Source: Caldithrix abyssi DSM 13497
GTDB taxonomy: Bacteria; Calditrichota; Calditrichia; Calditrichales; Calditrichaceae
Direction of reading: 5' to 3'
Length of the DNA stretch: 64,000 nt
NCBI RefSeq assembly: GCF_001886815.1
Contig: NZ_CP018099.1
Span: 4,710,501 to 4,774,500, forward strand
In this document: positions 1-64,000 of the stretch, piece by piece
Layout of the letters: each line of letters opens with the position of its first letter
Position numbering within the stretch: position 1 is the stretch's first letter
Program-made: the position numbers and the translations under genes
Notes under the pieces: generated by a model
What the model was told of the DNA's origin: nothing
The model's input: only the letters and a program-made list of their open reading frames with translations
The model's database searches: none

Positions 1-2
1 TA

Positions 3-659
3 ACGCCCATCGACGTGCAACCAGAGTTCCGCATTCCGGGCGAGCTTCCCGAACTGGAAGAGCTCTTTAAAACGGCCTGGCAACACCATCCCCTGCTAAA
101 AAAGGACTTGCTCAGTTTGCAGTCCAGCGCCCTGTCTGTTAAAATGGCCAAAGGGCTGAACTTCCCGCGCATTTCCATCTATTTAAACTATGATCGTTTT
201 CATGAATCGGCCATTAAGGTCTTTTCCGACTATGACCAGAACTATCAGATTCGCTATGGAATTAATCTTTCGCTCAATCTGTTCAACGGTTTTTCCGATT
301 ACGCCGATATTCAAAAAGCCGAGTTAAATCGCAAGATGGTGCGCGAACAAATCGAAGAATACAAGCGCAGCCTGAAATCAGAAATCCACAAAACCTACCA
401 GAACTACCTATCTACACTGGAAATGATTAAAATTAACGAAGAAAATTTACAGGCCGCTAAAGAGGAATATCGCCTGGCGCAGGAACGATACAACATCGGC
501 GCCGGCACGCAGCTGGAGGTGCGCGAGGCTCAGGTCAATTTAACGCGCGCCGAAGAGACCCTGGTCTCCACCGAATACAATGCCCAGCTTTTACTGGCTC
601 AGTTAGACAATCAACTGGGACTCAGCTTCACCAAGGTAAAAGAAAAACTACAAAAATAG
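3..659 (+). CDS. TolC-family outer membrane efflux protein, C-terminal part (5' truncated by window)
   Basis: The reading frame is open to the left edge of the window, so this is the C-terminal part (about 219 residues) of a longer protein; the GTG at 15 is probably not the start. It shows the long amphipathic helices of the OEP (TolC) family, with heptad-rich stretches and a NIGAGTQLEVREAQ segment typical of the second OEP repeat. TolC proteins form trimeric outer-membrane channels that dock with periplasmic adaptors. The next genes encode an HlyD-like adaptor, an ABC ATPase and two MacB-like permeases on the same strand, so this is most likely the exit duct of that pump. Confidence 0.9.
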   Translation, partial: TPIDVQPEFRIPGELPELEELFKTAWQHHPLLKKDLLSLQSSALSVKMAKGLNFPRISIYLNYDRFHESAIKVFSDYDQNYQIRYGINLSLNLFNGFSDYADIQKAELNRKMVREQIEEYKRSLKSEIHKTYQNYLSTLEMIKINEENLQAAKEEYRLAQERYNIGAGTQLEVREAQVNLTRAEETLVSTEYNAQLLLAQLDNQLGLSFTKVKEKLQK

Positions 660-740
660 GATGAATATGGCGGGCAATGAATGCTCGTTTTTACAAACGA
701 TTACATCAAATCGTATTTGAGGTAAGACAGGAAGTAAAAA

Positions 741-1940
741 ATGAATACCAAAAAAATTTTGATCATAGTCGGCGTTGTGTTGTTAATCGCCCTGATCATT
801 GTGGGCAACCTGCTTAAAAAAGATCGCGGCATCGAAGTGCTCAGCGAAAAGGTGACGCGCGGCACGGTTCAGCAAAAGGTCACCGGCTCGGGTCAAATCC
901 GACCGGCTACCGAAGTTAAGGTCAGCGCGCAGGTGGCCGGTAAAATCATCCGCCTGCACGTAAAAGAAGGCGATCATGTAAAAAAAGGCCAGTTGCTGGT
1001 CGAACTGGATGAGGAAAAGTATCGGGCCAATGTAGAACGCGCCGAATCGCAACTGCTGGCGGCCAAAGCCAATGAAAAAAAAGCGCACAGCGAATTGCAG
1101 CGCACCAGGCAACTGTTTAAGCGTAAACTGGTTTCCACAGCCGATCTGGAAGCGGCCGAAGCAAATTTTGAGGCGGCCATGAGCAACCGTTTGCAAGCCG
1201 AAGCGTCCTTAAAAGAAGCGCAGGACGCGCTGGACAAGACAAAGCTTTACGCCACCATCGAGGGCGTGGTCACGCGCGTCAATAAAGAAGAAGGCGAAAT
1301 GGCCCTGGGCGCTCAGTTTCAGGAAGACGTTATTCTGGTCGTTTCCGATCTTTCTGTGATGGAAGCCGTTGTGGAAATAGACGAAAACGACGTGGTAAAT
1401 GTGGAGCTGGGCGATTCTGCCATTGTAGAGGTAGATGCCTTTCCGGACACAACTTTTAAGGGAATGGTTACGGAAATCGCGCACTCCGCCATCACCAAAG
1501 GAATGGGCACCACCGAACAGGTTACCAACTTTGAAGTAACCGTTACCATCGACCGGCCGGATCCCCGTTTTCGTCCCGGAATGAGCACCACGGTCGATAT
1601 TTTAACCAAACGGCTGGACAATGTTTTAAAAGTGCCCATTCAGGCGGTTACGGTGCGTTCCAAAGACGAAATCGAAGGGAAAAATAAAAAGAAATCGTCC
1701 AGAGCGGACGAATCCCCCAAAATCAAAGATGAAGACTTACGCGAAGTTGTTTTTGTGATTAAAGAGGGCAAAGCCGTTATTAAGCCGGTAAAACTGGGAA
1801 TCAGCGACGACACGCACTACGCGGTGCTTTCCGGCTTACAAGAAGGCGACGAAGTGATCACCGGACCGTTCCGCGTGTTAACCAAAACCCTGAAAAACGG
1901 ACAGGCGGTGCGAGTAAAAAAAGAGGTTGAAAAAGACTGA
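741..1940 (+). CDS. Periplasmic adaptor (HlyD/MacA-like membrane fusion protein)
   Basis: A 399-residue membrane fusion protein. One N-terminal membrane anchor (about residues 5-25) is followed by a lipoyl-like half motif near 60-90, a coiled-coil hairpin at about 95-165, the second lipoyl half near 168-190 ([14 protein letters not shown]), and beta-barrel and membrane-proximal domains. Such adaptors bridge an inner-membrane ABC transporter and TolC. A charged Lys/Glu-rich insert at about 310-330 is unusual. The stop codon overlaps the ATG of the ABC ATPase in a TGATG arrangement, which implies translational coupling. The substrate cannot be read from the sequence; MacA-like systems export macrolides, peptides or lipoprotein-linked compounds. 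Confidence 0.92.
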
Positions 1941-2620
1941 TGTTAATTCTCATCGAAAATTTAACAAAGATTTACGAGCTGGGAAAAGTAAAGGTTCGGG
2001 CGCTAAACAACATTAATTTAAGCATCGAACGCAACGAATACGTGGCCGTGATGGGGCCCAGCGGTTCGGGTAAATCGACTCTGATGAACATCATCGGCTG
2101 CCTGGACGTACCAACCAGCGGCCGCTACATTCTGAACGGCCAGGACGTTCACAACCTGACGGACGACGAACTGGCGCACATTCGCAACAAAGAAATTGGT
2201 TTCGTATTTCAGACCTTTAACCTGTTGCCACGGGCCACGGCGCTGCACAATGTGGAATTGCCCTTGATTTACAACGGTACGCCGCGTTCCAAACGTAAAG
2301 AAATCGCCATGCAAATGCTGGAACGTGTGGGCCTGGCCGATCGCGCCAATCATCGACCTAACGAACTTTCCGGCGGCCAGAGGCAGCGCGTGGCCATCGC
2401 CCGGGCGCTGGTTAACAACCCCTCGTTGATTTTAGCCGACGAGCCAACCGGTAACCTGGATTCTAAAACCGGCGAAGAAATCATGCAAATCTTCCGCGAA
2501 CTGAACGAAGCCGGCAATACCATCATTCTGGTCACGCACGAAGAAGATATCGCCCGAAAATGCCAGCGAATCATTCGCTTGTTAGACGGTGAAATCATTA
2601 GAGACGAGTTGAATAGCTGA
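1940..2620 (+). CDS. ABC transporter ATP-binding protein (MacB/LolD type)
   Basis: A 226-residue nucleotide-binding subunit. Walker A is GPSGSGKST at residues 39-47, the ABC signature LSGGQ is at 143-147, and Walker B LILADEPT follows at 163-170 with the downstream GNLDS typical of the MacB/LolD subfamily. The switch His lies in the LVTHEED segment. The length matches stand-alone LolD/MacB-type ATPases. It overlaps the adaptor upstream and the first permease downstream by one base each, so the three are almost certainly translated together. It should power the two mechanotransmission-type permeases encoded next. Confidence 0.95.
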
Positions 2621-3855
2621 TGGCAAACATAAACGCTTTCTTTTCACATATTTCCGAATATTTAATCATGGCCTGGCAGGCGCTGGTCAGCCATAAGCTA
2701 CGCTCATTTTTGACCACGCTGGGCATTTTGATCGGCGTTACCACCATCATTTCCATCTGGACAACCATTGAGGGGCTGAACCAGTACGTATTCGGACAGT
2801 TGTCTAACATTGGCGCCAGTACGGTTTACGTACAGAAATATCCCTGGGTTATTAAAGGCGACTTCTGGAAATACCGCAATCGCAAACCCATTACCTACAA
2901 AGAATACCAGGCGCTGATGGAACATTGCACCCTGGCCGAGCATATTTCGCCCGAAATTTTTGCAGCCAAAAATATCCGTTACAAAAGCAAAAAGTTCGAG
3001 AATATTTTTGTGATCGGCACCAGCGAACAGTACGCCTTTACGGCCAATGTGGCGCCGGAGATCGGACGCTTTTTAACGGAACTGGACGTGTACAACAACC
3101 GTTATGTTTGCGTGCTGGGGCGGGAAGTCGCTGATCGCCTGTTCGATAAAGAAAATCCCCTGGGTAAAAAGATTTTTATTGGCGATCGCAAGTACCTGGT
3201 GGTGGGCGTGCTGGAGCGTAAGGGCAATTTTTTCGGCCAAAGCATGGATAATTTCGTTATCGTTCCTTTTGGCACGTTCCGGCGGGTGTACGGCGGACAC
3301 CGGGAGTTGCGCATTGCGCTGCTCACCAAGCCGGAAAAACTGGAAAACATGAAAGATCAAATCCGCAGCATTCTACGCCGCGTGCGCAAAATCCATCCGG
3401 CAAAGGAAGATGATTTTTCCATTAACCAGCAAGATATGCTGACCGATCTGTACAAAAGTTTAACCACCACCCTGTTTGCCATCGTATTTGTGATTGGAGG
3501 CATCTCTCTGGTTGTGGGCGGTATTGGCATCATGAACATCATGCTGGTCAGCGTGGCCGAGCGCACACGGGAGATCGGCGTTCGAAAAGCCATTGGCGCC
3601 ACGCGCAGAAACATTTTAAGCCAGTTTTTGTTCGAAGCCATTGTCATTTCGTCCATTGGCGGCTTAATCGGCATTGTGCTGGGCTTTATTGCAGGCAGCC
3701 TGATCCTGGCGCAGATGAACCTGACGGGCGGCGTCAGCCTGACATCTGTATTGATCGGTTTTGGCTTTTCGGGTTTTGTGGGGGTAACAGCCGGTTTTTA
3801 CCCGGCTTACAAGGCTGCCCGTTTAAATCCGATCGATTCATTGCGTTACGAATAA
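2620..3855 (+). CDS. MacB-like ABC transporter permease 1
   Basis: A 411-residue permease with the MacB architecture: an N-terminal transmembrane helix near residues 25-48, a large periplasmic MacB_PCD domain (about 50-270), then three transmembrane helices carrying the FtsX-type core (GIGIMNIMLVSVAERTREIG around 295-315, followed by VRKAIGATRRNI). The family works as a dimer that transmits ATP-driven motion to the periplasm. Its start codon overlaps the ATPase stop. The second, homologous permease follows after 10 bp, so the pump may be a heterodimer of permeases 1 and 2. Confidence 0.93.
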   Translation: MANINAFFSHISEYLIMAWQALVSHKLRSFLTTLGILIGVTTIISIWTTIEGLNQYVFGQLSNIGASTVYVQKYPWVIKGDFWKYRNRKPITYKEYQALMEHCTLAEHISPEIFAAKNIRYKSKKFENIFVIGTSEQYAFTANVAPEIGRFLTELDVYNNRYVCVLGREVADRLFDKENPLGKKIFIGDRKYLVVGVLERKGNFFGQSMDNFVIVPFGTFRRVYGGHRELRIALLTKPEKLENMKDQIRSILRRVRKIHPAKEDDFSINQQDMLTDLYKSLTTTLFAIVFVIGGISLVVGGIGIMNIMLVSVAERTREIGVRKAIGATRRNILSQFLFEAIVISSIGGLIGIVLGFIAGSLILAQMNLTGGVSLTSVLIGFGFSGFVGVTAGFYPAYKAARLNPIDSLRYE

Positions 3856-3865
3856 GAAGGCAACC

Positions 3866-5095
3866 ATGTTACTGAAAGAAAACTTACAAATAGCTGTAGA
3901 TCAAATTCGCGCCGGCGCCGTAAAATCCTTTTTAACGACGCTGGGCATCAGCATTGGCGTGGCCACCGTCATCTTCATCGTTTCCATTCTGGAAGGGTAC
4001 AACCAATCCATCCAGAAAGAATTAAACGTGCTGGGCGCAAACACTTTTCAGGTGCAACGAGAAGACGTTTTTACCGGCATTCAGGTGGGGATGCGCAAAA
4101 AGAAACACCGCAAGCGCCTGGACAAATCGCTGGCCAGAGCCATCCGCGAAAACTGCAGCCTGGTGCAATCGGTGGGCGCCGAAATCTGGGAGCACAACGT
4201 TAGTCTTAAATATAAAGAAAAAACCACCAATCCGACCATTGGCGTGGCCGGCGCCGATCCGCAGTTTTTCCCCAATAACGGCTACATGGTCGGCGAGGGG
4301 CGCGCCCTGACCGACGACGACGTTCGTTTCCATCGCAAAGTAATCGTTTTGGGGATGGATGTGGTGGAAACCCTCTTCCCCTTTGAAGAGCCCGTCGGCA
4401 AAGAAGTCAAGTTGTTCGGCAAGCGATTCAGAGTGATCGGCGTGCTGGAAAAGATGGGCAGCTCCACGTTTGGCGAAAGCCGCGACAACCGCGTGATTAT
4501 TCCCATTACTACCTTTGAGGACAATCTGGGCAAAAATCGTTCGTGCAAAATCACTGTGATGGTTAAGCCGGGGGTGGATATGCAGGCCGCCATGGATCAG
4601 GTGATCGGCGTACTGCGCAAAGAACGCAAAATTCCGCCGGGCAAAGAAAACGACTTTTCCATTTTCACCAACGAAACGTTGATCAGCTCTTTTAACAACA
4701 TTGCGGTACAGGTACGCGGCGCCGGCATTTTGCTGGGCTTGATTTCTTTACTGGTGGGCAGCATCGGCGTGATGAACATTATGCTGGTAACGGTCACCGA
4801 ACGTACGCGAGAAATCGGTATTCGTAAGGCCGTGGGCGCGCGCAGGGCGGTTATTCTGTCTCAGTTTTTGATCGAATCCATTGTCTTAAGCAGTGTGGGC
4901 GGATTGTTCGGCATGGTCGCCGGATTTGTGCTGGCCGCCATTGTGGGCTCGTCTCTCAATATTCCTTTTACCATTCCGTTGTGGGCTGTTTTTAGCTCGC
5001 TGGCCGTAACCTCGGTGGTGGGCGTATTAGCCGGTTTGTACCCGGCTTCCAAAGCGGCCGCCATGGATCCCATCAACGCTCTGCGTTACGAGTAA
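3866..5095 (+). CDS. MacB-like ABC transporter permease 2
   Basis: A 409-residue paralogue of the preceding permease, with the same order of one N-terminal helix, a periplasmic MacB_PCD domain and a C-terminal FtsX domain (GVMNIMLVTVTERTREIGIR). Both end in the same tail pattern (NPIDSLRYE / DPINALRYE). This supports recent or ancient tandem duplication and a heterodimeric transporter. The 3' end overlaps the convergent symporter gene on the minus strand by 23 bp, so the efflux operon ends here without room for a separate terminator. Confidence 0.93.
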   Translation: MLLKENLQIAVDQIRAGAVKSFLTTLGISIGVATVIFIVSILEGYNQSIQKELNVLGANTFQVQREDVFTGIQVGMRKKKHRKRLDKSLARAIRENCSLVQSVGAEIWEHNVSLKYKEKTTNPTIGVAGADPQFFPNNGYMVGEGRALTDDDVRFHRKVIVLGMDVVETLFPFEEPVGKEVKLFGKRFRVIGVLEKMGSSTFGESRDNRVIIPITTFEDNLGKNRSCKITVMVKPGVDMQAAMDQVIGVLRKERKIPPGKENDFSIFTNETLISSFNNIAVQVRGAGILLGLISLLVGSIGVMNIMLVTVTERTREIGIRKAVGARRAVILSQFLIESIVLSSVGGLFGMVAGFVLAAIVGSSLNIPFTIPLWAVFSSLAVTSVVGVLAGLYPASKAAAMDPINALRYE

Positions 5096-6467
5096 TTTTT
5101 CCGATTAAAAGAACAGCCAGCGAAAAAGCAAAGGCCGGAAAAAAAGGTTCAACTCCAAACGGATAGACGGCCTGGCCGTCCACGGCTTGCAGCCGGCCCC
5201 ATATAAAGAGCGCCAGCCCGATTAAAAAGCTGCCGACCATCATGGTCACAAAATACGAAGAAGGAATCTTTAACTTTTTCCAGAAGGCGCCAAGCACGGG
5301 AAAAATCAAAGGCGGAATAAATAAACTGCCCAGGCTGTACCACAACTCTACCACAGAGGGAATCGAATAAGCCATAAAAACAGCGATTATCCCTGTGACA
5401 ATCAACCCGAAGCGCACCTGTTTATTGGCGTCTGCCGACTTTTTCTTCTGCATTTCCCAGATCAAATCGCGCCCGATGCCGATGGCCGATAAAAAGGTGT
5501 AACTATCAATGGTGGACATAATGGTGGCAAACAAACCGACAAAAAACAGGCCGCGCAAAAAGGGCGGCAAATACTGGCTGGCCAGCGCCGGATAGGCTAA
5601 AATAGGTTCAATACCCGGCAGTAGCGCAAAGGCGTACAGGCCGCTCAAAAGCGTTAAGCCATCGAATAACGCCCAGAATACAATGGAGATCAAAATGCCG
5701 CGCCGGGCCACTTGTGGCGAGCGAGCCGCCGCGCAACGCTGATGGAAGCCCGGATCGATGAACGTCCAGCTGGCGATAGAAAACCACACCACGATCTGCT
5801 GCCAGCTTAAACTTCCTTTAAAGGACAGGTGCTGCGCGTCAAGCCGTTCAAACAGGTGGGCAGGCGGCAGCACCTTAAACGCCAGAAAAAACACCAACAA
5901 CAAAAATCCGCCAAACATAAACAAAAACTGTAGTTTGTCGGTTTGCACCACCGAGCGAAAACCGCCCCAGTAAACATAACTCACAGAAATAATGGCGCTA
6001 ACCACGATGGCCGGCACCAAAGGCCAGTGCAAAAAGTACTTCAGTAAAACAGCCAGCATCAAAATGTACGGCGCAGGCGAGGTCATTAACACCACAAACA
6101 GGCCGCTGACCGCCCCCACCCGCTTACCGTGCATGCGGTACATCATATCGGGAATGGAAACATTTTCAGCTTTTCTGATCCGCGGGGCAAGAAATAGCGC
6201 AAACAAAAGAGCAAAAACGTAATACGGCAGGCCCATCACCAGCCAGGCCGAAACGCCCGACGAATAAACAAACTCGCCAATCCCCAGGATGCCCCCGTAC
6301 CAGGTGGTCACCAGCGTGGCCACAAAAGCGGGAATGGTCAACTGACGGCCGCTCAGCAAAAACTCCTTTTCATCGGCGTTGCTGCGCCGCGCGCGCAAAC
6401 CGACGCGAAACAACAAAATCAAATAGACTAAAAGAGGTAAAATATCCAGCGCCAGCCTGCTACTCAA
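5073..6467 (-). CDS. Sodium:solute symporter (SSF) family, candidate thiamine transporter
   Basis: A 464-residue polytopic membrane protein with about 12-13 hydrophobic segments and SSF-family motifs, including the GGFRSVVQTDKLQ segment that follows a transmembrane helix and STIDSYTFLSAIGIGRDL near residue 315. SSF proteins couple uptake of sugars, vitamins or ions to the sodium gradient. The gene overlaps the thiamine pyrophosphokinase gene by 8 bp and sits third behind a TPP riboswitch, so thiamine or a thiamine precursor is the inferred substrate. An SSF-type transporter called ThiV has been predicted in other TPP regulons on similar grounds. Family membership is clear; the substrate is inferred from context. 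Confidence 0.85.
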   Translation of the reverse strand: MSSRLALDILPLLVYLILLFRVGLRARRSNADEKEFLLSGRQLTIPAFVATLVTTWYGGILGIGEFVYSSGVSAWLVMGLPYYVFALLFALFLAPRIRKAENVSIPDMMYRMHGKRVGAVSGLFVVLMTSPAPYILMLAVLLKYFLHWPLVPAIVVSAIISVSYVYWGGFRSVVQTDKLQFLFMFGGFLLLVFFLAFKVLPPAHLFERLDAQHLSFKGSLSWQQIVVWFSIASWTFIDPGFHQRCAAARSPQVARRGILISIVFWALFDGLTLLSGLYAFALLPGIEPILAYPALASQYLPPFLRGLFFVGLFATIMSTIDSYTFLSAIGIGRDLIWEMQKKKSADANKQVRFGLIVTGIIAVFMAYSIPSVVELWYSLGSLFIPPLIFPVLGAFWKKLKIPSSYFVTMMVGSFLIGLALFIWGRLQAVDGQAVYPFGVEPFFPAFAFSLAVLLIGKITRNAER

Positions 6468-7092
6468 ATCGCTCCACCTCGTACATGATCAACGTTCCGC
6501 TATCAAAAGAAACAACACAGGGCGATTCCTGTGTTACGTTACTCATGCCCACAAAAAAATCTTCAAATGTTTCTTTTTGCAGGGGATATTGAAAGCCGGA
6601 AAGGGTCAGGTTTTTAACGGCGCCGAAAGATAAAAACGAAACCGTCTGGCCGGCGGGTAGATTAAAGCGGTGAACGCCCGCTTCTAAAAAGGTCAAACGG
6701 CCAAAATTATCGATCACCTCCACTTCAACTTTTTTATTAAACTGCGCCAGAAAAAGCAGATTGGCAATGGTGTGATCGCCGCGCCGGCCGGTGGCGTTTA
6801 AAACGCGCAGACGGTGCGGTTGCAGGCTTTCCGCCAGGGTTAAAGCCTTTTCCAGATCGGTGGAGTACTGATCGGCAATGTACATCATCTTGCTATTTTT
6901 AAACTGGTCTTTCCACTCTTGGTTAATGGAATCCAGATCGCCGATAATGTAATGGGGCTGTAAATTTTGCTGCCGACAGTAATTGGCGCCGCCATCAGCT
7001 GCAATAATCACCGAAGCCCCTTCCAGCGCTCGTTTTAAGCGTTGGGTTTCCAGGCCTTCTCCATTTAAAATCAGGGCTACAATCTTTTTCAT
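6460..7092 (-). CDS. thiN: Thiamine pyrophosphokinase
   Basis: A 210-residue enzyme that transfers pyrophosphate from ATP to thiamine, giving TPP. Diagnostic motifs are all present: DGGAN at residues 33-37, GDLDS at 51-55, DQYSTDLEKA at 74-83 and GRRGDHTIAN at 102-111; these bind Mg, ATP and thiamine in the family. The C-terminal half is the beta-rich thiamine-binding domain. It is the middle gene of a TPP-riboswitch operon (TonB receptor, this enzyme, SSF symporter), which fits salvage of external thiamine followed by trapping as TPP. Gene names differ between lineages (thiN, tnr3-like); the function is well supported. Confidence 0.94.
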   Translation of the reverse strand: MKKIVALILNGEGLETQRLKRALEGASVIIAADGGANYCRQQNLQPHYIIGDLDSINQEWKDQFKNSKMMYIADQYSTDLEKALTLAESLQPHRLRVLNATGRRGDHTIANLLFLAQFNKKVEVEVIDNFGRLTFLEAGVHRFNLPAGQTVSFLSFGAVKNLTLSGFQYPLQKETFEDFFVGMSNVTQESPCVVSFDSGTLIMYEVERFE

Positions 7093-7136
7093 TTTTCTTC
7101 CTTCTTACGTTCCTCAAAGGCAGGCAGCCTTTTTGG

Positions 7137-9593
7137 TCAGTAAGCGATCTTAAAGTTAATAAAATAGTTTCTCGGCGCGCCCGGAAAGAACTCCTTTCCC
7201 TCGCCATGAGCAAGGTACTTTTTATTCAATAAATTTGCAACACGCAATTGCGTGGTTAGCTTCACGCCGTCGAACAGGTTAAATTGGTAGCGCAAATCAA
7301 AATTAAACAGATCAAAGGCATCCACCTTGTTGCGTTCGTTCTGGTAATTATCCGTGTAAAAAGCGGACTGGTAACGCCATTGCAGCGAAGCATACCAATT
7401 TCGCCAGTTGTAGGTTAAGCGACCGTTGGCAATCACATCCGGAAAGCCGGCGATGGTGTTGCCGCTTAAATCCGTGGCCTGCCCCGACCAGTCATAAACC
7501 CTGTAATCGACCAACTTGTTTTCGCTACCGGTAAAATTAAGGCGCAAATTCCACTTTGGCGTTAGCTGCAGGTTGGCGCTCAATTCAACGCCCTGGTGCC
7601 GCGTGCGGTCTGCATTGCCCGTAATAGGCTGACCAAAACGATCTAACTGCCCGCTTTTGATGATTTCGTTTCGGAAACTCATGTAATAGTAGTTCACGTT
7701 CAGAACCAGATTGTGCGTTCGATAGCCCATGCCCAGCTCAAGGTTGGTCAGAGCCTCGGGCTTGACCAGCGGTTTGTCAAAATTGTAGGTGCCGTCGGGA
7801 TTTAACTCAAATTGCGGAACTTTGTACCCCCAGTCTTCCGGGTAGCTGGCTTCGGCGGCATCGTAAAGGTTTTTTAAACGCGGTTCGCGCTGCGTGTAAG
7901 AAAGGTTGACGTAGCCGTTTAAACGAGAAGTCAGATTGTAATTCAACCCCAGACGCGGGTTAAGAAAATGGTAAGGCACGCTAAAATCGTTGCCCACATA
8001 CTTTTCATCGTACAGGCGATATTTTTTGTAAGCGTACTGCAAATCGGACATGAGCGTTAAACGGGGCCGGATGCGCGTAGTTTGATGGAAGTAAAGCGAA
8101 GCGATGTCTTTGGCGCCGCGGTACTGGTAGTAGCGTCGGGCGCCGTCGCCAACCACCTCTGCCGGGAGTCCGCTCCCTTTTTGCAAGCGCCCCCAGTGCA
8201 GCGAACGATGGACGCGTAATTCGCCGCCCAGCACCAGCTCACCCAGATGCGTTTTAATGTACAATTGCGGATACCAGCCCACCTGATTGTTGTCCACGTA
8301 AGCTCTGATCAGGGCGTCAGACGGAATTTCCCGCACATCATAGCCGTACTCCGGGGTCAGGCGAAAATATTCCGGCGTGCCCCAGCTGCCGTCGTAGTCG
8401 AAAAAGCCGTAGCCTTTAATGTAAAACAGCGTGTTGTTGAGCGTCATACGATCATTTAAACGATATTCGTGTAAAATTTCGAAATGGGGCTGATTAAAGT
8501 TTTCGATCTCGTCTTTGCGGCGCGGAGAATAGTAGATGGTTTTGCCGTCTTCCGAATAATCCCACCAGTTAAAATTCATCTTGCGCAGGCGGGAGTCGGC
8601 GTTGTACTCCCGCGGAATACCGGTGTAAGTTAAGCCGTCTTCGATGGGGCCTCCGTAAAACTGCAAACGCAACGTGCTGTTTTTGGTGTAGTGCGCCAGG
8701 CCTAAAAAATAACTCTTAAAATCGATGTAAGCCAGATCGCGATAGCCGTCGGTTTGAATGCGCGAGGCCCGGGCGTAAATCACAAAGCGCTTTTTCAACA
8801 ATCCGGAATTGTAGGCCAGTGAGTAGCGCCTGGTGTTAAAGGAACCGATGCCCACCGACGCGGAAACATTTCTTTGTAAAGAAAAATAGTTGGTTAAAAT
8901 GTTGATGGAGCCGCCGATGGCCGCAGGTCCGTAAAATGAGCTTCCCGCCCCGCGCTGCACCTGAATGTTTTCCACATTGCTCAAAAAATCGGGAAAATCG
9001 ACCCAGTACACATTGTGATCTTCGGGATCGTTTTGCGGCACGCCGTTGATCATCACCGAAATGCGGCGCTGATCAAAACCGCGGATGCTCAAATAACTGT
9101 AGCCCAAACCCGTGCCGCTTTCTGAGTAAAAGGTGGTGGAAGGCAGTTCCGAAAGCAGTTCGGGGATATCCTGAATGGTGCGGCGACGGGCGATTTCTTC
9201 CCGCTGGACCGTGCTGAAGGTAATGGGCGTTACGCGTTCTACAGCCCGCGTGGCGGTGATCGTAATCCGCGGGCCCTCCAGAACATCCTGATTCATCTCA
9301 ATGGTCAAAAAAGTGTCTGCGCTTACCTTTTCCAGCCGAATGGCCCGCGCGCTGTAACCCATAAAGGTAACGCGCAACTCGTACGTGGCGGGCGGTAAAG
9401 GCGGTAATTTGAAATAGCCGTCCAGATCGGTGGTGGCGCCGATGGAAGTTGCCGGAATGAACACATTAGCTCCAACCAGCGGCCTGCCCGTTTGATCATC
9501 GACCACCACGCCAGATATCACCGGATTTTTTCCGGCAAAGACCAGCGTTGCCATAAATAAAACAATTAAACTTAGCGTAAATAAAACACGCAT
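7137..9593 (-). CDS. TonB-dependent outer membrane receptor, probably for thiamine or a precursor
   Basis: An 818-residue receptor. A signal peptide (about residues 1-20) is followed by a carboxypeptidase-regulatory-like beta-sandwich domain (about 24-105, with the VVDDQTGRPLVGANVF and DLDGYFKLPPLPPATYEL signatures), a plug domain (about 115-225, including GFDQRRISVMINGVPQND and VQRGAGSSFYGPAAIGG) and a long beta-barrel ending in an aromatic-rich C-terminus (INFKIAY). It is the first gene after a TPP riboswitch and precedes thiamine pyrophosphokinase, so it probably imports thiamine, like the TPP-regulated TonB receptors predicted in Bacteroidetes. Receptor class is certain; ligand is inferred from regulation. 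Confidence 0.92.
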   Translation of the reverse strand: MRVLFTLSLIVLFMATLVFAGKNPVISGVVVDDQTGRPLVGANVFIPATSIGATTDLDGYFKLPPLPPATYELRVTFMGYSARAIRLEKVSADTFLTIEMNQDVLEGPRITITATRAVERVTPITFSTVQREEIARRRTIQDIPELLSELPSTTFYSESGTGLGYSYLSIRGFDQRRISVMINGVPQNDPEDHNVYWVDFPDFLSNVENIQVQRGAGSSFYGPAAIGGSINILTNYFSLQRNVSASVGIGSFNTRRYSLAYNSGLLKKRFVIYARASRIQTDGYRDLAYIDFKSYFLGLAHYTKNSTLRLQFYGGPIEDGLTYTGIPREYNADSRLRKMNFNWWDYSEDGKTIYYSPRRKDEIENFNQPHFEILHEYRLNDRMTLNNTLFYIKGYGFFDYDGSWGTPEYFRLTPEYGYDVREIPSDALIRAYVDNNQVGWYPQLYIKTHLGELVLGGELRVHRSLHWGRLQKGSGLPAEVVGDGARRYYQYRGAKDIASLYFHQTTRIRPRLTLMSDLQYAYKKYRLYDEKYVGNDFSVPYHFLNPRLGLNYNLTSRLNGYVNLSYTQREPRLKNLYDAAEASYPEDWGYKVPQFELNPDGTYNFDKPLVKPEALTNLELGMGYRTHNLVLNVNYYYMSFRNEIIKSGQLDRFGQPITGNADRTRHQGVELSANLQLTPKWNLRLNFTGSENKLVDYRVYDWSGQATDLSGNTIAGFPDVIANGRLTYNWRNWYASLQWRYQSAFYTDNYQNERNKVDAFDLFNFDLRYQFNLFDGVKLTTQLRVANLLNKKYLAHGEGKEFFPGAPRNYFINFKIAY

Positions 9594-9611
9594 GGTTATG
9601 CCTCCTCTCTA

Positions 9612-9650
9612 TTAAACAAAAAAGCCACTTCCCATGCAGGAAATGGCTTT
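9612..9650 (-). terminator. Riboswitch-controlled intrinsic terminator
   Basis: On the minus strand the arms AAAGCCAUUUCC and GGAAGUGGCUUU (plus coordinates 9639-9650 and 9621-9632) form a 12-bp stem with one U-G pair and a 6-nt loop, followed by a U-rich tail. It lies between the TPP aptamer and the receptor start codon. The 5' arm includes sequence that can instead pair with the aptamer 3' end (see riboswitch), so it should form only when TPP is bound. Confidence 0.85.
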
Positions 9651-9673
9651 AAAAAAATGTGTTATTTTTTTTG

Positions 9674-9757
9674 CCGTTTCCTGCGCTGGTATTACCCAGA
9701 TCAGGTTCAAGGGGTCTGCTCTCAGCCTCTGGTTTTACCAGAAGCACCCCCACGGAC
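9674..9757 (-). promoter_or_regulatory. TPP riboswitch (THI element)
   Basis: Read on the minus strand, the region carries the conserved TPP aptamer blocks in order: GGGGGUGC, then CUGAGA, then ACCC, UGAACCUGAUCUGG and GUAAUACCAGCG. It lies about 80-165 nt upstream of the TonB receptor start. The aptamer 3' strand GCAGGAAA (plus 9677-9684) is perfectly complementary to UUUCCUGC in the terminator region (plus 9636-9643), giving an 8-bp antiterminator. TPP binding would hold GCAGGAAA in the P1 helix, free the terminator and switch off the thiamine uptake operon. Confidence 0.95.
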
Positions 9758-9785
9758 TGCTATTTTATTTTATAAAACGGTCCGG

Positions 9786-10229
9786 TTATTTTTCTCCCGT
9801 TTCTTCCTGAATCTTTTTAATTTCCTCCAGACGCGATTCGATTTCCGATTCGATTTGCAAAATTTCCTCTTTAATCTTTTCTTTCGATTCCTGGGCGCCG
9901 CCTTCGCCTTTATTTTTTAGATGTTGCTCCAGTTCGTTTTGAGTCAACTGAATCTCGTTGATAATGTTTTTAATATCGTCTAACAAAACGCTCAGCGTCT
10001 CGTGTTTTTTCAGGCCTTTGTAATCGTTGGCCGCCAGGTAGGGGAAAACGGTTTTACCCAACAGCTCATATTTTTTGCGTTTGCTAATTTTTAACTGGTG
10101 TAGTTCAAACTTTAGGCGGGCGGTTTTCCCGTAATCCTGTGCGATCTCTTTCAGGTTTTGAGCATTCCCTTTCGCGGCATCCAGCGTATCTTCTATTGCT
10201 TTACGAATCTTCGTCATTAAATCTGCCAT
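9786..10229 (-). CDS. Coiled-coil hypothetical protein
   Basis: About 147 residues from the chosen ATG at 10229, which has a GAGG ribosome-binding site 6 nt upstream; an in-frame ATG at 10292 would add 21 residues but has no such site and reaches into the divergent promoter region. The protein is hydrophilic and almost entirely helical, with charged heptads in the last 80 residues (long Glu/Lys-rich helices). It has no signal peptide or membrane segment. The N-terminal pattern of Lys/Ala-rich helices loosely resembles phasin or YtxH-like coiled-coil proteins, but I do not recognise a family. It is transcribed away from the response-regulator operon. Confidence 0.75.
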   Translation of the reverse strand: MADLMTKIRKAIEDTLDAAKGNAQNLKEIAQDYGKTARLKFELHQLKISKRKKYELLGKTVFPYLAANDYKGLKKHETLSVLLDDIKNIINEIQLTQNELEQHLKNKGEGGAQESKEKIKEEILQIESEIESRLEEIKKIQEETGEK

Positions 10230-10359
10230 GGCATCCTCACTTTTGCTTCGTTTTGTAGGAACAAAATTGCCAAATTTTAACTCAAAAATCAAATCTTTTG
10301 AATCATGCTTATTTTATGCCTATCTTTCAGCAAAAAAAGAACGCTAATAAGGATGCATC

Positions 10360-12138
10360 ATGGCTAACAGACGCACCGTTTTAATCGTTGACGACGAAGA
10401 GTCCATTCTTCAGTCTCTGCAGCGTATTTTTGAACTGTCGGGCGATTTTGAAGTGATTACCGCCCAGAATGTGGAAGAGGCCTGGAAAGCCATCAGCAAC
10501 ACCCTGCCCGACCTGATCATTTCTGACATTGCCATGCCCGAGGTTGACGGCATCGAGTTTTGCAAGATGATTCGCAACAACGAAATCACGCGCAACCTGC
10601 CATTCATCTTTTTAACGGCCAAGAGCGAGCGCCTGCTGGAGGGCATTAAAGCCGGCGGCGATGACTTTATTCTTAAGCCCTTTAACCTGGACGAGGTGAT
10701 GGCGAAAATCGAAGCCATTTTCCGTCGAATCAAGAACACGCGCGAGCTGGTGGTGCAGTTAAAGGGCACTCTGGAAGACTACTCCCTGGACGACATCTTG
10801 CAGCTCTGCCACGAAAAAAGCATTACCGGCGCGATCATTCTTTACAACCAGGGCGAAATGGGCAAAATCATGGTTGAAAAAGGCGAAATCAAAGATATCT
10901 TTTATTCCGATTTTTCGCCGACGCGCGCGCTGGATAACCTGCGCATGTGGAACAGCGGTCTGTTTGTCATTCGACCGATTGATATTGGCCTGAAACCGGA
11001 ATTAATCAAACGTAAAACGCCTAAACCTTCCAGCCCCAAATTAAACGAACTGATTCCCGTTGTGGAAGAAACGCTCTGGTGGGTGGGCCATCGCGATATT
11101 GACCAGCATCTGCAGGTGAACAGTTTCATCCGCGTTTTTGATTCCGGCGAAAAAAAGATCAACTTCCAGTTTTACGCGGGCTCCGATATCTATTTTGATC
11201 AACACAAAGAAAAAATCGTAAGTCTGCTGGGCAGTCTGAGCCATGTGCATGTGCTGGCCTTAACCAGCTCTTCGCCCGAGCTGACGCTCAACTTTCAAAA
11301 AATTCAGGAAGCCAATAAAAAACTGATCTACCTGACCAGCCGGCAGATCCTCGCTTATCTTAAACCGCTGGGCATTAATCCGCGTTATGTCAAGCCAACA
11401 GACCGCTTAAAAAACGATATTCTGAAGCTGGCCACCGATCATTCGCTACAAATCATCAAGGTGCCCTTTTCGCCGGAGCTGGAGTCGTTCATGATTTACG
11501 ACTTACAAACGCGTATTCTGTTTTCGGGAATTTTGTTCAGCTCGTTTATTGACGTGGCCCAGGCCAGCCGCCTTTACGCGCTGGAAGAAGACTGGGACGT
11601 GGTGCGCAAGTTTCATCAGGCAAATATTCCCACGGGCAATGTTTTAAAATATGCCATTGATCAGGTAAAAAAATTAACGCCGGCGCCTTTAATCATCGCT
11701 CCACAGTTTGGGCTGATCTGGCGCGGACTGACCGTAAGCCAGTTTTTAGAACGCATCTACTATCTGGAAACCGGCGCCGACCTGATGGTTAACCAGAATA
11801 GTTTTTCGCAGGTCAACAAGATCATTGAAGCCTGCAACCAGCTCATCGTCCATGTGCAGCAACTGTTTCCCTTTTCGTGGATCGAAGGCAAAATGCGTCA
11901 GGATCCCTTTTTAATGGCCCGTTGCGAGTTAGGCAATGAAAAAATCAGCAAAATTTTTGGCAACCCCGAGCAATTTTTCGAACGTTTTCTGGCCAATCTG
12001 ATGCGCGGCGAAGACGACCACATTGCCGGACAAATTCAAATCTTTGCCAATAAAATCGCCCGCGAACACGAACTCGTCGATGTTTTACAGGAATCTAACT
12101 CGAACAACGGAATGAACGAATTTTTCAGAAATGTCTGA
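10360..12138 (+). CDS. Response regulator: REC domain, DUF4388 (PATAN) domain, large C-terminal region
   Basis: A 592-residue protein. Residues 5-120 are a receiver domain with the acidic pair D11/D12, phospho-acceptor D56 (SDIAMP), T85 and K106 (LKPF). Residues about 134-215 match the DUF4388/PATAN pattern (LEDYSLDDILQLCHEKSITG, then GEIKDIFYSD). PATAN domains are known in PatA and in phototaxis regulators. The remaining 370 residues are soluble and unassigned. There is no DNA-binding domain, so output is probably by protein contact. The gene overlaps the downstream glycosyltransferase by 8 bp, which ties it to the pterin-type cluster. A ribosome-binding site AAGGA precedes the ATG. Confidence 0.88.
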   Translation: MANRRTVLIVDDEESILQSLQRIFELSGDFEVITAQNVEEAWKAISNTLPDLIISDIAMPEVDGIEFCKMIRNNEITRNLPFIFLTAKSERLLEGIKAGGDDFILKPFNLDEVMAKIEAIFRRIKNTRELVVQLKGTLEDYSLDDILQLCHEKSITGAIILYNQGEMGKIMVEKGEIKDIFYSDFSPTRALDNLRMWNSGLFVIRPIDIGLKPELIKRKTPKPSSPKLNELIPVVEETLWWVGHRDIDQHLQVNSFIRVFDSGEKKINFQFYAGSDIYFDQHKEKIVSLLGSLSHVHVLALTSSSPELTLNFQKIQEANKKLIYLTSRQILAYLKPLGINPRYVKPTDRLKNDILKLATDHSLQIIKVPFSPELESFMIYDLQTRILFSGILFSSFIDVAQASRLYALEEDWDVVRKFHQANIPTGNVLKYAIDQVKKLTPAPLIIAPQFGLIWRGLTVSQFLERIYYLETGADLMVNQNSFSQVNKIIEACNQLIVHVQQLFPFSWIEGKMRQDPFLMARCELGNEKISKIFGNPEQFFERFLANLMRGEDDHIAGQIQIFANKIAREHELVDVLQESNSNNGMNEFFRNV

Positions 12139-13225
12139 TTTGCGCCCCTTAAAGATCGCGATGCTCACTTCGTTTCCGCTCGATTTAACTGTCGGTTCGG
12201 GCGTGGTGCGCATGATTCTCGGTTACGCGGCAGCCTTTCAAAAAGCAGGATACCACGTTCAAATTTTCCATCCCTCTTTTCGGGGCGACTCCTACTTAAA
12301 TATTGCTCTGCGGCGGTTAAAATTCAACCGCGCCCTGGCCGCACAGCGTTTTGAGGAGTTCGATCTGGTCATTGGCAGCGATTTTGACGGCTACGCCCTG
12401 AAGCGTTTAACAGCGCCCAAAGTGGTTTTGAACGCCGGCATCCTGGCCGATATTATTCGCTTTGAGCGCGGGAAAATCGCACGCATTCTACAGCATCTCG
12501 CCCGGCGCGAATGCCAGAACGTTCAAAGCGCCGCCCTGACCGTTGTGCCCTCGCATTACACCGCCCGACGCCTTCATCAGCTTTACAAAACACCTGCCAG
12601 CCGCATTGCCGTCATTCCGCTGGGCATCGACCTCGAACAATGGCGGCAATGGAAGAACGCCTGCCAGCCGCTTTCTCTGAAAGAAACCGTCATTCTGTCT
12701 GTGGCCCGCCAGTATCCGCGAAAGGGCATTAAAGATTTGATTCTGGCCTTTAAAAAAACAGTCGCCAGAGTTGACAATGTGCGTTTAATTGTAGTGGGCG
12801 GCGGACCGCAAGCAGAAGCAAACCGATCGCTGGCCCGGCAGTTGAATCTTACCGGCAAAATCACCTTTGTCGGCGACCTTAAAGATCAAACGCAGCTGGC
12901 CGGTTATTACCGTAGCGCGCACATCTTTTGCCTGCCCAGCTATCACGAAACGTTTGGCCTGGTGTTTTTAGAAGCCATGTACTTTGGCCTGCCCATCGTC
13001 GCCTATGCTTCCACAGCCATACCAGAGGTTGTAACCCCGGAACAGGGATTGTTGTGCCCCCCAGGCGATATTGATTCTTTGAGTGAAAAATTGCTAACTT
13101 TAATTGGCAGCGCTAAATTACGAAACAAAATGGGAGCCAGCGGCAAAGAGCGCGTAAAACAATTTAGCTGGCAAAACTCGGCCGCTCAACTGCTAAAGCG
13201 CGCCAATTTTTTCGGGAATAGATAG
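12131..13225 (+). CDS. GT4-family glycosyltransferase
   Basis: A 364-residue retaining glycosyltransferase of the GT-B fold. The C-terminal nucleotide-sugar domain is clear: ILSVARQYPRKGIKDLI, VVGGGPQ, then HETFGLVFLEAMYFGLPIVA, which contains the E-x7-E motif of family GT4. It overlaps the response regulator by 8 bp and ends 51 bp before the first pterin-synthase gene on the same strand. GT4 enzymes make lipopolysaccharide, glycolipids and also pteridine glycosides (the biopterin glucosyltransferases of cyanobacteria belong to this family). The neighbourhood makes a pterin acceptor plausible, but the acceptor cannot be read from sequence. Confidence 0.88.
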   Translation: MSDLRPLKIAMLTSFPLDLTVGSGVVRMILGYAAAFQKAGYHVQIFHPSFRGDSYLNIALRRLKFNRALAAQRFEEFDLVIGSDFDGYALKRLTAPKVVLNAGILADIIRFERGKIARILQHLARRECQNVQSAALTVVPSHYTARRLHQLYKTPASRIAVIPLGIDLEQWRQWKNACQPLSLKETVILSVARQYPRKGIKDLILAFKKTVARVDNVRLIVVGGGPQAEANRSLARQLNLTGKITFVGDLKDQTQLAGYYRSAHIFCLPSYHETFGLVFLEAMYFGLPIVAYASTAIPEVVTPEQGLLCPPGDIDSLSEKLLTLIGSAKLRNKMGASGKERVKQFSWQNSAAQLLKRANFFGNR

Positions 13226-13275
13226 CTCCTGATTACCGTTACATGGTACAATTAAAACAATAATACAGGAAGGCG

Positions 13276-13701
13276 ATGAAACAGGTTACCATTTCTAAAA
13301 AATTCGAGTTTTCGGCCAGTCATCGTTACTGGAACGCCGAATGGTCGGAAGAAAAAAACAACGAAGTTTTTGGTTTGTGCACCAGCCCTTACGGCCACGG
13401 CCACAATTATGAACTGCACGTTACGGTCAGCGGAAAGGTAGATCCGGTAACGGGCATGATCATCAATCTTTCAACGCTAAAAAAAATTGCCGGGAAAATT
13501 GTGGATCAGTTTGACCACAAATTCTTAAATCTGGATACGCCTTATTTTAAAGATCGCATCCCCACTACAGAAAACATTGCGCTGGTTTTGTTCGACCTTC
13601 TGGATGAACAAATCCGCAAGGAAAACGGCATCAAGCTGGAACGAATTCGCCTTTACGAAAGGCATGATCTTTATGTGGATGTCTGGCGGGAGGAAGAATG
13701 A
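13276..13701 (+). CDS. 6-pyruvoyl-tetrahydropterin synthase / QueD family protein 1
   Basis: A 141-residue PTPS-family enzyme. The Zn ligands H16 (SASH), H41 and H43 (GHGHNY) are present, with catalytic Cys35 (FGLCTSP), the D80-H81 pair (QFDHKFLN) and E129 (LYERH), which binds the pterin ring in the family. PTPS acts on 7,8-dihydroneopterin triphosphate to give 6-pyruvoyl-tetrahydropterin; QueD relatives make carboxytetrahydropterin for queuosine. The ATG follows an AGGAAGG site. It overlaps the second PTPS-like gene by 4 bp (ATGA), and GTP cyclohydrolase I, which supplies the substrate, follows. Confidence 0.93.
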   Translation: MKQVTISKKFEFSASHRYWNAEWSEEKNNEVFGLCTSPYGHGHNYELHVTVSGKVDPVTGMIINLSTLKKIAGKIVDQFDHKFLNLDTPYFKDRIPTTENIALVLFDLLDEQIRKENGIKLERIRLYERHDLYVDVWREEE

Positions 13702-14114
13702 GCCGTCGACAGATCAGCCTGTCTAAAGTTTACACTTTTAGCGCCGCGCATCGTTTACACGCGCCGCAAAAAGACGACGATTTTAACCGACGGATTTACG
13801 ACAAATGCAACAACCCCAACGGCCACGGCCACGACTACTACCTGGAGGTTACGGTGCGAGGGGCGGTTGACGAACAAAGCGGCATGATCATCCCTTTACC
13901 GACGCTGGACAGCGCGGTTCACTCGGTAATCGATCCGCTGGAGCACCGCCATTTCGATCTTGAAATCGACTATTTTAAAACGCGGCGCAGCACCGGCGAA
14001 GAAATCATTCAATTTTTGTGGCAGGAGCTCGAAAAATATTTAGGGAACAAACTTTTCAAGATTAAATTATGGGAAACGAACAACAACTATTTTGAACTGG
14101 AAAGGAAAGCCTGA
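13698..14114 (+). CDS. 6-pyruvoyl-tetrahydropterin synthase / QueD family protein 2
   Basis: A 138-residue paralogue of the preceding gene, translationally coupled to it by an ATGA overlap. Zn ligands H18, H43 and H45 and the catalytic Cys37 (DKCNNPNGHGHDY) are kept, and E126 occupies the pterin-anchoring position (LWETN). The usual Asp-His catalytic pair is replaced by E82-H83 (PLEHRHFD). The two proteins differ enough to be separate subunits or enzymes, for example a heteromer, or one PTPS and one QueD-like activity. The substitution is visible; its effect on activity is unknown. Confidence 0.92.
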   Translation: MSRRQISLSKVYTFSAAHRLHAPQKDDDFNRRIYDKCNNPNGHGHDYYLEVTVRGAVDEQSGMIIPLPTLDSAVHSVIDPLEHRHFDLEIDYFKTRRSTGEEIIQFLWQELEKYLGNKLFKIKLWETNNNYFELERKA

Positions 14115-14117
14115 AAA

Positions 14118-14690
14118 ATGAAAAGTATGGAAGAAGCCGTTCGTCAAATTTTGCTGGGCATTGGCGAGGATCCGGAACGCCAGGGATTGAAAAATACGCC
14201 GTTCCGCGTGGCTAAAATGTTTCGCGAAGTAACCAAAGGCTACCAGGCCGATCCCCAAAAAATCATTAACAATGCTATTTTTGATGTTGATTACGATGAG
14301 ATGGTGGTGGTGGCCAACATCGAATATTACAGCCTGTGCGAACACCATTTGCTGCCTTTTTTTGGCGTGGTTCATGTGGGCTACATTCCGCGCGGCAAAG
14401 TGGTGGGGCTGAGCAAGATTCCGCGCATTGTGGACATGTTTGCCCGTCGCCTGCAAATTCAGGAAAAAATGACGCTGGAAATCGCCCACCTGTTAAACGA
14501 CGCGTTAGACCCCGACGGCGTTGGCGTTGTGGTAGAAGGCCAACACATGTGCATGATGATGCGCGGCGTTCAAAAAGACAAAGCTAAAATGATCACCTCG
14601 GCCATGCTCGGCTCGTTTAAAGACGACGAAAAGACACGCGCCGAATTTTTAAGCCTGATAAGGAGTCCTCGCGTTGAAGCCCCCTATTGA
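14118..14690 (+). CDS. folE: GTP cyclohydrolase I
   Basis: A 190-residue enzyme that converts GTP to 7,8-dihydroneopterin triphosphate, the entry step for folate, biopterin and queuosine. The Zn ligands C74, H77 (CEHHLLPF) and C145 ([10 protein letters not shown]) are present, as is the [20 protein letters not shown] core. Length is typical of the bacterial FolE core. It starts 3 bp after the second PTPS gene and overlaps the SDR gene by 17 bp, so it belongs to a tight pterin operon rather than a folate operon; no other folate gene is nearby. Confidence 0.96.
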
Positions 14691-15387
14691 TCCATGGATT
14701 CTCATTACCGGAGCCACTAAAGGAATTGGCCTGGCCACTACCAGGCGACTGGCAGCCGCCGGCTGGAACCTCATTTTGATTGCCAGAAGCGAATCGCGCT
14801 TAAGCGAATTGAGCCATCAAATTCACGTGACAGGCGGCAAGGTGCAATGGTTTAAAGCAGACCTGACCTGCGCCCATGATCTAAATCAACTGGGCGACTG
14901 GATAAAATCTAAACAGATGAAGCTTAAAGCCGCCGTGCTCAACGCCGGAATCGCCAAAACCGGCCGGGCGCTGGAAATGCCGTTAAACGACTGGCGTCAG
15001 TTAATGGAAACCAATCTGCTGGCGCCGGTTGCCCTTTTACAGGTTTTAAAAGAGTTTTTTACCGATTACGCGCAGATTATCTTCATTAACTCCGTTGCCG
15101 GTAAAACAGTTTTTCCAGAATGGGGCGCTTACGCCGCTTCTAAATTTGCCCTGCGCGCCCTGGCCGAAACGTTGCGTCTTGAACTCGCTCCGCAGAAAAT
15201 CCGCGTTTCGTCCGTTTTTCCCGCCTCGGTTAACACCCCGCTGCACGACCGCCTGGGGTTGAACTGGGACCGCCAGAACATGCTGCAGCCCGAGGATGTG
15301 GCCCGTGGCGTGGAATGGGCGCTAAACGCTCCGCAGCACGTCAACTTGAATGAAATTTCACTGGAAAATTTGAACGGCCTCTTTTAA
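14674..15387 (+). CDS. Short-chain dehydrogenase/reductase, candidate sepiapterin-reductase-like enzyme
   Basis: A 237-residue classical SDR. The nucleotide motif is TGATKGIG near residues 12-19, LNAGIAK follows at the structural Asn-Ala-Gly position, and the catalytic Ser and YAASK tetrad residues lie at about 143-160. The TTG start is chosen because an AAGGAG site inside folE sits 8 nt upstream and the nearby ATG at 14694 is out of frame. The position after GTP cyclohydrolase and PTPS matches the third step of tetrahydrobiopterin synthesis (sepiapterin reductase), but SDR sequences do not reveal their substrate, so this is inference from context. Confidence 0.85.
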
Positions 15388-15439
15388 AACACTTAGCTCA
15401 AAAGATCAAACGCTTTAGCGTGCGAATATTTTTGTAATG

Positions 15440-15565
15440 CTGGGTTGGTTAAATGGTTAATTGGTTGAATGGTTGAATGGTTGAATGGTTAAATGGTTAG
15501 TCTGTCATTCAAATCTGTTTCTGAAAATGTAGCGAATTCCTACCACCGTTTATGTAGGGGCGTGG
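15440..15565 (+). repeat. Dispersed repeat copy with octamer minisatellite
   Basis: Bases 15447-15500 are nearly seven copies of the 8-bp unit GGTTGAAT with variants GGTTAAAT and GGTTAATT. The following 60 bases (from TCTGTCATTCAAATCTG to GTAGGGGCG) reappear as an inverted, diverged copy at 59221-59283, where the octamer tract is also adjacent. It is therefore one member of a composite repeat family. Confidence 0.85.
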
Positions 15566-15668
15566 GAGGTAAAGTCTGTTGCACAAAACGATGTTCCTCT
15601 CTTTCTATTCTTTGCTGCGCCTAAAAAAATCCCCCAAAAAAGGTGAAATTAATTATCATCACAATTAT

Positions 15669-15697
15669 TTGATTTAAAACACAATATTTCGTATTCT
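15669..15697 (+). promoter_or_regulatory. Probable sigma-70-type promoter of the trpR-like operon
   Basis: TTGATT at 15669-15674 and TATTCT at 15692-15697 are separated by 17 bp. The predicted transcription start falls within or just before the palindromic operator at 15702-15719, which would suit repression. The element match is moderate. Confidence 0.45.
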
Positions 15698-15701
15698 TTT
15701 C

Positions 15702-15719
15702 GTTACTATTAATAGTAAC
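15702..15719 (+). promoter_or_regulatory. TrpR-type operator (perfect palindrome)
   Basis: GTTACTATTAATAGTAAC is a perfect 18-bp palindrome 21 bp upstream of the TrpR-like start codon. It resembles the E. coli trp operator consensus GTACTAGTTAACTAGTAC in length, symmetry and the ACTA/TAGT arms. A further half site, GTTACT, follows at 15721. It is the likely site for autoregulation and control of trpB2. Confidence 0.8.
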
Positions 15720-15740
15720 AGTTACTGTGGAGAGAAACGA

Positions 15741-16019
15741 GTGGACAAACATTTTTCTGAAATCTGTGAATTTTTAGCAAAAACCGACGATGCTAAAACC
15801 ATTGCCAGATTTTTAGAGAGTCTGTTGACCCCTAAAGAAGTAAAAACGCTTTCGTCGCGCTGGCAAATTGTTAAACTGTTAGATCAAGGCGTGCCGCAGC
15901 GCAAAATTGCCAAAGACCTTCATTTAAGTCTGTGCAAAATAACCAGGGGGTCTAAAGAGCTGAAGAAGCGCAATTCCATTTTAAAAAAAGCAATCAGTCA
16001 ATATCAAACGGATGGTTAA
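15741..16019 (+). CDS. TrpR/YerC-family transcriptional repressor
   Basis: A 92-residue all-helical DNA-binding protein. The segment from LLTPKEVKTLSSRWQIVKLL through the helix-turn-helix QRKIAKDLHLSLCKITRGS to ELKKRN matches the TrpR core, including the invariant ITRGS and the LTP-x-E helix start. TrpR proteins bind tryptophan as corepressor. The GTG start has a GGAGAG site 6 nt upstream. A TrpR-like operator lies just upstream and trpB2 begins 22 bp downstream, so the protein probably represses its own operon when tryptophan is abundant. Whether it senses tryptophan itself is inferred. Confidence 0.9.
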   Translation: MDKHFSEICEFLAKTDDAKTIARFLESLLTPKEVKTLSSRWQIVKLLDQGVPQRKIAKDLHLSLCKITRGSKELKKRNSILKKAISQYQTDG

Positions 16020-16041
16020 TCTTTAAAATTAAGGAGGATCA

Positions 16042-17406
16042 ATGCAAGTAAAAGTCGTTCTAAACGAAGATGAAATGCCGCGTCAATGGTACAACCTGGC
16101 GCCCGATTTGCCCACGCCCGTTCCGCCGCCGCTGGGTCCGGACGGCAAACCGATTTCGCCGGATATGCTGGCGCCCGTTTTCCCCATGAACCTGATTGAA
16201 CAGGAAGTCAGTCAGGAGCGCTGGATTGACATTCCCGAAGAAGTGCTCGCGCTTTTGTACCGCTGGCGTCCAACGCCGCTGCATCGCGCGTACGCTCTGG
16301 AAAAATTTTTAGGCACGCCGGCTAAAATTTACTACAAAAACGAAAGCGTTTCGCCTCCGGGTAGCCATAAGCCCAACACAGCCGTTGTTCAGGCCTGGTA
16401 CAACAAACAATTTGGCATCGAAAAATTGACCACGGAAACCGGCGCCGGTCAGTGGGGCAGCGCCCTTTCCTTTGCCGGAGCCCTGGTGGGGCTGGAAATC
16501 AAAGTGTACATGGTGCGCATTAGCTTTGATCAGAAACCGTTCCGCAAAATTATGATGGAAACCTGGGGCGGTAAATGCATTCCCAGTCCCAGTCCTTACA
16601 CCAAAACCGGTCGTAAAATTCTCAAAGAGCAACCAGATACGCCTGGCAGCCTCGGCATCGCCATCAGCGAAGCCATTGAAGAGGCCGTGACCGATCCTTC
16701 GGGCAAAACGCGCTACTCGTTAGGCAGCGTGTTGAACCACGTAATGCTGCATCAGACCATCATCGGTCTGGAAGTGAAAAAGCAGCTGGAAAAAATCGGC
16801 GAAAAGAAGGTAGATGTGGTCATCGGCTGCGCCGGCGGCGGCAGCAACTTTGCCGGATTGGCCTTCCCCTTTATGTACGACAAAATCAACGGCGCCGAGA
16901 TCGACATCATTCCTGTAGAGCCGGCATCCTGCCCGACCATGACGCGCGCGCCGTACGTTTACGATTTTGGCGACACCGCGGAAATGACGCCGTTGCTGCC
17001 CATGCACTCACTGGGCCACGCCTTTATTCCTCCGCCCATTCACGCCGGCGGTTTGCGTTATCACGGCATCGCGCCCCTGGTAAGCGGAGCGATTAACGAC
17101 GGGCTGGCCACGCCCAAAGCGCTGCACCAGTTAGAATGCTACGAAGCGGCCGTGACCTTTGCCCGCACCGAAGGCATTATCGTGGCGCCAGAAACCAGCC
17201 ACGCCGTTGCCGCGGCCATTCAGGAAGCCAAAAAAGCCAAAGAAGAAGGCAAGGAAAAGGTCATCCTCTTTAACCTGAGCGGTCACGGCTTAATGGACCT
17301 GACAGGCTATCAAAAATATTTTGAAGGCGAACTGCAGGACTACGCTTTGCCCGACGAAGAGATGCAGAAATTCCTGAAAGTGCTGGATGGTTTACCCAAA
17401 CCGTAA
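16042..17406 (+). CDS. TrpB2-type tryptophan synthase beta chain
   Basis: A 454-residue PLP enzyme of the TrpB2 branch, longer than the usual 390-400 residue TrpB1 with an N-terminal extension containing [11 protein letters not shown]. The PLP lysine is K110 in GSHKPNTA, followed by ETGAGQWG and the phosphate-binding GCAGGGSNF loop. It condenses indole with serine (or phosphoserine in some TrpB2 enzymes). TrpB2 lacks the residues for channelling with TrpA and often works alone, as an indole-salvage enzyme. No trpA is adjacent. An AAGGAGG site precedes the ATG, and the gene is cotranscribed with the TrpR-like repressor. Confidence 0.95.
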
Positions 17407-17433
17407 ACGAGTTCATAACGTGCTTAACGGATC

Positions 17434-17470
17434 GGAACGCAGGAAACAAAATCCTGCGTTCCTTATTTTT
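17434..17470 (+). terminator. Intrinsic terminator after trpB2
   Basis: The arms GGAACGCAGGA (17434-17444) and TCCTGCGTTCC (17452-17462) form a perfect 11-bp stem with a 7-nt loop, followed by TTATTTTT. It ends the trpR-trpB2 transcript. Confidence 0.9.
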
Positions 17471-17566
17471 GTGGGTGTCTCAAAGTCGACGTCAAATGAA
17501 TATTTATAAAAAAATACATTGTCTTTAACTTTTGGAACAGGCCCTTTAATTTAGGAGAACAAATAC

Positions 17567-17827
17567 ATGGATGCGAAAAAAAACAAATTCGACCACTTAA
17601 AACTCTACTGCCGAAAATTAGGGCACGACATAACCTTTTCCTATTGCCGTCATGAAAACTTCGGCAAGCTTTGTTCAAAGGTGCGCGACTGCTGGTTCGA
17701 AACCCTGCCCATCGATGAATATTTGAACGCCCATTACCAGCCAGAAGAGCTGACTCATCTCTTCCAGCCGCCCAGGCCCAAAATCCTCAGCATTTACGAA
17801 CTAATCCAGAAAGCCCAGCAAAAATAA
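17567..17827 (+). CDS. Small Cys/His-rich hypothetical protein
   Basis: An 86-residue protein preceded by an AGGAG site 10 nt from the ATG and followed by a strong terminator, so it is a real monocistronic gene. Four cysteines (YCRKLGHDITFSYCRH, then GKLCSKVRDCW) with nearby His residues suggest a small metal-binding or structural Zn domain. I recall similar short proteins with a LYCRxLGHxxxFSYCR pattern in other anaerobes but know no assigned function. There is no signal peptide or membrane segment. Confidence 0.82.
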   Translation: MDAKKNKFDHLKLYCRKLGHDITFSYCRHENFGKLCSKVRDCWFETLPIDEYLNAHYQPEELTHLFQPPRPKILSIYELIQKAQQK

Positions 17828-17828
17828 A

Positions 17829-17855
17829 AAACCCCGGGCCAGCCGGGGTTTAAAA
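17829..17855. terminator. Bidirectional intrinsic terminator
   Basis: AAACCCCGG and CCGGGGTTT flank a 5-nt loop (GCCAG), with A-rich sequence on one side and T-rich on the other. It can serve both the small plus-strand gene ending at 17827 and the minus-strand peptidase gene ending at 17859. Confidence 0.88.
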
Positions 17856-17858
17856 ATT

Positions 17859-19754
17859 TTACTTTTCTGTTTCTTCAAGTAATTTTTCAATCTCATCCAT
17901 AATGCGATTCATTTTGGCAAAGGCCTGTTCGTAAGGCAGCTTGGTGGTCATATCCACGCCCACTTTTTGCAGAATGGGAATGGCGTAATCCGAGCTGCCG
18001 GCGCTTAAAAATTCTTTTACGTATTTATCGGCCATGGGCTTGCCTTCTTTCATTATTTTTTCAGAAAGCGCCGTGGAAGCGCAAAGCGAGGTTGCGTATT
18101 GAAAAACGTAAAAGTTGTAGTAAAAGTGTGGAATGTAGGCCCATTCGATGCCGTACAAGTCTTCAATTTTAGTCACCGCATCGTGTCCGTAATACTTTTT
18201 GAGAATATCCAGGTAAATTCTGGAAAGCTTATCGCCGGTTAGCGCTTCGCCCTTTTCTACCAGTTCATGAATTTTTAACTCAAATTCAGCAAATTGCGTT
18301 TGACGAAATAGCGTGGTACGAAACGTTTCCAGCTGGTTGCCAAGAATGGACAGCCGTTTTTTAGGATCGTCAATCTTTTTTAAAACGTGGTTTACCAGCA
18401 GCGCCTCATTGCAGGTAGAAGCCACTTCCGCCAGAAAGATCGGATACTGGGCGTTAATAAAATGCTGGTTTTTATTGGAAAAATAGCTGTGCATGGTATG
18501 GCCCAGCTCGTGCGCCAGAGTGCTGACATCTTCATATTTCCCCATGAAATTCATTAAAATATAAGGATGCACATCGTAGGCCGCACCGGAAGAATAGGCG
18601 CCGGAACGTTTGCCCGTGTTGGGGAACATATCAATCCAGCGTTCATTGAAAGCTTTTTTCAAAACGTCCTCATACTCGTCGCCCAGAGGTTCCAGAGCTT
18701 CCAGAATCAAATCCTCCGCCTCATCTACGGAATAGGTTAAGTCCACCTTTGGCACCAGAGGCGCGTACATGTCGTAATAATGCAGTTCGTCCACGCCCAG
18801 CATTTTTTTGCGCAGTTTTAAATAGCGGTGTAAGGTGGGCAGATTCTCATTCACGCTTTCGATTAAATTCATGTAAACCGAAGTAGGAATATTATTGGGC
18901 GTTAAGGCCGCTTCCAGACAGGAATCATATTTGCGCACCGTTTTGTAGAATAAATCTTTTTTTAATTGACTGTACAAATCCGTCCCAAAGGTTCTTTCAA
19001 ACTGCTTGTAGGCGCCAAAGAACTGCTCAAAAACCTTTATTCGCAGATCGCGATTGTCATCGGCGCGGTAAAGGGTGTAGGTGGCGTCGTCCAGTTTTAC
19101 AGTTTTGCCGTCGGGCAGGGTAATTTCCGGCCGGGGCATATCTGCGTTTTTAAAGATACCGTAGATATCATAAGGCGTGTCGCTCATTAATCCGGCATGG
19201 GCAATGATTTTTTCTTCCTGGGGAGAAAGAGTGTGCGGCTTCATCCTTTGAATATTGTCGATGTATTGACGATAAACCGCCAGTTTGGGATTTTCTTTAA
19301 AAAACTTATCTATCACATCCTGCGGGATGGATAAAATTTCCGGCTCGATAAAGGACATGGCGGCTGACAGTTTGTTTCCGACCTGGCTGATTTCCTGCCG
19401 CATGGCCATGGGTCCCGATTCCCGGGTATCCTGATCCGAAAGCCGTGAGGCGTATGCCGACAATTTGTAGTAACGTTTTAACACGTCGGTCATAAAATCC
19501 AGGCACTGTTGCAGGGTTTGCGCCGATGTGGCTAACTTTCCCTGATAGTTTTTAAATTCAGGGATAAGGGCCTCAACCGCTTCTCTTTCTTTTGCCCATT
19601 CCGCCTGGCTGGCAAACAACGGAGTTAAATCCCATTTGTATTTCTCAGGAATCTGATCGCGGCTTTCATAGGTTTTTCCCTGATCGCCGGCCATCAAATT
19701 TGATCCAAAAAGCAATGTTAATGCCATCACTAAAACTCCCGCTTTTTTTAACAT
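17859..19754 (-). CDS. pepF: Secreted oligoendopeptidase F (M3B metallopeptidase)
   Basis: A 631-residue zinc peptidase of the M3 family. The catalytic HELGH motif starts at about residue 415 in STLAHELGHTMHSYFS, with the third ligand Glu in the following helix (FLAEVASTCNEA). An N-terminal signal peptide (residues 1-22, ending near LMAGDQG) is unusual, since most PepF enzymes are cytoplasmic; here peptide trimming would occur in the periplasm or outside. The rest of the length matches PepF. The ATG has an AGGAG site. It is a single-gene unit with a shared terminator. Confidence 0.95.
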   Translation of the reverse strand: MLKKAGVLVMALTLLFGSNLMAGDQGKTYESRDQIPEKYKWDLTPLFASQAEWAKEREAVEALIPEFKNYQGKLATSAQTLQQCLDFMTDVLKRYYKLSAYASRLSDQDTRESGPMAMRQEISQVGNKLSAAMSFIEPEILSIPQDVIDKFFKENPKLAVYRQYIDNIQRMKPHTLSPQEEKIIAHAGLMSDTPYDIYGIFKNADMPRPEITLPDGKTVKLDDATYTLYRADDNRDLRIKVFEQFFGAYKQFERTFGTDLYSQLKKDLFYKTVRKYDSCLEAALTPNNIPTSVYMNLIESVNENLPTLHRYLKLRKKMLGVDELHYYDMYAPLVPKVDLTYSVDEAEDLILEALEPLGDEYEDVLKKAFNERWIDMFPNTGKRSGAYSSGAAYDVHPYILMNFMGKYEDVSTLAHELGHTMHSYFSNKNQHFINAQYPIFLAEVASTCNEALLVNHVLKKIDDPKKRLSILGNQLETFRTTLFRQTQFAEFELKIHELVEKGEALTGDKLSRIYLDILKKYYGHDAVTKIEDLYGIEWAYIPHFYYNFYVFQYATSLCASTALSEKIMKEGKPMADKYVKEFLSAGSSDYAIPILQKVGVDMTTKLPYEQAFAKMNRIMDEIEKLLEETEK

Positions 19755-20052
19755 TTTATTCTCCTTTTTGCTTAGTAAAACCCGATGAATTGAAACAAAA
19801 AATTTAATAAAAAATATTAAAATAAAAAATAAATTCTGCCAATTAGTGTTGATTTATTGAAAGATTCTCTATATCTTTACACAATCTTACTACTCAGGTT
19901 AATTATTTTTATTCGTTTAATCCTTCTTTTACACTGAACGCCTTTTTAGGTTGAAGCCATTTATTTTGGCATTTTTTAGACAGGGATGTCGAGGCAGATT
20001 GTTTAATTATTTTTAATCCGACAGTTCGGGCACTTATCTTCTGGAGGTAAGG

Positions 20053-23000
20053 ATGGTTAACAAAATTATCCTTGGCATTTTTATTTGTGTTATTTCCGTT
20101 CTGGGCAATATTCAGCAAAAGCTGATTGAAGCCAGAGCGGCAGAACGTAACCATGATTATTCGGCAGCGATAAAACTGTACCAACAAGTCCTGATGGCTG
20201 AGTTTACTTCCAAAGAGGCATGGCAGGGGCTGCTGCGCACCGAAGCGGCAAAAGAAGTTCAGGCTTTAAAGCTTCCCCGGGACAGCGATACCTGGAGCCA
20301 CCAGGCCGGCAAAATATATTTAAAATACTATCAATATCCTACTGCCATTCACTTTTTGCAAAAAGCCTATCAGACGCAAAAAAAGCAAAATTACCTCTTT
20401 GACCTGGCCACCGCTTATTTAAAAGCGGGCTTTAACAACAAATGTATTTCCATTCTAAACGCCGAGGCCCAAAAGCATTCCAATGACGGGCTGTACTTAA
20501 AAGGGATTGCCGAATTTTACTTTAAAAACCGCCTTTATGGGCAGGCGGCAAAATTTTTTGAGCAAAGCCTGAAATTTAAGATTCAAAGCGACACGCTCTA
20601 CACGCAATACGCCCGTTGCCTGGAAAACCTCGGTCGTTTAGAAGAGGCTGAAAAACTTTTCGAAAAAGGCGTTAAACAATTCAAAACGCCCTTTATTTAC
20701 ACCGAATTCACGCGTTTTTTTATTCGCGCCAATCAATTTGAAAAAGCGCTAAAAATTGCAGAAAAATCCGAAGATGAATTTAACACCGTTGAAGTCTATC
20801 TAAAATTGAAAGGGCGTCCGGCGGTCATTGAATACTTTCGTCAACTTCAAAAAAAGAATCCGTACCATCTGGCTTATTACATCTGGATTGCAGAGCTTTA
20901 CTCACTGGAACAACAATACCAACAGGCCGAAAAGGTTTTAAAAGAAGGACTGATCCGCTTTCCCACCAACGAGCAGATGTGGGAATCGCTGGCAAAAGTT
21001 TATACAAACCTTGAAGAATTTGACCGCGCGCTGGATGTTTACAAAAAACGATTGCCGCAAAATACGCCCAATCTCAAGCAACAACTTCGGTTGTACTTGC
21101 TAAAAAAAGACCTGAAAAACGCTCAAAAGATCATCAATCAATTAAAAACGCAAAAGGCTCTGTCTGACCAGGAACTGGCCGGAATGTATGAAAAGAACTT
21201 TCCTGTGAAGGCCGAAGAAATTTACAGCGCGCTTTTAAAGACCACTCCGCAAGATGCTCGCCTTTTAAATCAGTATTTCAACTTTCTAAAAAAACAGAGA
21301 AATTATGACCGGGCCATTCATCTCGTATTGCAACATGCCCCCCAAAATGTCTCCTGGCTGATCCAGAACGGTTCGGCCATTTTACGCTTTTTGTGTTTAA
21401 ACGGTTATGGCGAAAAGGCGACGGAATTGGCTCACCAATTTATTCTGGCGCAGGAAAACTGGAAGAACATTCTTTCTCCACAGGTTTATCAGCCTTATTT
21501 AACGACGCTGCGCTGGACCGGCGCCAACCGTGAATACTTTGTGTTTCTTGAAATACTGCTGGAATTTGATCCGGACAATCATGCACTCTATCAGGAAATC
21601 GCTCAGTTGTACGAACAAAATGAAAACTGGAAAGAAGCGCTGTATTACTACAGAAAACTATTAAAAGAAAATCCGCACGATGTTTTTTTGCGGTACAAAA
21701 TGGCGACCATGTACGCCAAAATGGATCAACGACAAAGAGGATTGCAGGTTCTGGGCAAAAGCATTTCCACTCAAAAGCGCAGCCCGCTCGAACTCTACTA
21801 TTTATCGCGCTTTTATTATGAGCAGGGCTACTTCGAACAGGCCTTAGCCATTATTAATCAAATAGTGGGCAAAAAGATTTCGCCTGAGGCGTATTTTGAT
21901 GATCCTTATGGCTTTGAGCTTAAAACGGAAATTCTGGAAGCTTCCGGTAAATTAACCGATGCCTTTAACACTCTCGAACAATATGTGCGCGAATTTCCAA
22001 ATGAATTGCAATCTCATCAACTGCTGGCGGAATACCTGTACCGACACGGCGATTTTATGCGCGCTGAGGCCGAGTACAAAAAAATATTCCAATTGAATCC
22101 GCAAAACTTCACCGTGCTGCGCCGCATCGCCCTGTGTATGGTCTATCAAAACAAAGTAAAAGAAGCATACCACTTTCTGGAAGAGCAAATTAAAGCCTCG
22201 CCTTACATTAACGAAGAAGATATTGACTATTACAAAGGTTACGTGGCGCACATCATGAACGATTATCCCACCGCTCTGCGCTACTATCAAACCGCCCTGC
22301 AAAAAAACGCGAATAACTCCCATATTCTGCTGTTACAGGGCATTTTGTACGAAGAAACCGAAGAACTTGAAGCCGCGCTCCGTGTTTTTAAAACGGCCCT
22401 GGCCAGGGACTCCGCCTTTACAAGGTACGACAAGTTAGGCGACATCTACCGTCACATGCATGATTACAAAAAAGCGCTTAATTATTACGCGCTTTACCGA
22501 AATGTCCGTCCGAATGATCTGTCTGTATTTCCCTCCATTGCCATTTGTTACAAAGGCCTGGGCAATGAAGAAGAAATTTACAATTTGATCGGCATGCTGC
22601 AGAGTTTTCCTGAATCGCCAGAGCGCGCCCTGCAAGAAGCACGGCTTTACGAGCTGCTGGAAAACTTTGTCGTTGCCGAAAGAAATTATTTGCGATCCAT
22701 CTTACTGCAGTCTGGCGTTACGCCCGCCTTACGTTCCCTGGCGCAATTGTACATCAAAATGGGTAACTTTCTGGAAGCCGAAGTCTGGACGCGAAAATAC
22801 TTTGAAGCAGCCCCCCAAAGCCCCTACAATATGGATTTAATGGGCGCCTATTACATGGAATCGCAGGACTTTATCTCCGCCGAGTACTGGTTCCGCAAAA
22901 TAAACAACGATATTCCCTGGTACTACTTTGCCCGGAACAATCTGGGGCTGGTTTATTTGCATAAAGGCGACTATCAGAAAGCCAGAGAAATATTGAAAGA

Positions 23001-24834
23001 ACTGAGCGCCACTCACCCCGAGCATTCGGCTTTTCGCCGTAACCTGGCATTATGCGAAATTCGTTTAAACAATCTGTCCGATGCCAACAGTATTTATTCA
23101 AACTTAATCAAAGAGCGGCCTTACAACCTCAAGAACTACATCGAGTACGTCCGCTTTATGCTGTTTTTTAAAAACGATGTGCGCCGAGCCCGCGATGTTT
23201 TAAACAGGGCTTTAAAAATGGCGCCGCACAACAAAGAGCTAAAGGCCCTGGATTATTTACTGATGGCTTACGAAGGCAAGGCCAAGCAGGCCATTAGCGG
23301 ATTGCTTGACTTACAAACCTATTACAACGACAACAACCGCCATGCCCAGGGAACCCTTGCCCTTTACCTGTCTCTGGCCTACGAGAAAAACAAAGATATT
23401 AAAACCAGAAATGAATACCTGGCCATAGCCCAGAAAATGGACCCCAATGATTTTTGGATCGATGAAATTCATGCCAGGAAAGCCATCCCCTTAAAAGTGG
23501 TAGCCATTAGCGAAAAGCCGGAAGTCATTGCCGCCCAGCAAAAGCAGGGATTGATGGATACCTTTCAGAAATATGAAGATCGTTTTACCAGTCTGGAATT
23601 GAATGATCGTTTTAGCCTGTCGCAGGTTTCAACAGAAAAGGTTAAGGAAAAAATTGATAAACAATCCGAGTTTGACGTGAGCATTGCGCCGGACAATTTA
23701 CGCCATACAGCCGGTCTTAAGCTCATTCAGGCGCCTAAAATCATCATTACCGCGCCTAAAGACGGGCACCACACGCGCGCTTCTTCCATCAACGTCGAAG
23801 GCTTTATCACCCAGGGCAAAAAACCTGTGGCCTTCGATTTAAACGGTAAAAAAATTACGGAATATGGCAAGAATGTAAAAATCCAAAAAATGCCGGATCC
23901 TGAAACCTATCCCAACGCCATCCCCTTCCGCGTAACCGATTTTCCCCTCGTCCCTGGCGCCAACTTTTTGACCGTACACGCTAAGTTTAAAGACAACTAC
24001 GAAACACAAAGCACCATCAGAGTGGGCAGAATTGCCAAATTGTTGTACGCCTTTGAAACCATTCCCAAAAGAGCAAAAGGCGTCAATCGCTGGGCGTTGA
24101 TTGTCTCTAACGAAGATTACGAAGACCCACGAATCCAGGACCTGCCCAACGCCCAATATGATGTGGATGCGTTTAAGAGGTTTTTAACCGCATCCAACGG
24201 GTTAGACATTCCGGAAAGCAACATCCTGACACTGTCCCTTTCTACGGGTATTCAACCAACGCGATCGGCGGTAATTGACGGCATCAAAACTATTGCCCGC
24301 TACGTGGAGCCTCAGGACGAGGTGATTATCTTTTACGTGGGTAACGCACTTATTATTAACAACGGTTCCGGTTCGCAACAGAGCTTTACCTTTCTAATGC
24401 AGGACTCTCAGATAGACAAGCTGTACAGCACGGGCATCAATATGGAGTTTTTCCATCTCATTTGTAAATCCATTCCGGCTTACAAAGTCAGTTGTTTTCT
24501 GGAGGCCAATCTTTTTGAGAATAATTCCAACCGTCTGGAAAAATTGACCGCATTGAGTCCCATCAAATTCGATTTTGCGGACAACAACAAAGAGCCTTAC
24601 GTAAACATCCTTATTATGGGCAACGGCCTGACGACGACGCCATCGAATGCCGCAAAACCCAGCCGATTTACTTCTAATTTGATTAAGGCTTTGAAAGGAG
24701 CCGCCGATAGTAACAAAGACAAAAAAATCACTTTTGATGAGATTTTTAATTATTTGAAAGCGCGAATTCGCAACCATGAAATTGTTTTGGGGAACTTTCA
24801 ACACAAAATGACCTTGTTTGGTTTACAAAATTAG
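20053..24834 (+). CDS. Giant periplasmic TPR protein with C-terminal catalytically dead caspase-like domain
   Basis: A 1593-residue protein. A hydrophobic N-terminus (residues 1-19) looks like a signal peptide. Residues about 20-1180 are a long array of TPR-type helical repeats (for example YKKALNYYALYRNVRPNDL). Residues about 1225-1335 form an Ig-like beta domain (IIITAPKDGHHTRASSINVEG). Residues about 1346-1590 match the caspase/metacaspase (C14) fold: RWALIVSNEDYED, LPNAQYDVDAFKRFL, then DEVIIFYVGNALI. Where active proteins have GHG and DACHSG, this one has GNA (about 1429) and EANLFE (about 1483), so His and Cys are both missing. An EF-hand-like DSNKDKKITFDE loop lies near the end. It leads an apparent operon with TolQ- and TolR-like genes. 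Confidence 0.88.
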   Translation: MVNKIILGIFICVISVLGNIQQKLIEARAAERNHDYSAAIKLYQQVLMAEFTSKEAWQGLLRTEAAKEVQALKLPRDSDTWSHQAGKIYLKYYQYPTAIHFLQKAYQTQKKQNYLFDLATAYLKAGFNNKCISILNAEAQKHSNDGLYLKGIAEFYFKNRLYGQAAKFFEQSLKFKIQSDTLYTQYARCLENLGRLEEAEKLFEKGVKQFKTPFIYTEFTRFFIRANQFEKALKIAEKSEDEFNTVEVYLKLKGRPAVIEYFRQLQKKNPYHLAYYIWIAELYSLEQQYQQAEKVLKEGLIRFPTNEQMWESLAKVYTNLEEFDRALDVYKKRLPQNTPNLKQQLRLYLLKKDLKNAQKIINQLKTQKALSDQELAGMYEKNFPVKAEEIYSALLKTTPQDARLLNQYFNFLKKQRNYDRAIHLVLQHAPQNVSWLIQNGSAILRFLCLNGYGEKATELAHQFILAQENWKNILSPQVYQPYLTTLRWTGANREYFVFLEILLEFDPDNHALYQEIAQLYEQNENWKEALYYYRKLLKENPHDVFLRYKMATMYAKMDQRQRGLQVLGKSISTQKRSPLELYYLSRFYYEQGYFEQALAIINQIVGKKISPEAYFDDPYGFELKTEILEASGKLTDAFNTLEQYVREFPNELQSHQLLAEYLYRHGDFMRAEAEYKKIFQLNPQNFTVLRRIALCMVYQNKVKEAYHFLEEQIKASPYINEEDIDYYKGYVAHIMNDYPTALRYYQTALQKNANNSHILLLQGILYEETEELEAALRVFKTALARDSAFTRYDKLGDIYRHMHDYKKALNYYALYRNVRPNDLSVFPSIAICYKGLGNEEEIYNLIGMLQSFPESPERALQEARLYELLENFVVAERNYLRSILLQSGVTPALRSLAQLYIKMGNFLEAEVWTRKYFEAAPQSPYNMDLMGAYYMESQDFISAEYWFRKINNDIPWYYFARNNLGLVYLHKGDYQKAREILKELSATHPEHSAFRRNLALCEIRLNNLSDANSIYSNLIKERPYNLKNYIEYVRFMLFFKNDVRRARDVLNRALKMAPHNKELKALDYLLMAYEGKAKQAISGLLDLQTYYNDNNRHAQGTLALYLSLAYEKNKDIKTRNEYLAIAQKMDPNDFWIDEIHARKAIPLKVVAISEKPEVIAAQQKQGLMDTFQKYEDRFTSLELNDRFSLSQVSTEKVKEKIDKQSEFDVSIAPDNLRHTAGLKLIQAPKIIITAPKDGHHTRASSINVEGFITQGKKPVAFDLNGKKITEYGKNVKIQKMPDPETYPNAIPFRVTDFPLVPGANFLTVHAKFKDNYETQSTIRVGRIAKLLYAFETIPKRAKGVNRWALIVSNEDYEDPRIQDLPNAQYDVDAFKRFLTASNGLDIPESNILTLSLSTGIQPTRSAVIDGIKTIARYVEPQDEVIIFYVGNALIINNGSGSQQSFTFLMQDSQIDKLYSTGINMEFFHLICKSIPAYKVSCFLEANLFENNSNRLEKLTALSPIKFDFADNNKEPYVNILIMGNGLTTTPSNAAKPSRFTSNLIKALKGAADSNKDKKITFDEIFNYLKARIRNHEIVLGNFQHKMTLFGLQN

Positions 24835-24878
24835 CTTTACAGCACAGCGCAGCCATTACTAAAATGGGAGGCATTATA

Positions 24879-26246
24879 ATGGAAAAGCAAAATCCTGCAG
24901 ACCCCGTTTCAACGAAAAGGAAAAGCGCGCTTCGGTCGCTCTCTTTAACCCGCAGCTTGCTTTTAGGCGCCGGGGTGACGCTGGTTGTTTTAATAGGCGT
25001 GTATTACCTTGGTCAGATCAAAGGTTTTGAAAATATACGCGCGCTTTTTTTGGAACGCGGATTCATTCAATACCTGATTACCTTTTTAGGCGCCTGGTCG
25101 TTTTCCATTTCCTTTTTAAAACAGCGAGAAATAAACTGGGAAAAACATAAAGCCGCTGAGACCAAAAAGCATTTTCACTGGACGGTATCGGAAAATGTGG
25201 AGGAAGCGTTAAAAAATATTATCAAAGCGGTGCCGGGCGTTGAACGCACGCGCCTCTTCCAACGCATCCAAAGGGCTTTTAGCGCCTTCCAGAGCGGCAT
25301 GGAAAGCAACGATTTAAGAGACGCCTTACTGGAACAAAGCGACCGGGATTCTGAAAACGTTGAACTCAGCTACACGATTTTACGTGTGCTGGTGGCAGTC
25401 ATCCCTCTTTTAGGTTTTACGGGAACCGTGCTGGGCATCAGTAACGCGGTCGGTAATTTCTCCTCGGTCATTGAAACGGCCCGCGAACTGGAACAGGTGA
25501 CAAGCCATCTGGGCGGCGTGACCACCGGCCTGGCCGTGGCCTTCGACACCACGCTGCTGAGTTTATTGATTACCGTGCCTTTAATGATGTACACCTCCGC
25601 TTTAAAAAAACGCGAAGACGAGCTTTTGCTGGAAATCGACGAGTTCTGCGAATACGAAATTCTTGATCCCATCTTTCAGGAAAAAAGCAAAGAAAAACAT
25701 TTAGTCGATATCATTGAACACCTGGATCAAAAAGTTCTGGAAGACCATGTTGCAGCTCTGACCAAAACAGTCAATGTTTTAAGCGATTTAAACGTAAACA
25801 TTCAAAAACATCAAACCTTATTTGCCGATTCGCTCCAGAAGTACAGCGAAGTTAGTAACGCATTGGTTCAAATCAGCAAAAACCAGGAATTCTGGGCCGA
25901 TCAAATCATGTCGCTGGAAAAAGTAAACAACCACCTGGAAGCCATTTTCTCCTCGCTGAAGGCCCTGCCCGAAGGCATGAAATCCGTTTTACTCAAAACG
26001 CAGGAAAGTTATTACCAGGGCCTTATTAGCGAAATGAACAAAATAATCCAGACCTTTGAAGCCAAAGACAGCAAGACGAGCGAAAAATTAAACGCTTACC
26101 TGACCTACGAAGAAGAGATGCAAAAATCGTTACAACAGACCATGGAAAAAATCCATACCGGCCTGGCAGAGTTAAAGCCGATTTTAGAAAACCTGAACAA
26201 ACCCGTGACCATTACCCTTTCGCATCAATCGACAATCAACAAATAA
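24879..26246 (+). CDS. MotA/TolQ/ExbB-family channel subunit with long C-terminal coiled coil
   Basis: A 455-residue inner-membrane protein. The ATG at 24879 is chosen because GGGAGG lies 7 nt upstream; the ATG at 24864 would precede that site. Four hydrophobic segments (about residues 27-46, 62-80, 167-190 and 216-241) resemble MotA topology. The MotA_ExbB core is clear in VIPLLGFTGTVLGISNAV and TTGLAVAFDTTLLSLLITVP, with D223 inside the last helix. Residues 245-455 are a largely alpha-helical, coiled-coil-rich tail expected in the cytoplasm, much longer than in TolQ. Homologues form proton- or sodium-driven motors. It lies 44 bp after the TPR gene and 16 bp before two TolR-like genes. Confidence 0.9.
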   Translation: MEKQNPADPVSTKRKSALRSLSLTRSLLLGAGVTLVVLIGVYYLGQIKGFENIRALFLERGFIQYLITFLGAWSFSISFLKQREINWEKHKAAETKKHFHWTVSENVEEALKNIIKAVPGVERTRLFQRIQRAFSAFQSGMESNDLRDALLEQSDRDSENVELSYTILRVLVAVIPLLGFTGTVLGISNAVGNFSSVIETARELEQVTSHLGGVTTGLAVAFDTTLLSLLITVPLMMYTSALKKREDELLLEIDEFCEYEILDPIFQEKSKEKHLVDIIEHLDQKVLEDHVAALTKTVNVLSDLNVNIQKHQTLFADSLQKYSEVSNALVQISKNQEFWADQIMSLEKVNNHLEAIFSSLKALPEGMKSVLLKTQESYYQGLISEMNKIIQTFEAKDSKTSEKLNAYLTYEEEMQKSLQQTMEKIHTGLAELKPILENLNKPVTITLSHQSTINK

Positions 26247-26262
26247 GAACTGAGAAAGAACT

Positions 26263-26736
26263 ATGGCCAGGAAACGTTCCGAAGGTTTTTTACCGACATT
26301 ATTTCCTTTTTTAAGCATCTTAACCTGTACGGCAGGCGTGCTTTCTTTTATTATTATTTCCATTAGCGTGGTTTCTCTGTTGGCCCCGAGCATCATGGTC
26401 ACGTCAAGAGATACTACCACAAAAAACCCAAAAAAACCGACCTATGTGGAATGCCATCCGAATTATCTGCTATTAACTCAAACGCAGGATCAAATTCCTT
26501 ATGTTCAGATCGACCAACCGCGTTCGCCCTTTCGCCTTTTTCTGCAACAGATAAAGCAACGGGCAGACAGTACGTACATTGTATTCGCCATTTATCCAGA
26601 AGGCGAACGGACGTTCAGAAGGGCGTACCGCTTAATTAGCGAATTAAACAAACAATTAGCCTTACAGGGCGCTAAAATCGACATCGGATACGAACCATTT
26701 AACAAAACGTGGCATTTACAAGTTGGCAGGGATTAA
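26263..26736 (+). CDS. TolR/ExbD-like protein A (lacks the membrane Asp)
   Basis: A 157-residue protein with a short cytoplasmic N-terminus, one transmembrane helix (about residues 12-40) and a periplasmic domain of about 115 residues ending in an alpha/beta TolR-like pattern (TYIVFAIYPEGERTFRRAYRLISELNKQ). In ExbD/TolR the helix begins with a conserved proton-carrying Asp; here the aligned segment is FPFLSILTCTAGVL, with Ser in that place. The gene sits directly between the TolQ-like gene and the second TolR-like gene. Family assignment rests on size, topology and context more than on strong motifs. Confidence 0.78.
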   Translation: MARKRSEGFLPTLFPFLSILTCTAGVLSFIIISISVVSLLAPSIMVTSRDTTTKNPKKPTYVECHPNYLLLTQTQDQIPYVQIDQPRSPFRLFLQQIKQRADSTYIVFAIYPEGERTFRRAYRLISELNKQLALQGAKIDIGYEPFNKTWHLQVGRD

Positions 26737-26739
26737 CCG

Positions 26740-27273
26740 ATGAGACGGCGAGGTAAAAAATCTACTGGCTCATTTAGTTTTAATATCGATTCTTTAATGG
26801 ACATTGTAACCAATATTGTGGGGATGCTGGTCATCATTGGCATTATCAGCAGCCTTTCATTACGCTCTAAAGATTTTGTATTCGAAACGCCGATGGTTTA
26901 TGAAACGGAAAAAGCGAGCATCATTTTCGAATGCAGAAATAACCAGCTATTCCCTGTTTCGCAAAATGCCGAAACGTTTTACTACCGCACCTATGCCGCC
27001 TATCAGGAGGTGTTAATCCCCGTGCCTGACGCGCAGGGCGAGAGTATTGCCGAAATCAGCCAGCCCGGTTCCATATTTTACGAAATGTTGAATCAAACCG
27101 ATCCCCAAAAACAATTTTTTTACTTTATTGTGCGCTCCGATAGCTACGACATTTTCAGAGAAGCGCGAAAACTGGCCTGGGAAAAAAATATTGAAGTGGG
27201 CTGGACGCCCAAACCGAAAGATGAAATCATTCTGTTTTCGCCTTACGGCGAAAGAACAAAAGTGGTCGATTAA
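26740..27273 (+). CDS. TolR/ExbD-like protein B (keeps the membrane Asp)
   Basis: A 177-residue single-pass protein. The N-terminal segment FNIDSLMDIVTNIVGMLVII places Asp21 at the start of the transmembrane helix, the position of the essential Asp in ExbD and TolR. The periplasmic part contains FFYFIVRSDSYDIFREARKLAWEKN, a pattern seen in TolR-like domains where the chain reports a residue-by-residue strand and helix. It starts 3 bp after protein A ends. The pair is expected to form a heterodimer in the pore of the TolQ-like pentamer, with only this subunit able to carry ions through the Asp. Confidence 0.8.
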   Translation: MRRRGKKSTGSFSFNIDSLMDIVTNIVGMLVIIGIISSLSLRSKDFVFETPMVYETEKASIIFECRNNQLFPVSQNAETFYYRTYAAYQEVLIPVPDAQGESIAEISQPGSIFYEMLNQTDPQKQFFYFIVRSDSYDIFREARKLAWEKNIEVGWTPKPKDEIILFSPYGERTKVVD

Positions 27274-27276
27274 TTC

Positions 27277-28677
27277 ATGGTAGATTTCAAGATGAGCGGA
27301 ATGCAAAAAAGTCTTATTTTGTTGTTATTTCTTTTCATTTTTGTGGGATGTAAAAAACAGGAAGCCACGCCTTCCGACGCTTCCGGCCAGGCCATCTCCT
27401 TTATCAATGTGGTTCACAAAAAAGGGGTGGTAGATATTCTACCGCTTGACAACCATCGACTGCTTTCCATCGGTAGAGACAGCCTGGTCATTTTATGGCA
27501 AACCGATTCGGCCAGAGCCATGGCTTTTAAGCGCTTACGCCGAACGCCGGTGGCGCTTGCCAGATCCGTGAACGATCCGGCTTCGTTCTGGCTCTTTTTA
27601 GAAAAAGGTGTTATCTTACAATTGTCCATACCGGAGCTTGCGGTAAAAAATCAGATTCAGACCGTATTTAATAACTTTGCCAGGCCGCTGCTTTCCCTTC
27701 CCCAAAAGGTATTTTACGCCAGGGCCGATTTAAATCTGGTTTTATTCGATCCGCTTAAAGCCTCTGTCAAAATCCAGCCTTTTGCTTTAAATTTTAAGGA
27801 CGCTATTTCTGTGGCCAGAACCCAACCGCTTCTGGTCCGCTTTCGAGATACTCAGGCCCGGTTATTCGATTTGCGTACGTTTAAAGGACTCTCTTCTGTC
27901 AATCTGCCTCGTTTCAATTCCAGAACAAAAGCGCCGCGCTTGATAACCTTTGTTGATGATCATTTTTGTCTGGCGGCCCACGCTGAAAACCTGTGGTTAA
28001 TCGACTGGAACCGGCGGCAGGCGCGCATTCTACCGCGCAATCATCTGGCGCCCATCACGGCTCTGGCCGCTTCTAATTCATTAAAGATGTTTTTCAGCGG
28101 CTCCATGGATAAGTCGATTAAAGTGTGGGACATGGATTCACAAGAATTAAAGGCTTCGCTTTACGGCCATTTTTTCAATATTAACCGGTTGGTAGTCATC
28201 GATTCCACCCAAAGCCTGATCTCCGCTTCGGAAGACGGCACCATTCTCATTTATGATTTACATAATTTTGAGATGGTAAAACGACTGGGCGCCATGGAAG
28301 TCGCCTTAAAATCGCCCTGGCAACTGACCATCACCTCGGTTTATCCGGCGCGCTCTTTTAAGGTAGGAACTGACGAATACAACGTGTCGGAACGTGGAAG
28401 CCGACTTTTAAAAGTAAACGCCGAAATAAAAAATATCTCGCCGGCCGACGCCATATTTTTTTCCTCCAACTTTTTTATCATTGATTCGTCCAATGCCAGA
28501 ACGCCCTGCGTGGGGCTTGAAAATTACGTGGCTCTTGGGCCCGATGCCTATTTCAAAAGGCTTATTTCCCCCGGTAAATCCATTAAAGGCACCTTTATCT
28601 TTGTGATTAAACCACCTTATCAAAAATACCGACTCACCTACGAAACCCTGCCGCCCGTTTCATTGCAAGACTTCTGA
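27277..28677 (+). CDS. WD40-like beta-propeller lipoprotein with DUF4352-like C-terminal domain
   Basis: A 466-residue protein (shorter if the in-frame ATGs at 27292 or 27301 are used; none has a strong ribosome-binding site). The hydrophobic segment LLLFLFIFVGCKKQ ends in a lipobox, with Cys at residue 25 from the first ATG or 17 from the third. Repeats such as ITALAASNSLKMFFSGSMDK, KVWDMDSQE and LISASEDGTILIYDL are WD40 blades. The last 120 residues (LKVNAEIKNISPADAIFF, then NFFIIDSSNAR) resemble the Ig-like DUF4352/TRF2-like fold. It starts 3 bp after the TolR-like gene and closes the operon; the likely role is an envelope-anchored scaffold. Confidence 0.85.
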   Translation: MVDFKMSGMQKSLILLLFLFIFVGCKKQEATPSDASGQAISFINVVHKKGVVDILPLDNHRLLSIGRDSLVILWQTDSARAMAFKRLRRTPVALARSVNDPASFWLFLEKGVILQLSIPELAVKNQIQTVFNNFARPLLSLPQKVFYARADLNLVLFDPLKASVKIQPFALNFKDAISVARTQPLLVRFRDTQARLFDLRTFKGLSSVNLPRFNSRTKAPRLITFVDDHFCLAAHAENLWLIDWNRRQARILPRNHLAPITALAASNSLKMFFSGSMDKSIKVWDMDSQELKASLYGHFFNINRLVVIDSTQSLISASEDGTILIYDLHNFEMVKRLGAMEVALKSPWQLTITSVYPARSFKVGTDEYNVSERGSRLLKVNAEIKNISPADAIFFSSNFFIIDSSNARTPCVGLENYVALGPDAYFKRLISPGKSIKGTFIFVIKPPYQKYRLTYETLPPVSLQDF

Positions 28678-28783
28678 TAATCTTTCTGGTTTTAATTTTT
28701 ACCCTCCTTTCATTAGACTGCAACATTCATTATTGATTTCCGTAAATCGTTAAAAAGCGGTTAACCAATCAGGGAGTAGAACA

Positions 28784-31429
28784 ATGAAAGTTTTTTACAA
28801 AGGATTTGTATTTTTTTTCATGTTAACCACCATTGTTTTAGCAAAAGATCAGATTTCCCGAAAAACCTGCCAGGCCTATCCTGTCAATTCCGTAGCTCCC
28901 AAGATCGATGGCAAACTGGATGATCCTTGCTGGCAAAAAGCGCCTTTTCAGGATTCTTTTGTGCAGATCAAACCGGTTGAGAACGCCACGCCTTCTCAAA
29001 AAACAAATTTCAAAGTTCTGTATGATAAAACCAATCTTTATGTGGGCATTGTCGCTTACGACACGGAACCGGATAAGATTGAATCTCAGATATCTCGTAG
29101 AGATCAGATTAACAGCAGCGATTTTCTGGCCGTGGCGCTAGATAGTTATCTGGATAGACGCACGGCTTTTGTGTTTGGCGCCAATCCAGCCGGCGTTAAA
29201 TCCGATATTTTAATTTCCGAAGACGGGAATCGGCAGGATGAAAGTTGGGACCCGATATGGGAAGTCAAAACAAGCGTCACCGATTCCGGCTGGATTGTGG
29301 AAATGCGCATTCCCTTTAGCCAGTTGCGCTTTGCCCAAAAAGCCAGTCATACATGGGGTTTTCAGGTCTATCGTAAAATTTACCGCAACCAGGAAGAAGA
29401 CATGTGGCAATACATTCCCAGAAACGCCGCCGGATTCGTTTCCTATTTCGGAAATCTGACGGGCCTCGAGGGCATTCACTCGCCAAAACGCGTGGAATTC
29501 CTTCCTTACGCCGTCAGCCAATTACACCTGTTTCAGGCCGAACAGGGCGATCCCTTCGCCACCGGTCGCGACTTCCGCTTCGACTTTGGTTTGGATGGAA
29601 AAATCGGAATTACCAGCGATCTGACCATGGATTACACCGTCAACCCGGACTTCGGGCAGGTGGAGGCCGATCCTTCCGAGGTCAACCTTACCGCCTTTGA
29701 AACCTTTTTCGAAGAGAAGAGACCTTTTTTCATCGAAGGCAAGAATATCTTTGAATTTACGCTGGCTATGGGCGACGGCGATATGTCGCAAGAAAAGATC
29801 TTTTATTCCAGACGCATTGGCCGCTCGCCGCAATACTACCCTTCCGCAGACGACGGTTTTAATTACGATTTTATCGACATGCCGGAACAAACGCGCATTT
29901 TAGGCGCCGCCAAACTCAGCGGCAAAACCAGCAAAGGCTGGTCCATCGGCCTGCTGGACGCTGTTACCAATGCGGAAAAAGCCGTCATTGACGACCAGGG
30001 CCGTCGGCAAAGCGTAACCGTGGAGCCGCTGACCAATTTTCTGGTCGGTCGTCTGCAAAAAGATTTTGACGAAGGCAACACATCCATAGGCGGTATTGTA
30101 ACGGCAACCAACCGCCAGATCAACCAAGATTATTTAAAATTTTTAAACAAATCCGCCTACACCGGAGGCATTGATTTTCGCCATCAATGGGCTAATAAAG
30201 CCTATTTTGTCAACTTTAAACTGGTCGGCTCTCACTTAATCGGAGATCCAAAGGCCATTACGCGCGTTCAGGAATCTTCAGCCCGCTATTTTCAACGACC
30301 GGACGCCGACCATGTTAAGTACGACACCACACGTACCACCCTTTCCGGCCATGGCGGCACGTTTGGCATTGGCAAAGTGGGCAACGGCAACTGGCGTTTT
30401 GCGGTAGGCGGCCTCTGGCGTTCCCCCGGCCTGGAGCTCAACGATGTGGGCTTTTTGCGTCGCGCCGATCAGATCATGCAGTTTTTGTGGATCGGCTACC
30501 GACTTAACAATCCCATCGGTATTATTCGGCGCGCCGATCTGAACATCAACCAGTGGCAGGCCTGGAACTTTGCCGGCGACCAGCTGTTTTCCGGCGGAAA
30601 CATTAACGGCGGCATTCAGTTCACCAATCTCTGGGGCTTTTACACCGGCATCAATCGCCAGCAGGACGGCTATTCACCGTATTTATTGCGCGGCGGCCCG
30701 CTGGCGCGCTACACCGGTAGCTGGAACTTCTGGATAAGAGGTTACAGCAATCAGTCCAGGGACTATCAGTTTGCCGTTTCCGTGGGAATCCAGCGCAATG
30801 ACGATGCCGTTTCTAATGGCTACCAGGTACGCTTTAACTATTCCCAAAAAGTTAACAACCGTTTAAAAGTGGAAATCAATCCCTTTTACGCCTTTAATCG
30901 CGATAACCTGCAGTACGTCTCCAGGGAAACGTTTCAAAATGAAGATCGTTATCTATTTGCCAGACTCATTCAAAATACCTTTGGCGTGGTTTTCCGTTTG
31001 AATTACAGTCCAACGCCCAATCTTTCGTTCCAGTATTACGGACAGCCTTTTATTTCTGCAGGCAAATACAATCATTTTAAAAGGATTACCAATCCACGCG
31101 CTAAAGGAAACGACCGCTTTCAGGAATTTGACGCCGAACAAATTGTTTACGACCCGCAAGACGAAACGTACTACATCGATGAAAACCGCGATGGCGTGAC
31201 AGACTATTCGATCTCCTACCCGGATTTTAATTTTAAAGAATTCCGTTCTAATTTTGTGATTCGCTGGGAATATCAACCGGGCTCCACGCTCTTTTTGGTG
31301 TGGACGCAAAGCCGTAATGATTTTATCGGCAACGGCAGCTTTCAGGCTTTTTCCGATTTTAAACAATTATTCGGCTCCCGCCCGGACAATGTTTTTTTGA
31401 TCAAGCTGAATTACTGGCTGTCCATGTAA
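28784..31429 (+). CDS. Outer-membrane protein with N-terminal CBM9-like domain and DUF5916 barrel
   Basis: An 881-residue protein. A signal peptide (about residues 1-20) precedes a CBM9-like beta-sandwich (VAPKIDGKLDDPCWQKA through about residue 215, with the YVGIVAYDTEPDKI strand). The rest fits DUF5916, with TMDYTVNPDFGQVEADPSEVNLTAFETFFEEKRPFF followed by a long series of amphipathic strands ending in KLNYWLSM. These proteins are common in Bacteroidetes and Calditrichota-like genomes and are thought to be outer-membrane barrels; substrate and role are unknown. A 106-bp gap from the WD40 gene and a terminator after it suggest a separate transcription unit. Confidence 0.9.
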   Translation: MKVFYKGFVFFFMLTTIVLAKDQISRKTCQAYPVNSVAPKIDGKLDDPCWQKAPFQDSFVQIKPVENATPSQKTNFKVLYDKTNLYVGIVAYDTEPDKIESQISRRDQINSSDFLAVALDSYLDRRTAFVFGANPAGVKSDILISEDGNRQDESWDPIWEVKTSVTDSGWIVEMRIPFSQLRFAQKASHTWGFQVYRKIYRNQEEDMWQYIPRNAAGFVSYFGNLTGLEGIHSPKRVEFLPYAVSQLHLFQAEQGDPFATGRDFRFDFGLDGKIGITSDLTMDYTVNPDFGQVEADPSEVNLTAFETFFEEKRPFFIEGKNIFEFTLAMGDGDMSQEKIFYSRRIGRSPQYYPSADDGFNYDFIDMPEQTRILGAAKLSGKTSKGWSIGLLDAVTNAEKAVIDDQGRRQSVTVEPLTNFLVGRLQKDFDEGNTSIGGIVTATNRQINQDYLKFLNKSAYTGGIDFRHQWANKAYFVNFKLVGSHLIGDPKAITRVQESSARYFQRPDADHVKYDTTRTTLSGHGGTFGIGKVGNGNWRFAVGGLWRSPGLELNDVGFLRRADQIMQFLWIGYRLNNPIGIIRRADLNINQWQAWNFAGDQLFSGGNINGGIQFTNLWGFYTGINRQQDGYSPYLLRGGPLARYTGSWNFWIRGYSNQSRDYQFAVSVGIQRNDDAVSNGYQVRFNYSQKVNNRLKVEINPFYAFNRDNLQYVSRETFQNEDRYLFARLIQNTFGVVFRLNYSPTPNLSFQYYGQPFISAGKYNHFKRITNPRAKGNDRFQEFDAEQIVYDPQDETYYIDENRDGVTDYSISYPDFNFKEFRSNFVIRWEYQPGSTLFLVWTQSRNDFIGNGSFQAFSDFKQLFGSRPDNVFLIKLNYWLSM

Positions 31430-31482
31430 TCGAACATGGTTTGCTCCCGGCATTCATTTAAAAAAGAGCGTCATTAAATTTT

Positions 31483-31513
31483 AACGGTGTTGTTTAAGGC
31501 AACACCGTTTTTG
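31483..31513 (+). terminator. Intrinsic terminator after DUF5916 gene
   Basis: AACGGTGTTG (31483-31492) and CAACACCGTT (31500-31509) form a perfect 10-bp stem with a 7-nt loop and a short T run. Confidence 0.88.
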
Positions 31514-31546
31514 GTTGTGGCTATGCTGTGCTAGAATTAAAAATTA

Positions 31547-31608
31547 CGAATTATCACGCGGAGCGGGAGGCTGTGCCCGAATTATCACGCGGAGCGGGAG
31601 GCAGTGCC
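31547..31608 (+). repeat. Two direct copies of a 31-bp unit
   Basis: The unit begins CGAATTATCACGCGGAGCGG and recurs with period 31 (31547-31577, 31578-31608) with a single mismatch (CTGTGCC versus CAGTGCC). A partial third start (CGAAT) follows. Function unknown. Confidence 0.85.
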
Positions 31609-31619
31609 CGAATAGGTAG

Positions 31620-32395
31620 AGTGCCGGTTCGCTTAGGATACTTCCTCTGGGAAATCTAAAGGAAAAGCGTTTGAAAATTTTTGTACTGTTGGATTGGTTG
31701 ATTAGTTGAATGGTTGAATGGCAACTGTCCACTTTCAGCGTTCCCCTCTCCCAGACTATTATTCTTGGAAAAGGAGATCAAGAGGATGAGGGCAATTGAA
31801 ACTATTTTAAATTTTTAACACTATTTGCGCTCTTTGTGACTCCTCTGAGCTCCCTGTGGTCGCTTGAAATAGTTTTTTAATTTTTTTCTGCGATGATTGG
31901 CGTAATCTGCATGAAAATTACTTCGCGCGCGTTGCGGTTGATTTTGGTAGCGGCTGTGCTGCCTTAGAAGTTTGAACCTTGATTAAAAGGATTACAGGAT
32001 TGACTTGATTTTATGCACTCGATGCGACTTTATTCTCCAAATTTAATAAAAAAGTTAAAAAGGCAAATCTTGGTAATCCAAAAATCAAGCAAATCCTGGT
32101 TCAAAAATTAAATTGTTCATCGGCCGCTCATTTCGAATCCCCATCTGGCTGGATACAAAAATTTTTGTGCTGTTTTAAAAACTCATCCCCCAGCCCCTTT
32201 TCTTTAAAAAAGAGAAGGGGCGTAAATAGCGCCGATTTGCTTGGCTTTAGTCTCAGAACAGTTTGTTTAATCATTTTCTGCGATGATTGGCGTAATCTGC
32301 GAGAAAATTACTTTGAGCGCGTTGCGGTTGATTTTGGTAGCGGATTTGCTGGCCTGGAGTGAATACAAGGCTGAAAAACAAAAGGGTAAAAAATG
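31620..32395 (-). repeat. Composite dispersed repeat block, opposite in orientation to the 57-59 kb array
   Basis: The segment is a reverse-complement relative of the array at 56.8-59.3 kb. It contains the TTAGGATACTTCCTCTGG module, an octamer tract near 31687-31720, the block AATCATTTTCTGCGATGATT (second copy, near 32270), a palindrome-edged element bounded by TTGAACC at 31972 and GGTTCAA at 32098, and an AGCCCCTTTTCTTT hairpin module. The AATCATTTTCTGCG-to-TTGCGGTTGATTTTGG stretch occurs twice, near 31890 and 32270, so this locus is itself a partial tandem duplication. Confidence 0.85.
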
Positions 32396-32406
32396 TAAAA
32401 TAAAAC

Positions 32407-32435
32407 TTGACAAATGGGCAAATATATTCTTAATT
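32407..32435 (+). promoter_or_regulatory. Possible promoter of a small transcript
   Basis: TTGACA at 32407-32412 and TTAATT at 32430-32435 are 17 bp apart. A strong terminator lies about 90 nt downstream with no credible open frame between them. Confidence 0.4.
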
Positions 32436-32441
32436 TTATGC

Positions 32442-32550
32442 AAAGAAATTTGAGGAAATTTAGGAAAGAAATAAGGATTATCCTCCCTCCTAAACAAATA
32501 AAACCCTCAACATCATCCTTCGGCTCCACATCCTGTGGAGCCTTTTTTGT
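32442..32550 (+). ncRNA. Candidate small RNA (promoter and terminator only)
   Basis: The interval is bounded by a promoter-like TTGACA-17-TTAATT and by an intrinsic terminator, giving a predicted RNA of about 100-110 nt. It contains a CCTCCCTCC tract (near 32481) that could pair with ribosome-binding sites. The only open frame, 38 codons from the ATG at 32438, runs through the terminator stem and lacks a ribosome-binding site. I do not recognise a known RNA family. Confidence 0.3.
32522..32550 (+). terminator. Intrinsic terminator without an obvious upstream gene
   Basis: GGCTCCACA and TGTGGAGCC form a 9-bp stem with a 3-nt loop followed by TTTTTTGTTT. The nearest plus-strand coding gene ends 1.1 kb upstream and already has its own terminator. 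Confidence 0.88.
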
Positions 32551-32560
32551 TTAAAAAAGC

Positions 32561-32589
32561 TTGACATAATGTTTGAATTACTCTATTTT
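32561..32589 (+). promoter_or_regulatory. Probable promoter of the nfeD-stomatin operon
   Basis: TTGACA (32561-32566) and TATTTT (32584-32589) have 17-bp spacing, placing the start of transcription about 25 nt before the ATG at 32621. It follows directly after the terminator at 32522. Confidence 0.6.
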
Positions 32590-32620
32590 TTTATTACCTT
32601 AAACTAATCGGGATGTTACA

Positions 32621-33916
32621 ATGAAAAAATTTTTTCTTATCGCAATATTAATATTGACCGTTAATGCTTCTGCTGAAGTTGTTCACCGCATTATTATCGA
32701 GGGAGTCATCAATCCTGTTGCTACAGAATACATCACTAAATCCATCGAACAGGCGGAGGAGACAAATGTAGAGGCGCTGATCATTCAATTGGATACGCCC
32801 GGCGGCTTAATGGAATCCATGCATAAAATCGTTAAAGCGATTCAGGCTTCTGAGGTGCCGGTCATTGTTTATGTGGCGCCCAGCGGCTCGCGCGCCGGTT
32901 CCGCAGGCGTATTCATCACCTACGCCGCGCATATTGCATCCATGGCGCCATCGACCAATATCGGTTCCGCTCATCCTGTTTTTGGCGGCAGCCCCACCGG
33001 CGCTCAACCCGATACGGCCACAACCAGCACGTTGATGGAAAAGGTTGTTAACGACGCCGTGGCCAAAATACGCAGCCTGGCAGAAAAACGGGGGCGCAAC
33101 GCAGACTGGGCGGAAAAAGCCATTACCGAAAGCGCCAATATCACCGAGAAAGAAGCCCTTAAATTAAAAGTGATCGATTTTATCGCCCCATCGGTAGACT
33201 CTCTTTTAAGCCTGATTGACGGCCGCCAGGTTGAACTGGATGTGGGCGTGGTCAAAACGCTGCGCACGGCCAATGCGCAGGTTATCACCTTTGAAATGAA
33301 CTGGCGACAACGGTTGCTGGATATTATTAGCAACCCTAATGTGGCCTACATTCTTTTAATGCTGGGGATTTACGGAATTTTGTTCGAACTTTACAGCCCG
33401 GGCGCCATTTTACCGGGGGTTGTCGGCGGCATTTGTTTGATTTTAGGACTTTACGCCTTACAAACTCTGCCCGTCAATTACGCCGGATTTTTACTCATCA
33501 TCTTTGCCGTTATTTTGTTTTTACTGGAAATAAAAATACCCAGCTATGGATTATTAACCATCGGCGGGATCATTTCATTAATCATGGGAAGCGTTATGTT
33601 GTTTGAAAGTCCTTTACCGTTTTTACGTGTTTCCTGGCAGGTAATCACTTTTGTGGTAACATTAAGCGTATTGTTCTTTGTCTTTGCCATCGGAATGGCC
33701 ATTCGAACGCACCGCAAAAAACCTACCACCGGAGACGCCGGCCTGATCGGCGAGATTGGCGAAGTGTACAAGCCGTTGAATCCGGAAGGTACCATTAAGG
33801 TTCACGGCGAATACTGGAAAGCCGTAAGCGATGAGCCCTGCAAAAAAGGACAAAAAGTCGAAGTTGTCGAGTTTAACCGCAATACATTGGTTTTAAAAGT
33901 AAAACCGGTAAAATAA
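32621..33916 (+). CDS. NfeD-family membrane-bound serine protease (ClpP class)
   Basis: A 431-residue protein with a signal sequence (about 1-18), a ClpP-like periplasmic protease domain (about 20-220), several transmembrane helices (about 235-370) and a C-terminal OB-fold NfeD domain ([26 protein letters not shown]). The nucleophile is S94 in [12 protein letters not shown], and K141 ([11 protein letters not shown]) is the likely catalytic base by comparison with the archaeal PH1510 protease. The family cleaves the C-terminus of the partner stomatin, which is encoded 17 bp downstream. Proposed role: membrane quality control. Confidence 0.94.
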
Positions 33917-33932
33917 AATTGAGGAGCAGCAT

Positions 33933-34721
33933 ATGCCACAGTTTTTAATTACGCTTGTCATCTTTTTAATTCTGCTACTTTCCAGCGCCATTCGTGTTCT
34001 TAAAGAATATGAGCGGGGCGTTATCTTTCGTCTGGGGCGGCTGGTTGGCGGCAAGGGGCCCGGAATCATTTTCCTGATCCCTTTAATTGATCGCATGGTA
34101 AAAGTCAGTTTGCGTACGGTTGTAATGGACGTGCCGCCGCAGGATGTGATTACCAAAGATAATGTTTCGGTGCAGGTAAACGCCGTGCTTTACTTCCGCG
34201 TCATCAATCCGGAAAAGAGCGTTGTGGAAGTTGAAAACTATCTGTTTGCCACCTCGCAGCTGGCGCAAACCACCCTGCGCAGCGTGGTCGGTCAGGTGGA
34301 ACTGGACGAACTGTTAATCGAGCGCGACAAAATAAACGCCCGTCTTCAGGAGATTATCGATCAACACTCCGATCCCTGGGGCGTTAAGGTTTCTCTGGTT
34401 GAAGTAAAACACATCGATTTACCAGAAGAGATGAAGCGCGCCATGGCCAAACAGGCCGAGGCCGAACGTGAGCGGCGGGCAAAAATCATTGCGGCTGAAG
34501 GCGAATTCCAGGCGGCAGATAAACTCACCCGGGCGGCCAAAATCATCGACACCAGCCCTTCGGCCCTGCAATTGCGCTTTTTGCAGACATTAATCGAAGT
34601 CAGCTCAGAAAAGAATTCCACGACCATCTTCCCGGTGCCCATCGATCTCTTTAAACCGTTTATCGAAAAAGGATTGAGAGATTTGTACGACAAATCGACG
34701 CGATCGGACGATGACCAGTAA
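33933..34721 (+). CDS. Slipin (stomatin/prohibitin-type SPFH protein)
   Basis: A 262-residue SPFH/Band 7 protein. One N-terminal membrane hairpin (about residues 3-20) is followed by the slipin signature [20 protein letters not shown] and the SPFH domain ([20 protein letters not shown], then [29 protein letters not shown]), and then a helical tail. These proteins form membrane microdomain scaffolds. It follows the NfeD protease in the classical nfeD-stomatin operon, with a GAGGAGC site before the ATG. Confidence 0.95.
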
Positions 34722-34921
34722 ACATCGCGCTAATGATTGCTCCAAGGCCGGGAAGGCGCTGCGCACGCTTTCCTGGCTTCAACCATTTCATGAGGTTGAA
34801 AGGCAAAAAATACCCGATAGTTTTGGGCCGGAGGCTTCGCTGCTGCGGACCGTCTTCCGACCAGAAACCGTAGAAAGTCCAGTTTACTTTGAGCGAGTTC
34901 CAGGCTAAAGGAAAGGCGAAT

Positions 34922-35794
34922 ATGCGAAAAAGCGTTTTAATGAGCTTAATCTTCTTTTTAGCATTATTTTCCGGCTGCAGCATGCAGCGAATGGCCATTC
35001 GGCAAATGGAGCCGGTTTTGAACAACAGCGTCGCCGCTTTTTTTGAAGAAGACGATCTGGAGCTTGCCAGGCAGGCCATGGCCGCCAACTTAAAGCTGGT
35101 TGAAGGCCTTTTAAAAAGCGACGCGCAAAACCAAACGTTACTTCAGATTCTGGCCCAGGGGTATGCCGGTTATGCCCTGGCCTTTGTCGAAGATACCAAT
35201 GCCAATCGGGCGCGTAAACTCTATTTGCGCGCCAGAGACTATGCCTGGCGGCTGCTGGAAGCGCAAAATAAACAACTGGCCAAAACGCTTAAAACAGCCA
35301 GCGCCGCCGACTGGGAGCGCATTTTGTTAAAAGCCAGAAAAAAGAACGTTCCGGCGCTTTTCTGGCTGGGGTTTAGTTGGTCTTCTTATATTAATCTTTC
35401 CCTGGAAGATCCGCAGGCCATTCTGGATCTGGCCAGAGTTGAACCCGTTATGAAGCGCGTGCTGGAGCTGGATTCCAGCTATTTTTATGGAGCGACCTAT
35501 CTGTTTTTTGGCAGTCTTTACGGTCAAAAACCGCCGCTTTTGGGCGGAAACCCACAAAAAGCCAGAGCGTTTTTCGAAAAGAATTTTAAACTGACCGGAG
35601 GAAAGTTTCTTTTGAGCTATGTGTACGCCGCGCGCTTTTACGCTGCAAAAACATTAAACGAGCAATTATTTGACAGCTATCTGCAAAAAGTTTTAGATTC
35701 TCCGATCGATATTCAACCCAATGTGCGGCTTTTAAATCAGGTGGCTAAACAAAAAGCTAAGCGATTACTGAAAAAAAAGTCTGAGATGTTTTAA
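34922..35794 (+). CDS. TatT-like lipoprotein (TRAP transporter T component)
   Basis: About 290 residues from the ATG at 34922, which has an AAAGGAAAGG site; an upstream in-frame ATG at 34889 does not. The signal peptide ends in the lipobox LFSGC (Cys at about residue 20). The remainder is helical, TPR-like, with the family pattern NRARKLYLRARDYAWRLL and FWLGFSWSSYINLS. TatT proteins form a trimeric periplasmic hub that binds DctP-type substrate-binding proteins (TPAT systems). The partner DctP gene starts 20 bp downstream. Confidence 0.85.
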   Translation: MRKSVLMSLIFFLALFSGCSMQRMAIRQMEPVLNNSVAAFFEEDDLELARQAMAANLKLVEGLLKSDAQNQTLLQILAQGYAGYALAFVEDTNANRARKLYLRARDYAWRLLEAQNKQLAKTLKTASAADWERILLKARKKNVPALFWLGFSWSSYINLSLEDPQAILDLARVEPVMKRVLELDSSYFYGATYLFFGSLYGQKPPLLGGNPQKARAFFEKNFKLTGGKFLLSYVYAARFYAAKTLNEQLFDSYLQKVLDSPIDIQPNVRLLNQVAKQKAKRLLKKKSEMF

Positions 35795-35814
35795 TAAAAA
35801 CAGGGGCGGTGTAA

Positions 35815-36825
35815 ATGTCTGTAAAAATCAGCAGAATGGTTCTTTTCATATTAGTGGCTACCGGCTTTTTATTCTCCAAACCGATCGTCATTAAATTTGC
35901 CACGCTGGCGCCCGATGGCTCTTCCTGGATGAAAATAATGCGTGAATTTGCCGCGGAAATCAAGGAAAAAACCGACGGTCAGGTGATCTTTAAAATCTAC
36001 CCCGGCGGCATTCAGGGCGATGAAAAAGACGTTCTGCGAAAAATTCGCATTAATCAACTGCAGGGCGCGGGATTCACAGGCGTTGGCATGGGAGAAATTT
36101 TACCCGAAGTGCGCGTTCTGGATACGCCCTTCTTTTTTAAAAATTACGCCGAGCTGGACTACGTGTTAAATAAATTCGATCCTTATTTTGCCCAACGCTT
36201 TAAGAAAAAAGGATTTACTTTAATCGGCTGGGCAGAGGTCGGCAGCGTTTACATTTTTACCTCAAAAAAAGTACAAACGGTAGATGACTTTAAAAAGATT
36301 AAAATGTGGATCTGGGAAGGCGATCCCGTTGCCGAGGCGACCTTTAAAGCCTTTGGACTGAACCCCATCCCACTTTCTGTAACAGATGTGCTGACCAGCT
36401 TACAAACCGGCTTAATCGAAGGCGTTTACACCTCGCCGCTGGCCTGTCTGGTTCTGCAATGGTTCACTAAAGTCAAGTACGTTGTCGATGTTCCCCTGAC
36501 CATTTCCAACGGCGCGGTTTTAATCTCTAACCGGGCCTTTAAAAAGATCTCTCCCGAACACCAACAAATCGTCCGTGAAACAGGATACCAATACTTTCGC
36601 CGTTTAACGGAAACCAGCCGCAAGGATAATGAAAAATCACTATTGAATATGCAGCAAAACGGGATTCAACTTTTAAAGCTCTCTTCTCCGGAAAATTTAA
36701 AACGATTTGATGAAATAGGCGAGCAGGCGCGTCGTTCGTTGATCGGGAAATTGTACGATGAAGAGCTGTTAATAAAAATTGAATCCACCCTGCAGGAATT
36801 CCGTACCAAGAAAAACAGGGAATAG
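35815..36825 (+). CDS. TRAP transporter substrate-binding protein (DctP family)
   Basis: A 336-residue periplasmic binding protein with a signal peptide (about 1-20). The DctP fold is indicated by IKFATLAPDGSSWMKIMREFA, FKIYPGGIQGDEKDVLRKIR, FFFKNYAELD and the ligand-contact region VTDVLTSLQTGLIEGVYTSP, though the usual binding Arg context should be checked. It captures an organic acid or similar ligand for a TRAP permease. It pairs with the TatT-like lipoprotein upstream. No DctQ or DctM membrane component is encoded in this neighbourhood, so the permease would have to lie elsewhere. Confidence 0.92.
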   Translation: MSVKISRMVLFILVATGFLFSKPIVIKFATLAPDGSSWMKIMREFAAEIKEKTDGQVIFKIYPGGIQGDEKDVLRKIRINQLQGAGFTGVGMGEILPEVRVLDTPFFFKNYAELDYVLNKFDPYFAQRFKKKGFTLIGWAEVGSVYIFTSKKVQTVDDFKKIKMWIWEGDPVAEATFKAFGLNPIPLSVTDVLTSLQTGLIEGVYTSPLACLVLQWFTKVKYVVDVPLTISNGAVLISNRAFKKISPEHQQIVRETGYQYFRRLTETSRKDNEKSLLNMQQNGIQLLKLSSPENLKRFDEIGEQARRSLIGKLYDEELLIKIESTLQEFRTKKNRE

Positions 36826-36855
36826 TTTTTCAGAAAATTTAAGGAGCTTTTTTTC

Positions 36856-37608
36856 ATGGAAAGAGAAAAATTATTAACCTACCTGAATCGATTTTTAAAA
36901 TGCGACGAATTCAACGACATTTGTCCCAATGGTTTACAGGTAGAAGGTAAAAAGGAAATCAAAAAAATCGTAAGCGGTGTGTCGGCCTGCGTTGAACTTT
37001 TTGAAAAAGCCCTGGCCTTAAATGCCGACACCGTCCTTGTACACCACGGCATCATCTGGAATTTTGAACGTCCCGTTTACCAGGGCAGCTACAAAAAACG
37101 CGTAAAAATCCTGCTGGAAAATGATCTGAACCTGCTGGCTTACCATCTGCCGCTGGACGCTCATGAAATTGTGGGCAATAACATCCAGATTGCCAAACAG
37201 CTGGAACTTTTAGACATTCAACCGTTTGGCGATTACAAGGGGACGGCCATCGGTTTTTCGGGCGAGATTGAACCCATTTCAAGAAAAAAATTCTTCAACC
37301 GCATCAAAACGTTGATCAACGAAAACGCTCTGATTTTCCCCTACGGCCCGGAGAAAATTCGCACGGTGGGCATCATCAGCGGCGCCGCCCAGAAAGAAAT
37401 TCAACAGGCGGTGTTAAAGGGGCTGGATGTTTACATTACCGGCGAGGTTAGCGAGCACATCATGCATTACGCCCGCGAGGAGGGCATTCACTTTGTCGCC
37501 GCCGGTCATTACGCCACAGAACGCTACGGCATAATTGCCCTCAGCCGGCACCTGAAGAGTAAATTTAACATTGAAGTGGAATTTGTAGATATTCCCAATC
37601 CGGTTTAG
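36856..37608 (+). CDS. Nif3-like dinuclear metal center protein (DUF34)
   Basis: A 250-residue Nif3/YbgI-family protein. Metal-binding signatures are present: VLVHHGIIW near residues 60-68, AYHLPLDAH near 95-103, and AAGHYATERYGI near 215-226. The fold is a hexameric ring with two metal ions per site. Proposed activities of the family include GTP cyclohydrolase I-like and metal-insertion roles, but none is certain. The ATG has an AAGGAG site; the gene is 30 bp after dctP. Confidence 0.93.
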   Translation: MEREKLLTYLNRFLKCDEFNDICPNGLQVEGKKEIKKIVSGVSACVELFEKALALNADTVLVHHGIIWNFERPVYQGSYKKRVKILLENDLNLLAYHLPLDAHEIVGNNIQIAKQLELLDIQPFGDYKGTAIGFSGEIEPISRKKFFNRIKTLINENALIFPYGPEKIRTVGIISGAAQKEIQQAVLKGLDVYITGEVSEHIMHYAREEGIHFVAAGHYATERYGIIALSRHLKSKFNIEVEFVDIPNPV

Positions 37609-37639
37609 AATACTTTTGGTGAATACGTGGCACGTGACG

Positions 37640-37760
37640 GGTAATGTGTAAGAGTTTAGAGGTTTAGGGGGTTAGAGGAGAGTGGCCACTCGCTACCTTC
37701 GACTCCGCTCCCTTCGACTCCGCTCAGGGGGCGGTGAAAAAGCGAGCGGTTTCGGCCCGC
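37640..37760 (+). repeat. Dispersed repeat with CCTTCGACTCCGCTC motif
   Basis: GTTTAGAGG-type short units, GAGAGTGGCCACTCGCT and two copies of CCTTCGACTCCGCTC ending in CAGGGGGCGG recur with few changes at 45600-45705. The segment contains several short palindromes (GAGTGGCCACTC). Confidence 0.8.
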
Positions 37761-37790
37761 GTTCTTTGTGAAGGATTGATTCACAGCTTA

Positions 37791-37825
37791 AAAGGCCTCC
37801 GGCTGAAAATTGCCAGAGACCTTTT
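37791..37825 (-). terminator. Minus-strand hairpin after the orphan sorting domain
   Basis: On the minus strand AAAGGUCUCUGGC pairs fully with GCCGGAGGCCUUU using two U-G pairs; on the plus strand the same stem has two mismatches. It lies 10 bp beyond the stop codon of the sorting-domain remnant, where the terminator of the ancestral gene would be expected. The U tail is short on this strand. Confidence 0.45.
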
Positions 37826-37834
37826 TGTTTGAGT

Positions 37835-37915
37835 TTACTTAATCAACATCATCTTTTTGGACTGCGCAAAGCCTTTGTCTGTGGTCAGGCGGTAGATGTA
37901 CACATCGAAGGAAAG
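37835..37915 (-). pseudogene. Orphan T9SS C-terminal sorting domain remnant
   Basis: The minus strand reads SFDVYIYRLTTDKGFAQSKK followed by MMLIK and a stop at 37835. This matches the last 25 residues of T9SS type A sorting domains (ASGVYIYRL...QSKKMLLLK), which direct secreted proteins to the type IX system. It has no start and is separated from the upstream metalloprotease-like gene by a repeat of about 140 bp. It is best read as the detached 3' end of that gene. Confidence 0.8.
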
Positions 37916-37918
37916 TTT

Positions 37919-38060
37919 TTGAACCGGGATTAATAGGATTGAAGGATGGCCTTGATTTTAATGGCTCAAAGCAAGGTAACTTTAAAAATTAGGAGCATAT
38001 TATCGACATCAAAAAAGCTTAATCTTGTTAATCCTTTAATCAAGAAAATCATAGTTCAGA
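37919..38060 (+). repeat. Decayed palindrome-edged element inserted near the 3' end of the metalloprotease gene
   Basis: Starts TTGAACCGGGATTAATAGG and ends near AATCCTTTAATCAAGAAAAT with a degenerate GTTCAGAAC edge. It is a diverged relative of the TTGAACC...GGTTCAA elements of the 57-59 kb array. The edges are imperfect inverted repeats built of GGATT and GATTAA words. Confidence 0.7.
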
Positions 38061-38073
38061 ACAATTTGCCCTT

Positions 38074-40215
38074 TCACAACACCGCCCGTGCTTCGGCATT
38101 TTCGGCGTGGAAAACAAGCGGCGTTTCCTGTTGATCCGCATGTTGAAAGGTAACATCCGTGCCTTCCCAGCCTAAAAAGTAGCCGGTAATGCTTTGCCCG
38201 TGGGCGGTAAAGGTTTGCTGGGCCTCGGCTTTGACTGAGTAGTAGGGAGGCTGCCAATCCGGCCAACCTTGCTCCAAAAACACGCCGCCGGTGGTTTCCC
38301 CAAATTTACCTTTGGGATAGTGGGGGGAAGACCAGGTAATAAAATCATCCGGTTGATTACCGTTTTGATCCACATACCAGGGATCGTGAAAGTCTATTTG
38401 TCCATCGGTAGCATCATCAGCATAAATTAAAACATTTTTTATGGTCACTGGATGCATTTGCAAAAAATTAGCATCTTGATTATTCCCAGCAAGTGCTTTA
38501 AAATAATGTTGTAATAAATACTCCTGACTCACTTCATTCCAATCGTGATGTTTATAATCGTCATTCACAGTCCAATTTAAAAATCGTTCGTTTTGAGTGT
38601 TAACAGTATAGCCAACCCCTTCATATACATTTTTATTGCTTCCAGATGGTATCGGATTTTGAGGGTCTTCTAATAATAGTAAAGTTCCGCCTGCATTTTG
38701 TTGATCTATTTTGTTGGTGAATGCCAACGAAACCCACGGTGGAGCGTCAATTTGGTAGGAATAACTGAAATTAATACCCGTTTGTTGAATGACTACAAAA
38801 AGTAAAGCGCCAAATCTTTTAGTCCATTCAGACATAAATCCATCATTAGCCTCGTCCAATGGTATCTCTTCCCATATCACCCGATTCCCATCTGCCCAGC
38901 TTAAAACCGCACTTAGCGAAACATTGTTCTGCCCATTAAACATTACTTTTAATGCTTCTTCTCCTCCCGGGTTCAATCTAATGTGATGAGCGGCAAGATG
39001 TTCTACACCACTTCCAGAACTGTTAACTGGATAAGTATTATGGGTAGCTTGAAGATTTGATTCTGGAAAACCATTAATACCTGCCTCATCATATCCAAAA
39101 AGGGAATTCCCCTGAGCATCTAAAATGGCACGACTTCCGGTATAATAATTCCAAACAACATATTCAACAAATGCATCCTCAAGGGAGGAACCCATTTGTT
39201 GCAATACATTATCATAAGTCGTAAGTACCGATTCATTGGGATTGCTTTCCCGTCTTTGCCAGAAAGCTAAAATAATAGGAGCAGAATGATAACTATTATT
39301 ATCAAACTTCTGATGTAAAAAATCCTGCCAGAAATAATCCTCATAAGAACCTGTGCCGCCGTGATCGATTGCCCAATGGGGATGGGAAAAAGGATCTTCA
39401 TAGCCAGTAAAATTTAACATCGTGTCATTTACATAATCAAATACAAGTTCCTCTACCCATGCGGCATCTAACTCTATCCAACCTGATTCCGACCATTGCG
39501 AATGGATATACTGACTGGCATGTTTGAATTCGTGGGCACAGGTTACCTTTGCCGAACCTTTCTGATTTCCCTCTGGATCCTGATTAAGAGGAAAACTTAA
39601 AAAATTATTGTGCAAGACAATACGAGTCCCTTCATTACCATCTACTCCCTGTGGTGTTGTGTATCCATAACTATTCATGTTTTCAAAGCTGATATTATAA
39701 TATCCATCACCATTATTATCCACAGGCGCAGCAAAACCACACTGATTGATCAACACATCCCAGGAAGTATCCAGATAATCTGCAATCCATTCCACAAAAT
39801 CAGGTATTCCATCACCGTCATTATCATCAGAAGGCACAGCGTTTGATCCTGTTGTCGTATATGAAATTTTAAAATATTTCATTGGGCTGATGTATGTAGA
39901 TTCTCTTGCTTCTGTTTTTTGTAAATAACTTTCAATAATACGAATCGTCTCTGCTTTCAATCTGTTCTTCAACGCAAAATAATTCTTAATGGTCATAGTT
40001 CCACATTTTAAAGGAGTTAGTTTTTCAGAGAAATATTTTTTACTCAATTTTTGCGGCTCGAATATATAATAGAATTTATTCAACATTAACTCGTCAAGCG
40101 TTACTTCCCCTCTTTGATAGGCTGCTTCCAACTTTTTAAATTGGATGTCTCCTGCAAACATGACCAATGGAAACATTAATAATAGAATTAGGCATAAAAC
40201 TATTTTCAATTTCAT
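38074..40215 (-). CDS. Secreted HExxH metalloprotease-like protein, probably 3'-disrupted
   Basis: A 713-residue protein with a signal peptide (about 1-21). After Asp-rich DDNDGDGIPDF and DNNGDGYYN segments comes CAHEFKHASQY, an HExxH zinc motif (about residue 228), followed by WVEELVFDYVND with conserved Glu. This pattern fits secreted metalloproteases of the MXAN_6640 kind. A C-terminal region of about 250 residues (ending WEGTDVTFQHADQQETPLVF) is shared with the gene at 42043. The frame stops at ARAVL; a one-frame shift would continue VVKGQ, matching the YKG of the paralogue. A repeat element and then a detached sorting domain follow, so the protein probably lost its T9SS signal. Confidence 0.82.
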   Translation of the reverse strand: MKLKIVLCLILLLMFPLVMFAGDIQFKKLEAAYQRGEVTLDELMLNKFYYIFEPQKLSKKYFSEKLTPLKCGTMTIKNYFALKNRLKAETIRIIESYLQKTEARESTYISPMKYFKISYTTTGSNAVPSDDNDGDGIPDFVEWIADYLDTSWDVLINQCGFAAPVDNNGDGYYNISFENMNSYGYTTPQGVDGNEGTRIVLHNNFLSFPLNQDPEGNQKGSAKVTCAHEFKHASQYIHSQWSESGWIELDAAWVEELVFDYVNDTMLNFTGYEDPFSHPHWAIDHGGTGSYEDYFWQDFLHQKFDNNSYHSAPIILAFWQRRESNPNESVLTTYDNVLQQMGSSLEDAFVEYVVWNYYTGSRAILDAQGNSLFGYDEAGINGFPESNLQATHNTYPVNSSGSGVEHLAAHHIRLNPGGEEALKVMFNGQNNVSLSAVLSWADGNRVIWEEIPLDEANDGFMSEWTKRFGALLFVVIQQTGINFSYSYQIDAPPWVSLAFTNKIDQQNAGGTLLLLEDPQNPIPSGSNKNVYEGVGYTVNTQNERFLNWTVNDDYKHHDWNEVSQEYLLQHYFKALAGNNQDANFLQMHPVTIKNVLIYADDATDGQIDFHDPWYVDQNGNQPDDFITWSSPHYPKGKFGETTGGVFLEQGWPDWQPPYYSVKAEAQQTFTAHGQSITGYFLGWEGTDVTFQHADQQETPLVFHAENAEARAVL

Positions 40216-40362
40216 CTTTCGTGTCCTCCATAATGATTCTTTTTTACTTTAATAATAGAAAATGCAATAATTCTTATTAACCCGTTCAATTGGCATTTCT
40301 GGTCACGATTTCATTTGCTGTTCCTATGCCGAAGGAGATCTCTTAAAGAAATCATAAGTCCA

Positions 40363-41730
40363 TCACCGCCTTCCTATCATGATGATCCCAGACCTCTCTA
40401 TAACGTTTAAATATCGACGGCCTACAATCGCTACCAGATTATTCTTTACAGCTACCCCCCTTAACCGTAATTGAGGATCAAGCAATTCCGTAAACTTATA
40501 CCAACTCAAACCATTATAATGCCACACCCAACCTTCATTACCGATAACAAACACATTATTCAATGCGCTGCCACGAAGTCTAAAATAAGTCCAATTAAAA
40601 TCATTTCCTTTACGCAAGGAACGCACTTCTTTACATTCATCATCTAAACACTGGTAAACATCATAGCGAGTTAATACATACAAACGGCTGGAAGAGTCTA
40701 ACCATACACTTTTAATTTCTCCTGAAATTTCCAGCGGCGTATAAGAAAAATCAGGCATCTTCTCTATAACCTTGTAAGCTGTTTTTCCCTTAATTTTTAA
40801 AAGCACATTCGGTTGAAAATCCCGCCATCCGCAAACCCAAATTTCACGACTGTCCTGGCTTCCCCAAATATCCAGTAAATCTACATCCGTCCCGCTTGCC
40901 CCTTCGGGGCTCTCAATCCGCTGCCACTGTTGCCCGTCGTAATGCGCAATTAAACCGCTATTGCCCACCACGTACAAATCCGAACTCGAGGTGCCCCAGA
41001 TTTTGTTTATTGAAACAGGAGTACATTGATTTTTAATCTGGATTCCATTTTTAATAAATGTTATTTCCGAACCAGATGAGATAAATATAATATTATCTAC
41101 AAAAAAGACAGACCTTGCAGTATATTGAAACATTCTACCGTTAGTACAAAATGTATGGAATAATATCTTTCTCAACTCCCATTTCTCCCCATCCCAGTGC
41201 GCGGCGTTGTATTTGTCGTCGGCCGTGTAAATTTCGCCTACCGCCCAGATATCGTTATCATCTATTATCGCTACGTCGTAAAAGCTGCTGCTGCCGCCTT
41301 CGCCGCCAAACTCAAAGGTCTGCCAGGTAAAATCGTGACTGGTGGTGTCCATGGTGGTGGCGGTTACAGCGGGGCTCCTAGTCAGCAATTTGTTGCCGTC
41401 ATAAACCGCCGCGTTAAAGGCGTAGCCGGTGTTGGGCCACAGGCCGTCCACGTACAACAGACTGTCTTCGGTGGTCAGGGGCTTTTCCAGAATCAATTTG
41501 TCGTCTTTAAACAGTTTGAGCGTTTTGTTCAGGTAATCGCTTTTGGCTTGCAGGCTCAGCCAGGCTTCGGTGCAGGAAACGTCCAATACTTGCAGCTGCA
41601 GGTTCTGTGGGTTGTAAACGGGTTCGGTGCTTCGTTTGCAAGAAGAAAGATTAAAGATTAAAGATGAAAGAAAGAAAAAGGAAAAAAGAAAAAGGAAAAA
41701 GGAAAAGTTTTTTTTGCTTTCTTGTTCCAT
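40363..41730 (-). CDS. Lipoprotein with FN3-like domain and beta-propeller-type repeats
   Basis: A 455-residue protein. The ATG has AGGAG 7 nt upstream. The signal segment is a run of Phe, Leu and Ser ending in FNLSSCKR, a lipobox. An FN3-like domain (about residues 38-128) precedes repeats with the pattern DIWAVGE...YNAAHWDGEKWELR, IWGTSSSDLYVVGNSGLIAHYDGQQW and NNVFVIGNEGWVWHYNGLSW, typical of beta-propeller blades. It is homologous to the lipoprotein at 44218. The next gene downstream encodes a secreted protein in both cases, so the pair looks like a duplicated cassette. Function unknown. Confidence 0.82.
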   Translation of the reverse strand: MEQESKKNFSFFLFLFSFFFLSSLIFNLSSCKRSTEPVYNPQNLQLQVLDVSCTEAWLSLQAKSDYLNKTLKLFKDDKLILEKPLTTEDSLLYVDGLWPNTGYAFNAAVYDGNKLLTRSPAVTATTMDTTSHDFTWQTFEFGGEGGSSSFYDVAIIDDNDIWAVGEIYTADDKYNAAHWDGEKWELRKILFHTFCTNGRMFQYTARSVFFVDNIIFISSGSEITFIKNGIQIKNQCTPVSINKIWGTSSSDLYVVGNSGLIAHYDGQQWQRIESPEGASGTDVDLLDIWGSQDSREIWVCGWRDFQPNVLLKIKGKTAYKVIEKMPDFSYTPLEISGEIKSVWLDSSSRLYVLTRYDVYQCLDDECKEVRSLRKGNDFNWTYFRLRGSALNNVFVIGNEGWVWHYNGLSWYKFTELLDPQLRLRGVAVKNNLVAIVGRRYLNVIERSGIIMIGRR

Positions 41731-42042
41731 GGGTTTACTCCTGTTGTTTGTACGGTTGTGGGCGCTGGTAATTTACTGTGGGGAGCGACGGTGAACAAGA
41801 GGAGGTAATTTAAAAGTATAAGAGTTTATTGGTTTAGCGGTTTAGAAGTTTAGGATACTTCCTCTGGAAGATTAATCCCGCCCGGTCAGGATTTGAAATT
41901 TTTTGTGATGCTGGATTGGTTGAATGGTTAATTAGTTGAATGGTTGAATGGTCGCAGGCTGTCATGCCGAATACCCGCCATGACGGTATGCGCGTAAATT
42001 GTGCCGATTTGCTTAACTTAGCTCTCAGAAAAGTTTGTTTAA
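41731..42042. other. Intergenic region, mostly repeat sequence
   Basis: These 312 bases contain the ribosome-binding region of the lipoprotein gene (41738-41742 on the minus strand) and then part of the dispersed repeat. No further gene is seen. Confidence 0.7.
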
Positions 42043-42120
42043 TCATTTTCTGCGATGATTGGCATAATCTGCGAGAAAATTACTTTGCACGCGTTGCGGT
42101 TGGTTTTGTTTGCGGCTACA
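41820..42120 (-). repeat. Composite dispersed repeat overlapping the 3' end of the 42043 gene
   Basis: It contains the TTAGGATACTTCCTCTGG module (41850), an octamer tract of GGTTGAATGGTT type (41915-41952), and the AATCATTTTCTGCGATGATT ... TTGCGGTTGGTTTTG block (42040-42110) also present at 31890, 32270 and inverted throughout 56.8-59.1 kb. Its inner edge, near 42120, lies inside the reading frame of the neighbouring gene. Confidence 0.85.
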
Positions 42121-44031
42121 CTGCCTTGGATCATTATCAAAATTACCTTTCTGCAAAATTACTTCACTTATGCCTGTTGGATTTCCTGTTTCAGACAACT
42201 TTTCATAATTGAATGCGATATATATAGTATGTTCACTGGGACCAATGGTTCCAGGCACATAAGTCTCTGCAATCGAAGGCGCCGGATCAATATTTGGGCC
42301 TCCTGTAAGTACAAGATAATCGTTCGCATAAATAGTTGACCAGGTATTAGTAGCCGTTTCATAGTATCTGAATTTAATAGAACTATACTCTTTTGCATAC
42401 CAGGAAAATACGATCCATCCACTTTCGTTATGACCTGCTATAGAAGGATTTATACAATTATCCGATAAGTTTATTTTTTCTTCTTTACTCCAGGTTTTAC
42501 CGCCATCGGAAGACTTCGTAAGCCAGATATTGCCATTATCTTCGTAAACCAAATATAGGGTATTATTGTTATCTTTAAAAATCCGCCGGCCATTGTTGTA
42601 GCCAGTGGCGCGCGCTTTATCAGAAGCTAAATGGCCTTTGTAATTAGCCTGAATTGAAGCGTTTGATTTTTCAAAAACAATTTCTGTTTGATTGTTTGAT
42701 GCATCCTGATAATTAACGTCTGTACCCGTCCATTCTTTAAAATAGTAAATAATATTCTCATTATGAACATTTTGCTGGTGTGATGGAGGCTGCTTAATTT
42801 CATAAATTGGATACTGTTCATAAAAATTCTCATTTTGTTTAATCAGCGCTCTAAAGTTATTTCCTGAAATTTCTCTAAATTCATTGAGCTGTTGGTCATT
42901 GGATAGATACCACGGATCGCGAAGATAAAAAGTTGCTTCCGTTGGAAGATCAATATTGATTAATTCTAAAGGTGCAAACTCGGCATGTTGTTTAGTTTCT
43001 TTGTCGCTTGTTTTCACTATTCTTGTGTTTCTTTTTATTAAATAATCCTCAGCTTTCCCATTCCAACGATAGTGCTGATAATCCTTTAAATTATAATTAA
43101 TAACCTGATCCTGGGTTCCGATTTCATACTGTTTTGAATCCAATAAGTTCACTGTTTCGCCGGATGACACGCTATGATTATCATAAAATAATTCGCCTGA
43201 TACCATTTCATTATTAATTTGGTTGGCGAATTCTACCTCTGTTTCAATTAACTTTTTCAAATCGGGCTGAGTTTCTAAAGCCCAGTTTAAACGTTGAATT
43301 TGATTTGGCGTCAAACCTGTTCCGGGATTTTGGCGGTTCATTAAATTATCAGGCTCGTTTATTTCTGTATCGTCCAAAAAATCACGGACGTTCGTTCCAA
43401 AATGTGTTTCATCCGTGTCGTATAATCCCAAAGACTGTGCCACATAATATTGCAAATCATAACCAAGTGCATTTCTATTAATATAAATACAACTGCCGAA
43501 GATTTTTTCAACCGAACCAGAGACTGTATAATCAGTTTCATTGTACCTTACTTTTACATCTAAAGGCATACTGGAAATTCTCAAATATTTATCAGGATAC
43601 ATTTTAATATCATTTAAAGGCGTTATAGAACAATCAGTGAATAAATAATCTAAACTACCGGAAGCAGCTCCTGTCTGGATGGTTTTTCTCTGATAGTTAT
43701 CATCAGCTAACGAGAATTCTATTTTTGCATCAGCAAATACCATATTCAAATTTTCAATAGCTGTTTGCCACTCCTCCTTTGCCGTTTCAAAATCCTTTGT
43801 ATAATAATATTTCTCCCCATCCCACCAATCTGTATCACTATACTCAACCACATAAACATCAATATGTTTAACGGCTTCCGGTGTATACTGAGATAAATCC
43901 GTATTGCCCATTGGGTCACTACTCATCGACTCCACATAACAGCGTATGTAAAATTGGTTCGCTACTTCAGATATAGTGTAACCAGTTAATAGTAACAAGT
44001 TAAACAACAAAATATAAACAACTTTTTTCAT
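42043..44031 (-). CDS. Secreted protein with degenerate pappalysin-like region and sialidase-type Asp box; 3' end replaced by repeat
   Basis: A 662-residue protein with an N-terminal signal sequence. Residues about 190-260 read YYVAQSLGLYDTDE...DFLDDTEIN...NLMNRQ...LTPNQIQRL, which follows the pappalysin metalloprotease layout, but the HExxH zinc motif has become YYVAQ. A region of about 250 residues is shared with the gene at 38074 (RDPWYLS ... GTDVNYQDASNNQTEIVF). Then comes an Asp-box, SSDGGKTWS, as in sialidase-type propellers. The last 25 residues (QNQPQRVQSNFLADYANHRR) are translation of the dispersed repeat, so the authentic C-terminus, probably a sorting domain, is lost. Confidence 0.8.
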   Translation of the reverse strand: MKKVVYILLFNLLLLTGYTISEVANQFYIRCYVESMSSDPMGNTDLSQYTPEAVKHIDVYVVEYSDTDWWDGEKYYYTKDFETAKEEWQTAIENLNMVFADAKIEFSLADDNYQRKTIQTGAASGSLDYLFTDCSITPLNDIKMYPDKYLRISSMPLDVKVRYNETDYTVSGSVEKIFGSCIYINRNALGYDLQYYVAQSLGLYDTDETHFGTNVRDFLDDTEINEPDNLMNRQNPGTGLTPNQIQRLNWALETQPDLKKLIETEVEFANQINNEMVSGELFYDNHSVSSGETVNLLDSKQYEIGTQDQVINYNLKDYQHYRWNGKAEDYLIKRNTRIVKTSDKETKQHAEFAPLELINIDLPTEATFYLRDPWYLSNDQQLNEFREISGNNFRALIKQNENFYEQYPIYEIKQPPSHQQNVHNENIIYYFKEWTGTDVNYQDASNNQTEIVFEKSNASIQANYKGHLASDKARATGYNNGRRIFKDNNNTLYLVYEDNGNIWLTKSSDGGKTWSKEEKINLSDNCINPSIAGHNESGWIVFSWYAKEYSSIKFRYYETATNTWSTIYANDYLVLTGGPNIDPAPSIAETYVPGTIGPSEHTIYIAFNYEKLSETGNPTGISEVILQKGNFDNDPRQCSRKQNQPQRVQSNFLADYANHRRK

Positions 44032-44141
44032 AATGCTTGCCTTTCATTTAATTATATTGATTTCTAAAATTCTACCATAGGCAGTAAAAATTGTGTATAT
44101 TAATACCGCCCTTGATACACCGTTCTCTGTTGATCAGGGGA

Positions 44142-44178
44142 TGCCTGGGTGTGGGAGAAGCACACTCAGGCATTTTTA
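44142..44178 (+). terminator. Plus-strand terminator-like hairpin between two minus-strand genes
   Basis: TGCCTGGGTGTG and CACACTCAGGCA form a 12-bp stem (one G-U pair) with a 7-nt loop followed by TTTTTATATA on the plus strand. Both neighbouring genes are on the minus strand, where the hairpin lacks a following T run. Confidence 0.6.
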
Positions 44179-44217
44179 TATATCGTTCATATCGATTATC
44201 TCCTTTCCTGTTATAGG

Positions 44218-45288
44218 TTATCTGTAGCCGCGATAAACAAATCTATTTCCCCCTACAAATACGCAATCATCAGAAACAAAACTACCCGCATAGAAATTAT
44301 CATTTTTCCGGAGAAACGAAATATACCTTTTCCAGGATTTACCGTTATAATGATGAAGCGTATAAAAATGACCAATCATAAAAAGATCGTTACGGTTTCG
44401 TGCGAATATTTTTTCTTCTGCCCCGATAGGATGAAAAGAAAAAGGCTCGATTCTTCCCTTTCCAGTTATTATGGATTCATGCCAAAAACCATGCCCCGAG
44501 CCCATAATGATACTGTCTTTATCAGCCCAAATCCCTCTATACTGGCCGATAGGCCCTCCTTCAAATGGCGGGCCTTCGTTATATCTGTAATGATATTTGA
44601 CTTTCCATGAACTTCCATTGAAAAACAAAAGAACGCTATGACCGCCGTGTAATCCCCTGTCATCGCCAACCACCCATATATGGTTTTCATCAATTCCATA
44701 AATGTGAGTGAGATTTACGTTTGTTTTGCTTTCCATCTTCTTAAAAGTATATCCATCAAAATGAATAATAGTGCCTGTAAGGCCAATGAAAAATACATTG
44801 GAAGAGTCTAACCCCCAGACCTTTGTCACACCACCTTCCGTTTCATTTAAAATACCCATGTTCCAAGGATGATATAATTTCCAATATTTACCATTCCAAT
44901 GAATCATACCTCCGTCTGTTAGCCAGATATTGTTTTTATTAAAAACATGAATACCCATATATGGCCCTTCTTTAAGAATAGACTGTAATTTCCATGTTTT
45001 GCCGTTCCAATATCCATAATTGAATTTCTCCGTTTCACCAGTTTGTGAGTTTGATCTAGAAAATTCACCAACCAACCAAACATTATTTTCGTCCAGTCCT
45101 GAAATATCAAAAACAGTTCCAGGTAATGTGTCAATTTGCCATGCAAAAGAATGGCTGCTTGTATCGAGATTTCTTTTAGCCGCATCCTTAACAAGCGGTT
45201 CAGTGGCCCTTTTGCAAGAAAGAAGTAAAATAAAAAAAGACAAAAGACAAAAGAAAAATGGAAAAGATTTTTTACTTAATTGTGGCAT
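44218..45288 (-). CDS. Lipoprotein with beta-propeller-type repeats
   Basis: About 356 residues from the ATG at 45288, chosen because AGGAG lies 7 nt upstream and the signal peptide then ends in LLLSCKR, a lipobox; longer in-frame starts give an implausible leader. Repeats such as DENNVWLVGEF...NYGYWNGKTWKLQ, VWGLDSSNVFFIGLTGTIIHFDG and GIDENHIWVVGDDRGLHGG are beta-propeller blades, like those of the paralogue at 40363, but the FN3-like domain is absent. It is the first gene of the minus-strand set 45288-38074. Function unknown; a surface or periplasmic binding role is plausible. Confidence 0.82.
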   Translation of the reverse strand: MPQLSKKSFPFFFCLLSFFILLLSCKRATEPLVKDAAKRNLDTSSHSFAWQIDTLPGTVFDISGLDENNVWLVGEFSRSNSQTGETEKFNYGYWNGKTWKLQSILKEGPYMGIHVFNKNNIWLTDGGMIHWNGKYWKLYHPWNMGILNETEGGVTKVWGLDSSNVFFIGLTGTIIHFDGYTFKKMESKTNVNLTHIYGIDENHIWVVGDDRGLHGGHSVLLFFNGSSWKVKYHYRYNEGPPFEGGPIGQYRGIWADKDSIIMGSGHGFWHESIITGKGRIEPFSFHPIGAEEKIFARNRNDLFMIGHFYTLHHYNGKSWKRYISFLRKNDNFYAGSFVSDDCVFVGGNRFVYRGYR

Positions 45289-45758
45289 TTTGTTGCTCCT
45301 GAGTTTGGGTGTTGTTAGACAAAAACAATCTAAAACATCGGCAGAAAAATAATAAAAAACTCTTAAGAAATTTTTTGAAAGTAAATAAAAAATGTGGAGG
45401 GGGGGGATACGCATGTACACCATTTTTTCTTCTACAAAAATTTTCAAAAGGATAACCATCTTCATGGTTCAGTCCCTTATTTTAAATTTAAAAAAATCCT
45501 TTTAAAGAGATGAACCGTCCGTGGAGGTAAGTTAACTAATCAAAAATAAGATATGAAAAAATAAATGTCAAATGAAATTAGTTGGTTTTTGGTATAGGTG
45601 TTTAGCGGTTTAGAAGTTTAGGGGAGAGTGGCCACTCGCTCCCTTCGACTACGCTCCCTTCGACTACGCTCAGGGAGCGGGAAGGAAGTGAGCGGTTTTA
45701 ATACGTTCTGTCACCGCAGATTTTTGTCCTGCCAAATCTGCGCCAAAGAAATTACGAT
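45289..45758. other. Intergenic region: AT-rich leader and a repeat copy
   Basis: These 470 bases separate two minus-strand units. The first 280 are AT-rich and should contain the promoter of the lipoprotein gene, though I cannot fix it. A repeat copy lies at 45600-45705. No gene is seen. Confidence 0.65.
45600..45705 (+). repeat. Dispersed repeat with CCTTCGACTACGCTC motif
   Basis: Second copy of the element at 37640-37760: GTTTAGCGGTTTAGAAG, GAGAGTGGCCACTCGCT, two CCTTCGACTACGCTC units, then CAGGGAGCGGGAAGG and GTGAGCGGTTT. Same orientation as the first copy. Confidence 0.8.
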
Positions 45759-46205
45759 TTAAAATCCACTGCCGTTGATTAAATCAAAAGCTCCCTTTTT
45801 CAATCGGGCAATAAAGTGTTCATCGGCCGGCGGGAATTGGAAGGCGTCCAATTGATCGGGATTTATCCAGCGAAAGGCGTCAACTTCCAGCGCTTTGATC
45901 TGCTGCGCTGCAGATTTTAACCGACAGCCATAAAAGAAAATATCAATTCGTTTTTCCGGATATTCAAATTGTTCACGCCAGAGCAGCTGCCGCACGTCAA
46001 CTTCCACATCCAGCTCCTCTTTGATTTCCCGTTGCAGGGCCATTTGCGGCGTTTCGGAATCCTTTATCTTGCCGCCGGGGAATTCCCACAGACCTCCCAG
46101 GTGGCTGCCCTCCGGACGCCTGGTAATCAGAACTTGCCCTTCATCGTTTACGATTACAGCCGCGGCAACGCGAATCAACCGCTTTTGAGACCGATATTTC
46201 TCCAC
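45759..46205 (-). CDS. Nudix hydrolase, MutT-like
   Basis: A 148-residue Nudix enzyme. The Nudix box is GGKIKDSETPQMALQREIKE followed by ELDV, matching Gx5Ex7REUxEExGU with Asp in place of the last Gly. The flanking ITRRPEGSHLGGLWEFPGGK fits MutT-type 8-oxo-dGTP diphosphatases, which clean oxidised nucleotides from the pool. Length is typical. It is downstream of the PRPP synthetase gene on the same strand with a 145-bp gap. Confidence 0.92.
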   Translation of the reverse strand: MEKYRSQKRLIRVAAAVIVNDEGQVLITRRPEGSHLGGLWEFPGGKIKDSETPQMALQREIKEELDVEVDVRQLLWREQFEYPEKRIDIFFYGCRLKSAAQQIKALEVDAFRWINPDQLDAFQFPPADEHFIARLKKGAFDLINGSGF

Positions 46206-46350
46206 CCGTTATTCTCACTAAAATGTTTACAAAGCGCATTAAAAACGAAAGCGCATTCTTTCAGTAAACCAAAACATTGAACGTAATCGCAGCGGGCGCC
46301 GGCCTCTCTAAAAAGCTAATTCTGCTGCGCTCCTGCGAACCGTTGGTTGT

Positions 46351-47397
46351 TTATTTTAGCAATTCGGAAACCGAGCGCTTTTGATTAATATTGTAGATGA
46401 CCTCGGCAAACAACGGGGCAATGGTTACCTCGTCATACCAGGGGGTGTTCTTTACAAATTCCTGCCCATGGAAAACCGCATCTGTTCCGATCACCTTAGC
46501 AATCAACCCCTCTTCATAGGCTTTTGAAAGCAACTCGACGGCAGGCTCGTTGAAAAACGGCAGACTGCAGGTCACGTAAATCTTTTGGGCGCCTTTATCC
46601 TTTAACAATTTGACTGCGTTAATGATGGTGCCGCCGGTACTGATCATATCATCCGGGATTAAAACGTCTTTGCCATCCACATCGCCCACCAGACGCATGC
46701 TGCTGATTACGCTTTTTTTGGAATAGTCGCGCGCTTTATCCACAATAGCCAGATGGGCGTGTAGCGTTTTCGAATAGTAGCGGGCACGCTCAGCGCCGCC
46801 CACATCCGCAGCCGTGATAACCAGGTCGTTGGCGCTGTAATTTTCTTTAAAATGCTTGATTATGTAATTGGAAGCGTGCAAATTTTCCAGCTTTGCGGTG
46901 GTAAAAAAGCCCATGATGGCCTCGGCATGAACATCCAGGGTAATGACGCGGTTAGCGCCGGAAACTTCGATGAACTGCGCCACCTGTTTGGCTGTAATGC
47001 ATTCGCGCGTTTTTTTGCGTTCCTGGCGCGAATAGGGAAACTGCGGGATGACCGCCGTAATAGAATCGGCATCGGATTGAAAGGCGGCGTTAATGGCCGT
47101 TAGCAAGGCCATCAAATTGTCGTTCACCGATTTTTCGCTCAGCGGATCGTCAATACACTGCACAATGTAGTGATCGTCGCCGCGCACATTTTCATGAATA
47201 ACGGTTTTTACTTCGCCATTGGAAAAGGTAATTTCTTCAGAATGGATCAGTCTCAGCGGTAAACTATGCGTTTCATTTTGTATTATTTCATTTAAATGTT
47301 GTATAATCCTGGTAGCAAAAGCTCGCCCGGAATCACAGGCCATGATGCTCATGGCCCCGCGTTCACCTTTTGTGCGAACTATGGTGGTCGAATCCAA
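46351..47397 (-). CDS. prs: Ribose-phosphate pyrophosphokinase (PRPP synthetase)
   Basis: A 348-residue enzyme that makes PRPP from ribose 5-phosphate and ATP. The conserved regions include FSNGEVKTVIHENVRGDDHYIVQ, IPQFPYSRQERKK, ITLDVHAEAIMGFF and the PRPP loop DDMISTGGTI (about residue 232-241). The protein is about 30 residues longer than the usual 310-320, including a short N-terminal extension. It supplies nucleotide, histidine and tryptophan synthesis. It ends 16 bp after the inositol-phosphatase-like gene on the same strand. Confidence 0.95.
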   Translation of the reverse strand: MDSTTIVRTKGERGAMSIMACDSGRAFATRIIQHLNEIIQNETHSLPLRLIHSEEITFSNGEVKTVIHENVRGDDHYIVQCIDDPLSEKSVNDNLMALLTAINAAFQSDADSITAVIPQFPYSRQERKKTRECITAKQVAQFIEVSGANRVITLDVHAEAIMGFFTTAKLENLHASNYIIKHFKENYSANDLVITAADVGGAERARYYSKTLHAHLAIVDKARDYSKKSVISSMRLVGDVDGKDVLIPDDMISTGGTIINAVKLLKDKGAQKIYVTCSLPFFNEPAVELLSKAYEEGLIAKVIGTDAVFHGQEFVKNTPWYDEVTIAPLFAEVIYNINQKRSVSELLK

Positions 47398-47412
47398 TTT
47401 GAGTCTCCTCTC

Positions 47413-48216
47413 TTATGAGTAAACTGGTTTAAACTCTTTAAAATGTTTATTGATTTTATCGATCATTTGCTCATGAATTAGGCCATTGGTGGCCAGGGTG
47501 TAGCGGGCATATAAAAAATCCTCGCTGCCCCAGAAATCCGTCACTTTACCCCCTGCCTCCTCGATAATAATCCAGCCGGCGGCCTGATCCCAGGGGCTGA
47601 GCCCCAGCTCCCAGAAGCCGTCAAAGCGTCCGGCCGCCACGTAAGCCAGATCGATGGCTGCGGCGCCCATTCTGCGTTTTCCGATGCAATCGGTGAAAAT
47701 ATCCTTAAAGACGGCTAAATAATCATTCAAAAAATGCTTTGCTTTAAATGGAAAACCCGTGGCAATAAAACTTTCATCCAGTTTGTTTTTTTTACTGACG
47801 GAAATGGGAGCGTCGTTCAAAAAAGCGCCCTTTCCTTTTTCGGCCCAGAACATTTCGCGGTGCAGCGGATCATAAATGACGCCGGCAACCGGCCGACCTT
47901 TAAAAAGCAAAGCGATGGAAATGGCAAAAATCGGAATGCCCTGCAAAAAATTGGTGGTTCCGTCAAGCGGATCGATAATCCACAGATAGTCGTCCTCATG
48001 CGCCGACCCGCCTACCTCTTCTGCCAGAAAGGCGTGCTGTGGGTAGGCCTTCCGAATGGTCTTCAGAATGGTCTGTTCCGATTGTTCATCCACAAAGCTA
48101 AGAAAATCATTCCTTTGTTTGCGTCTAATCGCCTGCTGCGGAATTTTTCGGAAGTGCTCAAGCAAAATTTCGCCTGCCGCCGATGCTGCCTGTTTGGCCA
48201 CTTCGATCATCTTCAA
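47413..48216 (-). CDS. Inositol monophosphatase family protein (SuhB-like)
   Basis: A 267-residue phosphatase. The metal-binding motifs are AEEVGG (first Glu near residue 66), WIIDPLDGTTNFLQG (about 84-98) and WELGLSPWDQAAGWIIIEEAGG (about 205-226). These coordinate two or three Mg ions in the Li-sensitive phosphatase family. Likely substrates are inositol or related sugar phosphates, or fructose bisphosphate. It overlaps the following paralogue-type gene by 4 bp, and the two should be cotranslated. Confidence 0.92.
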   Translation of the reverse strand: MKMIEVAKQAASAAGEILLEHFRKIPQQAIRRKQRNDFLSFVDEQSEQTILKTIRKAYPQHAFLAEEVGGSAHEDDYLWIIDPLDGTTNFLQGIPIFAISIALLFKGRPVAGVIYDPLHREMFWAEKGKGAFLNDAPISVSKKNKLDESFIATGFPFKAKHFLNDYLAVFKDIFTDCIGKRRMGAAAIDLAYVAAGRFDGFWELGLSPWDQAAGWIIIEEAGGKVTDFWGSEDFLYARYTLATNGLIHEQMIDKINKHFKEFKPVYS

Positions 48217-49166
48217 CCTCGATTCAATAATTCGATAATTTTTTGATGGAGTTTGCCGTTGGTAACCACCAACCCCCGGTTGGCCATTAGCTTTTTACCA
48301 TGATTGAATTCCAGAGGTTTCCCGAACATATCCGTAACCGTTCCTCCGGCCTCCTGCACGATAAGAGCGCCGGCGGCATGATCCCAGATTTTTTCTCGAT
48401 AATCGGGTTTTTCCGAGTTGGGAAGCCTTAAATACACATCGGCATCGGCCCGCGCCAGAACGGCATATTTAACCTGGCTGTCAAAACGCACCGCTTTGGC
48501 CCGATCGCCAAAATGGGCCATCAGTCTTCCCTGCAGCGAATGGTTGGCGTGCCCCGCTTCCACACTTTCCAGAAAACGGACAACATCTTCAGGATCATTG
48601 TCTGACACATGCACCTGTTTTGCTTCACCTCCGCCCAACGGCAGGGTAAAAGCGCCCTCGCCTTTAATGGCGTACATCAATGTGCCCCGGTCGGCCTGCC
48701 CGTTAAATGGCAGGTTTGGACAGCCCAGCACGCCTAAAACCGGCTGACCATCCTTAAGCAGGGCAAGGGCAATGGCGTATTGATCTTTTCTTAAAAAGCC
48801 CTTGGTGCCATCGATGGGATCCAGCGTCCAGAACAGAGCGCCTGGCTCGCCGTTGCCCAGATCGATACTGTCAAGAATTTGATCCACAGACCAGTCGGGC
48901 AGGAATTGGCCAATCTTGTTTAAAACTTCGCGATTTTCATCCTGACGCAAACTTTGCGCGTCTTCTTCGCCAACAATGTCTATTTCCGGGAAAGCTTCTT
49001 TTAAACGTTTGCAAATAATGGCCTGCGAGGCAAAATCGGCAACCGTAACCGGGCTGCGGTCTTTTTTGGTTAACGAATCTTCTTCCACTAACTGAGCCTG
49101 AACCTGTTGACATATTTTTGCGGCTTGCTCAACGGCCTGCAGCGCTATCGTCAAATACGTTTTCAT
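48213..49166 (-). CDS. 3'(2'),5'-bisphosphate nucleotidase (HAL2/CysQ-like)
   Basis: A 317-residue member of the same superfamily as the next gene. The motifs are IVGEEDAQSL, LDPIDGTKGFLRKDQYAIALAL (the QYAIALAL tail is typical of Hal2-type enzymes) and IWDHAAGALIVQEAGGTVTD. Hal2/CysQ enzymes remove the 3' phosphate from PAP, a by-product of sulfate activation, and are sensitive to Na and Li. The insert between the two metal motifs also fits the Hal2 branch. It overlaps the SuhB-like gene by 4 bp and follows the DUF1684 gene by 15 bp. Confidence 0.9.
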   Translation of the reverse strand: MKTYLTIALQAVEQAAKICQQVQAQLVEEDSLTKKDRSPVTVADFASQAIICKRLKEAFPEIDIVGEEDAQSLRQDENREVLNKIGQFLPDWSVDQILDSIDLGNGEPGALFWTLDPIDGTKGFLRKDQYAIALALLKDGQPVLGVLGCPNLPFNGQADRGTLMYAIKGEGAFTLPLGGGEAKQVHVSDNDPEDVVRFLESVEAGHANHSLQGRLMAHFGDRAKAVRFDSQVKYAVLARADADVYLRLPNSEKPDYREKIWDHAAGALIVQEAGGTVTDMFGKPLEFNHGKKLMANRGLVVTNGKLHQKIIELLNRG

Positions 49167-49181
49167 GTCTGGTTTCCTTTT

Positions 49182-49805
49182 TTAATGATGTTCTTTGAAC
49201 TTTTTTTCTCCCGCCTTTACAGGAATCGGTATTTGATTGGAAAAGGGCGGTATGGCGCAACTATAGCGATCGCTGTATGCGCAATAGGGATTATAGGCAA
49301 AGTTAAAATCAACGATAAACAGATTTTCGCTGGTACGCTTAAGGTCGATATAACGGCCGCCGGCATAGGTTTGTTCGCCCGAAGTCGCATCCCAGAAGCC
49401 CAGAAAAAGGTGGCCTTCGTCGTCGGGATTTTGTCCTAAAATTTTAATCACGTCCAGTTTAATGGGCGTGCCATTTTTAGCGAATTGAAAATAGCCGTAG
49501 CGGAGGGCAGGACGCTCGTCGCCAGGACGCGTGCCTTTAATAACCATCTTTTGTGGGTTGGGATAAACATAAAGCGGCAATTCAAAGCGCCACGAAGGAT
49601 CGTAATCAAAATAATTTAATCCATTAAACATCGCCCGATCTTCCGGCGTAAGCGGCGACCACTCGGCAAATTTAAACAACGAATCTTTTTCGGCCTTAAA
49701 ACGTTGCCACTCGGCTCGCCATCCCTGCGCCTGCGTTTGCCTGGATTGCCGACAGGAAACGCCCGTTACCATCAGTAAAAACGCCAATATCCAAATCCGT
49801 TTCAT
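49182..49805 (-). CDS. DUF1684 lipoprotein
   Basis: A 207-residue protein. The signal peptide ends in VTGVSCRQ, a lipobox with Cys at residue 18. The DUF1684 pattern is complete: WQRFKAEKDSLFKFAEWSPL, FNGLNYFDYD, FLGFWDATSGEQTYAGGRYI and VDFNFAYNPYCAYSDRYSCA, followed by PPFSNQIPIPVKAGEKKF. The family is widespread but its function is unknown. It is the first gene of the operon with the two phosphatases and PRPP synthetase. Confidence 0.92.
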   Translation of the reverse strand: MKRIWILAFLLMVTGVSCRQSRQTQAQGWRAEWQRFKAEKDSLFKFAEWSPLTPEDRAMFNGLNYFDYDPSWRFELPLYVYPNPQKMVIKGTRPGDERPALRYGYFQFAKNGTPIKLDVIKILGQNPDDEGHLFLGFWDATSGEQTYAGGRYIDLKRTSENLFIVDFNFAYNPYCAYSDRYSCAIPPFSNQIPIPVKAGEKKFKEHH

Positions 49806-49955
49806 TATTTCTCCGGGTAGTTAGGTCGGCTCAAATTTATTGAAGGATGGTTCATATTGCAAATATGTATTCAGGTAAACTTATGAAAAAATTAACCAGA
49901 CGGTTTTTACCGTCTAAAGAGCACCGCCAAACAACTACCAGCCGCCGTTCTTCGC

Positions 49956-51368
49956 TTAAAATCTGTTGGTCAGTTTTATTTCCAGGCCTTCGAATTCCGG
50001 TTCGTAGCGGCAAATTCCGCCCACGCAAATAAAACCTTCTCGGCGCGTGCCGTACAAAATGGACAGCCGTTGATTTTTCCAGAAGTTAAAGGAGACCTGG
50101 CCGTACAGCCACTGGTGCCGATCCATCTGCACATTACGAATTTTGTATTTGTTGGTGTACTCACCAACCAGGGCGAAACTCACCCACGGCGAACGCGAAT
50201 ATTCGACCAACGCCAGTTCGTTGTCGTACTCGCTTAAATCCAGTTTGTTTTTAGTGTGCTGATGCTGAATGCTGATGTGCAATTGATCGCGTCTGGTTAA
50301 ATTGTAAATGGCATCAAAAATCGCCGTAATATTCTCAGTGTTGGTCGAAAAATCAAAATTCCAGTCCACAAGCGCGTGATATTCAAAGTTTTCTTTCCAG
50401 TAATGCGTCATCTCCAGATAGTATTCCTGAAAAATGCGCCGTCGGTCGTGCGTAAACGTTTGTGAATGATTGAAAACGAACTGTATTTCCATATTGGGGT
50501 TGTAATTAACCTCCAGTTGATAGCCTTTTTCATCGTTCTGGTTCAAAAAATGGGGATGGCGATTCAATAAGGAAAAAGCATGTTCGCGCGTAAGAGAGGG
50601 CGCGGCATTGTATTCCATTAAATAGGCGTTTTGAAACGACAGGCGATTATAATCTTTTAATTCCAGTAAAGCATTCCACTTTTCGCCATACGTGCTTACG
50701 GCCACATAATAACTGAAGGCCGGGCTCCACTGGGGCTTTACAACTTCGGTGTAAAGATCGAATAAATCGTGTGTAAAGTTGGTGCGCGCCGACCATAGAC
50801 CCTTTTGATCTTTAAAATATTGCGGGTTGTGCTGATACAAATAACTGGTTCCAATCTTAAAAGAGCGGCTGGCCTTGAGTTCCACATCTGCGCCGCTCAG
50901 CCACTCTTTGCGGCGATTGTACTTATCGCGCATTCTGCCGCTGAGCGCCTGAAACTTTAGTTTTTTAAAGTGCAGCACCATTTTAGCGCCCAGGAGATTA
51001 TTATCCACGCGTAAATTTCGGTCTTCATAGGTTCTCAGGGTTAAGCCTCTGCCAAACATGGCGTAGTAATTGCCAACGGTAACATCCAGAAAACGGTGGC
51101 GAATGCGCGCATAAGCGAATGTAAGTTCATAATGTTTAAGCAACGTGTCCTGCGGAAAAATGGTTGGATCCGGAGGTTCATTGATTTCAAACCGCCCTCC
51201 GATTTGCAGCCAGTCGCGCTGGTAAGTGACGTCGGTCCAATTTTCAAGAATATCCAGATCCCTGGATTGCCAGTGCGTAAACTCCAGCTGGTTACGGACG
51301 GAAATCTGCGCCAGCAACGTCTGGGCGCACAAAAAAAGAAGAATCAAAACGCCTTTGTAAAAATTCAT
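49956..51368 (-). CDS. Outer-membrane beta-barrel protein, DUF6029-like
   Basis: A 470-residue protein with a signal peptide (about 1-20, ending LLAQ). The rest is alternating amphipathic strands with many Tyr, Trp and Phe residues, ending in KLTNRF as outer-membrane barrels do. The motif YAMFGRGLTLRTYEDRNLRV and the C-terminal GTRREGFICVGGICRYEPEF, with a close pair of cysteines, match DUF6029 proteins as I recall them. It is downstream of the TlpA-like gene (9 bp) in a cluster with Omp28-type proteins, which suggests a link with extracytoplasmic thiol chemistry. Function unknown. Confidence 0.82.
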   Translation of the reverse strand: MNFYKGVLILLFLCAQTLLAQISVRNQLEFTHWQSRDLDILENWTDVTYQRDWLQIGGRFEINEPPDPTIFPQDTLLKHYELTFAYARIRHRFLDVTVGNYYAMFGRGLTLRTYEDRNLRVDNNLLGAKMVLHFKKLKFQALSGRMRDKYNRRKEWLSGADVELKASRSFKIGTSYLYQHNPQYFKDQKGLWSARTNFTHDLFDLYTEVVKPQWSPAFSYYVAVSTYGEKWNALLELKDYNRLSFQNAYLMEYNAAPSLTREHAFSLLNRHPHFLNQNDEKGYQLEVNYNPNMEIQFVFNHSQTFTHDRRRIFQEYYLEMTHYWKENFEYHALVDWNFDFSTNTENITAIFDAIYNLTRRDQLHISIQHQHTKNKLDLSEYDNELALVEYSRSPWVSFALVGEYTNKYKIRNVQMDRHQWLYGQVSFNFWKNQRLSILYGTRREGFICVGGICRYEPEFEGLEIKLTNRF

Positions 51369-51377
51369 GAACGATCC

Positions 51378-51863
51378 TTATTTCTGTTCTTGCTGCCAGA
51401 CTTTCAATAGTTCCTTTTCCAGCTCAATTTCATCTCCTTTGCGGTAACCGGTGTGATGATAAACCACCTTACCGTTACGATCGAGCACAAAGGTTTGCGG
51501 AATTTCATTGACTAACAATTCCGAGGCCACCTCCCGATCGGGGTCCACCAGAAAGACAAAATCATACTTACGGGATCGGGCGTAACTTTTAACCTTGGCC
51601 ATGCTGCGCGGCGAATCCGTGGAAATGGCGATTACCAGCAGTCGGTCTCCGTACTTTTCCTTTAGTTCTTGAAGCGCCACATGTTCCTTTTGGCAGGGCA
51701 AACACCATGTGGCCCAGAAAGTGACAATCGTTGCATCGTAATTTAAGTTTTCAGCAAAGGCGAATGTGTTGCCGCTCAGGTCATTAAGCTCTATTTTAGA
51801 AAAATTCTGAGCCAGTAAAACGCTTGCTAAAAACAGCAAAATTATTAAAACTTTTTTCAACAT
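51378..51863 (-). CDS. TlpA-like periplasmic thioredoxin-fold protein
   Basis: About 161 residues from the ATG at 51863, which has GAGGAAAGG upstream; an ATG at 51878 has none. A signal peptide (residues 1-18) is followed by a redoxin/TlpA domain with the active-site motif WATWCLPCQKE (Cys54, Cys57) and the cis-Pro region NEIPQTFVLDRNGKVV. Such proteins reduce or transfer disulfides in the periplasm, for example in cytochrome c maturation. The neighbours are secreted CxxC-bearing proteins, which could be its partners. Confidence 0.92.
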   Translation of the reverse strand: MLKKVLIILLFLASVLLAQNFSKIELNDLSGNTFAFAENLNYDATIVTFWATWCLPCQKEHVALQELKEKYGDRLLVIAISTDSPRSMAKVKSYARSRKYDFVFLVDPDREVASELLVNEIPQTFVLDRNGKVVYHHTGYRKGDEIELEKELLKVWQQEQK

Positions 51864-51906
51864 CAGACCTTTCCTCATTTATTAAAACCTTTCTTCTCCG
51901 TTAAGG

Positions 51907-53346
51907 TTATTTAATCAATAGAAACTTACCGCTTCCCTGTTCAATGCTGCCGCCCAACGATCGGGCCTGAATCTGATAGATGTATAGGCCGCTGGAAAGA
52001 TTTTGCGCCGAAAAACGAACACGGTTCACTCCCTGGTTAAGCCCTTTAATTTCCTTGTTAAAAACGACTTCACCAGAGATTGAAAATATCTTTAACGTTA
52101 CAAGCTCTGTTTTGGCCGGCAAATTAAATTCAATGGTCGTGGCATTATTAAAGGGATTGGGATAATTCCCCAGAACCTTAAATTGTTGCGGATTCAAAGC
52201 ATTGTAGCGGGCAAGACCGGTTGACTGGGTTTCGGCGTAAAAGGTCTGTTTAACCGTGTCCTGACTGCCTTCGGTAAAGATGCATAGAGTGGCCGAAGCG
52301 CTTGCCGGTTGATCGTTTGTAAAAAAGTGAATGCTAAATTCCAGGCTGTCGCCCTGATTTAAATCGGCGGAAATGGTGTCCACCTCGGGGGCGTAACAGT
52401 TTTCAAAACACAGCGAGCTGCTCCATCCTTCGGGAAGCTGGTTGGATGTTCGCACAATAAAAACCGTTTGTGTGGTGTCGCTCACATTGTAAATCACGCC
52501 CTCGCCAATCAGTTCATCGCCAGGATTGCCCGTTGCCAGCGTATCTTTAATATGCACGTTGAAAGGCGCCGGCATTTTTTGCGTGATAACCACCAGCCAT
52601 TGACGAACGCTTTGTCCGCTCATCATGTCTAAAAATTCCAGCAAAACGCGCCCCGTATCGGGCTGGCTCGACGTGCTAAAGACGATGTCAAAAAAGACGC
52701 TATCGCCGGGCATAATGGTGCCGCTGACGTCGGAAACGCCCGGAGGATAACAGGAAACGCCAAAACACAGAGTGGTGCTCCAGTCGGCTGGAATATCGTT
52801 GTTCAGTCTGGCGACCAGAAAGACCATGATCGAATCTGTTAAATTATGGATGTACGTTTCAAACGTAAACGATTCGCCAGGCGTGGTCACAACCAGCGTA
52901 TCTTCAAACTGGAAGCTAAAGGCCGGCATAACGCGCGTTTGCACGGTAAAGGTTACGGAATCTTTTTCTCCGGTAACCAGATCTTCAAAAACCAGCGTCG
53001 CACGGCCATCGGCGGGCAGCTCATCGGTATTGAATACAATGTCAAAAAAGAGGCTGTCGCCGGGATTTACGGCCACAGGATCGGGAGCGCTCACATGGGG
53101 AGGATAACAATTTACCCCAAAGCAGAGTGTGGTGCTCCAGTTTTCGGGAATATCGTTTAGCGTGCGCGTCATCTGAACGACCATGACCCCGCTGCCAAGA
53201 TTGTGTACATACCCTTCAAAAACATAAGAGTTGCCCGGCTCCCCAACGGCAACGGTATCTGTAACATCAAGTGCCAGGTTGTTCGCCAACGCCTGAGAAA
53301 CGCTCCAGAGCAATAAAATAAAAAATAATGTACGCTTCATAATCAT
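51907..53346 (-). CDS. Secreted triple-repeat protein with T9SS sorting domain
   Basis: A 479-residue protein with a signal peptide (about 1-21). Three homologous beta-sandwich repeats (about residues 22-140, 141-260, 261-375) each contain a NWSTTLCFGVNCYPP-type motif with a Cys pair (the third is SSLCFENCYAPE). A C-terminal T9SS type A sorting domain starts at GNYPNPFNNATTIEFNLPAK and ends with GLYIYQIQ...GKFLLIK. The Cys pairs likely form disulfides after export. It lies 44 bp upstream of the TlpA-like gene. Function unknown; a cell-surface or secreted adhesin-like role is possible. Confidence 0.88.
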   Translation of the reverse strand: MIMKRTLFFILLLWSVSQALANNLALDVTDTVAVGEPGNSYVFEGYVHNLGSGVMVVQMTRTLNDIPENWSTTLCFGVNCYPPHVSAPDPVAVNPGDSLFFDIVFNTDELPADGRATLVFEDLVTGEKDSVTFTVQTRVMPAFSFQFEDTLVVTTPGESFTFETYIHNLTDSIMVFLVARLNNDIPADWSTTLCFGVSCYPPGVSDVSGTIMPGDSVFFDIVFSTSSQPDTGRVLLEFLDMMSGQSVRQWLVVITQKMPAPFNVHIKDTLATGNPGDELIGEGVIYNVSDTTQTVFIVRTSNQLPEGWSSSLCFENCYAPEVDTISADLNQGDSLEFSIHFFTNDQPASASATLCIFTEGSQDTVKQTFYAETQSTGLARYNALNPQQFKVLGNYPNPFNNATTIEFNLPAKTELVTLKIFSISGEVVFNKEIKGLNQGVNRVRFSAQNLSSGLYIYQIQARSLGGSIEQGSGKFLLIK

Positions 53347-53423
53347 TAGCCCCCTACCTCAAATAGATATTCAAAAAATTTATAAACAGGTCTTTAAAAA
53401 GTGGGGGCAAACGCCCCCTAAAT

Positions 53424-55319
53424 TTACCGCAGTAAAATCATTTTTTTACTGGCCCGGTAGTTTCCGGCTTTAAGCATATAGATGTAAACGCCGCTGGCCA
53501 GATCGGCGGCATTTAATCGGTATTCGTAGCTACCCGCATTTTGCTGCGCATTGACCAGTTCCATCACTTTTTTGCCGCTCAAATCATAAACAGCCAGCTC
53601 AACATGCGCGGCTTGCGGCAGGTCGTAACGGATACTGGTGAATGGATTAAATGGGTTGGGATAATTTTGCGCCAGATAAAAGCCCTGCGGCAGACCGCTT
53701 TTAAGCTGATTGATGGCGCTGGGTGGGTTGCCCAGATCGACTTTGGCGGCAACCATGACCTCTTTAGTGTCATCGTTTTGCACAAAGGCGATCAATTCGC
53801 AATTTTCTTTGACCACATCGGCCGGGATGTCAAAAGTAATGCTGTTCTGCACCTGGTCTCCGGCAGAAGGCGCGCTGGCGCTTTCCCATAACTTTGTGCC
53901 GTTGGCATCGGGAATCATCAGACGTTCCACAAAGTGCAGAGAATCCATGCTTGTTTCCCAGTTGTAGGCAATATGCGATTCGCACAATGCCCAGCGGATG
54001 TAGAGATTTTTATCGAAGGTTACGCTTTCGTAGGTAACGGTAGCGGTGGCAGAGATGGAATTTCCGTTTTCGGTCCAGGCAATATCCATGGTAAAGGGCG
54101 TATATTCCTGCCGTTCAGCCTGGTACAACGCTTCATAATCGGCGTAAATGCCAGACCAGTCGCTGCCTGCCGATGCCCCGCCCACGCGCTTCCGGTCGCC
54201 GCCAAAGTAACAGGTCGGGTAGGCGCTTACGCCGTAATAGGAACGGCGCGCCGAGGCATACGAATTGTCAAAAGGATCGTTGCCGCTGAATCCGCCATGA
54301 TAGGCAATAATAGCGACATTATTAGGATAAGCTTTATACAGACTGTCCAGCGCTTCTGCGGCCCCGGGGCAATAGGTACACTCGGTGTCTGTAAATTCTT
54401 CGGGCAAAACAACCTCTTTTTGACTGGCGTAGGAGTTGATAAACTTTGTGGCAATATCATTGCTCGCATCCTGATCGGTGCTTAAAAGGGTTTTAACGTA
54501 AAAGGTGTAGCCTTCCTGGGCAAATGTGTAGTTATCAAAGGTTACCTGCTGTTTGGCCCCGGGCGCAAGAGCGGTTACGGTTTTGGTGCTTATGGCCACC
54601 GGATTGTCGTTCCAGTCGTAATAACCAAATTCAACATCAAACGTTTCCGTGTTTTTGCCCTCGTTTTTAACCGTAGCCATCGGCTGAACCGTTGTGTTTG
54701 GCGCGTAATGCGCGTCCATATCCAGCGAAAAGGCCATCACATCGTGATCTGATGGAACGACAACTTTTACATCGTCTATGTACCACTGGTAGTTAGGACT
54801 ACCAGGATTGGAATAGTGAAAACCTACATAAACCGTGCTCTGCCCGGCATAAGCCGAAAGATCAACCTCAACCACGCCGCCGGAAAAGCCTTCGATAGTG
54901 TGATTGGAAGGCGTCATTTCCAGAATTGTGGTAAAAGATGAACTGCTGCTGGGCGATGTGGTAGAAACGGCGATATAATGCGTGCCGCCGCCGCTTTCCC
55001 AGCCATCAGCATCCTCGTAAAAATAGAGCGTGGCTCTGGTTACGCCCGACAGATCCAGAGCCGGCGTTACCAGCCAGATATCGCAGGGGTAAATAAATTG
55101 CACTTCCGCCAGGGCCGAATATGAACCCGTTCGACTTTTTTCTGAGCTTTGCTGCCAGCTTTCTAACGAAAAACTATCGGAAAACTTCGTCCATCCGCTG
55201 GGCGGAAAGCCGCTTTCAAACGACTCGTCAAGAATAGCATTAGAAACCTTGTTCACTCCCCCAAAAACCAATGTGATAGATAAAAATAAAAGAGCAAAAG
55301 AAAGTATTAATCCTCTCAT
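53424..55319 (-). CDS. Omp28-family secreted protein with MAM-like N-domain and T9SS sorting domain
   Basis: A 631-residue protein. After a signal peptide comes a jelly-roll (choice-of-anchor J / MAM-like) domain (SFESGFPPSGWTKFSDSFS, about residues 30-190), a CARDB-like Ig domain (about 192-295), then an Omp28-type thioredoxin-like domain with LPEEFTDTECTYCPGAAEAL (Cys314, Cys317) and VSAYPTCYFGGDR. The end is a T9SS type A sorting domain (QNYPNPFNPFTSIRYDLP ... GVYIYMLKAG). It should be exported by the type IX system and may carry a redox-active CxxC. Stop is 77 bp from the next gene of the cluster. Confidence 0.9.
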   Translation of the reverse strand: MRGLILSFALLFLSITLVFGGVNKVSNAILDESFESGFPPSGWTKFSDSFSLESWQQSSEKSRTGSYSALAEVQFIYPCDIWLVTPALDLSGVTRATLYFYEDADGWESGGGTHYIAVSTTSPSSSSSFTTILEMTPSNHTIEGFSGGVVEVDLSAYAGQSTVYVGFHYSNPGSPNYQWYIDDVKVVVPSDHDVMAFSLDMDAHYAPNTTVQPMATVKNEGKNTETFDVEFGYYDWNDNPVAISTKTVTALAPGAKQQVTFDNYTFAQEGYTFYVKTLLSTDQDASNDIATKFINSYASQKEVVLPEEFTDTECTYCPGAAEALDSLYKAYPNNVAIIAYHGGFSGNDPFDNSYASARRSYYGVSAYPTCYFGGDRKRVGGASAGSDWSGIYADYEALYQAERQEYTPFTMDIAWTENGNSISATATVTYESVTFDKNLYIRWALCESHIAYNWETSMDSLHFVERLMIPDANGTKLWESASAPSAGDQVQNSITFDIPADVVKENCELIAFVQNDDTKEVMVAAKVDLGNPPSAINQLKSGLPQGFYLAQNYPNPFNPFTSIRYDLPQAAHVELAVYDLSGKKVMELVNAQQNAGSYEYRLNAADLASGVYIYMLKAGNYRASKKMILLR

Positions 55320-55329
55320 ACATCCCTCC

Positions 55330-56514
55330 TCAATTAATGCCGGTTTGCAGTATTTCCTTCGATTTTATGTTTTGAACAAAAGCAACGATTTTGCTGTGGG
55401 CAAACTGCCAGTTAGCCGGCCACTCTCTGCTAAACGTGAACGCCCTATTGTCCAGATTTGCCCCCTGCCGATCGGTCAAAAAACCGCGAAAAACCCACTC
55501 AAAATCTTTGATTCCATTAGACCCCGGCGGGCTGTCGTAGTGAATGCTGTCTTCGGCAATGGCCACAAATAATCTAAGGTCGGCATTGTCCAGTACATTG
55601 CCATAATCAAACAACTCAACATGAACTTCCAGTTGAGCGCCAACCAGTTGTTTTTCTATGGAAATGGCTAACGGCGTGTTTTGCGAAAGTAAACTTTGGT
55701 TGAATTTATTGACGATCTCATCATAATTATTGGGATCAACGCCAATAGTGCCTTTTACCTTCAAAGTGGGCAGTGTTTGCACGCCATAAAAATTAACGCG
55801 CTCGTCCACATCTTTAGGCGCTACTTTATAAAAAGGATCGTTTGGACTGGGCCAGTTGGCAAAATATTCGATAATGGCATAAGGGCTGTTGGCATGTTCA
55901 TGCGTAAATTTAAGCAAGTTTTGCGTGGCGGCCACGCAGGGCACGCAGGAAACATTGGCAAACGATTCAAACAAAACGCGTTGTTCAATGGCCAGTTGAA
56001 GACGCACATCCACCTCTTCCTGTTCGGTGGAAGCAATCAACGTGTCTTTAACCACAAAGCCGTTTTTGACCAGTGTAATGCGGTGGGCGCCGGGCTCGAC
56101 GATTAATGTATCCGGCGTTACTTTGCCGGTATTCTGATCATTTACAAATATGGCTGCCCCTGCGGGATCGCTTTCAATATTCAACGTAACGGTGGTGATA
56201 ATTTTTTGCAGTTCGAAGAGAATCGCCGCCGTTTCGGCTTCTTTAACCGTCACTACAAAAGAATCCTGAACGGCCCGATAACCGTCCAGAAACACGCGCA
56301 GCACATGGTTGCCAACCGGAACCTGTTTAACGGTGTCCGGCGTTACCAGACCGGTCGCCGTTCCGTCCAGAATAATCGACGCTCCGGACGGCTGGGAGTT
56401 AACAAAAATATTACCCGTTACATCGCTTTGATCTGCATTTTCTACTGGCTGTTTAACCCCGCAGGCGATTAAAAAAAGAAAGCCGGAAAAAAGAAATTTG
56501 ACCGCTAAATTCAT
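55330..56514 (-). CDS. Lipoprotein with two PEGA domains and an Omp28-like thioredoxin-fold domain
   Basis: A 394-residue protein. The lipobox is FLIACG (Cys at about 18). Two PEGA domains follow (IFVNSQPSGASIILDGTATG at about 36-100 and LNIESDPAGAAIFVNDQNTG at about 112-172), then an Omp28-like domain with VLFESFANVSCVPCVAATQN (Cys190, Cys193) and VQTLPTLKVKG, the cis-Pro loop. It lies 10 bp before the larger Omp28-type gene and is first in the cluster, so a membrane-anchored partner of the secreted Omp28 protein is likely. Precise role unknown. Confidence 0.87.
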   Translation of the reverse strand: MNLAVKFLFSGFLFLIACGVKQPVENADQSDVTGNIFVNSQPSGASIILDGTATGLVTPDTVKQVPVGNHVLRVFLDGYRAVQDSFVVTVKEAETAAILFELQKIITTVTLNIESDPAGAAIFVNDQNTGKVTPDTLIVEPGAHRITLVKNGFVVKDTLIASTEQEEVDVRLQLAIEQRVLFESFANVSCVPCVAATQNLLKFTHEHANSPYAIIEYFANWPSPNDPFYKVAPKDVDERVNFYGVQTLPTLKVKGTIGVDPNNYDEIVNKFNQSLLSQNTPLAISIEKQLVGAQLEVHVELFDYGNVLDNADLRLFVAIAEDSIHYDSPPGSNGIKDFEWVFRGFLTDRQGANLDNRAFTFSREWPANWQFAHSKIVAFVQNIKSKEILQTGIN

Positions 56515-56829
56515 ATTGATTCAATTCCATTTTCATCTACACATTAATATTAACCAAATAATTAGAAATCCATTTAGATTTATATCACATCAGAACCGCA
56601 TTTTGTGTGGCGGACCTCCTTTGTTTATTAAACTTAACCGTTCCTCCCCACGTGGCGCTATTGTAACTGTGGGCAATAAGCGTAATTTAAAGGAACTTTC
56701 TTTTTTACATGTAATTATTTTTTTATTTTCATTGAATATACAAACTAATGAGCATCTGCTAACTTTTCAAGCTAAAAAAAACGAATTTTGTTAACACTTT
56801 TTTAAATTTTCCCTTTAAATTCCAAATAA

Positions 56830-57190
56830 TATCGCTTTATAACTTCCAGGGCAGCAAATCCGCAACCAAAATCAACCACAACGCGCGCAAAGTAATTTCT
56901 GGTAGATTAGGCCAAACACCGCAGAAAAAGATTAAAAAAACTATTTCAAGCGACCACAGAGAGCTCAGAGAAGCCGCAAAGGGCGCAAAAAATGTTTTAA
57001 ATTAAAAATAGTTTCAATTGCCATCGCCCCCTTTCCAAGAGAAAGAGTCTGGGAGAGTGGGAAGAACTGTTCGTTGAAAATTTTTCTCCAATGATGTTCA
57101 ATATTTGCGCATTTGTAAATTTCTATTCAACCATTCAACTAATTAACTATTCAACCAATACAGCAGCACAAAAATTTTCGCATTCCGCCA
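56830..57190 (+). repeat. Diverged leading unit of the repeat array
   Basis: Contains CAGGGCAGCAAATCCGCAACC, the CGACCACAGAGAGCTCAGAG stretch and an octamer tract in reverse orientation (57122-57160). It is a reverse-complement match to 31740-31960, the only other place where the CCACAGGGAGCTC stretch occurs, so the two loci share an ancestor. Confidence 0.82.
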
Positions 57191-59144
57191 GATGGGAATT
57201 TGGAATGACCGGCCGGTGAATAATTTAATTTTTGAACCAGGATTTGCTTGATTTTTGGATTAACGGGATTATTTTTTTGCATTCCAGAATTTTTCTTTAA
57301 AAAGAGATGCATCGTTTATTTGTAGTAAAAAATCAAGAAAATCTTGTAATCCTGAAAATCAAGGTTCAAAAACTATCCCCAGGGCAGCAAATCCGAAACC
57401 AAAACCAACCGCAACACGCGAAAAGTAATTTTCTCGCAGATTACGCTAATAATCGCAGAAAATGATTAAAAAAAATATTCTGAGACTAAAGCTAAGCAAA
57501 TCGGCACAATTGCTCCCCTTCTTTTTTAAAGAGAAGGGGCTGGGGGTTGAGTTTTTAAAACAGCACAAAAATTTTGAATCCCGCCAGATGGGAATTTGGA
57601 ATGACCGGCCGGTGAATAATTTAATTTTTGAACCAGGATTTGCTTGATTTTTGGATTAACGGGATTATTTTTTTGCATTCCAGAATTTATCTTTAAAAAG
57701 AGATGCATCGTTTAATTGTAGTAAAAAATCAAGAAAATCCTTTAATCCTGAAAATCAAGGTTCAAAAACTATCCCCAGGGCAGCAAATCCGCAATCAAAA
57801 TCAACCGCAACGCGCGCACTCGCAGATTACGCCAATCATCGCAGAAAATGATTTTACACTTAATACGAAAGCTAAGCAAACCGGCACAATTGCTCCCCTT
57901 CTTTTTTAAAGAGAAGGGGCCGGGGGATGAGTTTTAAAACAGCACAAAAATTTTCGCATTCCGCCAGATGGGAATTTGGAATGACCGGCCGGTGAATAAT
58001 TTAATTTTTGAACCAGGATTTGCTTGATTTTTGGATTAACGGGATTATTTTTTTTGCATTCCAGAATTTTTCTTTAAAAAGAGATGCATCGTTTAATTGT
58101 AGTAAAAAATCAAGAAAATCCTTTAATCCTGAAAATCAAGGTTCAAAAACTATCCCCAGGGCAGCAAATCCGCAATCAAAATCAACCGCAACGCGCGCAC
58201 TCGCAGATTACGCCAATCATCGCAGAAAATGATTTTACACTTAAGACGAAAGCTAAGCAAACCGGCACAATTGCTCCCCTTCTTTTTTAAAGAGAAGGGG
58301 CCGGGGGATGAGTTTTAAAACAGCACAAAAATTTTCGCATTCCGCCAGATGGGAATTTGGAATGACCGGCCGGTGAATAATTTAATTTTTGAACCAGGAT
58401 TTGCTTGATTTTTGGATTAACGGGATTATTTTTTTTGCATTCCAGAATTTTTTCTTTAAAAAGAGATGCATCGTTTAATTGTAGTAAAAAATCAAGAAAA
58501 TCCTTTAATCCTGAAAATCAAGGTTCAAAAACTATCCCCAGGGCAGCAAATCCGCAACCAAAACCAACCGCAACACGCGAAAAGTAATTTTCTCGCAGAT
58601 TACGCCAATAATCGCAGAAAATGATTAAAAAAAATATTCTGAGACTATAGCTAAGCAAATCGGCACAATTGCTCCCCTTCTTTTTTAAAGAGAAGGGGCC
58701 GGGGGATGAGTTTTAAAACAGCACAAAAATTTTCGCATTCCGCCAGATGGGAATTTGGAATGACCGGCCGGTGAATAATTTAATTTTTGAACCAGGATTT
58801 GCTTGATTTTTGGATTAACGGGATTATTTTTTTTGCATTCCAGAATTTTTCTTTAAAAAGAGATGCATCGTTTATTTGTAGTAAAAAATCAAGAAAATCT
58901 TGTAATCCTGAAAATCAAGGTTCAAAAACTATCCCCAGGGCAGCAAATCCGCAATCAAAATCAACCGCAACACGCGAAAAGTAATTTTCTCGCAGATTAC
59001 GCCAATAATCGCAGAAAATGATTAAAAAAAAATATTCTGAGACTATAGCTAAGCAAATCGGCACAATTGCTCCCCTTCTTTTTTAAAGAGAAGGGGCCGG
59101 GGGATGAGTTTTAAAACAGCACAAAATTTTTCAAAACCCGCCAG
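57191..59144 (+). repeat. Tandem array of five 380-398 bp units
   Basis: The word GATGGGAATTTGGAATGACC starts at 57191, 57587, 57967, 58348 and 58746, and a decayed version occurs at 59144, giving periods of 396, 380, 381, 398 and 398 bp. The short units lack 16 bp between the CGCG and CTCGCAGATT words. Each unit holds a TTGAACC...GGTTCAA element of about 138 bp with inverted-repeat edges (57232-57369, 57628-57765, 58008-58146, 58389-58528, 58787-58925) and, except the last edge, a CCCCTTC...GAAGGGG hairpin. Open frames inside repeat with the units and are not genes. Confidence 0.93.
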
Positions 59145-59345
59145 GACGGGATTGATCTTTCAGAGGAAGTATCCTAAAGATTAATGCTTACCAGCGCTGA
59201 ATTGTTATTGGAAATCCTTCGCCCCTACATATACGGTGGTAGGAATTCACTACATTTGCAGAAATAGGTTTGAACTGACAGACTAACTACTCAACCATTA
59301 ACTATTCAACCAATCAACCATTCCCGCCATGGCGGTACAGATGCT
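59145..59345 (-). repeat. Trailing module of the array, inverted copy of the 15.4-kb repeat
   Basis: Contains CAGAGGAAGTATCCTAAAG (the inverted TTAGGATACTTCCTC module), CGCCCCTACATATACGGTGG to TGACAGA (inverted match of 15500-15560), and an octamer tract TCAACCATTAACTATTCAACC (59284-59320). Confidence 0.85.
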
Positions 59346-59417
59346 ACAAAGGAAGTTTTCTAACCGGCTCAATTCAGCCAGACACAGGACATCCTGCAAT
59401 TCAACTTTTTAAATTTA

Positions 59418-59447
59418 TTGTAAATCAATACCCAATTTCTTTATATT
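59418..59447 (+). promoter_or_regulatory. Possible promoter of the NSS transporter gene
   Basis: TTGTAA (59418-59423) and TATATT (59442-59447) with 18-bp spacing, 53 bp before the ATG at 59500. The -35 match is weak. Confidence 0.35.
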
Positions 59448-59499
59448 TACCTCTTTAACTGACGGCTGATAACAGTTAATTACCCGGGAGGAATATCCC

Positions 59500-60846
59500 A
59501 TGCAATCTCATCGAGGCGAGTGGAGTTCAAAAATTGGTTTTATCCTTGCGGCATCCGGTTCGGCCATCGGACTGGGCAACATCTGGCGTTATCCGTATAT
59601 TGTCGGTAAAAATGGCGGCGCGGCTTTCGTCATTATTTACCTTTTGATCGTGGTAATCATCGGATTACCCTACATGCTCGGCGAACTGGCACTGGGCAGA
59701 TCGTCGCAAAAAAATCCGGTGGGAGCCATTGGCGCCATTAAACCCGGCTCCTGGTGGAAAGGGGTGGGCTATCTTGGCGTATTAACCGGCCTTGGCATTT
59801 TATCCTTTTACGGCGTCATCGCCGGCTGGACCGTCGGTTATGTTTTTAAAATGTTTAGCGGCGCCCCCGGAAACTTTGCCGCTTTTATATCCGAACCGGT
59901 TCAGGTTACTCTGCTTCTGGCCTTTTTCATCTTTATTACGGCGGCTATTGTGCATGGCGGCGTTTCCGGTGGCATCGAACGCTGGTCTAAAATTTTAATG
60001 CCCATATTGTTTGTATTAATGGTTATACTCATTATTTATGCCGTATCTTTACCCGGATCTGGCGCCGGCCTGCGTTTTTATTTGATGCCCGACTTCAGTA
60101 AAATTGACGGGAACGTGATTCTGGCGGCGCTGGGGCAGGCCTTCTTCTCTCTTAGCCTTGGCATGGGATTAATGATCACCTATGGTAGCTATGTCACCAA
60201 ATCCGATGATCTTTTTTCCTCGGCCGGCTACATTGTCTTTTTTGATTCGCTCATCGCCATAATGTCCGGCCTGATTATTTTCCCCGCACTTTTTGCCAGT
60301 GGGCAGGACCCGGAAGCCGGCGCCAAGCTGGTTTTTGTAGTCTTCCCTGAATTATTCATGACTATGCCCTTCGGCTCCATTATCGGCGGCATCTTTTTTA
60401 TTTTACTTTCCGTTGCCGCTTTAACTTCTACCATTTCCCTATTAGAAGTGCCCGTGGCCTTTTTAGTAGATGAAAAAAAATTCCATCGCAAACGGATTGT
60501 TTGGGTGGTGGCTGGCATCGCTTTTTTGCTGGGCCTGCCCTCGGCTCTTTCACAGGGCGCCAACGATTTCTTTTCAAACTTCGGCTTAATCCCCGAACGC
60601 CTTGCAGATCCGGACTTTTTAAGCCAGATGAGTTTTGTCTTCGGTGATTTTTCGCTGGCTTTTGGAGCGCTATTACTGTCCATCTTCATCGGCTGGGTGT
60701 GGGGAGCAAAGGCCGCAGCCGCGGAAATTGCACAGGGCTCCCGATTTTTTGGCAAGGTTTTTAATATTTGGGTCATCATGATGCGTTATGTTATTCCGCT
60801 GTCAATTTTCATCATCCTCTTAAATCTTTTCGGCCTGTTCAATTGA
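59500..60846 (+). CDS. Sodium-dependent transporter, NSS (SNF) family
   Basis: A 448-residue protein with about 11-12 transmembrane helices. The N-terminal WSSKIGFILAASGSAIGLGN followed by IWRYPYIVGKNGG is the signature of LeuT-type neurotransmitter:sodium symporters, and the unwound helix-1 Gly-rich part holds Na and substrate sites in the family. Bacterial members import amino acids such as tryptophan, tyrosine or leucine. A GGGAGG site precedes the ATG. It is a single-gene unit: a strong terminator follows. Substrate cannot be deduced. Confidence 0.94.
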   Translation: MQSHRGEWSSKIGFILAASGSAIGLGNIWRYPYIVGKNGGAAFVIIYLLIVVIIGLPYMLGELALGRSSQKNPVGAIGAIKPGSWWKGVGYLGVLTGLGILSFYGVIAGWTVGYVFKMFSGAPGNFAAFISEPVQVTLLLAFFIFITAAIVHGGVSGGIERWSKILMPILFVLMVILIIYAVSLPGSGAGLRFYLMPDFSKIDGNVILAALGQAFFSLSLGMGLMITYGSYVTKSDDLFSSAGYIVFFDSLIAIMSGLIIFPALFASGQDPEAGAKLVFVVFPELFMTMPFGSIIGGIFFILLSVAALTSTISLLEVPVAFLVDEKKFHRKRIVWVVAGIAFLLGLPSALSQGANDFFSNFGLIPERLADPDFLSQMSFVFGDFSLAFGALLLSIFIGWVWGAKAAAAEIAQGSRFFGKVFNIWVIMMRYVIPLSIFIILLNLFGLFN

Positions 60847-60876
60847 TTTTACTCCGAAATTGAATTATCTTTTTTT

Positions 60877-60915
60877 GAAGCCTTTGAAAGTTCAAAGGCT
60901 TCAAATATTTTTTTT
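60877..60915 (+). terminator. Intrinsic terminator after the NSS transporter gene
   Basis: GAAGCCTTTG (60877-60886) and CAAAGGCTTC (60893-60902) form a 10-bp stem, extended by A-T pairs, followed by AAATATTTTTTTT. Confidence 0.9.
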
Positions 60916-60938
60916 CTTCCGTATTAAACGGAGGTCTT

Positions 60939-62711
60939 ATGGCTTCCTCAAAGCGTTCTCAACTAATTTATGAGCGGCACGCTGACTATGAGATACCGCC
61001 CTTAATTCCTCTGCTGCCCATTGAAGAGTTGTACCATCTCGAAGAGTTAAAATTACGTTCCAATGCGGCAACCAGAACGTTCATTAAATTCGTTTTTCAA
61101 TTGTCCGGACTGACTCGTTTTTACATTCGGCTTCAAAAAAATCTTGAGCAGATTCTGCAAAGCACCAACATGCGCGGTCGGGCGCTCTACCTGCCGGTGG
61201 TTTCCGCCACGCTTGCCCTGGCTGACGATCCTCAAAAAAACTCGTTGTTGGAACGATCCGCTTCACTAATCAGGGCCTGTCGTTCTTTTTATTCCGATAT
61301 TCGCTCCGGAAAACTGGAACAGGATAGATGGAAGGGCAAACCGTTAGAGATGGGACAGTACCCCAATTTTTTTGCCGCTAATGTGGTTGTCGATGGAAAG
61401 CGCATTGAACTTTTCAAAAGCCCGCATGATCATCAAATTTTGGTCATGATTAAAAACCACGCCTACTTAATAGACATCGAAGATTGGAAGGACGCGCAGT
61501 TTGATTTCAAATTTCAGAAAACGTTGCAACGGATAGCGGAACAGTGTGCAACCAGCGGCGAGCCTGTGGGCCTGCTCTCTGCGCCGGCGTCTTTAACACA
61601 AATTAAAATTTTTAAAGAGCTGCGCAAAAACTGCGAAAATCTACAGAACCTTGAACGTTTACAACACGTCTTTGTCACTCTTTGCCTGGAACCGGACCTG
61701 CACCCCCGGACAACAGAAGAAGCTTATCGGCTGGCACACAGCGCTAACTTTTCCAACCGCTGGTGGCATAGCAGCCTGCAGATCGTGGTCTTTGGCAACG
61801 GCAAAAGCTGCCTGATCGGCAACTTTAGCGCCTACCTGGATGGCAATGTAATGATGCGCGGCACGGCCGAAATTCAAAAACGCGCGCGCCAGATTCAGGT
61901 GCAAATTTTGCCGCCTTCTTTTGATCAATCTTTTCCCTTAAAAAAATTGAGCTGGCGGGTGCCCAAAAAATTGTATCAACTTGCGCAGAAAGACCTGCAG
62001 CGCATCAAAGACCGCAATCAACAGAGCGTATTTGAATTAAAGGCCGCTGGCAGCGCTTTCTTTAAAGAAAAAAAGATTTCGGCCATTCCCGTATTTGTCA
62101 TTGCTTTGCACGCGACCATTAAACAATTTACCGGCAGGCACCCCAACATCCACCAGTTTGTTTCGCTTTCGCACTATCGCTGCATGGATCTGACCACTGT
62201 CAATGTCAGCACCGCACAGGTGAAAGCATTTGTGGAGCAATTCAACAACCGTCAGCATTTTTCACCCGCACTTTACGCAAAATTGATGGACGCGGTACGA
62301 TCTCAAAAGGAGATCATCGCCCGTCGGCGCCAATATCTCTCTTTTGCCGACATCCTGACTCTCTTCTTTTTAAACGCTTCTCCCATCAAAAGAAGCGGGG
62401 CGCGGGTTCTGATTCTCTTTGCCCTGCGCTTACTAAAAAGTTTGCATTTACTTACGCTCGAAAAGCGCGAAGTGTTAATCTCCCATCCGGCCCTGCACCC
62501 GGAAGTTCCGCTTGTGGGCAGGCCCGGCATCCGGCTGCCCTACGTAAAATACCTTGGCCTGCATTACCAGATATGGCCAGAGAAGATTGTAATCACTTAC
62601 ATGCCGGCCATTCACTGGTCTGTAAGTAATGAAATCTTTACTCAAAAACTCGAAGCAAACCTGAGGCGCCTTAAAGAGTTGATCGCTTCTGCTACGCAAT
62701 TTTCATCCTGA
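60939..62711 (+). CDS. Choline/carnitine acyltransferase-like protein without the catalytic His
   Basis: A 590-residue protein of the length of carnitine acyltransferases (about 600). Landmarks in order: LPIEELYHLEEL near 26-37, KPLEMGQYPNFF near 134-145, HDHQILVMIKNHAYLIDIED near 163-182, NRWWHSSLQIVVFGNGKSCL at 273-292, SHYRCMDLTTVNVSTAQVKA at 411-430, and a C-terminal region like the last beta-sheet. Animal enzymes have NRWYDK..., then EHAAAEG with the catalytic His, and a GRTxTIRS motif. Here EH is replaced by NFS (residues 295-297) and the TIRS motif by TTVNVS. It may be inactive or act with a different chemistry. The neighbours give no clear clue. Confidence 0.75.
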   Translation: MASSKRSQLIYERHADYEIPPLIPLLPIEELYHLEELKLRSNAATRTFIKFVFQLSGLTRFYIRLQKNLEQILQSTNMRGRALYLPVVSATLALADDPQKNSLLERSASLIRACRSFYSDIRSGKLEQDRWKGKPLEMGQYPNFFAANVVVDGKRIELFKSPHDHQILVMIKNHAYLIDIEDWKDAQFDFKFQKTLQRIAEQCATSGEPVGLLSAPASLTQIKIFKELRKNCENLQNLERLQHVFVTLCLEPDLHPRTTEEAYRLAHSANFSNRWWHSSLQIVVFGNGKSCLIGNFSAYLDGNVMMRGTAEIQKRARQIQVQILPPSFDQSFPLKKLSWRVPKKLYQLAQKDLQRIKDRNQQSVFELKAAGSAFFKEKKISAIPVFVIALHATIKQFTGRHPNIHQFVSLSHYRCMDLTTVNVSTAQVKAFVEQFNNRQHFSPALYAKLMDAVRSQKEIIARRRQYLSFADILTLFFLNASPIKRSGARVLILFALRLLKSLHLLTLEKREVLISHPALHPEVPLVGRPGIRLPYVKYLGLHYQIWPEKIVITYMPAIHWSVSNEIFTQKLEANLRRLKELIASATQFSS

Positions 62712-62788
62712 TGAACTTTTTTTTACTGTTTCTGAGTTACATTCTTTATTAAATTTACCGGTAATCAAAGTACAGGATTGAAGTACCC

Positions 62789-64000
62789 ATGGATGTGTTC
62801 CGCTTATTTCGCCAGCTATGGCCCTATTTAATGCGTTACAGACTCAAGCTTTTTTTGGGTTTAATTTTTATCGTCATCAGTAATTTGATCGCCATCGTCA
62901 ATCCCCAGATTGTGCGCCAGGCCATCGATTATTTAAAAGGCGATATCCAGACCATGCGCCTTTTCCAATATGCAGGATTAATCGTTTTAATCACCCTGGT
63001 TCAGGGCGTTTTTCGTTTTTTAATGCGCAGAACGGTTATCGTGGTTTCGCGTTTGGTGGAATTTGATCTGCGCAACGAGCTTTTTGCCCGTCTTCAAAGC
63101 CTTTCGCAAAACTTCTTTCAGCGTACGCCAACCGGCGATCTCATCGCCCGGATGACCAGCGATTTAAACGCCATTCGCTCGGTAATGGGCCCGGGCATCA
63201 TGTACACCATCAACACCGCCACCACCATGATTCTGGTTTTTGTGATGATGATAAGTATTAGCAGGCTTCTGACGCTCATCGCCTTACTGCCCATTCCATT
63301 GCTGGTTTTTCTGGTCAGCTATTTCAGCCGGCAGATCAACAAACGTTACTCGGCGGTTCAGGCGCAGTTTGCCGAAATCAGCACCAGAGTTCAGGAAAAT
63401 CTTGCTGGCATCCGCATCATCAAATCTTACGTTAAAGAAAAAAGTGAACTGCAGGATTTTAACCGCATTAACCGCGAATACATCAACAAAAGCCTGCACT
63501 ATGTAAAGGTGCATGCGGCGTTCAGACCGATGATGATGCTGCTGGTGGGGCTTAGCGTGGTGTTAACCCTGTTAATCGGCGGGCGGTTGATTATTTCCGG
63601 GACGATCACCCTGGGTCAGTTTGTAGCCTTTAACATGTACCTGGGAATGCTCGTCTGGCCTTCGATCGCGCTGGGCTGGGTGCTTGGCCTGTTTTACCAG
63701 GGCGTGGCTTCCATGAAACGCCTGAACCTGATCTTTGACGCCCGGCCGGATATCGTCGACGCCCCCGACGTTAAAAAAGTGACGCGACTGCATGGCGCCA
63801 TTCGCTTTGAACGCCTCAACTTTTCATACGCCAACGGCTCTTCAGAAGTTTTAAAAGATATCGATTTTCAGGTTGAAGCCGGACAGGTGGTTGCCTTAAT
63901 CGGCCGAACGGGAAGCGGCAAATCTACCATCATCAAGCTAATTGCGCGGATTTACGACGCCCCCGATGATTCCATTTTGATCGACGATATTCCCATCAAA
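62789..64000 (+). CDS. ABC exporter, MsbA-like half transporter (3' truncated by window)
   Basis: The first 404 codons of a fused ABC exporter; the frame stays open to the window edge. Six transmembrane helices span about residues 17-300, with the coupling-helix region RMTSDLNAIRSVMGPG and the ENLAGIRIIKSYVKE motif. The nucleotide-binding domain starts near 335 (IRFERLNFSYANGSSEVL) and the Walker A GRTGSGKST lies at about 375-383; the rest is beyond the window. Such half-size proteins form homodimers or heterodimers that export lipid A, lipids or drugs. The ATG at 62789 is the first in frame. Confidence 0.93.
   Translation, partial: MDVFRLFRQLWPYLMRYRLKLFLGLIFIVISNLIAIVNPQIVRQAIDYLKGDIQTMRLFQYAGLIVLITLVQGVFRFLMRRTVIVVSRLVEFDLRNELFARLQSLSQNFFQRTPTGDLIARMTSDLNAIRSVMGPGIMYTINTATTMILVFVMMISISRLLTLIALLPIPLLVFLVSYFSRQINKRYSAVQAQFAEISTRVQENLAGIRIIKSYVKEKSELQDFNRINREYINKSLHYVKVHAAFRPMMMLLVGLSVVLTLLIGGRLIISGTITLGQFVAFNMYLGMLVWPSIALGWVLGLFYQGVASMKRLNLIFDARPDIVDAPDVKKVTRLHGAIRFERLNFSYANGSSEVLKDIDFQVEAGQVVALIGRTGSGKSTIIKLIARIYDAPDDSILIDDIPIK

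Follow-up and report, generated by a model that had tools for sequence, protein, structure and literature searches.

Five closely spaced genes of Caldithrix abyssi encode a giant TPR protein, a MotA/TolQ-like channel subunit, two small TolR-like proteins, and a WD40-like lipoprotein, a set that raises the question of whether they form one energized envelope machine and, if so, of what kind. The window analysed here, the whole stretch of 64,000 nucleotides in which they lie, is part of a complete genome of 4.98 Mb. A first-pass annotation had seen no described counterpart of this set, and a literature search for a system combining MotA, caspase, and WD40 components likewise found none.

Gene content of the cluster

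All features of the cluster given below by coordinates lie on the forward strand. As the first-pass annotation stated and the ORF coordinates confirm, the five genes run in one direction with gaps of 44, 16, 3, and 3 bp; the first of these gaps presumes that the A subunit starts at 24879, at an ATG behind GGAGG, an earlier ATG giving a protein of 460 aa. A gene for an outer-membrane protein with CBM9 and DUF5916 domains (28784–31429) begins 106 bp past the WD40 gene and is found downstream in all four Caldithrix genomes. In the interval from 28677 to 28784 a consensus scan detected no terminator-like site; this gene is probably the sixth member of the unit, which would be closed by a terminator-like hairpin with a 12-bp stem (31483–31509; a consensus match only). 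The first-pass annotation had mentioned neither this probable sixth gene nor the missing aspartate of TolR1 described below, and it had missed that the two TolR-like proteins are paralogues. At 13698–14690 of the window, as judged by eye, a pterin-synthase-like gene stands immediately before one resembling GTP cyclohydrolase I.

The first gene (20053–24834) encodes a TPR protein of 1593 aa with an Ig-like stretch and a C-terminal caspase-like domain, as delineated from the ORF and from Pfam, NCBIfam, and PADLOC matches. Many Pfam TPR families match it, TPR_19 at 1.6e-49. Residues 2–20 form a hydrophobic N-terminal stretch, and a signal peptide is clearer in one orthologue (L037), consistent with the predicted location of the protein outside the cytoplasm. 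The caspase-like domain (residues 1347–1476; 24091–24480) matches the NCBIfam model caspase_w_EACC1 at 6.9e-12, under that model's cutoff, and the PADLOC caspase model at 1.2e-7. In place of the His-Cys dyad of active caspases, all four Caldithrix orthologues have GN or GQ instead of the expected GH and Asn instead of the expected Cys; because both catalytic positions are replaced in every orthologue, the description of the domain as a dead caspase holds. The fifth gene (27277–28677; 466 aa) matches Pfam WD40 at 2e-13 and, C-terminally, DUF4352 at 4e-8, and a lipobox-like F-V-G-C was seen by eye, in keeping with its earlier reading as a WD40-like lipoprotein.

One A subunit and two unlike, probable B subunits

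The second gene (24879–26246) encodes a protein of 455 aa that passes the cutoff of PF01618 (MotA_ExbB) (1.6e-13; 50.9 bits against 22.9) and for which a profile search of PDB returned TolQ as the closest relative. Its coiled C-terminal tail of about 215 residues, which together with the PF01618 match bears out its identification as a MotA/TolQ-like channel with a long tail, ends in the motif LKPILENLNKP (26172–26204), common to proteins encoded on Anabaena and Microcystis plasmids. Comparison with other A subunits places D223 (25545–25547; AFDTT) in the last transmembrane (TM) helix, where A subunits of the group with two B subunits mostly have D or E (AF[DE]TT), whereas ordinary ExbB/TolQ proteins have the hydrophobic ALLTT. 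In a tree of A subunits, in which the window's own sequence is represented by its three orthologues, the two-B type splits from ordinary ExbB/TolQ with 99/99 support and long branches. MotA-like genes also adjoin genes for FHA and PP2C-type phosphatase proteins at two further loci (L010, L145), one belonging to a Calditrichota genome and one to a Rhizobium plasmid; we know of no description of this motor context.

The third and fourth genes encode TolR1 (26263–26736; 157 aa) and TolR2 (26740–27273; 177 aa), each with a TM helix and a putative TolR-like periplasmic domain. The two window proteins match no Pfam family, PF02472 included, no PADLOC family, and no meaningful NCBIfam family. AF2 models (pLDDT 80.6 for TolR1 and 75.5 for TolR2) predict in both a TM helix followed by a b-b-(b)-a-b-a-b domain. 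Among 350,542 PDB chains, the best fold match of TolR2 was E. coli TolR (5by4), although weak (E 0.019, probability 0.72); the corresponding search with TolR1 did not find TolR, and profile searches of PDB sequences with either protein gave chance matches only. Alignment with ordinary ExbD by hhalign reached a nonsignificant 2–3%, with the register right for TolR2, and the Anabaena TolR1 matches PF02472 (ExbD) at 0.0036, its 17.8 bits falling under the cutoff of 25.4. The predicted topology, the 5by4 match, the sub-cutoff PF02472 match, and the operon position together make it likely that TolR1 and TolR2 are B subunits, and with the aspartate register described next they support the proposed kinship with TolR.

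The TolR1 and TolR2 profiles can be aligned from end to end (hhalign 99.1%, 1.8e-18). Ser18 of TolR1 (26314–26316), which occupies the place of the essential TolR/ExbD aspartate, then faces Asp21 of TolR2 (26800–26802); as far as sequences go, the two are thereby shown to be paralogues in register. Asp21 lies in the TolR/ExbD aspartate register (NIDSLMD against NLTSLID and SASLSDIV, ordinary ExbD of the same phylum). TolR2 has the single TM helix and the essential aspartate of a B subunit, and TolR1 has the helix but a serine. The alignments show this loss in TolR1, and retention in TolR2, to be systematic. FPF-type TolR1 proteins have S, T, or A at the essential position in 19 of 19 sequences (17 plus two plasmid sequences, the latter read by eye), and the TM segment has no other acid in 18 of them, the exception being G129 with a Glu at +13. 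Their TolR2 partners keep the aspartate in all 16 that could be read. High-GC loci (L115, L117–L119) were partly read and stand outside these counts except for TolR1 of G443. In the wider two-B group, the sister loci of G338 (L112) and G174b (L120) have the aspartate in both B subunits, so its loss marks the FPF-type subgroup.

Distribution of the trio and its neighbours

The five-gene set is present in all four genomes of the genus Caldithrix and in none of the 36 other Calditrichota genomes (40 in total). Within the genus, the flanking genes for M3 peptidase, DUF5916, NfeD, and SPFH proteins keep their order too, so the fact that the five genes stay together there says little in favour of a single machine. 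A genome scan with a Caldithrix-only A-subunit alignment rested on genus-specific peptides and returned the three sister genomes only. One GenBank record titled Caldisericaceae (JAGHBR010000071.1, L044) matches a contig of the Caldithrix-genus genome G001, and its organism name looks wrong.

A domain-wide sample of 385 genomes was searched with TolR1 and TolR2 profiles, which matched in 12. The order A, TolR1, TolR2 is found in Caldithrix (4/4), in G129, G401, G311, G431, G174, and G452, and on two cyanobacterial plasmids. In G129 the trio is followed by a 613-aa protein with a TM helix, in G401 (L116) by a weakly TPR-like membrane protein and PrsW, and in the family of G311, G431, G174, and G452 it carries long inserts. 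G117 (L055/L058) has TolR1, TolR2, a TPR protein, and PrsW, and the four-genome class of G352 has TolR1 and TolR2 followed, at the three loci where a third gene is visible, by a HEAT-repeat lipoprotein; no A gene adjoins the pair in loci whose upstream side can be seen. Exported or membrane solenoids thus recur beside the TolR pair: TPR in G117, weakly TPR in G401, and a HEAT lipoprotein in family f40. A gene for a PrsW-family intramembrane protease lies 3' of the TPR gene in the unrelated G117 and G401 (PF13367 at 1.2e-33 and 1.9e-15). G311 has, in addition, a second A–TolR1 pair that lacks TolR2 (L074) and, at another locus, a solitary TolR2-like gene that lacks an A gene (L057); together these may represent one copy of the system that has been split. 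A TolR2 match in G006 (L043) looks like chance, lying inside a lipoprotein region, and was discarded. Viral contigs searched with A-subunit and TolR1 profiles, and phages searched by tblastn, yielded no relatives.

The trio is therefore shown to be conserved as A, TolR1, TolR2 in distant lineages, which upholds the part of the first-pass annotation that pointed to the core of a motor driven by proton motive force, made up of a single TolQ-like subunit and two that resemble TolR. The TPR pseudocaspase and the WD40 lipoprotein are Caldithrix-specific partners, and only the middle three genes travel across phyla. Conserved synteny of the five families had been proposed as a check; the order of the trio is kept in distant lineages, but the outer genes join it only in Caldithrix, where the flanks are also syntenic, and the view of the five genes as one conserved machine is not sustained.

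The plasmid relatives were found by tblastn. On pANACY.03 of Anabaena cylindrica, the A subunit of the window finds a match at 3e-30 (86% covered, tail included), and on p1 of Microcystis aeruginosa NIES-2481 a full-length match at 1e-22 with the same tail. After each A gene come genes for a TolR1 of 153 aa and a TolR2 of 231 or 236 aa; in single pairwise comparisons, the Caldithrix and Anabaena proteins match at 1e-20 (TolR1) and 3e-24 (TolR2), so that all three subunits are orthologous at the level of BLAST. The pANACY.03 trio starts 78 bp past a CARF-HEPN gene (PADLOC 5e-255), the last of a type III-B cmr operon; viperin is encoded close by. The Microcystis trio starts 149 bp past a PLD-SNF2 helicase gene, itself adjoining a SMODS cyclase, a SLATT effector, and a type IIG enzyme (CBASS/SLATT). 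A DUF559 protein is encoded near each plasmid trio. No description of an ExbB motor linked to defence in cyanobacteria came up in a search of the literature.

A candidate motor and competing readings

The trio resembles TolQR/ExbBD in its A core, in the register of the TolR2 TM aspartate, in the predicted TolR-like periplasmic topology, and in the order A then B. It differs in having unlike B subunits, one without the aspartate, a long A tail, and an acid in the last TM helix of A; PF02472 does not exceed its cutoff, and TonB or TolA was not seen beside the trio. GldLM is likewise an ion-driven motor acting across the envelope, but the trio has two B subunits, and C. abyssi, which tumbles and has flagellar and type IV pilus genes, is reported to lack the Bacteroidetes-type gliding machinery (PMC5317091). 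The portion of a 2025 MotAB survey drawn on here places proteins of this type among generic ion transporters that carry additional domains without a known function, and the trio is not described there (PMC12505986).

With AglRQS of Myxococcus xanthus the cluster shares one A and two B genes and exported TPR proteins in the machinery. AglQ and AglS, however, both have the aspartate and match PF02472 strongly (6.7e-18, 3.1e-15; PMC9389320, PMC3169522), whereas TolR1 has neither; the match in stoichiometry type to the Agl motor that had been noted reduces to gene count, and membership in AglRQS is ruled out. Zorya shares a MotA-like A subunit with a long cytoplasmic tail and, in cyanobacteria, defence-island neighbours. 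Its single B subunit, ZorB, has the aspartate and a peptidoglycan-binding domain with Pal-like residues, and its effectors are ZorC/D or ZorE (PMC11890865). In contrast, TolR1 and TolR2 lack an OmpA/Pal Pfam match, the window A subunit does not match the PADLOC ZorA models at E<=0.1, and PADLOC gives no Zorya match for the genes that adjoin the trio in the window, where no ZorC, ZorD, or ZorE was seen. These three findings rule out membership in Zorya, and the judgement that the set fits neither Zorya nor Agl is borne out.

The reading that we favour, by a modest leaning, takes the products of the middle three genes to be an inner-membrane motor that is powered by ions and belongs to the TolQR/ExbBD/MotAB (5:2) kind. 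Its axle would be a heterodimer in which TolR2 supplies the sole proton-binding aspartate and TolR1 none. In Caldithrix it would act through the envelope on the exported TPR solenoid with its dead caspase and on the WD40 lipoprotein, the DUF5916 outer-membrane barrel probably being a further target; these partners point to the delivery of force or signals to the outer envelope. Elsewhere the motor would pair with other exported solenoids or stand alone among defence genes. We infer the 5:2 assembly, the heterodimer, rotation, the transfer of force to the partners, and their task at the cell surface; since partners differ among lineages, it is adjacency that links them to the motor. In known 5:2 motors, two dimer aspartates work in alternation, with 10 ions per turn, and current models swap protonation between the two, taken as equivalent, in 36-degree steps (PMC9389320); in MotB/PomB both are essential, in unequal surroundings (PMC12215075). 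If TolR1 and TolR2 form a joint axle, only one helix would load protons, and the motor would either take up 5 ions per turn or follow another cycle. A 2022 review stated that 5 instead of 10 ions would demand an entirely new model, and treated as unsettled whether AglQ and AglS form hetero- or homodimers (PMC9389320). Both the ion count and the dimerization of B paralogues would become directly testable in a natural motor, conserved in distant lineages, of whose two axle helices one is live and the other dead.

The main alternative, to which we give appreciable but clearly minority weight, is that a TolR2 homodimer forms the axle and that TolR1 sits outside the pore, in an accessory or regulatory role. 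Loss of the aspartate would be expected in a paralogue that had left the pore, and TolR1–TolR2 pairs without an adjacent A subunit occur in f40 and G117. Yet the TM segment is the most conserved part of TolR1 (FPFL-S-I-L-x-C-x2-G-x-L) and shares the G and L of the TolR2 segment in register, and the A–TolR1 pair standing alone in G311 would be expected if TolR1 packs within the A ring. It is about as improbable that the Caldithrix trio and the TPR and WD40 genes are mere neighbours: their pairing is limited to a genus in which flanking genes keep their order as well, but the WD40 gene follows TolR2 by 3 bp, the trio follows the TPR gene by 44 bp on the same strand, and in other genomes, too, the TolR pair has solenoid proteins as neighbours.

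The plasmid relatives mean that a Zorya-like defence role is to be reckoned with: the trio would be mainly an anti-phage or surveillance motor in which ion-driven sensing of envelope perturbation is coupled to the cytoplasmic tail and effectors. Both plasmid trios lie inside defence islands (CRISPR III-B/CARF-HEPN and CBASS/SLATT), the long C-terminal tail is conserved, as in ZorA, the spread over the sampled genomes is patchy, and the Anabaena A subunit matches ZorA at 1.7e-8, although ZorA matches of the cyanobacterial relatives are weak and the Microcystis PLD-SNF2 helicase has only a minor ZorD match. We nevertheless hold this reading to be rather unlikely, given that the defence-island cases number two only, that ten proteins flanking the Caldithrix unit have no PADLOC match, that the locus is fixed in all four Caldithrix species with exported partners, and that no effector gene is constant. 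With the defence-island copies there is, besides Zorya, a second lead to motors driven by ions in immunity. Least probable by far is a gliding motor like Agl-Glt: exported TPR and outer-envelope proteins do accompany the one A and two B subunits, and there is a weak GltE TPR match (2e-8, far under cutoff), but TolR1 and TolR2 do not match PF02472 as the aspartate-bearing AglQ and AglS do, and for C. abyssi tumbling alone, not gliding, has been reported (PMC5317091). As a separate observation, the window encodes at 53424–55319 a protein with a Por_Secre_tail, a type IX secretion sorting domain, though the gliding machinery is reported absent (PMC5317091).

Follow-up and report, generated by a model that had tools for sequence, protein, structure and literature searches.

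Pseudo-orthocaspases, in which the His-Cys dyad of the C14/p20 domain is substituted, are a known kind of protein; 862 have been described, and the bacterial forms include the cyanobacterial YS and YN clades (PMC6426788). Among bacterial metacaspases the dyad is intact in 84%, and WD40 and TPR are among the commonest partner domains (PMC3501461). Caspases go unmentioned in the genome paper of Caldithrix abyssi (PMC5317091). Our literature search found no pseudo-caspase described together with an ExbB/ExbD-type motor.

Few of the hundreds of bacterial pseudo-caspases have a suggested partner. The operon described here, from a 64,000-nucleotide stretch (the window) of the C. abyssi genome (complete, one contig, 4.98 Mb), supplies a set of candidates, and the role of a caspase fold that does not cut therefore becomes testable.

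Results

The gene at positions 20053–24834 of the window (+ strand, as for all window features below) is a single uninterrupted frame with its stop at 24834. Its 1593-residue product, predicted to be exported, consists of a signal sequence, a TPR array, a conserved linker, an Ig-like domain and a C-terminal pseudo-caspase. Hydropathy showed one hydrophobic stretch in the whole protein, at residues 1–25 (20053–20127). This is a putative N-terminal export signal, as also suggested by an AxA-type signal in the orthologue L011. The TPR array (about residues 30–1137, ~1100 residues; 20140–23463) matched Pfam TPR families in many stretches and is 50–74% identical to its orthologues. The linker (KVVAISEKPEVIAAQQKQGLMDTFQKYEDRFTSLE...; 23494–23706) is among the best-conserved parts of the protein, with 72–84% identity in the alignment. 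The Ig-like β-sandwich preceding the C14 domain (23740–24030; 76–78% identity) was modelled as all-β with pLDDT mostly 80–95. The pseudo-caspase (248 residues; 24088–24831), a C14 fold that lacks the His-Cys dyad, was assigned from Pfam, alignment and an AlphaFold model.

The fold of this last domain was recognised in two ways. Pfam Peptidase_C14 matched domain residues 1–87 at 24.9 bits (E 1.9e-5), above its curated cut-off of 21.4 bits, and the AlphaFold model of the Ig-like and C14 domains (mean pLDDT 81) has a caspase fold. Foldseek and VIA-align placed the model with MALT1, metacaspases and caspases. The top caspase-fold matches had Z of about 20 spanning 195–220 residues (MALT1, 20.6 over 202 residues; metacaspase 9, 20.5 over 220), and zymogen caspase-8 gave a Z of 18.8. 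The model was built from 21 aligned rows, the four orthologues and 17 other C14 rows, and because 16 of those 17 are intact it borrows from intact C14 domains; the Pfam match is independent of those rows. When solved structures were searched by sequence, the four orthologues by themselves returned chance and EF-hand matches only; metacaspases appeared when the wider alignment was used. The original prediction had placed a caspase-like C14 domain at 24088–24834, to be compared as a model with metacaspases, and had put this pseudo-protease at the end of a long TPR protein. The Pfam match and the Z scores bear out the first claim, and the TPR and C14 matches within one 1593-residue frame bear out the second.

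The catalytic positions were read from an alignment of 35 C14 domains: that of the window, three orthologues from the same genus and 31 further domains of the phylum Calditrichota. In the His column the window has N (GNA; codon 24343–24345, N86 of the domain, residue 1431) and the orthologues have N, Q and N. At the Cys column all four have Asn (EAN in the window; codon 24508–24510, N141 of the domain, residue 1486), and the two residues preceding it are EA, EA, DA and DA across the four species. In these same two columns, 30 of the 31 non-orthologue domains have both H and C. The four domains thus lack the GHG His and the DAC/DCC Cys of an active C14 peptidase, and, with a p20-type domain and substituted dyad residues, they fall with the bacterial pseudo-orthocaspases. 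A conserved acidic specificity pocket has been reported in cyanobacterial pseudo-forms; of its Asp positions, the early one, at D25 of the window's domain, reads D, D, N and N.

GNA and EAN are the readings given in the original prediction, and the 35-domain alignment anchors them. It had also asked whether these letters are fixed among orthologues: the loss of the dyad is, since His and Cys are both replaced in each of the three orthologues, but the exact letters vary, and only the Asn at the Cys position is constant. As the loss is common to four species, local decay and sequencing error were ruled out.

The sole non-orthologue exception in the alignment has Y/S at the dyad. This pseudo-caspase (L005 of genome G036, 1489–2241) resembles the cyanobacterial YS type, a common kind of pseudo-orthocaspase, and continues into a long low-complexity stretch and then a further C-terminal domain.

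In a tree of the 35 rows the four dead domains formed one clade with 100/100 support and a long stem. Among the four species synonymous substitutions are saturated or nearly so and dN for the domain is 0.26–0.45, which therefore indicates purifying selection; dN/dS was not computable for most pairs because of this saturation. From these sequence comparisons, the protease chemistry appears to have been lost once, in the ancestor of the genus, as an old event that was followed by purifying selection. The EF-hand-like loop that had been noted near the end of the domain (DSNKDKKITFDE, residues 1552–1563; 24706–24741) is present, and its pattern, D-x-N-x-D-x-x-I-T-x-x-E, including the ligand positions, is kept in all four orthologues. 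The loop also occurs in several intact C14 relatives.

The genes that follow the TPR-C14 gene, as far as a WD40 gene, are separated by gaps of 3–29 bases in the window. The first (24864–26246) encodes a MotA/TolQ/ExbB-type proton-channel subunit of 460 residues (PF01618, E 1.6e-13), with three hydrophobic segments by hydropathy and a long C-terminal tail. It matched TolQ structures at E 0.004 and is 67–81% identical to its orthologues. Two small, single-pass ExbD-like proteins come next. D1 (157 residues; 26263–26736) has, in the alignment, a Ser (FPFLSIL) replacing the transmembrane Asp of ExbD/TolR, and D2 (177 residues; 26740–27273) keeps the Asp (NIDSLMDIVTN). This residue, D21 of D2, is invariant among the orthologues, with Ser at its D1 counterpart; by its motif, it is the putative equivalent of ExbD Asp25. 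Foldseek with the AlphaFold model of D2 ranked TolR first (E 7e-3), and the four best VIA-align matches were the periplasmic domains of ExbD, ExbD, TolR and ExbD, with a modest Z (4.5–5.6). The D2 profile was matched by orthologues of D1 with E values of 1e-4 to 3e-4, a weak but recognisable kinship. Pfam ExbD matched neither D1 nor D2 at E up to 1. Because D2 has the fold matches and the Asp, and D1 has the Ser and is a weak relative of D2, we read the two as a putative unlike pair of ExbD-type subunits. Last in the series is a 466-residue WD40 + DUF4352 lipoprotein (27277–28677; lipobox FVGC; Pfam WD40, 2e-13; DUF4352, 4e-8), and a CBM9/DUF5916 gene comes ~100 bases after it.

The order TPR-C14, ExbB, D1, D2, WD40 is kept in the orthologues as far as the contigs reach. 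In two species (L010 and L012) it can be followed on a single contig from within the TPR gene, and in the fourth species the same order is split across two contigs (L011 and L032). The main context of the pseudo-caspase, absent from the original prediction, is a co-conserved proton-motor operon headed by its gene; the operon looks like one for a proton-driven motor of the cell envelope. Zorya (ZorAB) was also considered, but a PADLOC-DB search with E up to 0.1 contained no Zor match. Zorya and other named defence systems were rejected, since the PADLOC matches were all generic ones to caspase, TPR and coiled-coil families.

A profile of the linker and Ig-like domain found 4 of 385 genomes, all of this genus, and the same four carry a close relative of the motor. 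Neither this profile nor, at orthologue level, the D2 profile found an orthologue outside the genus among the 385. More distant D2 relatives are present in a few other lineages, with an ExbB-like gene beside them in L029, L098 and L099. Other accessory proteins lie near motor relatives, including a HEAT-repeat lipoprotein (L025) and a 613-residue protein. On the contig stretches examined, several from short contigs, no C14 gene was found near the distant motor relatives. For this reason we regard the pseudo-caspase as an accessory and not a core part: the motor is more widely distributed than the pseudo-caspase, and the latter seems to have been added in this genus.

Adjacent ExbD-like pairs, the first without the Asp and the second with it, were seen at 26263–27273 of the window and in L025, L028, L029, L096 and L097. 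Their motifs are FPFLS, FPFLT or FPFM[SA] in the first member and DSLxD or FSFLD in the second, and there was no Pfam ExbD match where tested. In L099 both ExbD-like copies have the Asp.

Discussion

The reading that we favour, with a probability of roughly 60%, is that the pseudo-caspase protein is a periplasmic adaptor that lost its protease chemistry once and couples a proton-driven motor to a partner in the envelope. The caspase domain has then probably been reused to bind a partner or to link forces, and is not an enzyme. We infer the periplasmic site and the adaptor role from gene order and co-distribution. The TPR-Ig-pseudo-caspase protein would be exported to the periplasm and serve there as a motor adaptor, with its TPR array, conserved linker and Ig-like domain docking onto the motor or the WD40 lipoprotein. 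The pseudo-caspase, which we infer, in line with the original prediction, to be a binding or sensing module, would hold an envelope partner (a peptide, a strand or a protein) with no cleavage, possibly in a calcium-dependent manner. Movement of the motor could then change or pull the envelope complex to which the pseudo-caspase is bound.

We also put forward, tentatively and as a doubtful proposal, that the pseudo-caspase might be the load-bearing or gating head of an asymmetric proton motor with two unlike B subunits and one Asp, its caspase fold now acting as a mechanical or calcium-sensing coupler. Judged by their sequences, the unlike pairs of ExbD-like subunits seen in several lineages apparently represent an asymmetric family of envelope motors that has not been described before, and the locus points to such a motor.

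Could the dead caspase instead be a binding module that works outside the motor, with neighbours that merely share its promoter? What links the TPR protein to the motor is operon membership and co-distribution, and motor relatives elsewhere are paired with the HEAT-repeat lipoprotein or the 613-residue protein, with no C14 nearby. However, the gene order is maintained in all four species, the linker-Ig region and the close motor relative always occur together and nowhere else among the 385 genomes, and an intact relative (L007) has WD40-like repeats, Ig and C14 within one chain. We therefore think this explanation unlikely.

Rather more unlikely is relaxed decay, whereby the domain, its protease activity gone, persists as a tail with no role. 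The C14 domain is indeed the least conserved region of the C-terminal half, with 48–67% identity to its orthologues overall (67% for L010, from G002 of the same genus) compared to 72–84% for the linker and Ig-like domain. Within it, identity is 80, 62 and 60% up to the strand of the old His, and falls to 48, 36 and 35% after the old Cys (residues 1485–1540). This is the least conserved and fastest-evolving stretch of the domain, so that a conserved ligand groove beside the dead Cys is not evident, a point against the adaptor reading. Nevertheless, the domain is uninterrupted and of full length in all four species, whose synonymous distance is close to saturation, and dN is far lower than dS. 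In the four-way alignment 90 columns are invariant, among them TIARYVEPQDEV and the ligands of the EF-hand.

The domain might also act as the dead regulator of an active caspase, in the style of c-FLIP and caspase-8, by pairing with a catalytically intact C14 partner within the cell. Two of the four species, G002 and G003, each encode one such intact protein (L038 and L039), but these do not group with each other in the tree, and in the complete C. abyssi genome, as in that of G001 (95% complete), the dead C14 domain is the only one found. The search used a C14 profile specific to the phylum, which recovered the dead domains at E 1.2e-24 and 1.8e-30. As it found no intact C14 gene in the C. 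abyssi genome, the explanation largely fails there; overall we consider it improbable. Least probable by our estimate is that the domain retains enzymatic activity through a displaced nucleophile or other chemistry: C136, five residues ahead of the old Cys position, is invariant among the four orthologues, but no His is, two of the domains (L011 and L012) contain no His at all, which excludes a relocated Cys-His dyad, and Asn or Gln occupies each of the two ancestral sites.

The periplasmic adaptor that we prefer shares with the described pseudo-orthocaspases (PMC6426788) a substituted His-Cys dyad in a C14/p20 domain that is conserved as a clade. The change of Cys to Asn is known from the YN clade, and TPR-bearing forms are known for the FS type. 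Those proteins come mainly from Alphaproteobacteria and Cyanobacteria, and Calditrichota are not named in the main text of that study. The domains of the C. abyssi genus differ in the change of His to Asn or Gln, in their C-terminal position behind the very long TPR/Ig part of an exported protein, and in a gene that heads a motor operon.

Closer at hand, the Ig-C14 and WD40-Ig-C14 proteins of the phylum (L009 and L007) likewise have an Ig-like stretch directly before the C14 domain, and L007 also has an EF-hand loop after it, as well as WD40-like repeats. Unlike the C. abyssi protein, both have kept the His and Cys and are without the long TPR array. No ExbB gene was found within the 10 kb examined near L007. 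In L007 (49–2253) the WD40-like repeats, Ig and intact C14 are fused; the same domains are divided between two genes in the C. abyssi operon.

With TolQ-TolR and ExbB-ExbD the operon has in common an ExbB-type channel and a single-pass subunit with a transmembrane Asp; the periplasmic fold of this subunit may also be ExbD/TolR-like. In contrast to them it has two different ExbD-like subunits, neither of which matches Pfam ExbD and one of which is without the Asp. The operon showed no TonB or TolA. In gene make-up it recalls the AglRQS-Glt gliding machinery of Myxococcus (PMC3169522), which likewise has one TolQ-like and two TolR-like genes in succession, together with exported TPR proteins. 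In that system Pfam ExbD is matched by AglQ and AglS, the Glt genes lie apart and no caspase fold is listed.

Follow-up and report, generated by a model that had tools for sequence, protein, structure and literature searches.

A bacterial protein family with the carnitine-acyltransferase fold but no catalytic His, and its probable link to NRPS/PKS machinery

The protein described here is encoded toward the 3' end of the window, the 64,000-nucleotide stretch of Caldithrix abyssi DSM 13497 DNA that was analyzed as a whole. Its ORF is complete, starting at an ATG at 60939 just downstream of a GGAGG sequence and terminated by a stop codon ending at 62711, and it lies between a symporter gene and an ABC exporter gene of the same orientation.

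59500..60846, + strand: upstream neighbour, sodium:neurotransmitter symporter family (SNF) protein (PF00209)
60874..60905, + strand: terminator-like hairpin of 14 pairs with a T-rich tail, between the symporter and CAT-like genes (consensus match)
60939..62711, + strand: carnitine-acyltransferase (CAT)-fold protein without the catalytic His, 590 aa (PF00755, 131.5 bits; AlphaFold2 model)
62789..64000, + strand: downstream neighbour, ABC exporter of 584 aa (PF00664 and PF00005), extending beyond the window

Eight terminator-like hairpins were found in the region against 5.9 expected, and the stem at 60874..60905 was the longest by far. Two further gene groups in the window were recorded. Two tandem 6-pyruvoyl-tetrahydropterin synthase genes, a GTP cyclohydrolase I gene, and a short-chain dehydrogenase gene stand in a row at 13276-15387 (+), which looks like a tetrahydrobiopterin-type pterin operon, unusual for such a bacterium. 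At 53424-56514 (-), two adjoining Omp28-like proteins are encoded, of which one carries PEGA repeats and the other a Por secretion tail.

The initial annotation had described the 590-aa protein as a full-length homologue of choline/carnitine acyltransferases lacking the catalytic His, and had proposed a profile comparison and a structural superposition. The profile search returned PF00755 as the sole Pfam family, with 131.5 bits (E-value, 5e-38) against a curated cut-off of 22.3 bits. A phmmer search with the protein found human ChAT (1e-13) and CrAT (3e-8), and the solved ChAT, CrAT, and CPT2 were all retrieved by sequence; with such E-values, the resemblance to ChAT and CrAT is therefore well above chance. 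The AlphaFold2 model, built with 17 relatives, showed a pLDDT of 91.6 and a pTM of 0.91, and its low-confidence part was confined to loop 297-301. Superposition demonstrated the two-domain carnitine-acyltransferase fold over the full length of the protein (Z 31.0–31.8, 3.2–4.0 Å, about 550 residues), with rat CPT2 as the best match (Z 31.8, 3.5 Å, 552 residues), followed by ChAT (Z 31.7) and CrAT (Z 31.0), and with Foldseek TM values of 0.72–0.79 for this group. The next structural matches, all at Z ≤13.6, came from the NRPS condensation superfamily and related proteins, far behind CPT2, ChAT, and CrAT, and the fold had thus been named correctly from the raw sequence. The model of a PKS-linked family member (pLDDT 89.4, Z 32.4 over about 550 residues) gave the same match picture.

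Five residues are common to all carnitine acyltransferases, namely H343, K419, K423, D430, and E453; in CrAT, Lys419 and Lys423 serve the 3'-phosphate of CoA, and the Asp430–Glu453 pair is located at the pantetheine site (PMC11852590). The corresponding segments of the 590-aa protein, and the motifs that are characteristic of its relatives, are as follows.

61755..61826, + strand: NRWW...LQIVVFGNG...GNF, residues 273-296, with Phe296 at 61824-61826 (ChAT/CrAT profile alignment)
61833..61883, + strand: YLDGNVMMRGTAEIQKR, residues 299-315, replacing the EHxxxEG segment and the following helix (family conservation)
62052..62156, + strand: equivalents of the CrAT CoA site, S372 (K419), K376 (K423), I383 (D430), and Q406 (E453) (alignment and family counts)
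62481..62489, + strand: SHP, residues 515-517, with H516 invariant (24/24 covering members)
62517..62570, + strand: GRPGIRLPYVKYLGLHYQ, residues 527-544, with R528 and H542 (GLHYQ) invariant, within the best-conserved part of the protein (family conservation)

The landmarks NRWW...LQIVVFGNG and GNFSAYLDGN were present as first annotated, at residues 273-303. In the HMMER alignment with the family profile, CEHSPF-DG/YEHAA-AEG of ChAT/CrAT lay over cnFsaYldG. In this alignment Phe296 faces the catalytic His, and the family has one extra residue ahead of DG. Shifting the gap before DG placed Ser297 there instead, a position occupied by S, T, N, or G across the family, and the catalytic position was devoid of His under both alignments, as the initial annotation had held. 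Phe occupied the place of CrAT H343 in all 26 family members, and segment 285-312 was His-free except in L081, where a His stands beside the Phe (CHFSAYLDG), and in L082, where one is found at the position of Arg307. The carnitine-binding TxR motif had also been described as missing, and GRTDTIRS of CrAT was indeed aligned to cmdLatavv. At the CoA site, the K419 position was R, K, Q, S, G, T, or E, the K423 position was highly variable, the D430 position was V, I, or A, and the E453 position was Gln in 26/26 members. With these residues and Phe at the five positions, conventional CoA-dependent acyl transfer to carnitine by the family appears very unlikely, as judged from the alignments.

The family set comprised 26 homologous proteins from Calditrichota, Chloroflexota, Acidobacteriota, a Bacteroidota bin, and one further phylum. 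A bacterial member had been called unusual, which the genome samples bore out: PF00755 occurred in 10 of 385 genomes of a mixed sample (nine of these ten in the phylum of C. abyssi), in 5 of 396 genomes of a Chloroflexota class (one of the five being weak), in 1 of 250 genomes of an Acidobacteriota class, and in 5 of 82 genomes of the phylum of L027 and L028. The PF00755 search of about 1,100 genomes yielded no orthologue with an intact His. The sole His-intact bacterial PF00755 protein encountered was a distant, secreted protein of G227 (L063:10654-12759, -; 140 bits) with an intact ECEHSIVDG motif and a signal-peptide-like N-terminus; it lacks SHP and GLHYQ, branches very far away on the tree, and had no NRPS/PKS gene noticed beside it at its locus. 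NCBIfam holds no model for the His-less family, plasmid records gave no match to the protein, and full-text searches of open-access papers turned up no account of a His-less or bacterial NRPS-linked PF00755 member. By homology the group belongs to a known family, from which its lost active site and its new context set it apart, and as a conserved bacterial His-less family it is apparently undescribed so far.

The loss of catalytic and cofactor residues might also be explained by the decay of an ordinary carnitine acyltransferase into a pseudogene, or by an error in its sequence. Full-length open frames across several phyla, 35 residues invariant among the 26 members, the fixation of Phe in every one of them, and confident models for two members make this explanation barely credible; for the family as a whole, a pseudogene or sequencing artefact was ruled out by the recurrence of the same pattern in 26 proteins.

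The two best-conserved 24-residue segments of the protein were residues 522-545 (EVPLVGRPGIRLPYVKYLGLHYQI) and 283-306 (VVFGNGKSCLIGNFSAYLDGNVMM), which map to the C-terminal strands and to the loop that lost its His, respectively, and G302, N303, M305, E311, and R315 within residues 299-315 were invariant in 26/26 members. The old active-site loop seems too strictly kept for an inert scaffold, and a ligand is therefore expected there. The strands of the C-terminal part of the model follow the order 512-515, 525-527, 539-545, and 550-557. Because the C-terminal part gave no sequence alignment to CrAT, the profile aligning no further than the helix before SHP and thus reaching neither H516 nor H542, SHP was placed by strand order in the model, according to which it should correspond to the strand of CrAT with the STS motif.

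Genomic contexts connected many members with carrier-protein machinery. An NRPS/PKS gene neighbourhood was found for 14 of the 26 members in several phyla, frequently including a type II thioesterase, a phosphopantetheinyl transferase (PPTase), an MFS exporter, or a sulfotransferase. The C. abyssi genome (G000) holds two copies of the CAT-like protein, the second of which (G000:C1:1681881-1683692, -) is located in such a neighbourhood. It is flanked on the same strand by a PKS-NRPS protein (KS-AT-DH-ER-ACP-C-A-T) and a KS-AT-KR-ACP protein, and the region, around 1.63–1.70 Mb, also encodes a loading domain that resembles a fatty-acyl-AMP ligase, together with ACP and KS, and additional NRPS proteins, one with an internal sulfotransferase domain. 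Similar PKS/NRPS neighbours were identified for the copies of G002/L036 by Pfam and of G021/L031, G023/L033, and G031/L034 as judged from ORFs. The CAT-like gene is followed at its 3' side by a KS-AT-KR-ACP gene in L028. In other phyla, it has NRPS proteins, an MFS exporter, a type II thioesterase, and a PPTase as neighbours in L032 and L079, and is adjoined by NRPS-like ORFs and an MFS gene in L080 and by NRPS, sulfotransferase, and MFS genes in L081; a thioesterase and a PPTase adjoin a tandem double CAT-like protein in L027, and a CAT-like/MFS fusion has NRPS and sulfotransferase genes nearby in L039. The two paralogues fused in L027 are the same two that are encoded by separate genes in L079 (tree support 100/100 each), and their being kept together points to a pair working jointly. 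All members read are separate ORFs, fused only to a further CAT-like copy (L027) or to an MFS exporter (L039).

Several further features were recorded. The L039 fusion (L039:3265-6813, +) is a 1182-aa ORF composed of an MFS exporter and a CAT-like protein, in which a peptide similar to EAVTTKEDAPLSSGGFSRP recurs about four times, imperfectly, as an insertion following the former catalytic helix. In the Bacteroidota bin (L029:248-6781, +), the CAT-like gene comes after sulfate-activation genes (APS kinase, a PAPS-reductase-domain protein, an EF-Tu-like GTPase with an APS-kinase segment, and an inositol-phosphatase family protein) and a gene for a 733-aa protein without a Pfam family. Sulfotransferase was rejected as a linked marker: PF13469 was present in 44 of the 51 genomes of the set, and its presence in a genome therefore says little about the CAT-like gene. 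NRPS megasynthases of 1,000–3,500 aa with an internal PF13469 domain (L065:8393-17371, -, and many relatives) were also widespread among genomes of Calditrichota and other groups, including some that lack the CAT-like protein; the Pfam order in the G000 protein is A, sulfotransferase, C, A, and such internal sulfotransferases possibly lead to sulfated lipopeptides.

The association was also apparent on the tree and in genome content. The NRPS/PKS label required 2 changes on the tree, compared with a mean of 9.4 after shuffling, and none of 500 shuffles was as low. Condensation domains were present in 20/20 genomes with the CAT-like protein, kinship being ignored in this count, and, within the phylum, in 9/9 genomes with the protein versus 16/31 without it (Fisher p 0.007, uncorrected for kinship). 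The protein is missing from many NRPS-bearing relatives. Based on these data, we consider it somewhat probable that a conserved bacterial CAT-fold family, now without its catalytic His and the residues that bound CoA, was recruited to carrier-protein-based biosynthesis (NRPS/PKS). The CAT-fold protein would act in trans as an accessory of the assembly line, no longer catalyzing CoA-dependent transfer, and its interdomain pocket, once used for CoA and carnitine, may now accept a partner protein or a chain, either released or still bound to phosphopantetheine. The initial annotation had left the choice between "inactive or repurposed"; the NRPS/PKS linkage of the family supports the latter. The former is less secure: the segment that lost its His is among the most conserved, and the C-terminal strands contain two invariant His residues.

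Twelve members, the window copy and 11 others, had no adjoining NRPS/PKS gene, several of the 11 being encoded on contigs of 3–9 kb. The window copy groups with L024, L026, and L030 in a clade without any adjoining cluster, and the direct NRPS/PKS evidence thus stems from paralogues. This clade is well separated (support 96/91), and in three genomes, C. abyssi, G002, and G003 (the latter two represented by L024 and L026, with the same gene order), the symporter gene is next to the CAT-like gene, as would suit a separate housekeeping or sensing role unrelated to NRPS/PKS, such as the binding of an acyl or quaternary-amine ligand. We regard such a role as improbable: the terminator-like hairpin lies between the two genes, the invariant residues of the clade are identical to those of cluster-linked members, and condensation domains were found in all genomes of the clade. 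The symporter is probably outside the system of the CAT-like protein. The recruitment reading would presumably extend to the window copy as a protein serving the same type of machinery from outside the cluster; this is its weakest step, derived from the shared invariant residues and genome content.

Recruitment might alternatively have preserved catalysis. The protein may still be an enzyme acting on carrier proteins, in which H516 of SHP or H542 of GLHYQ replaces the lost His and chains are transferred or released, the phosphopantetheine arm entering from the side where CoA once did, with no need of the lysines for the 3'-phosphate. Both His residues occur without exception in the 24 members whose sequences span these positions and are missing from the His-intact relative, the old catalytic loop remains highly conserved, the strand order would set SHP at the STS strand, members adjoin carrier-protein machinery, and the cAT domains of fungi, which share this fold, off-load polyketides (PMC10901484). 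However, those fungal domains retain the usual catalytic His and active-site Ser (PMC10901484), the assignment of the C-terminal part lacks a sequence alignment to CrAT, and SHP and GLHYQ may be structural, and we consider this alternative unlikely. In its most specific form, the family would represent a new class of trans-acting assembly-line enzymes in which the catalytic His has left the loop of the N-domain and now lies in strands of the C-domain (SHP or GLHYQ), and which transfer or release carrier-protein-bound lipopeptide or polyketide chains with no use of CoA or carnitine, a combination that we hold doubtful as a whole.

Under the recruitment reading, the CAT-like protein points to biosynthetic clusters that have received little study in thermophilic and uncultivated phyla, and a Phe-fixed bacterial branch beside NRPS/PKS would be either an assembly-line pseudoenzyme family or a relocated-base enzyme. 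Carnitine acyltransferases are known chiefly as eukaryotic metabolic enzymes. The family shares with the choline/carnitine acyltransferases CrAT, CrOT, CPT2, and ChAT the whole two-domain fold and the landmark order LEMGQY, NRWW, LQIVV, DG, but differs from them in lacking the catalytic His, the CoA lysines, the Asp430/Glu453 pair, and GRTDTIRS, in its own invariant motifs NFxxYxDGNxM, SHP, and GRPG...GLHYQ, and in its bacterial NRPS/PKS context. The X domain of glycopeptide NRPSs shows that a CAT-like domain can act as a platform for the NRPS although its catalytic motif is disrupted (PMC6565677, PMC11546977); its fold class is related to that of the family, and it is a possible functional analogue as a platform. 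In contrast to the separate CAT-like protein, it is a condensation-superfamily domain inside the NRPS (Z 11–13.6 to the 590-aa model), and no P450-type partner gene, as for the X-domain role, stood out by eye in the loci read. The cAT domains of fungal highly reducing PKSs (LtbA and Tv6-931) likewise place the same fold family beside polyketide machinery; they are C-terminal fusions to the PKS that carry the catalytic His, whereas the members of the present family are separate ORFs with Phe in its place.
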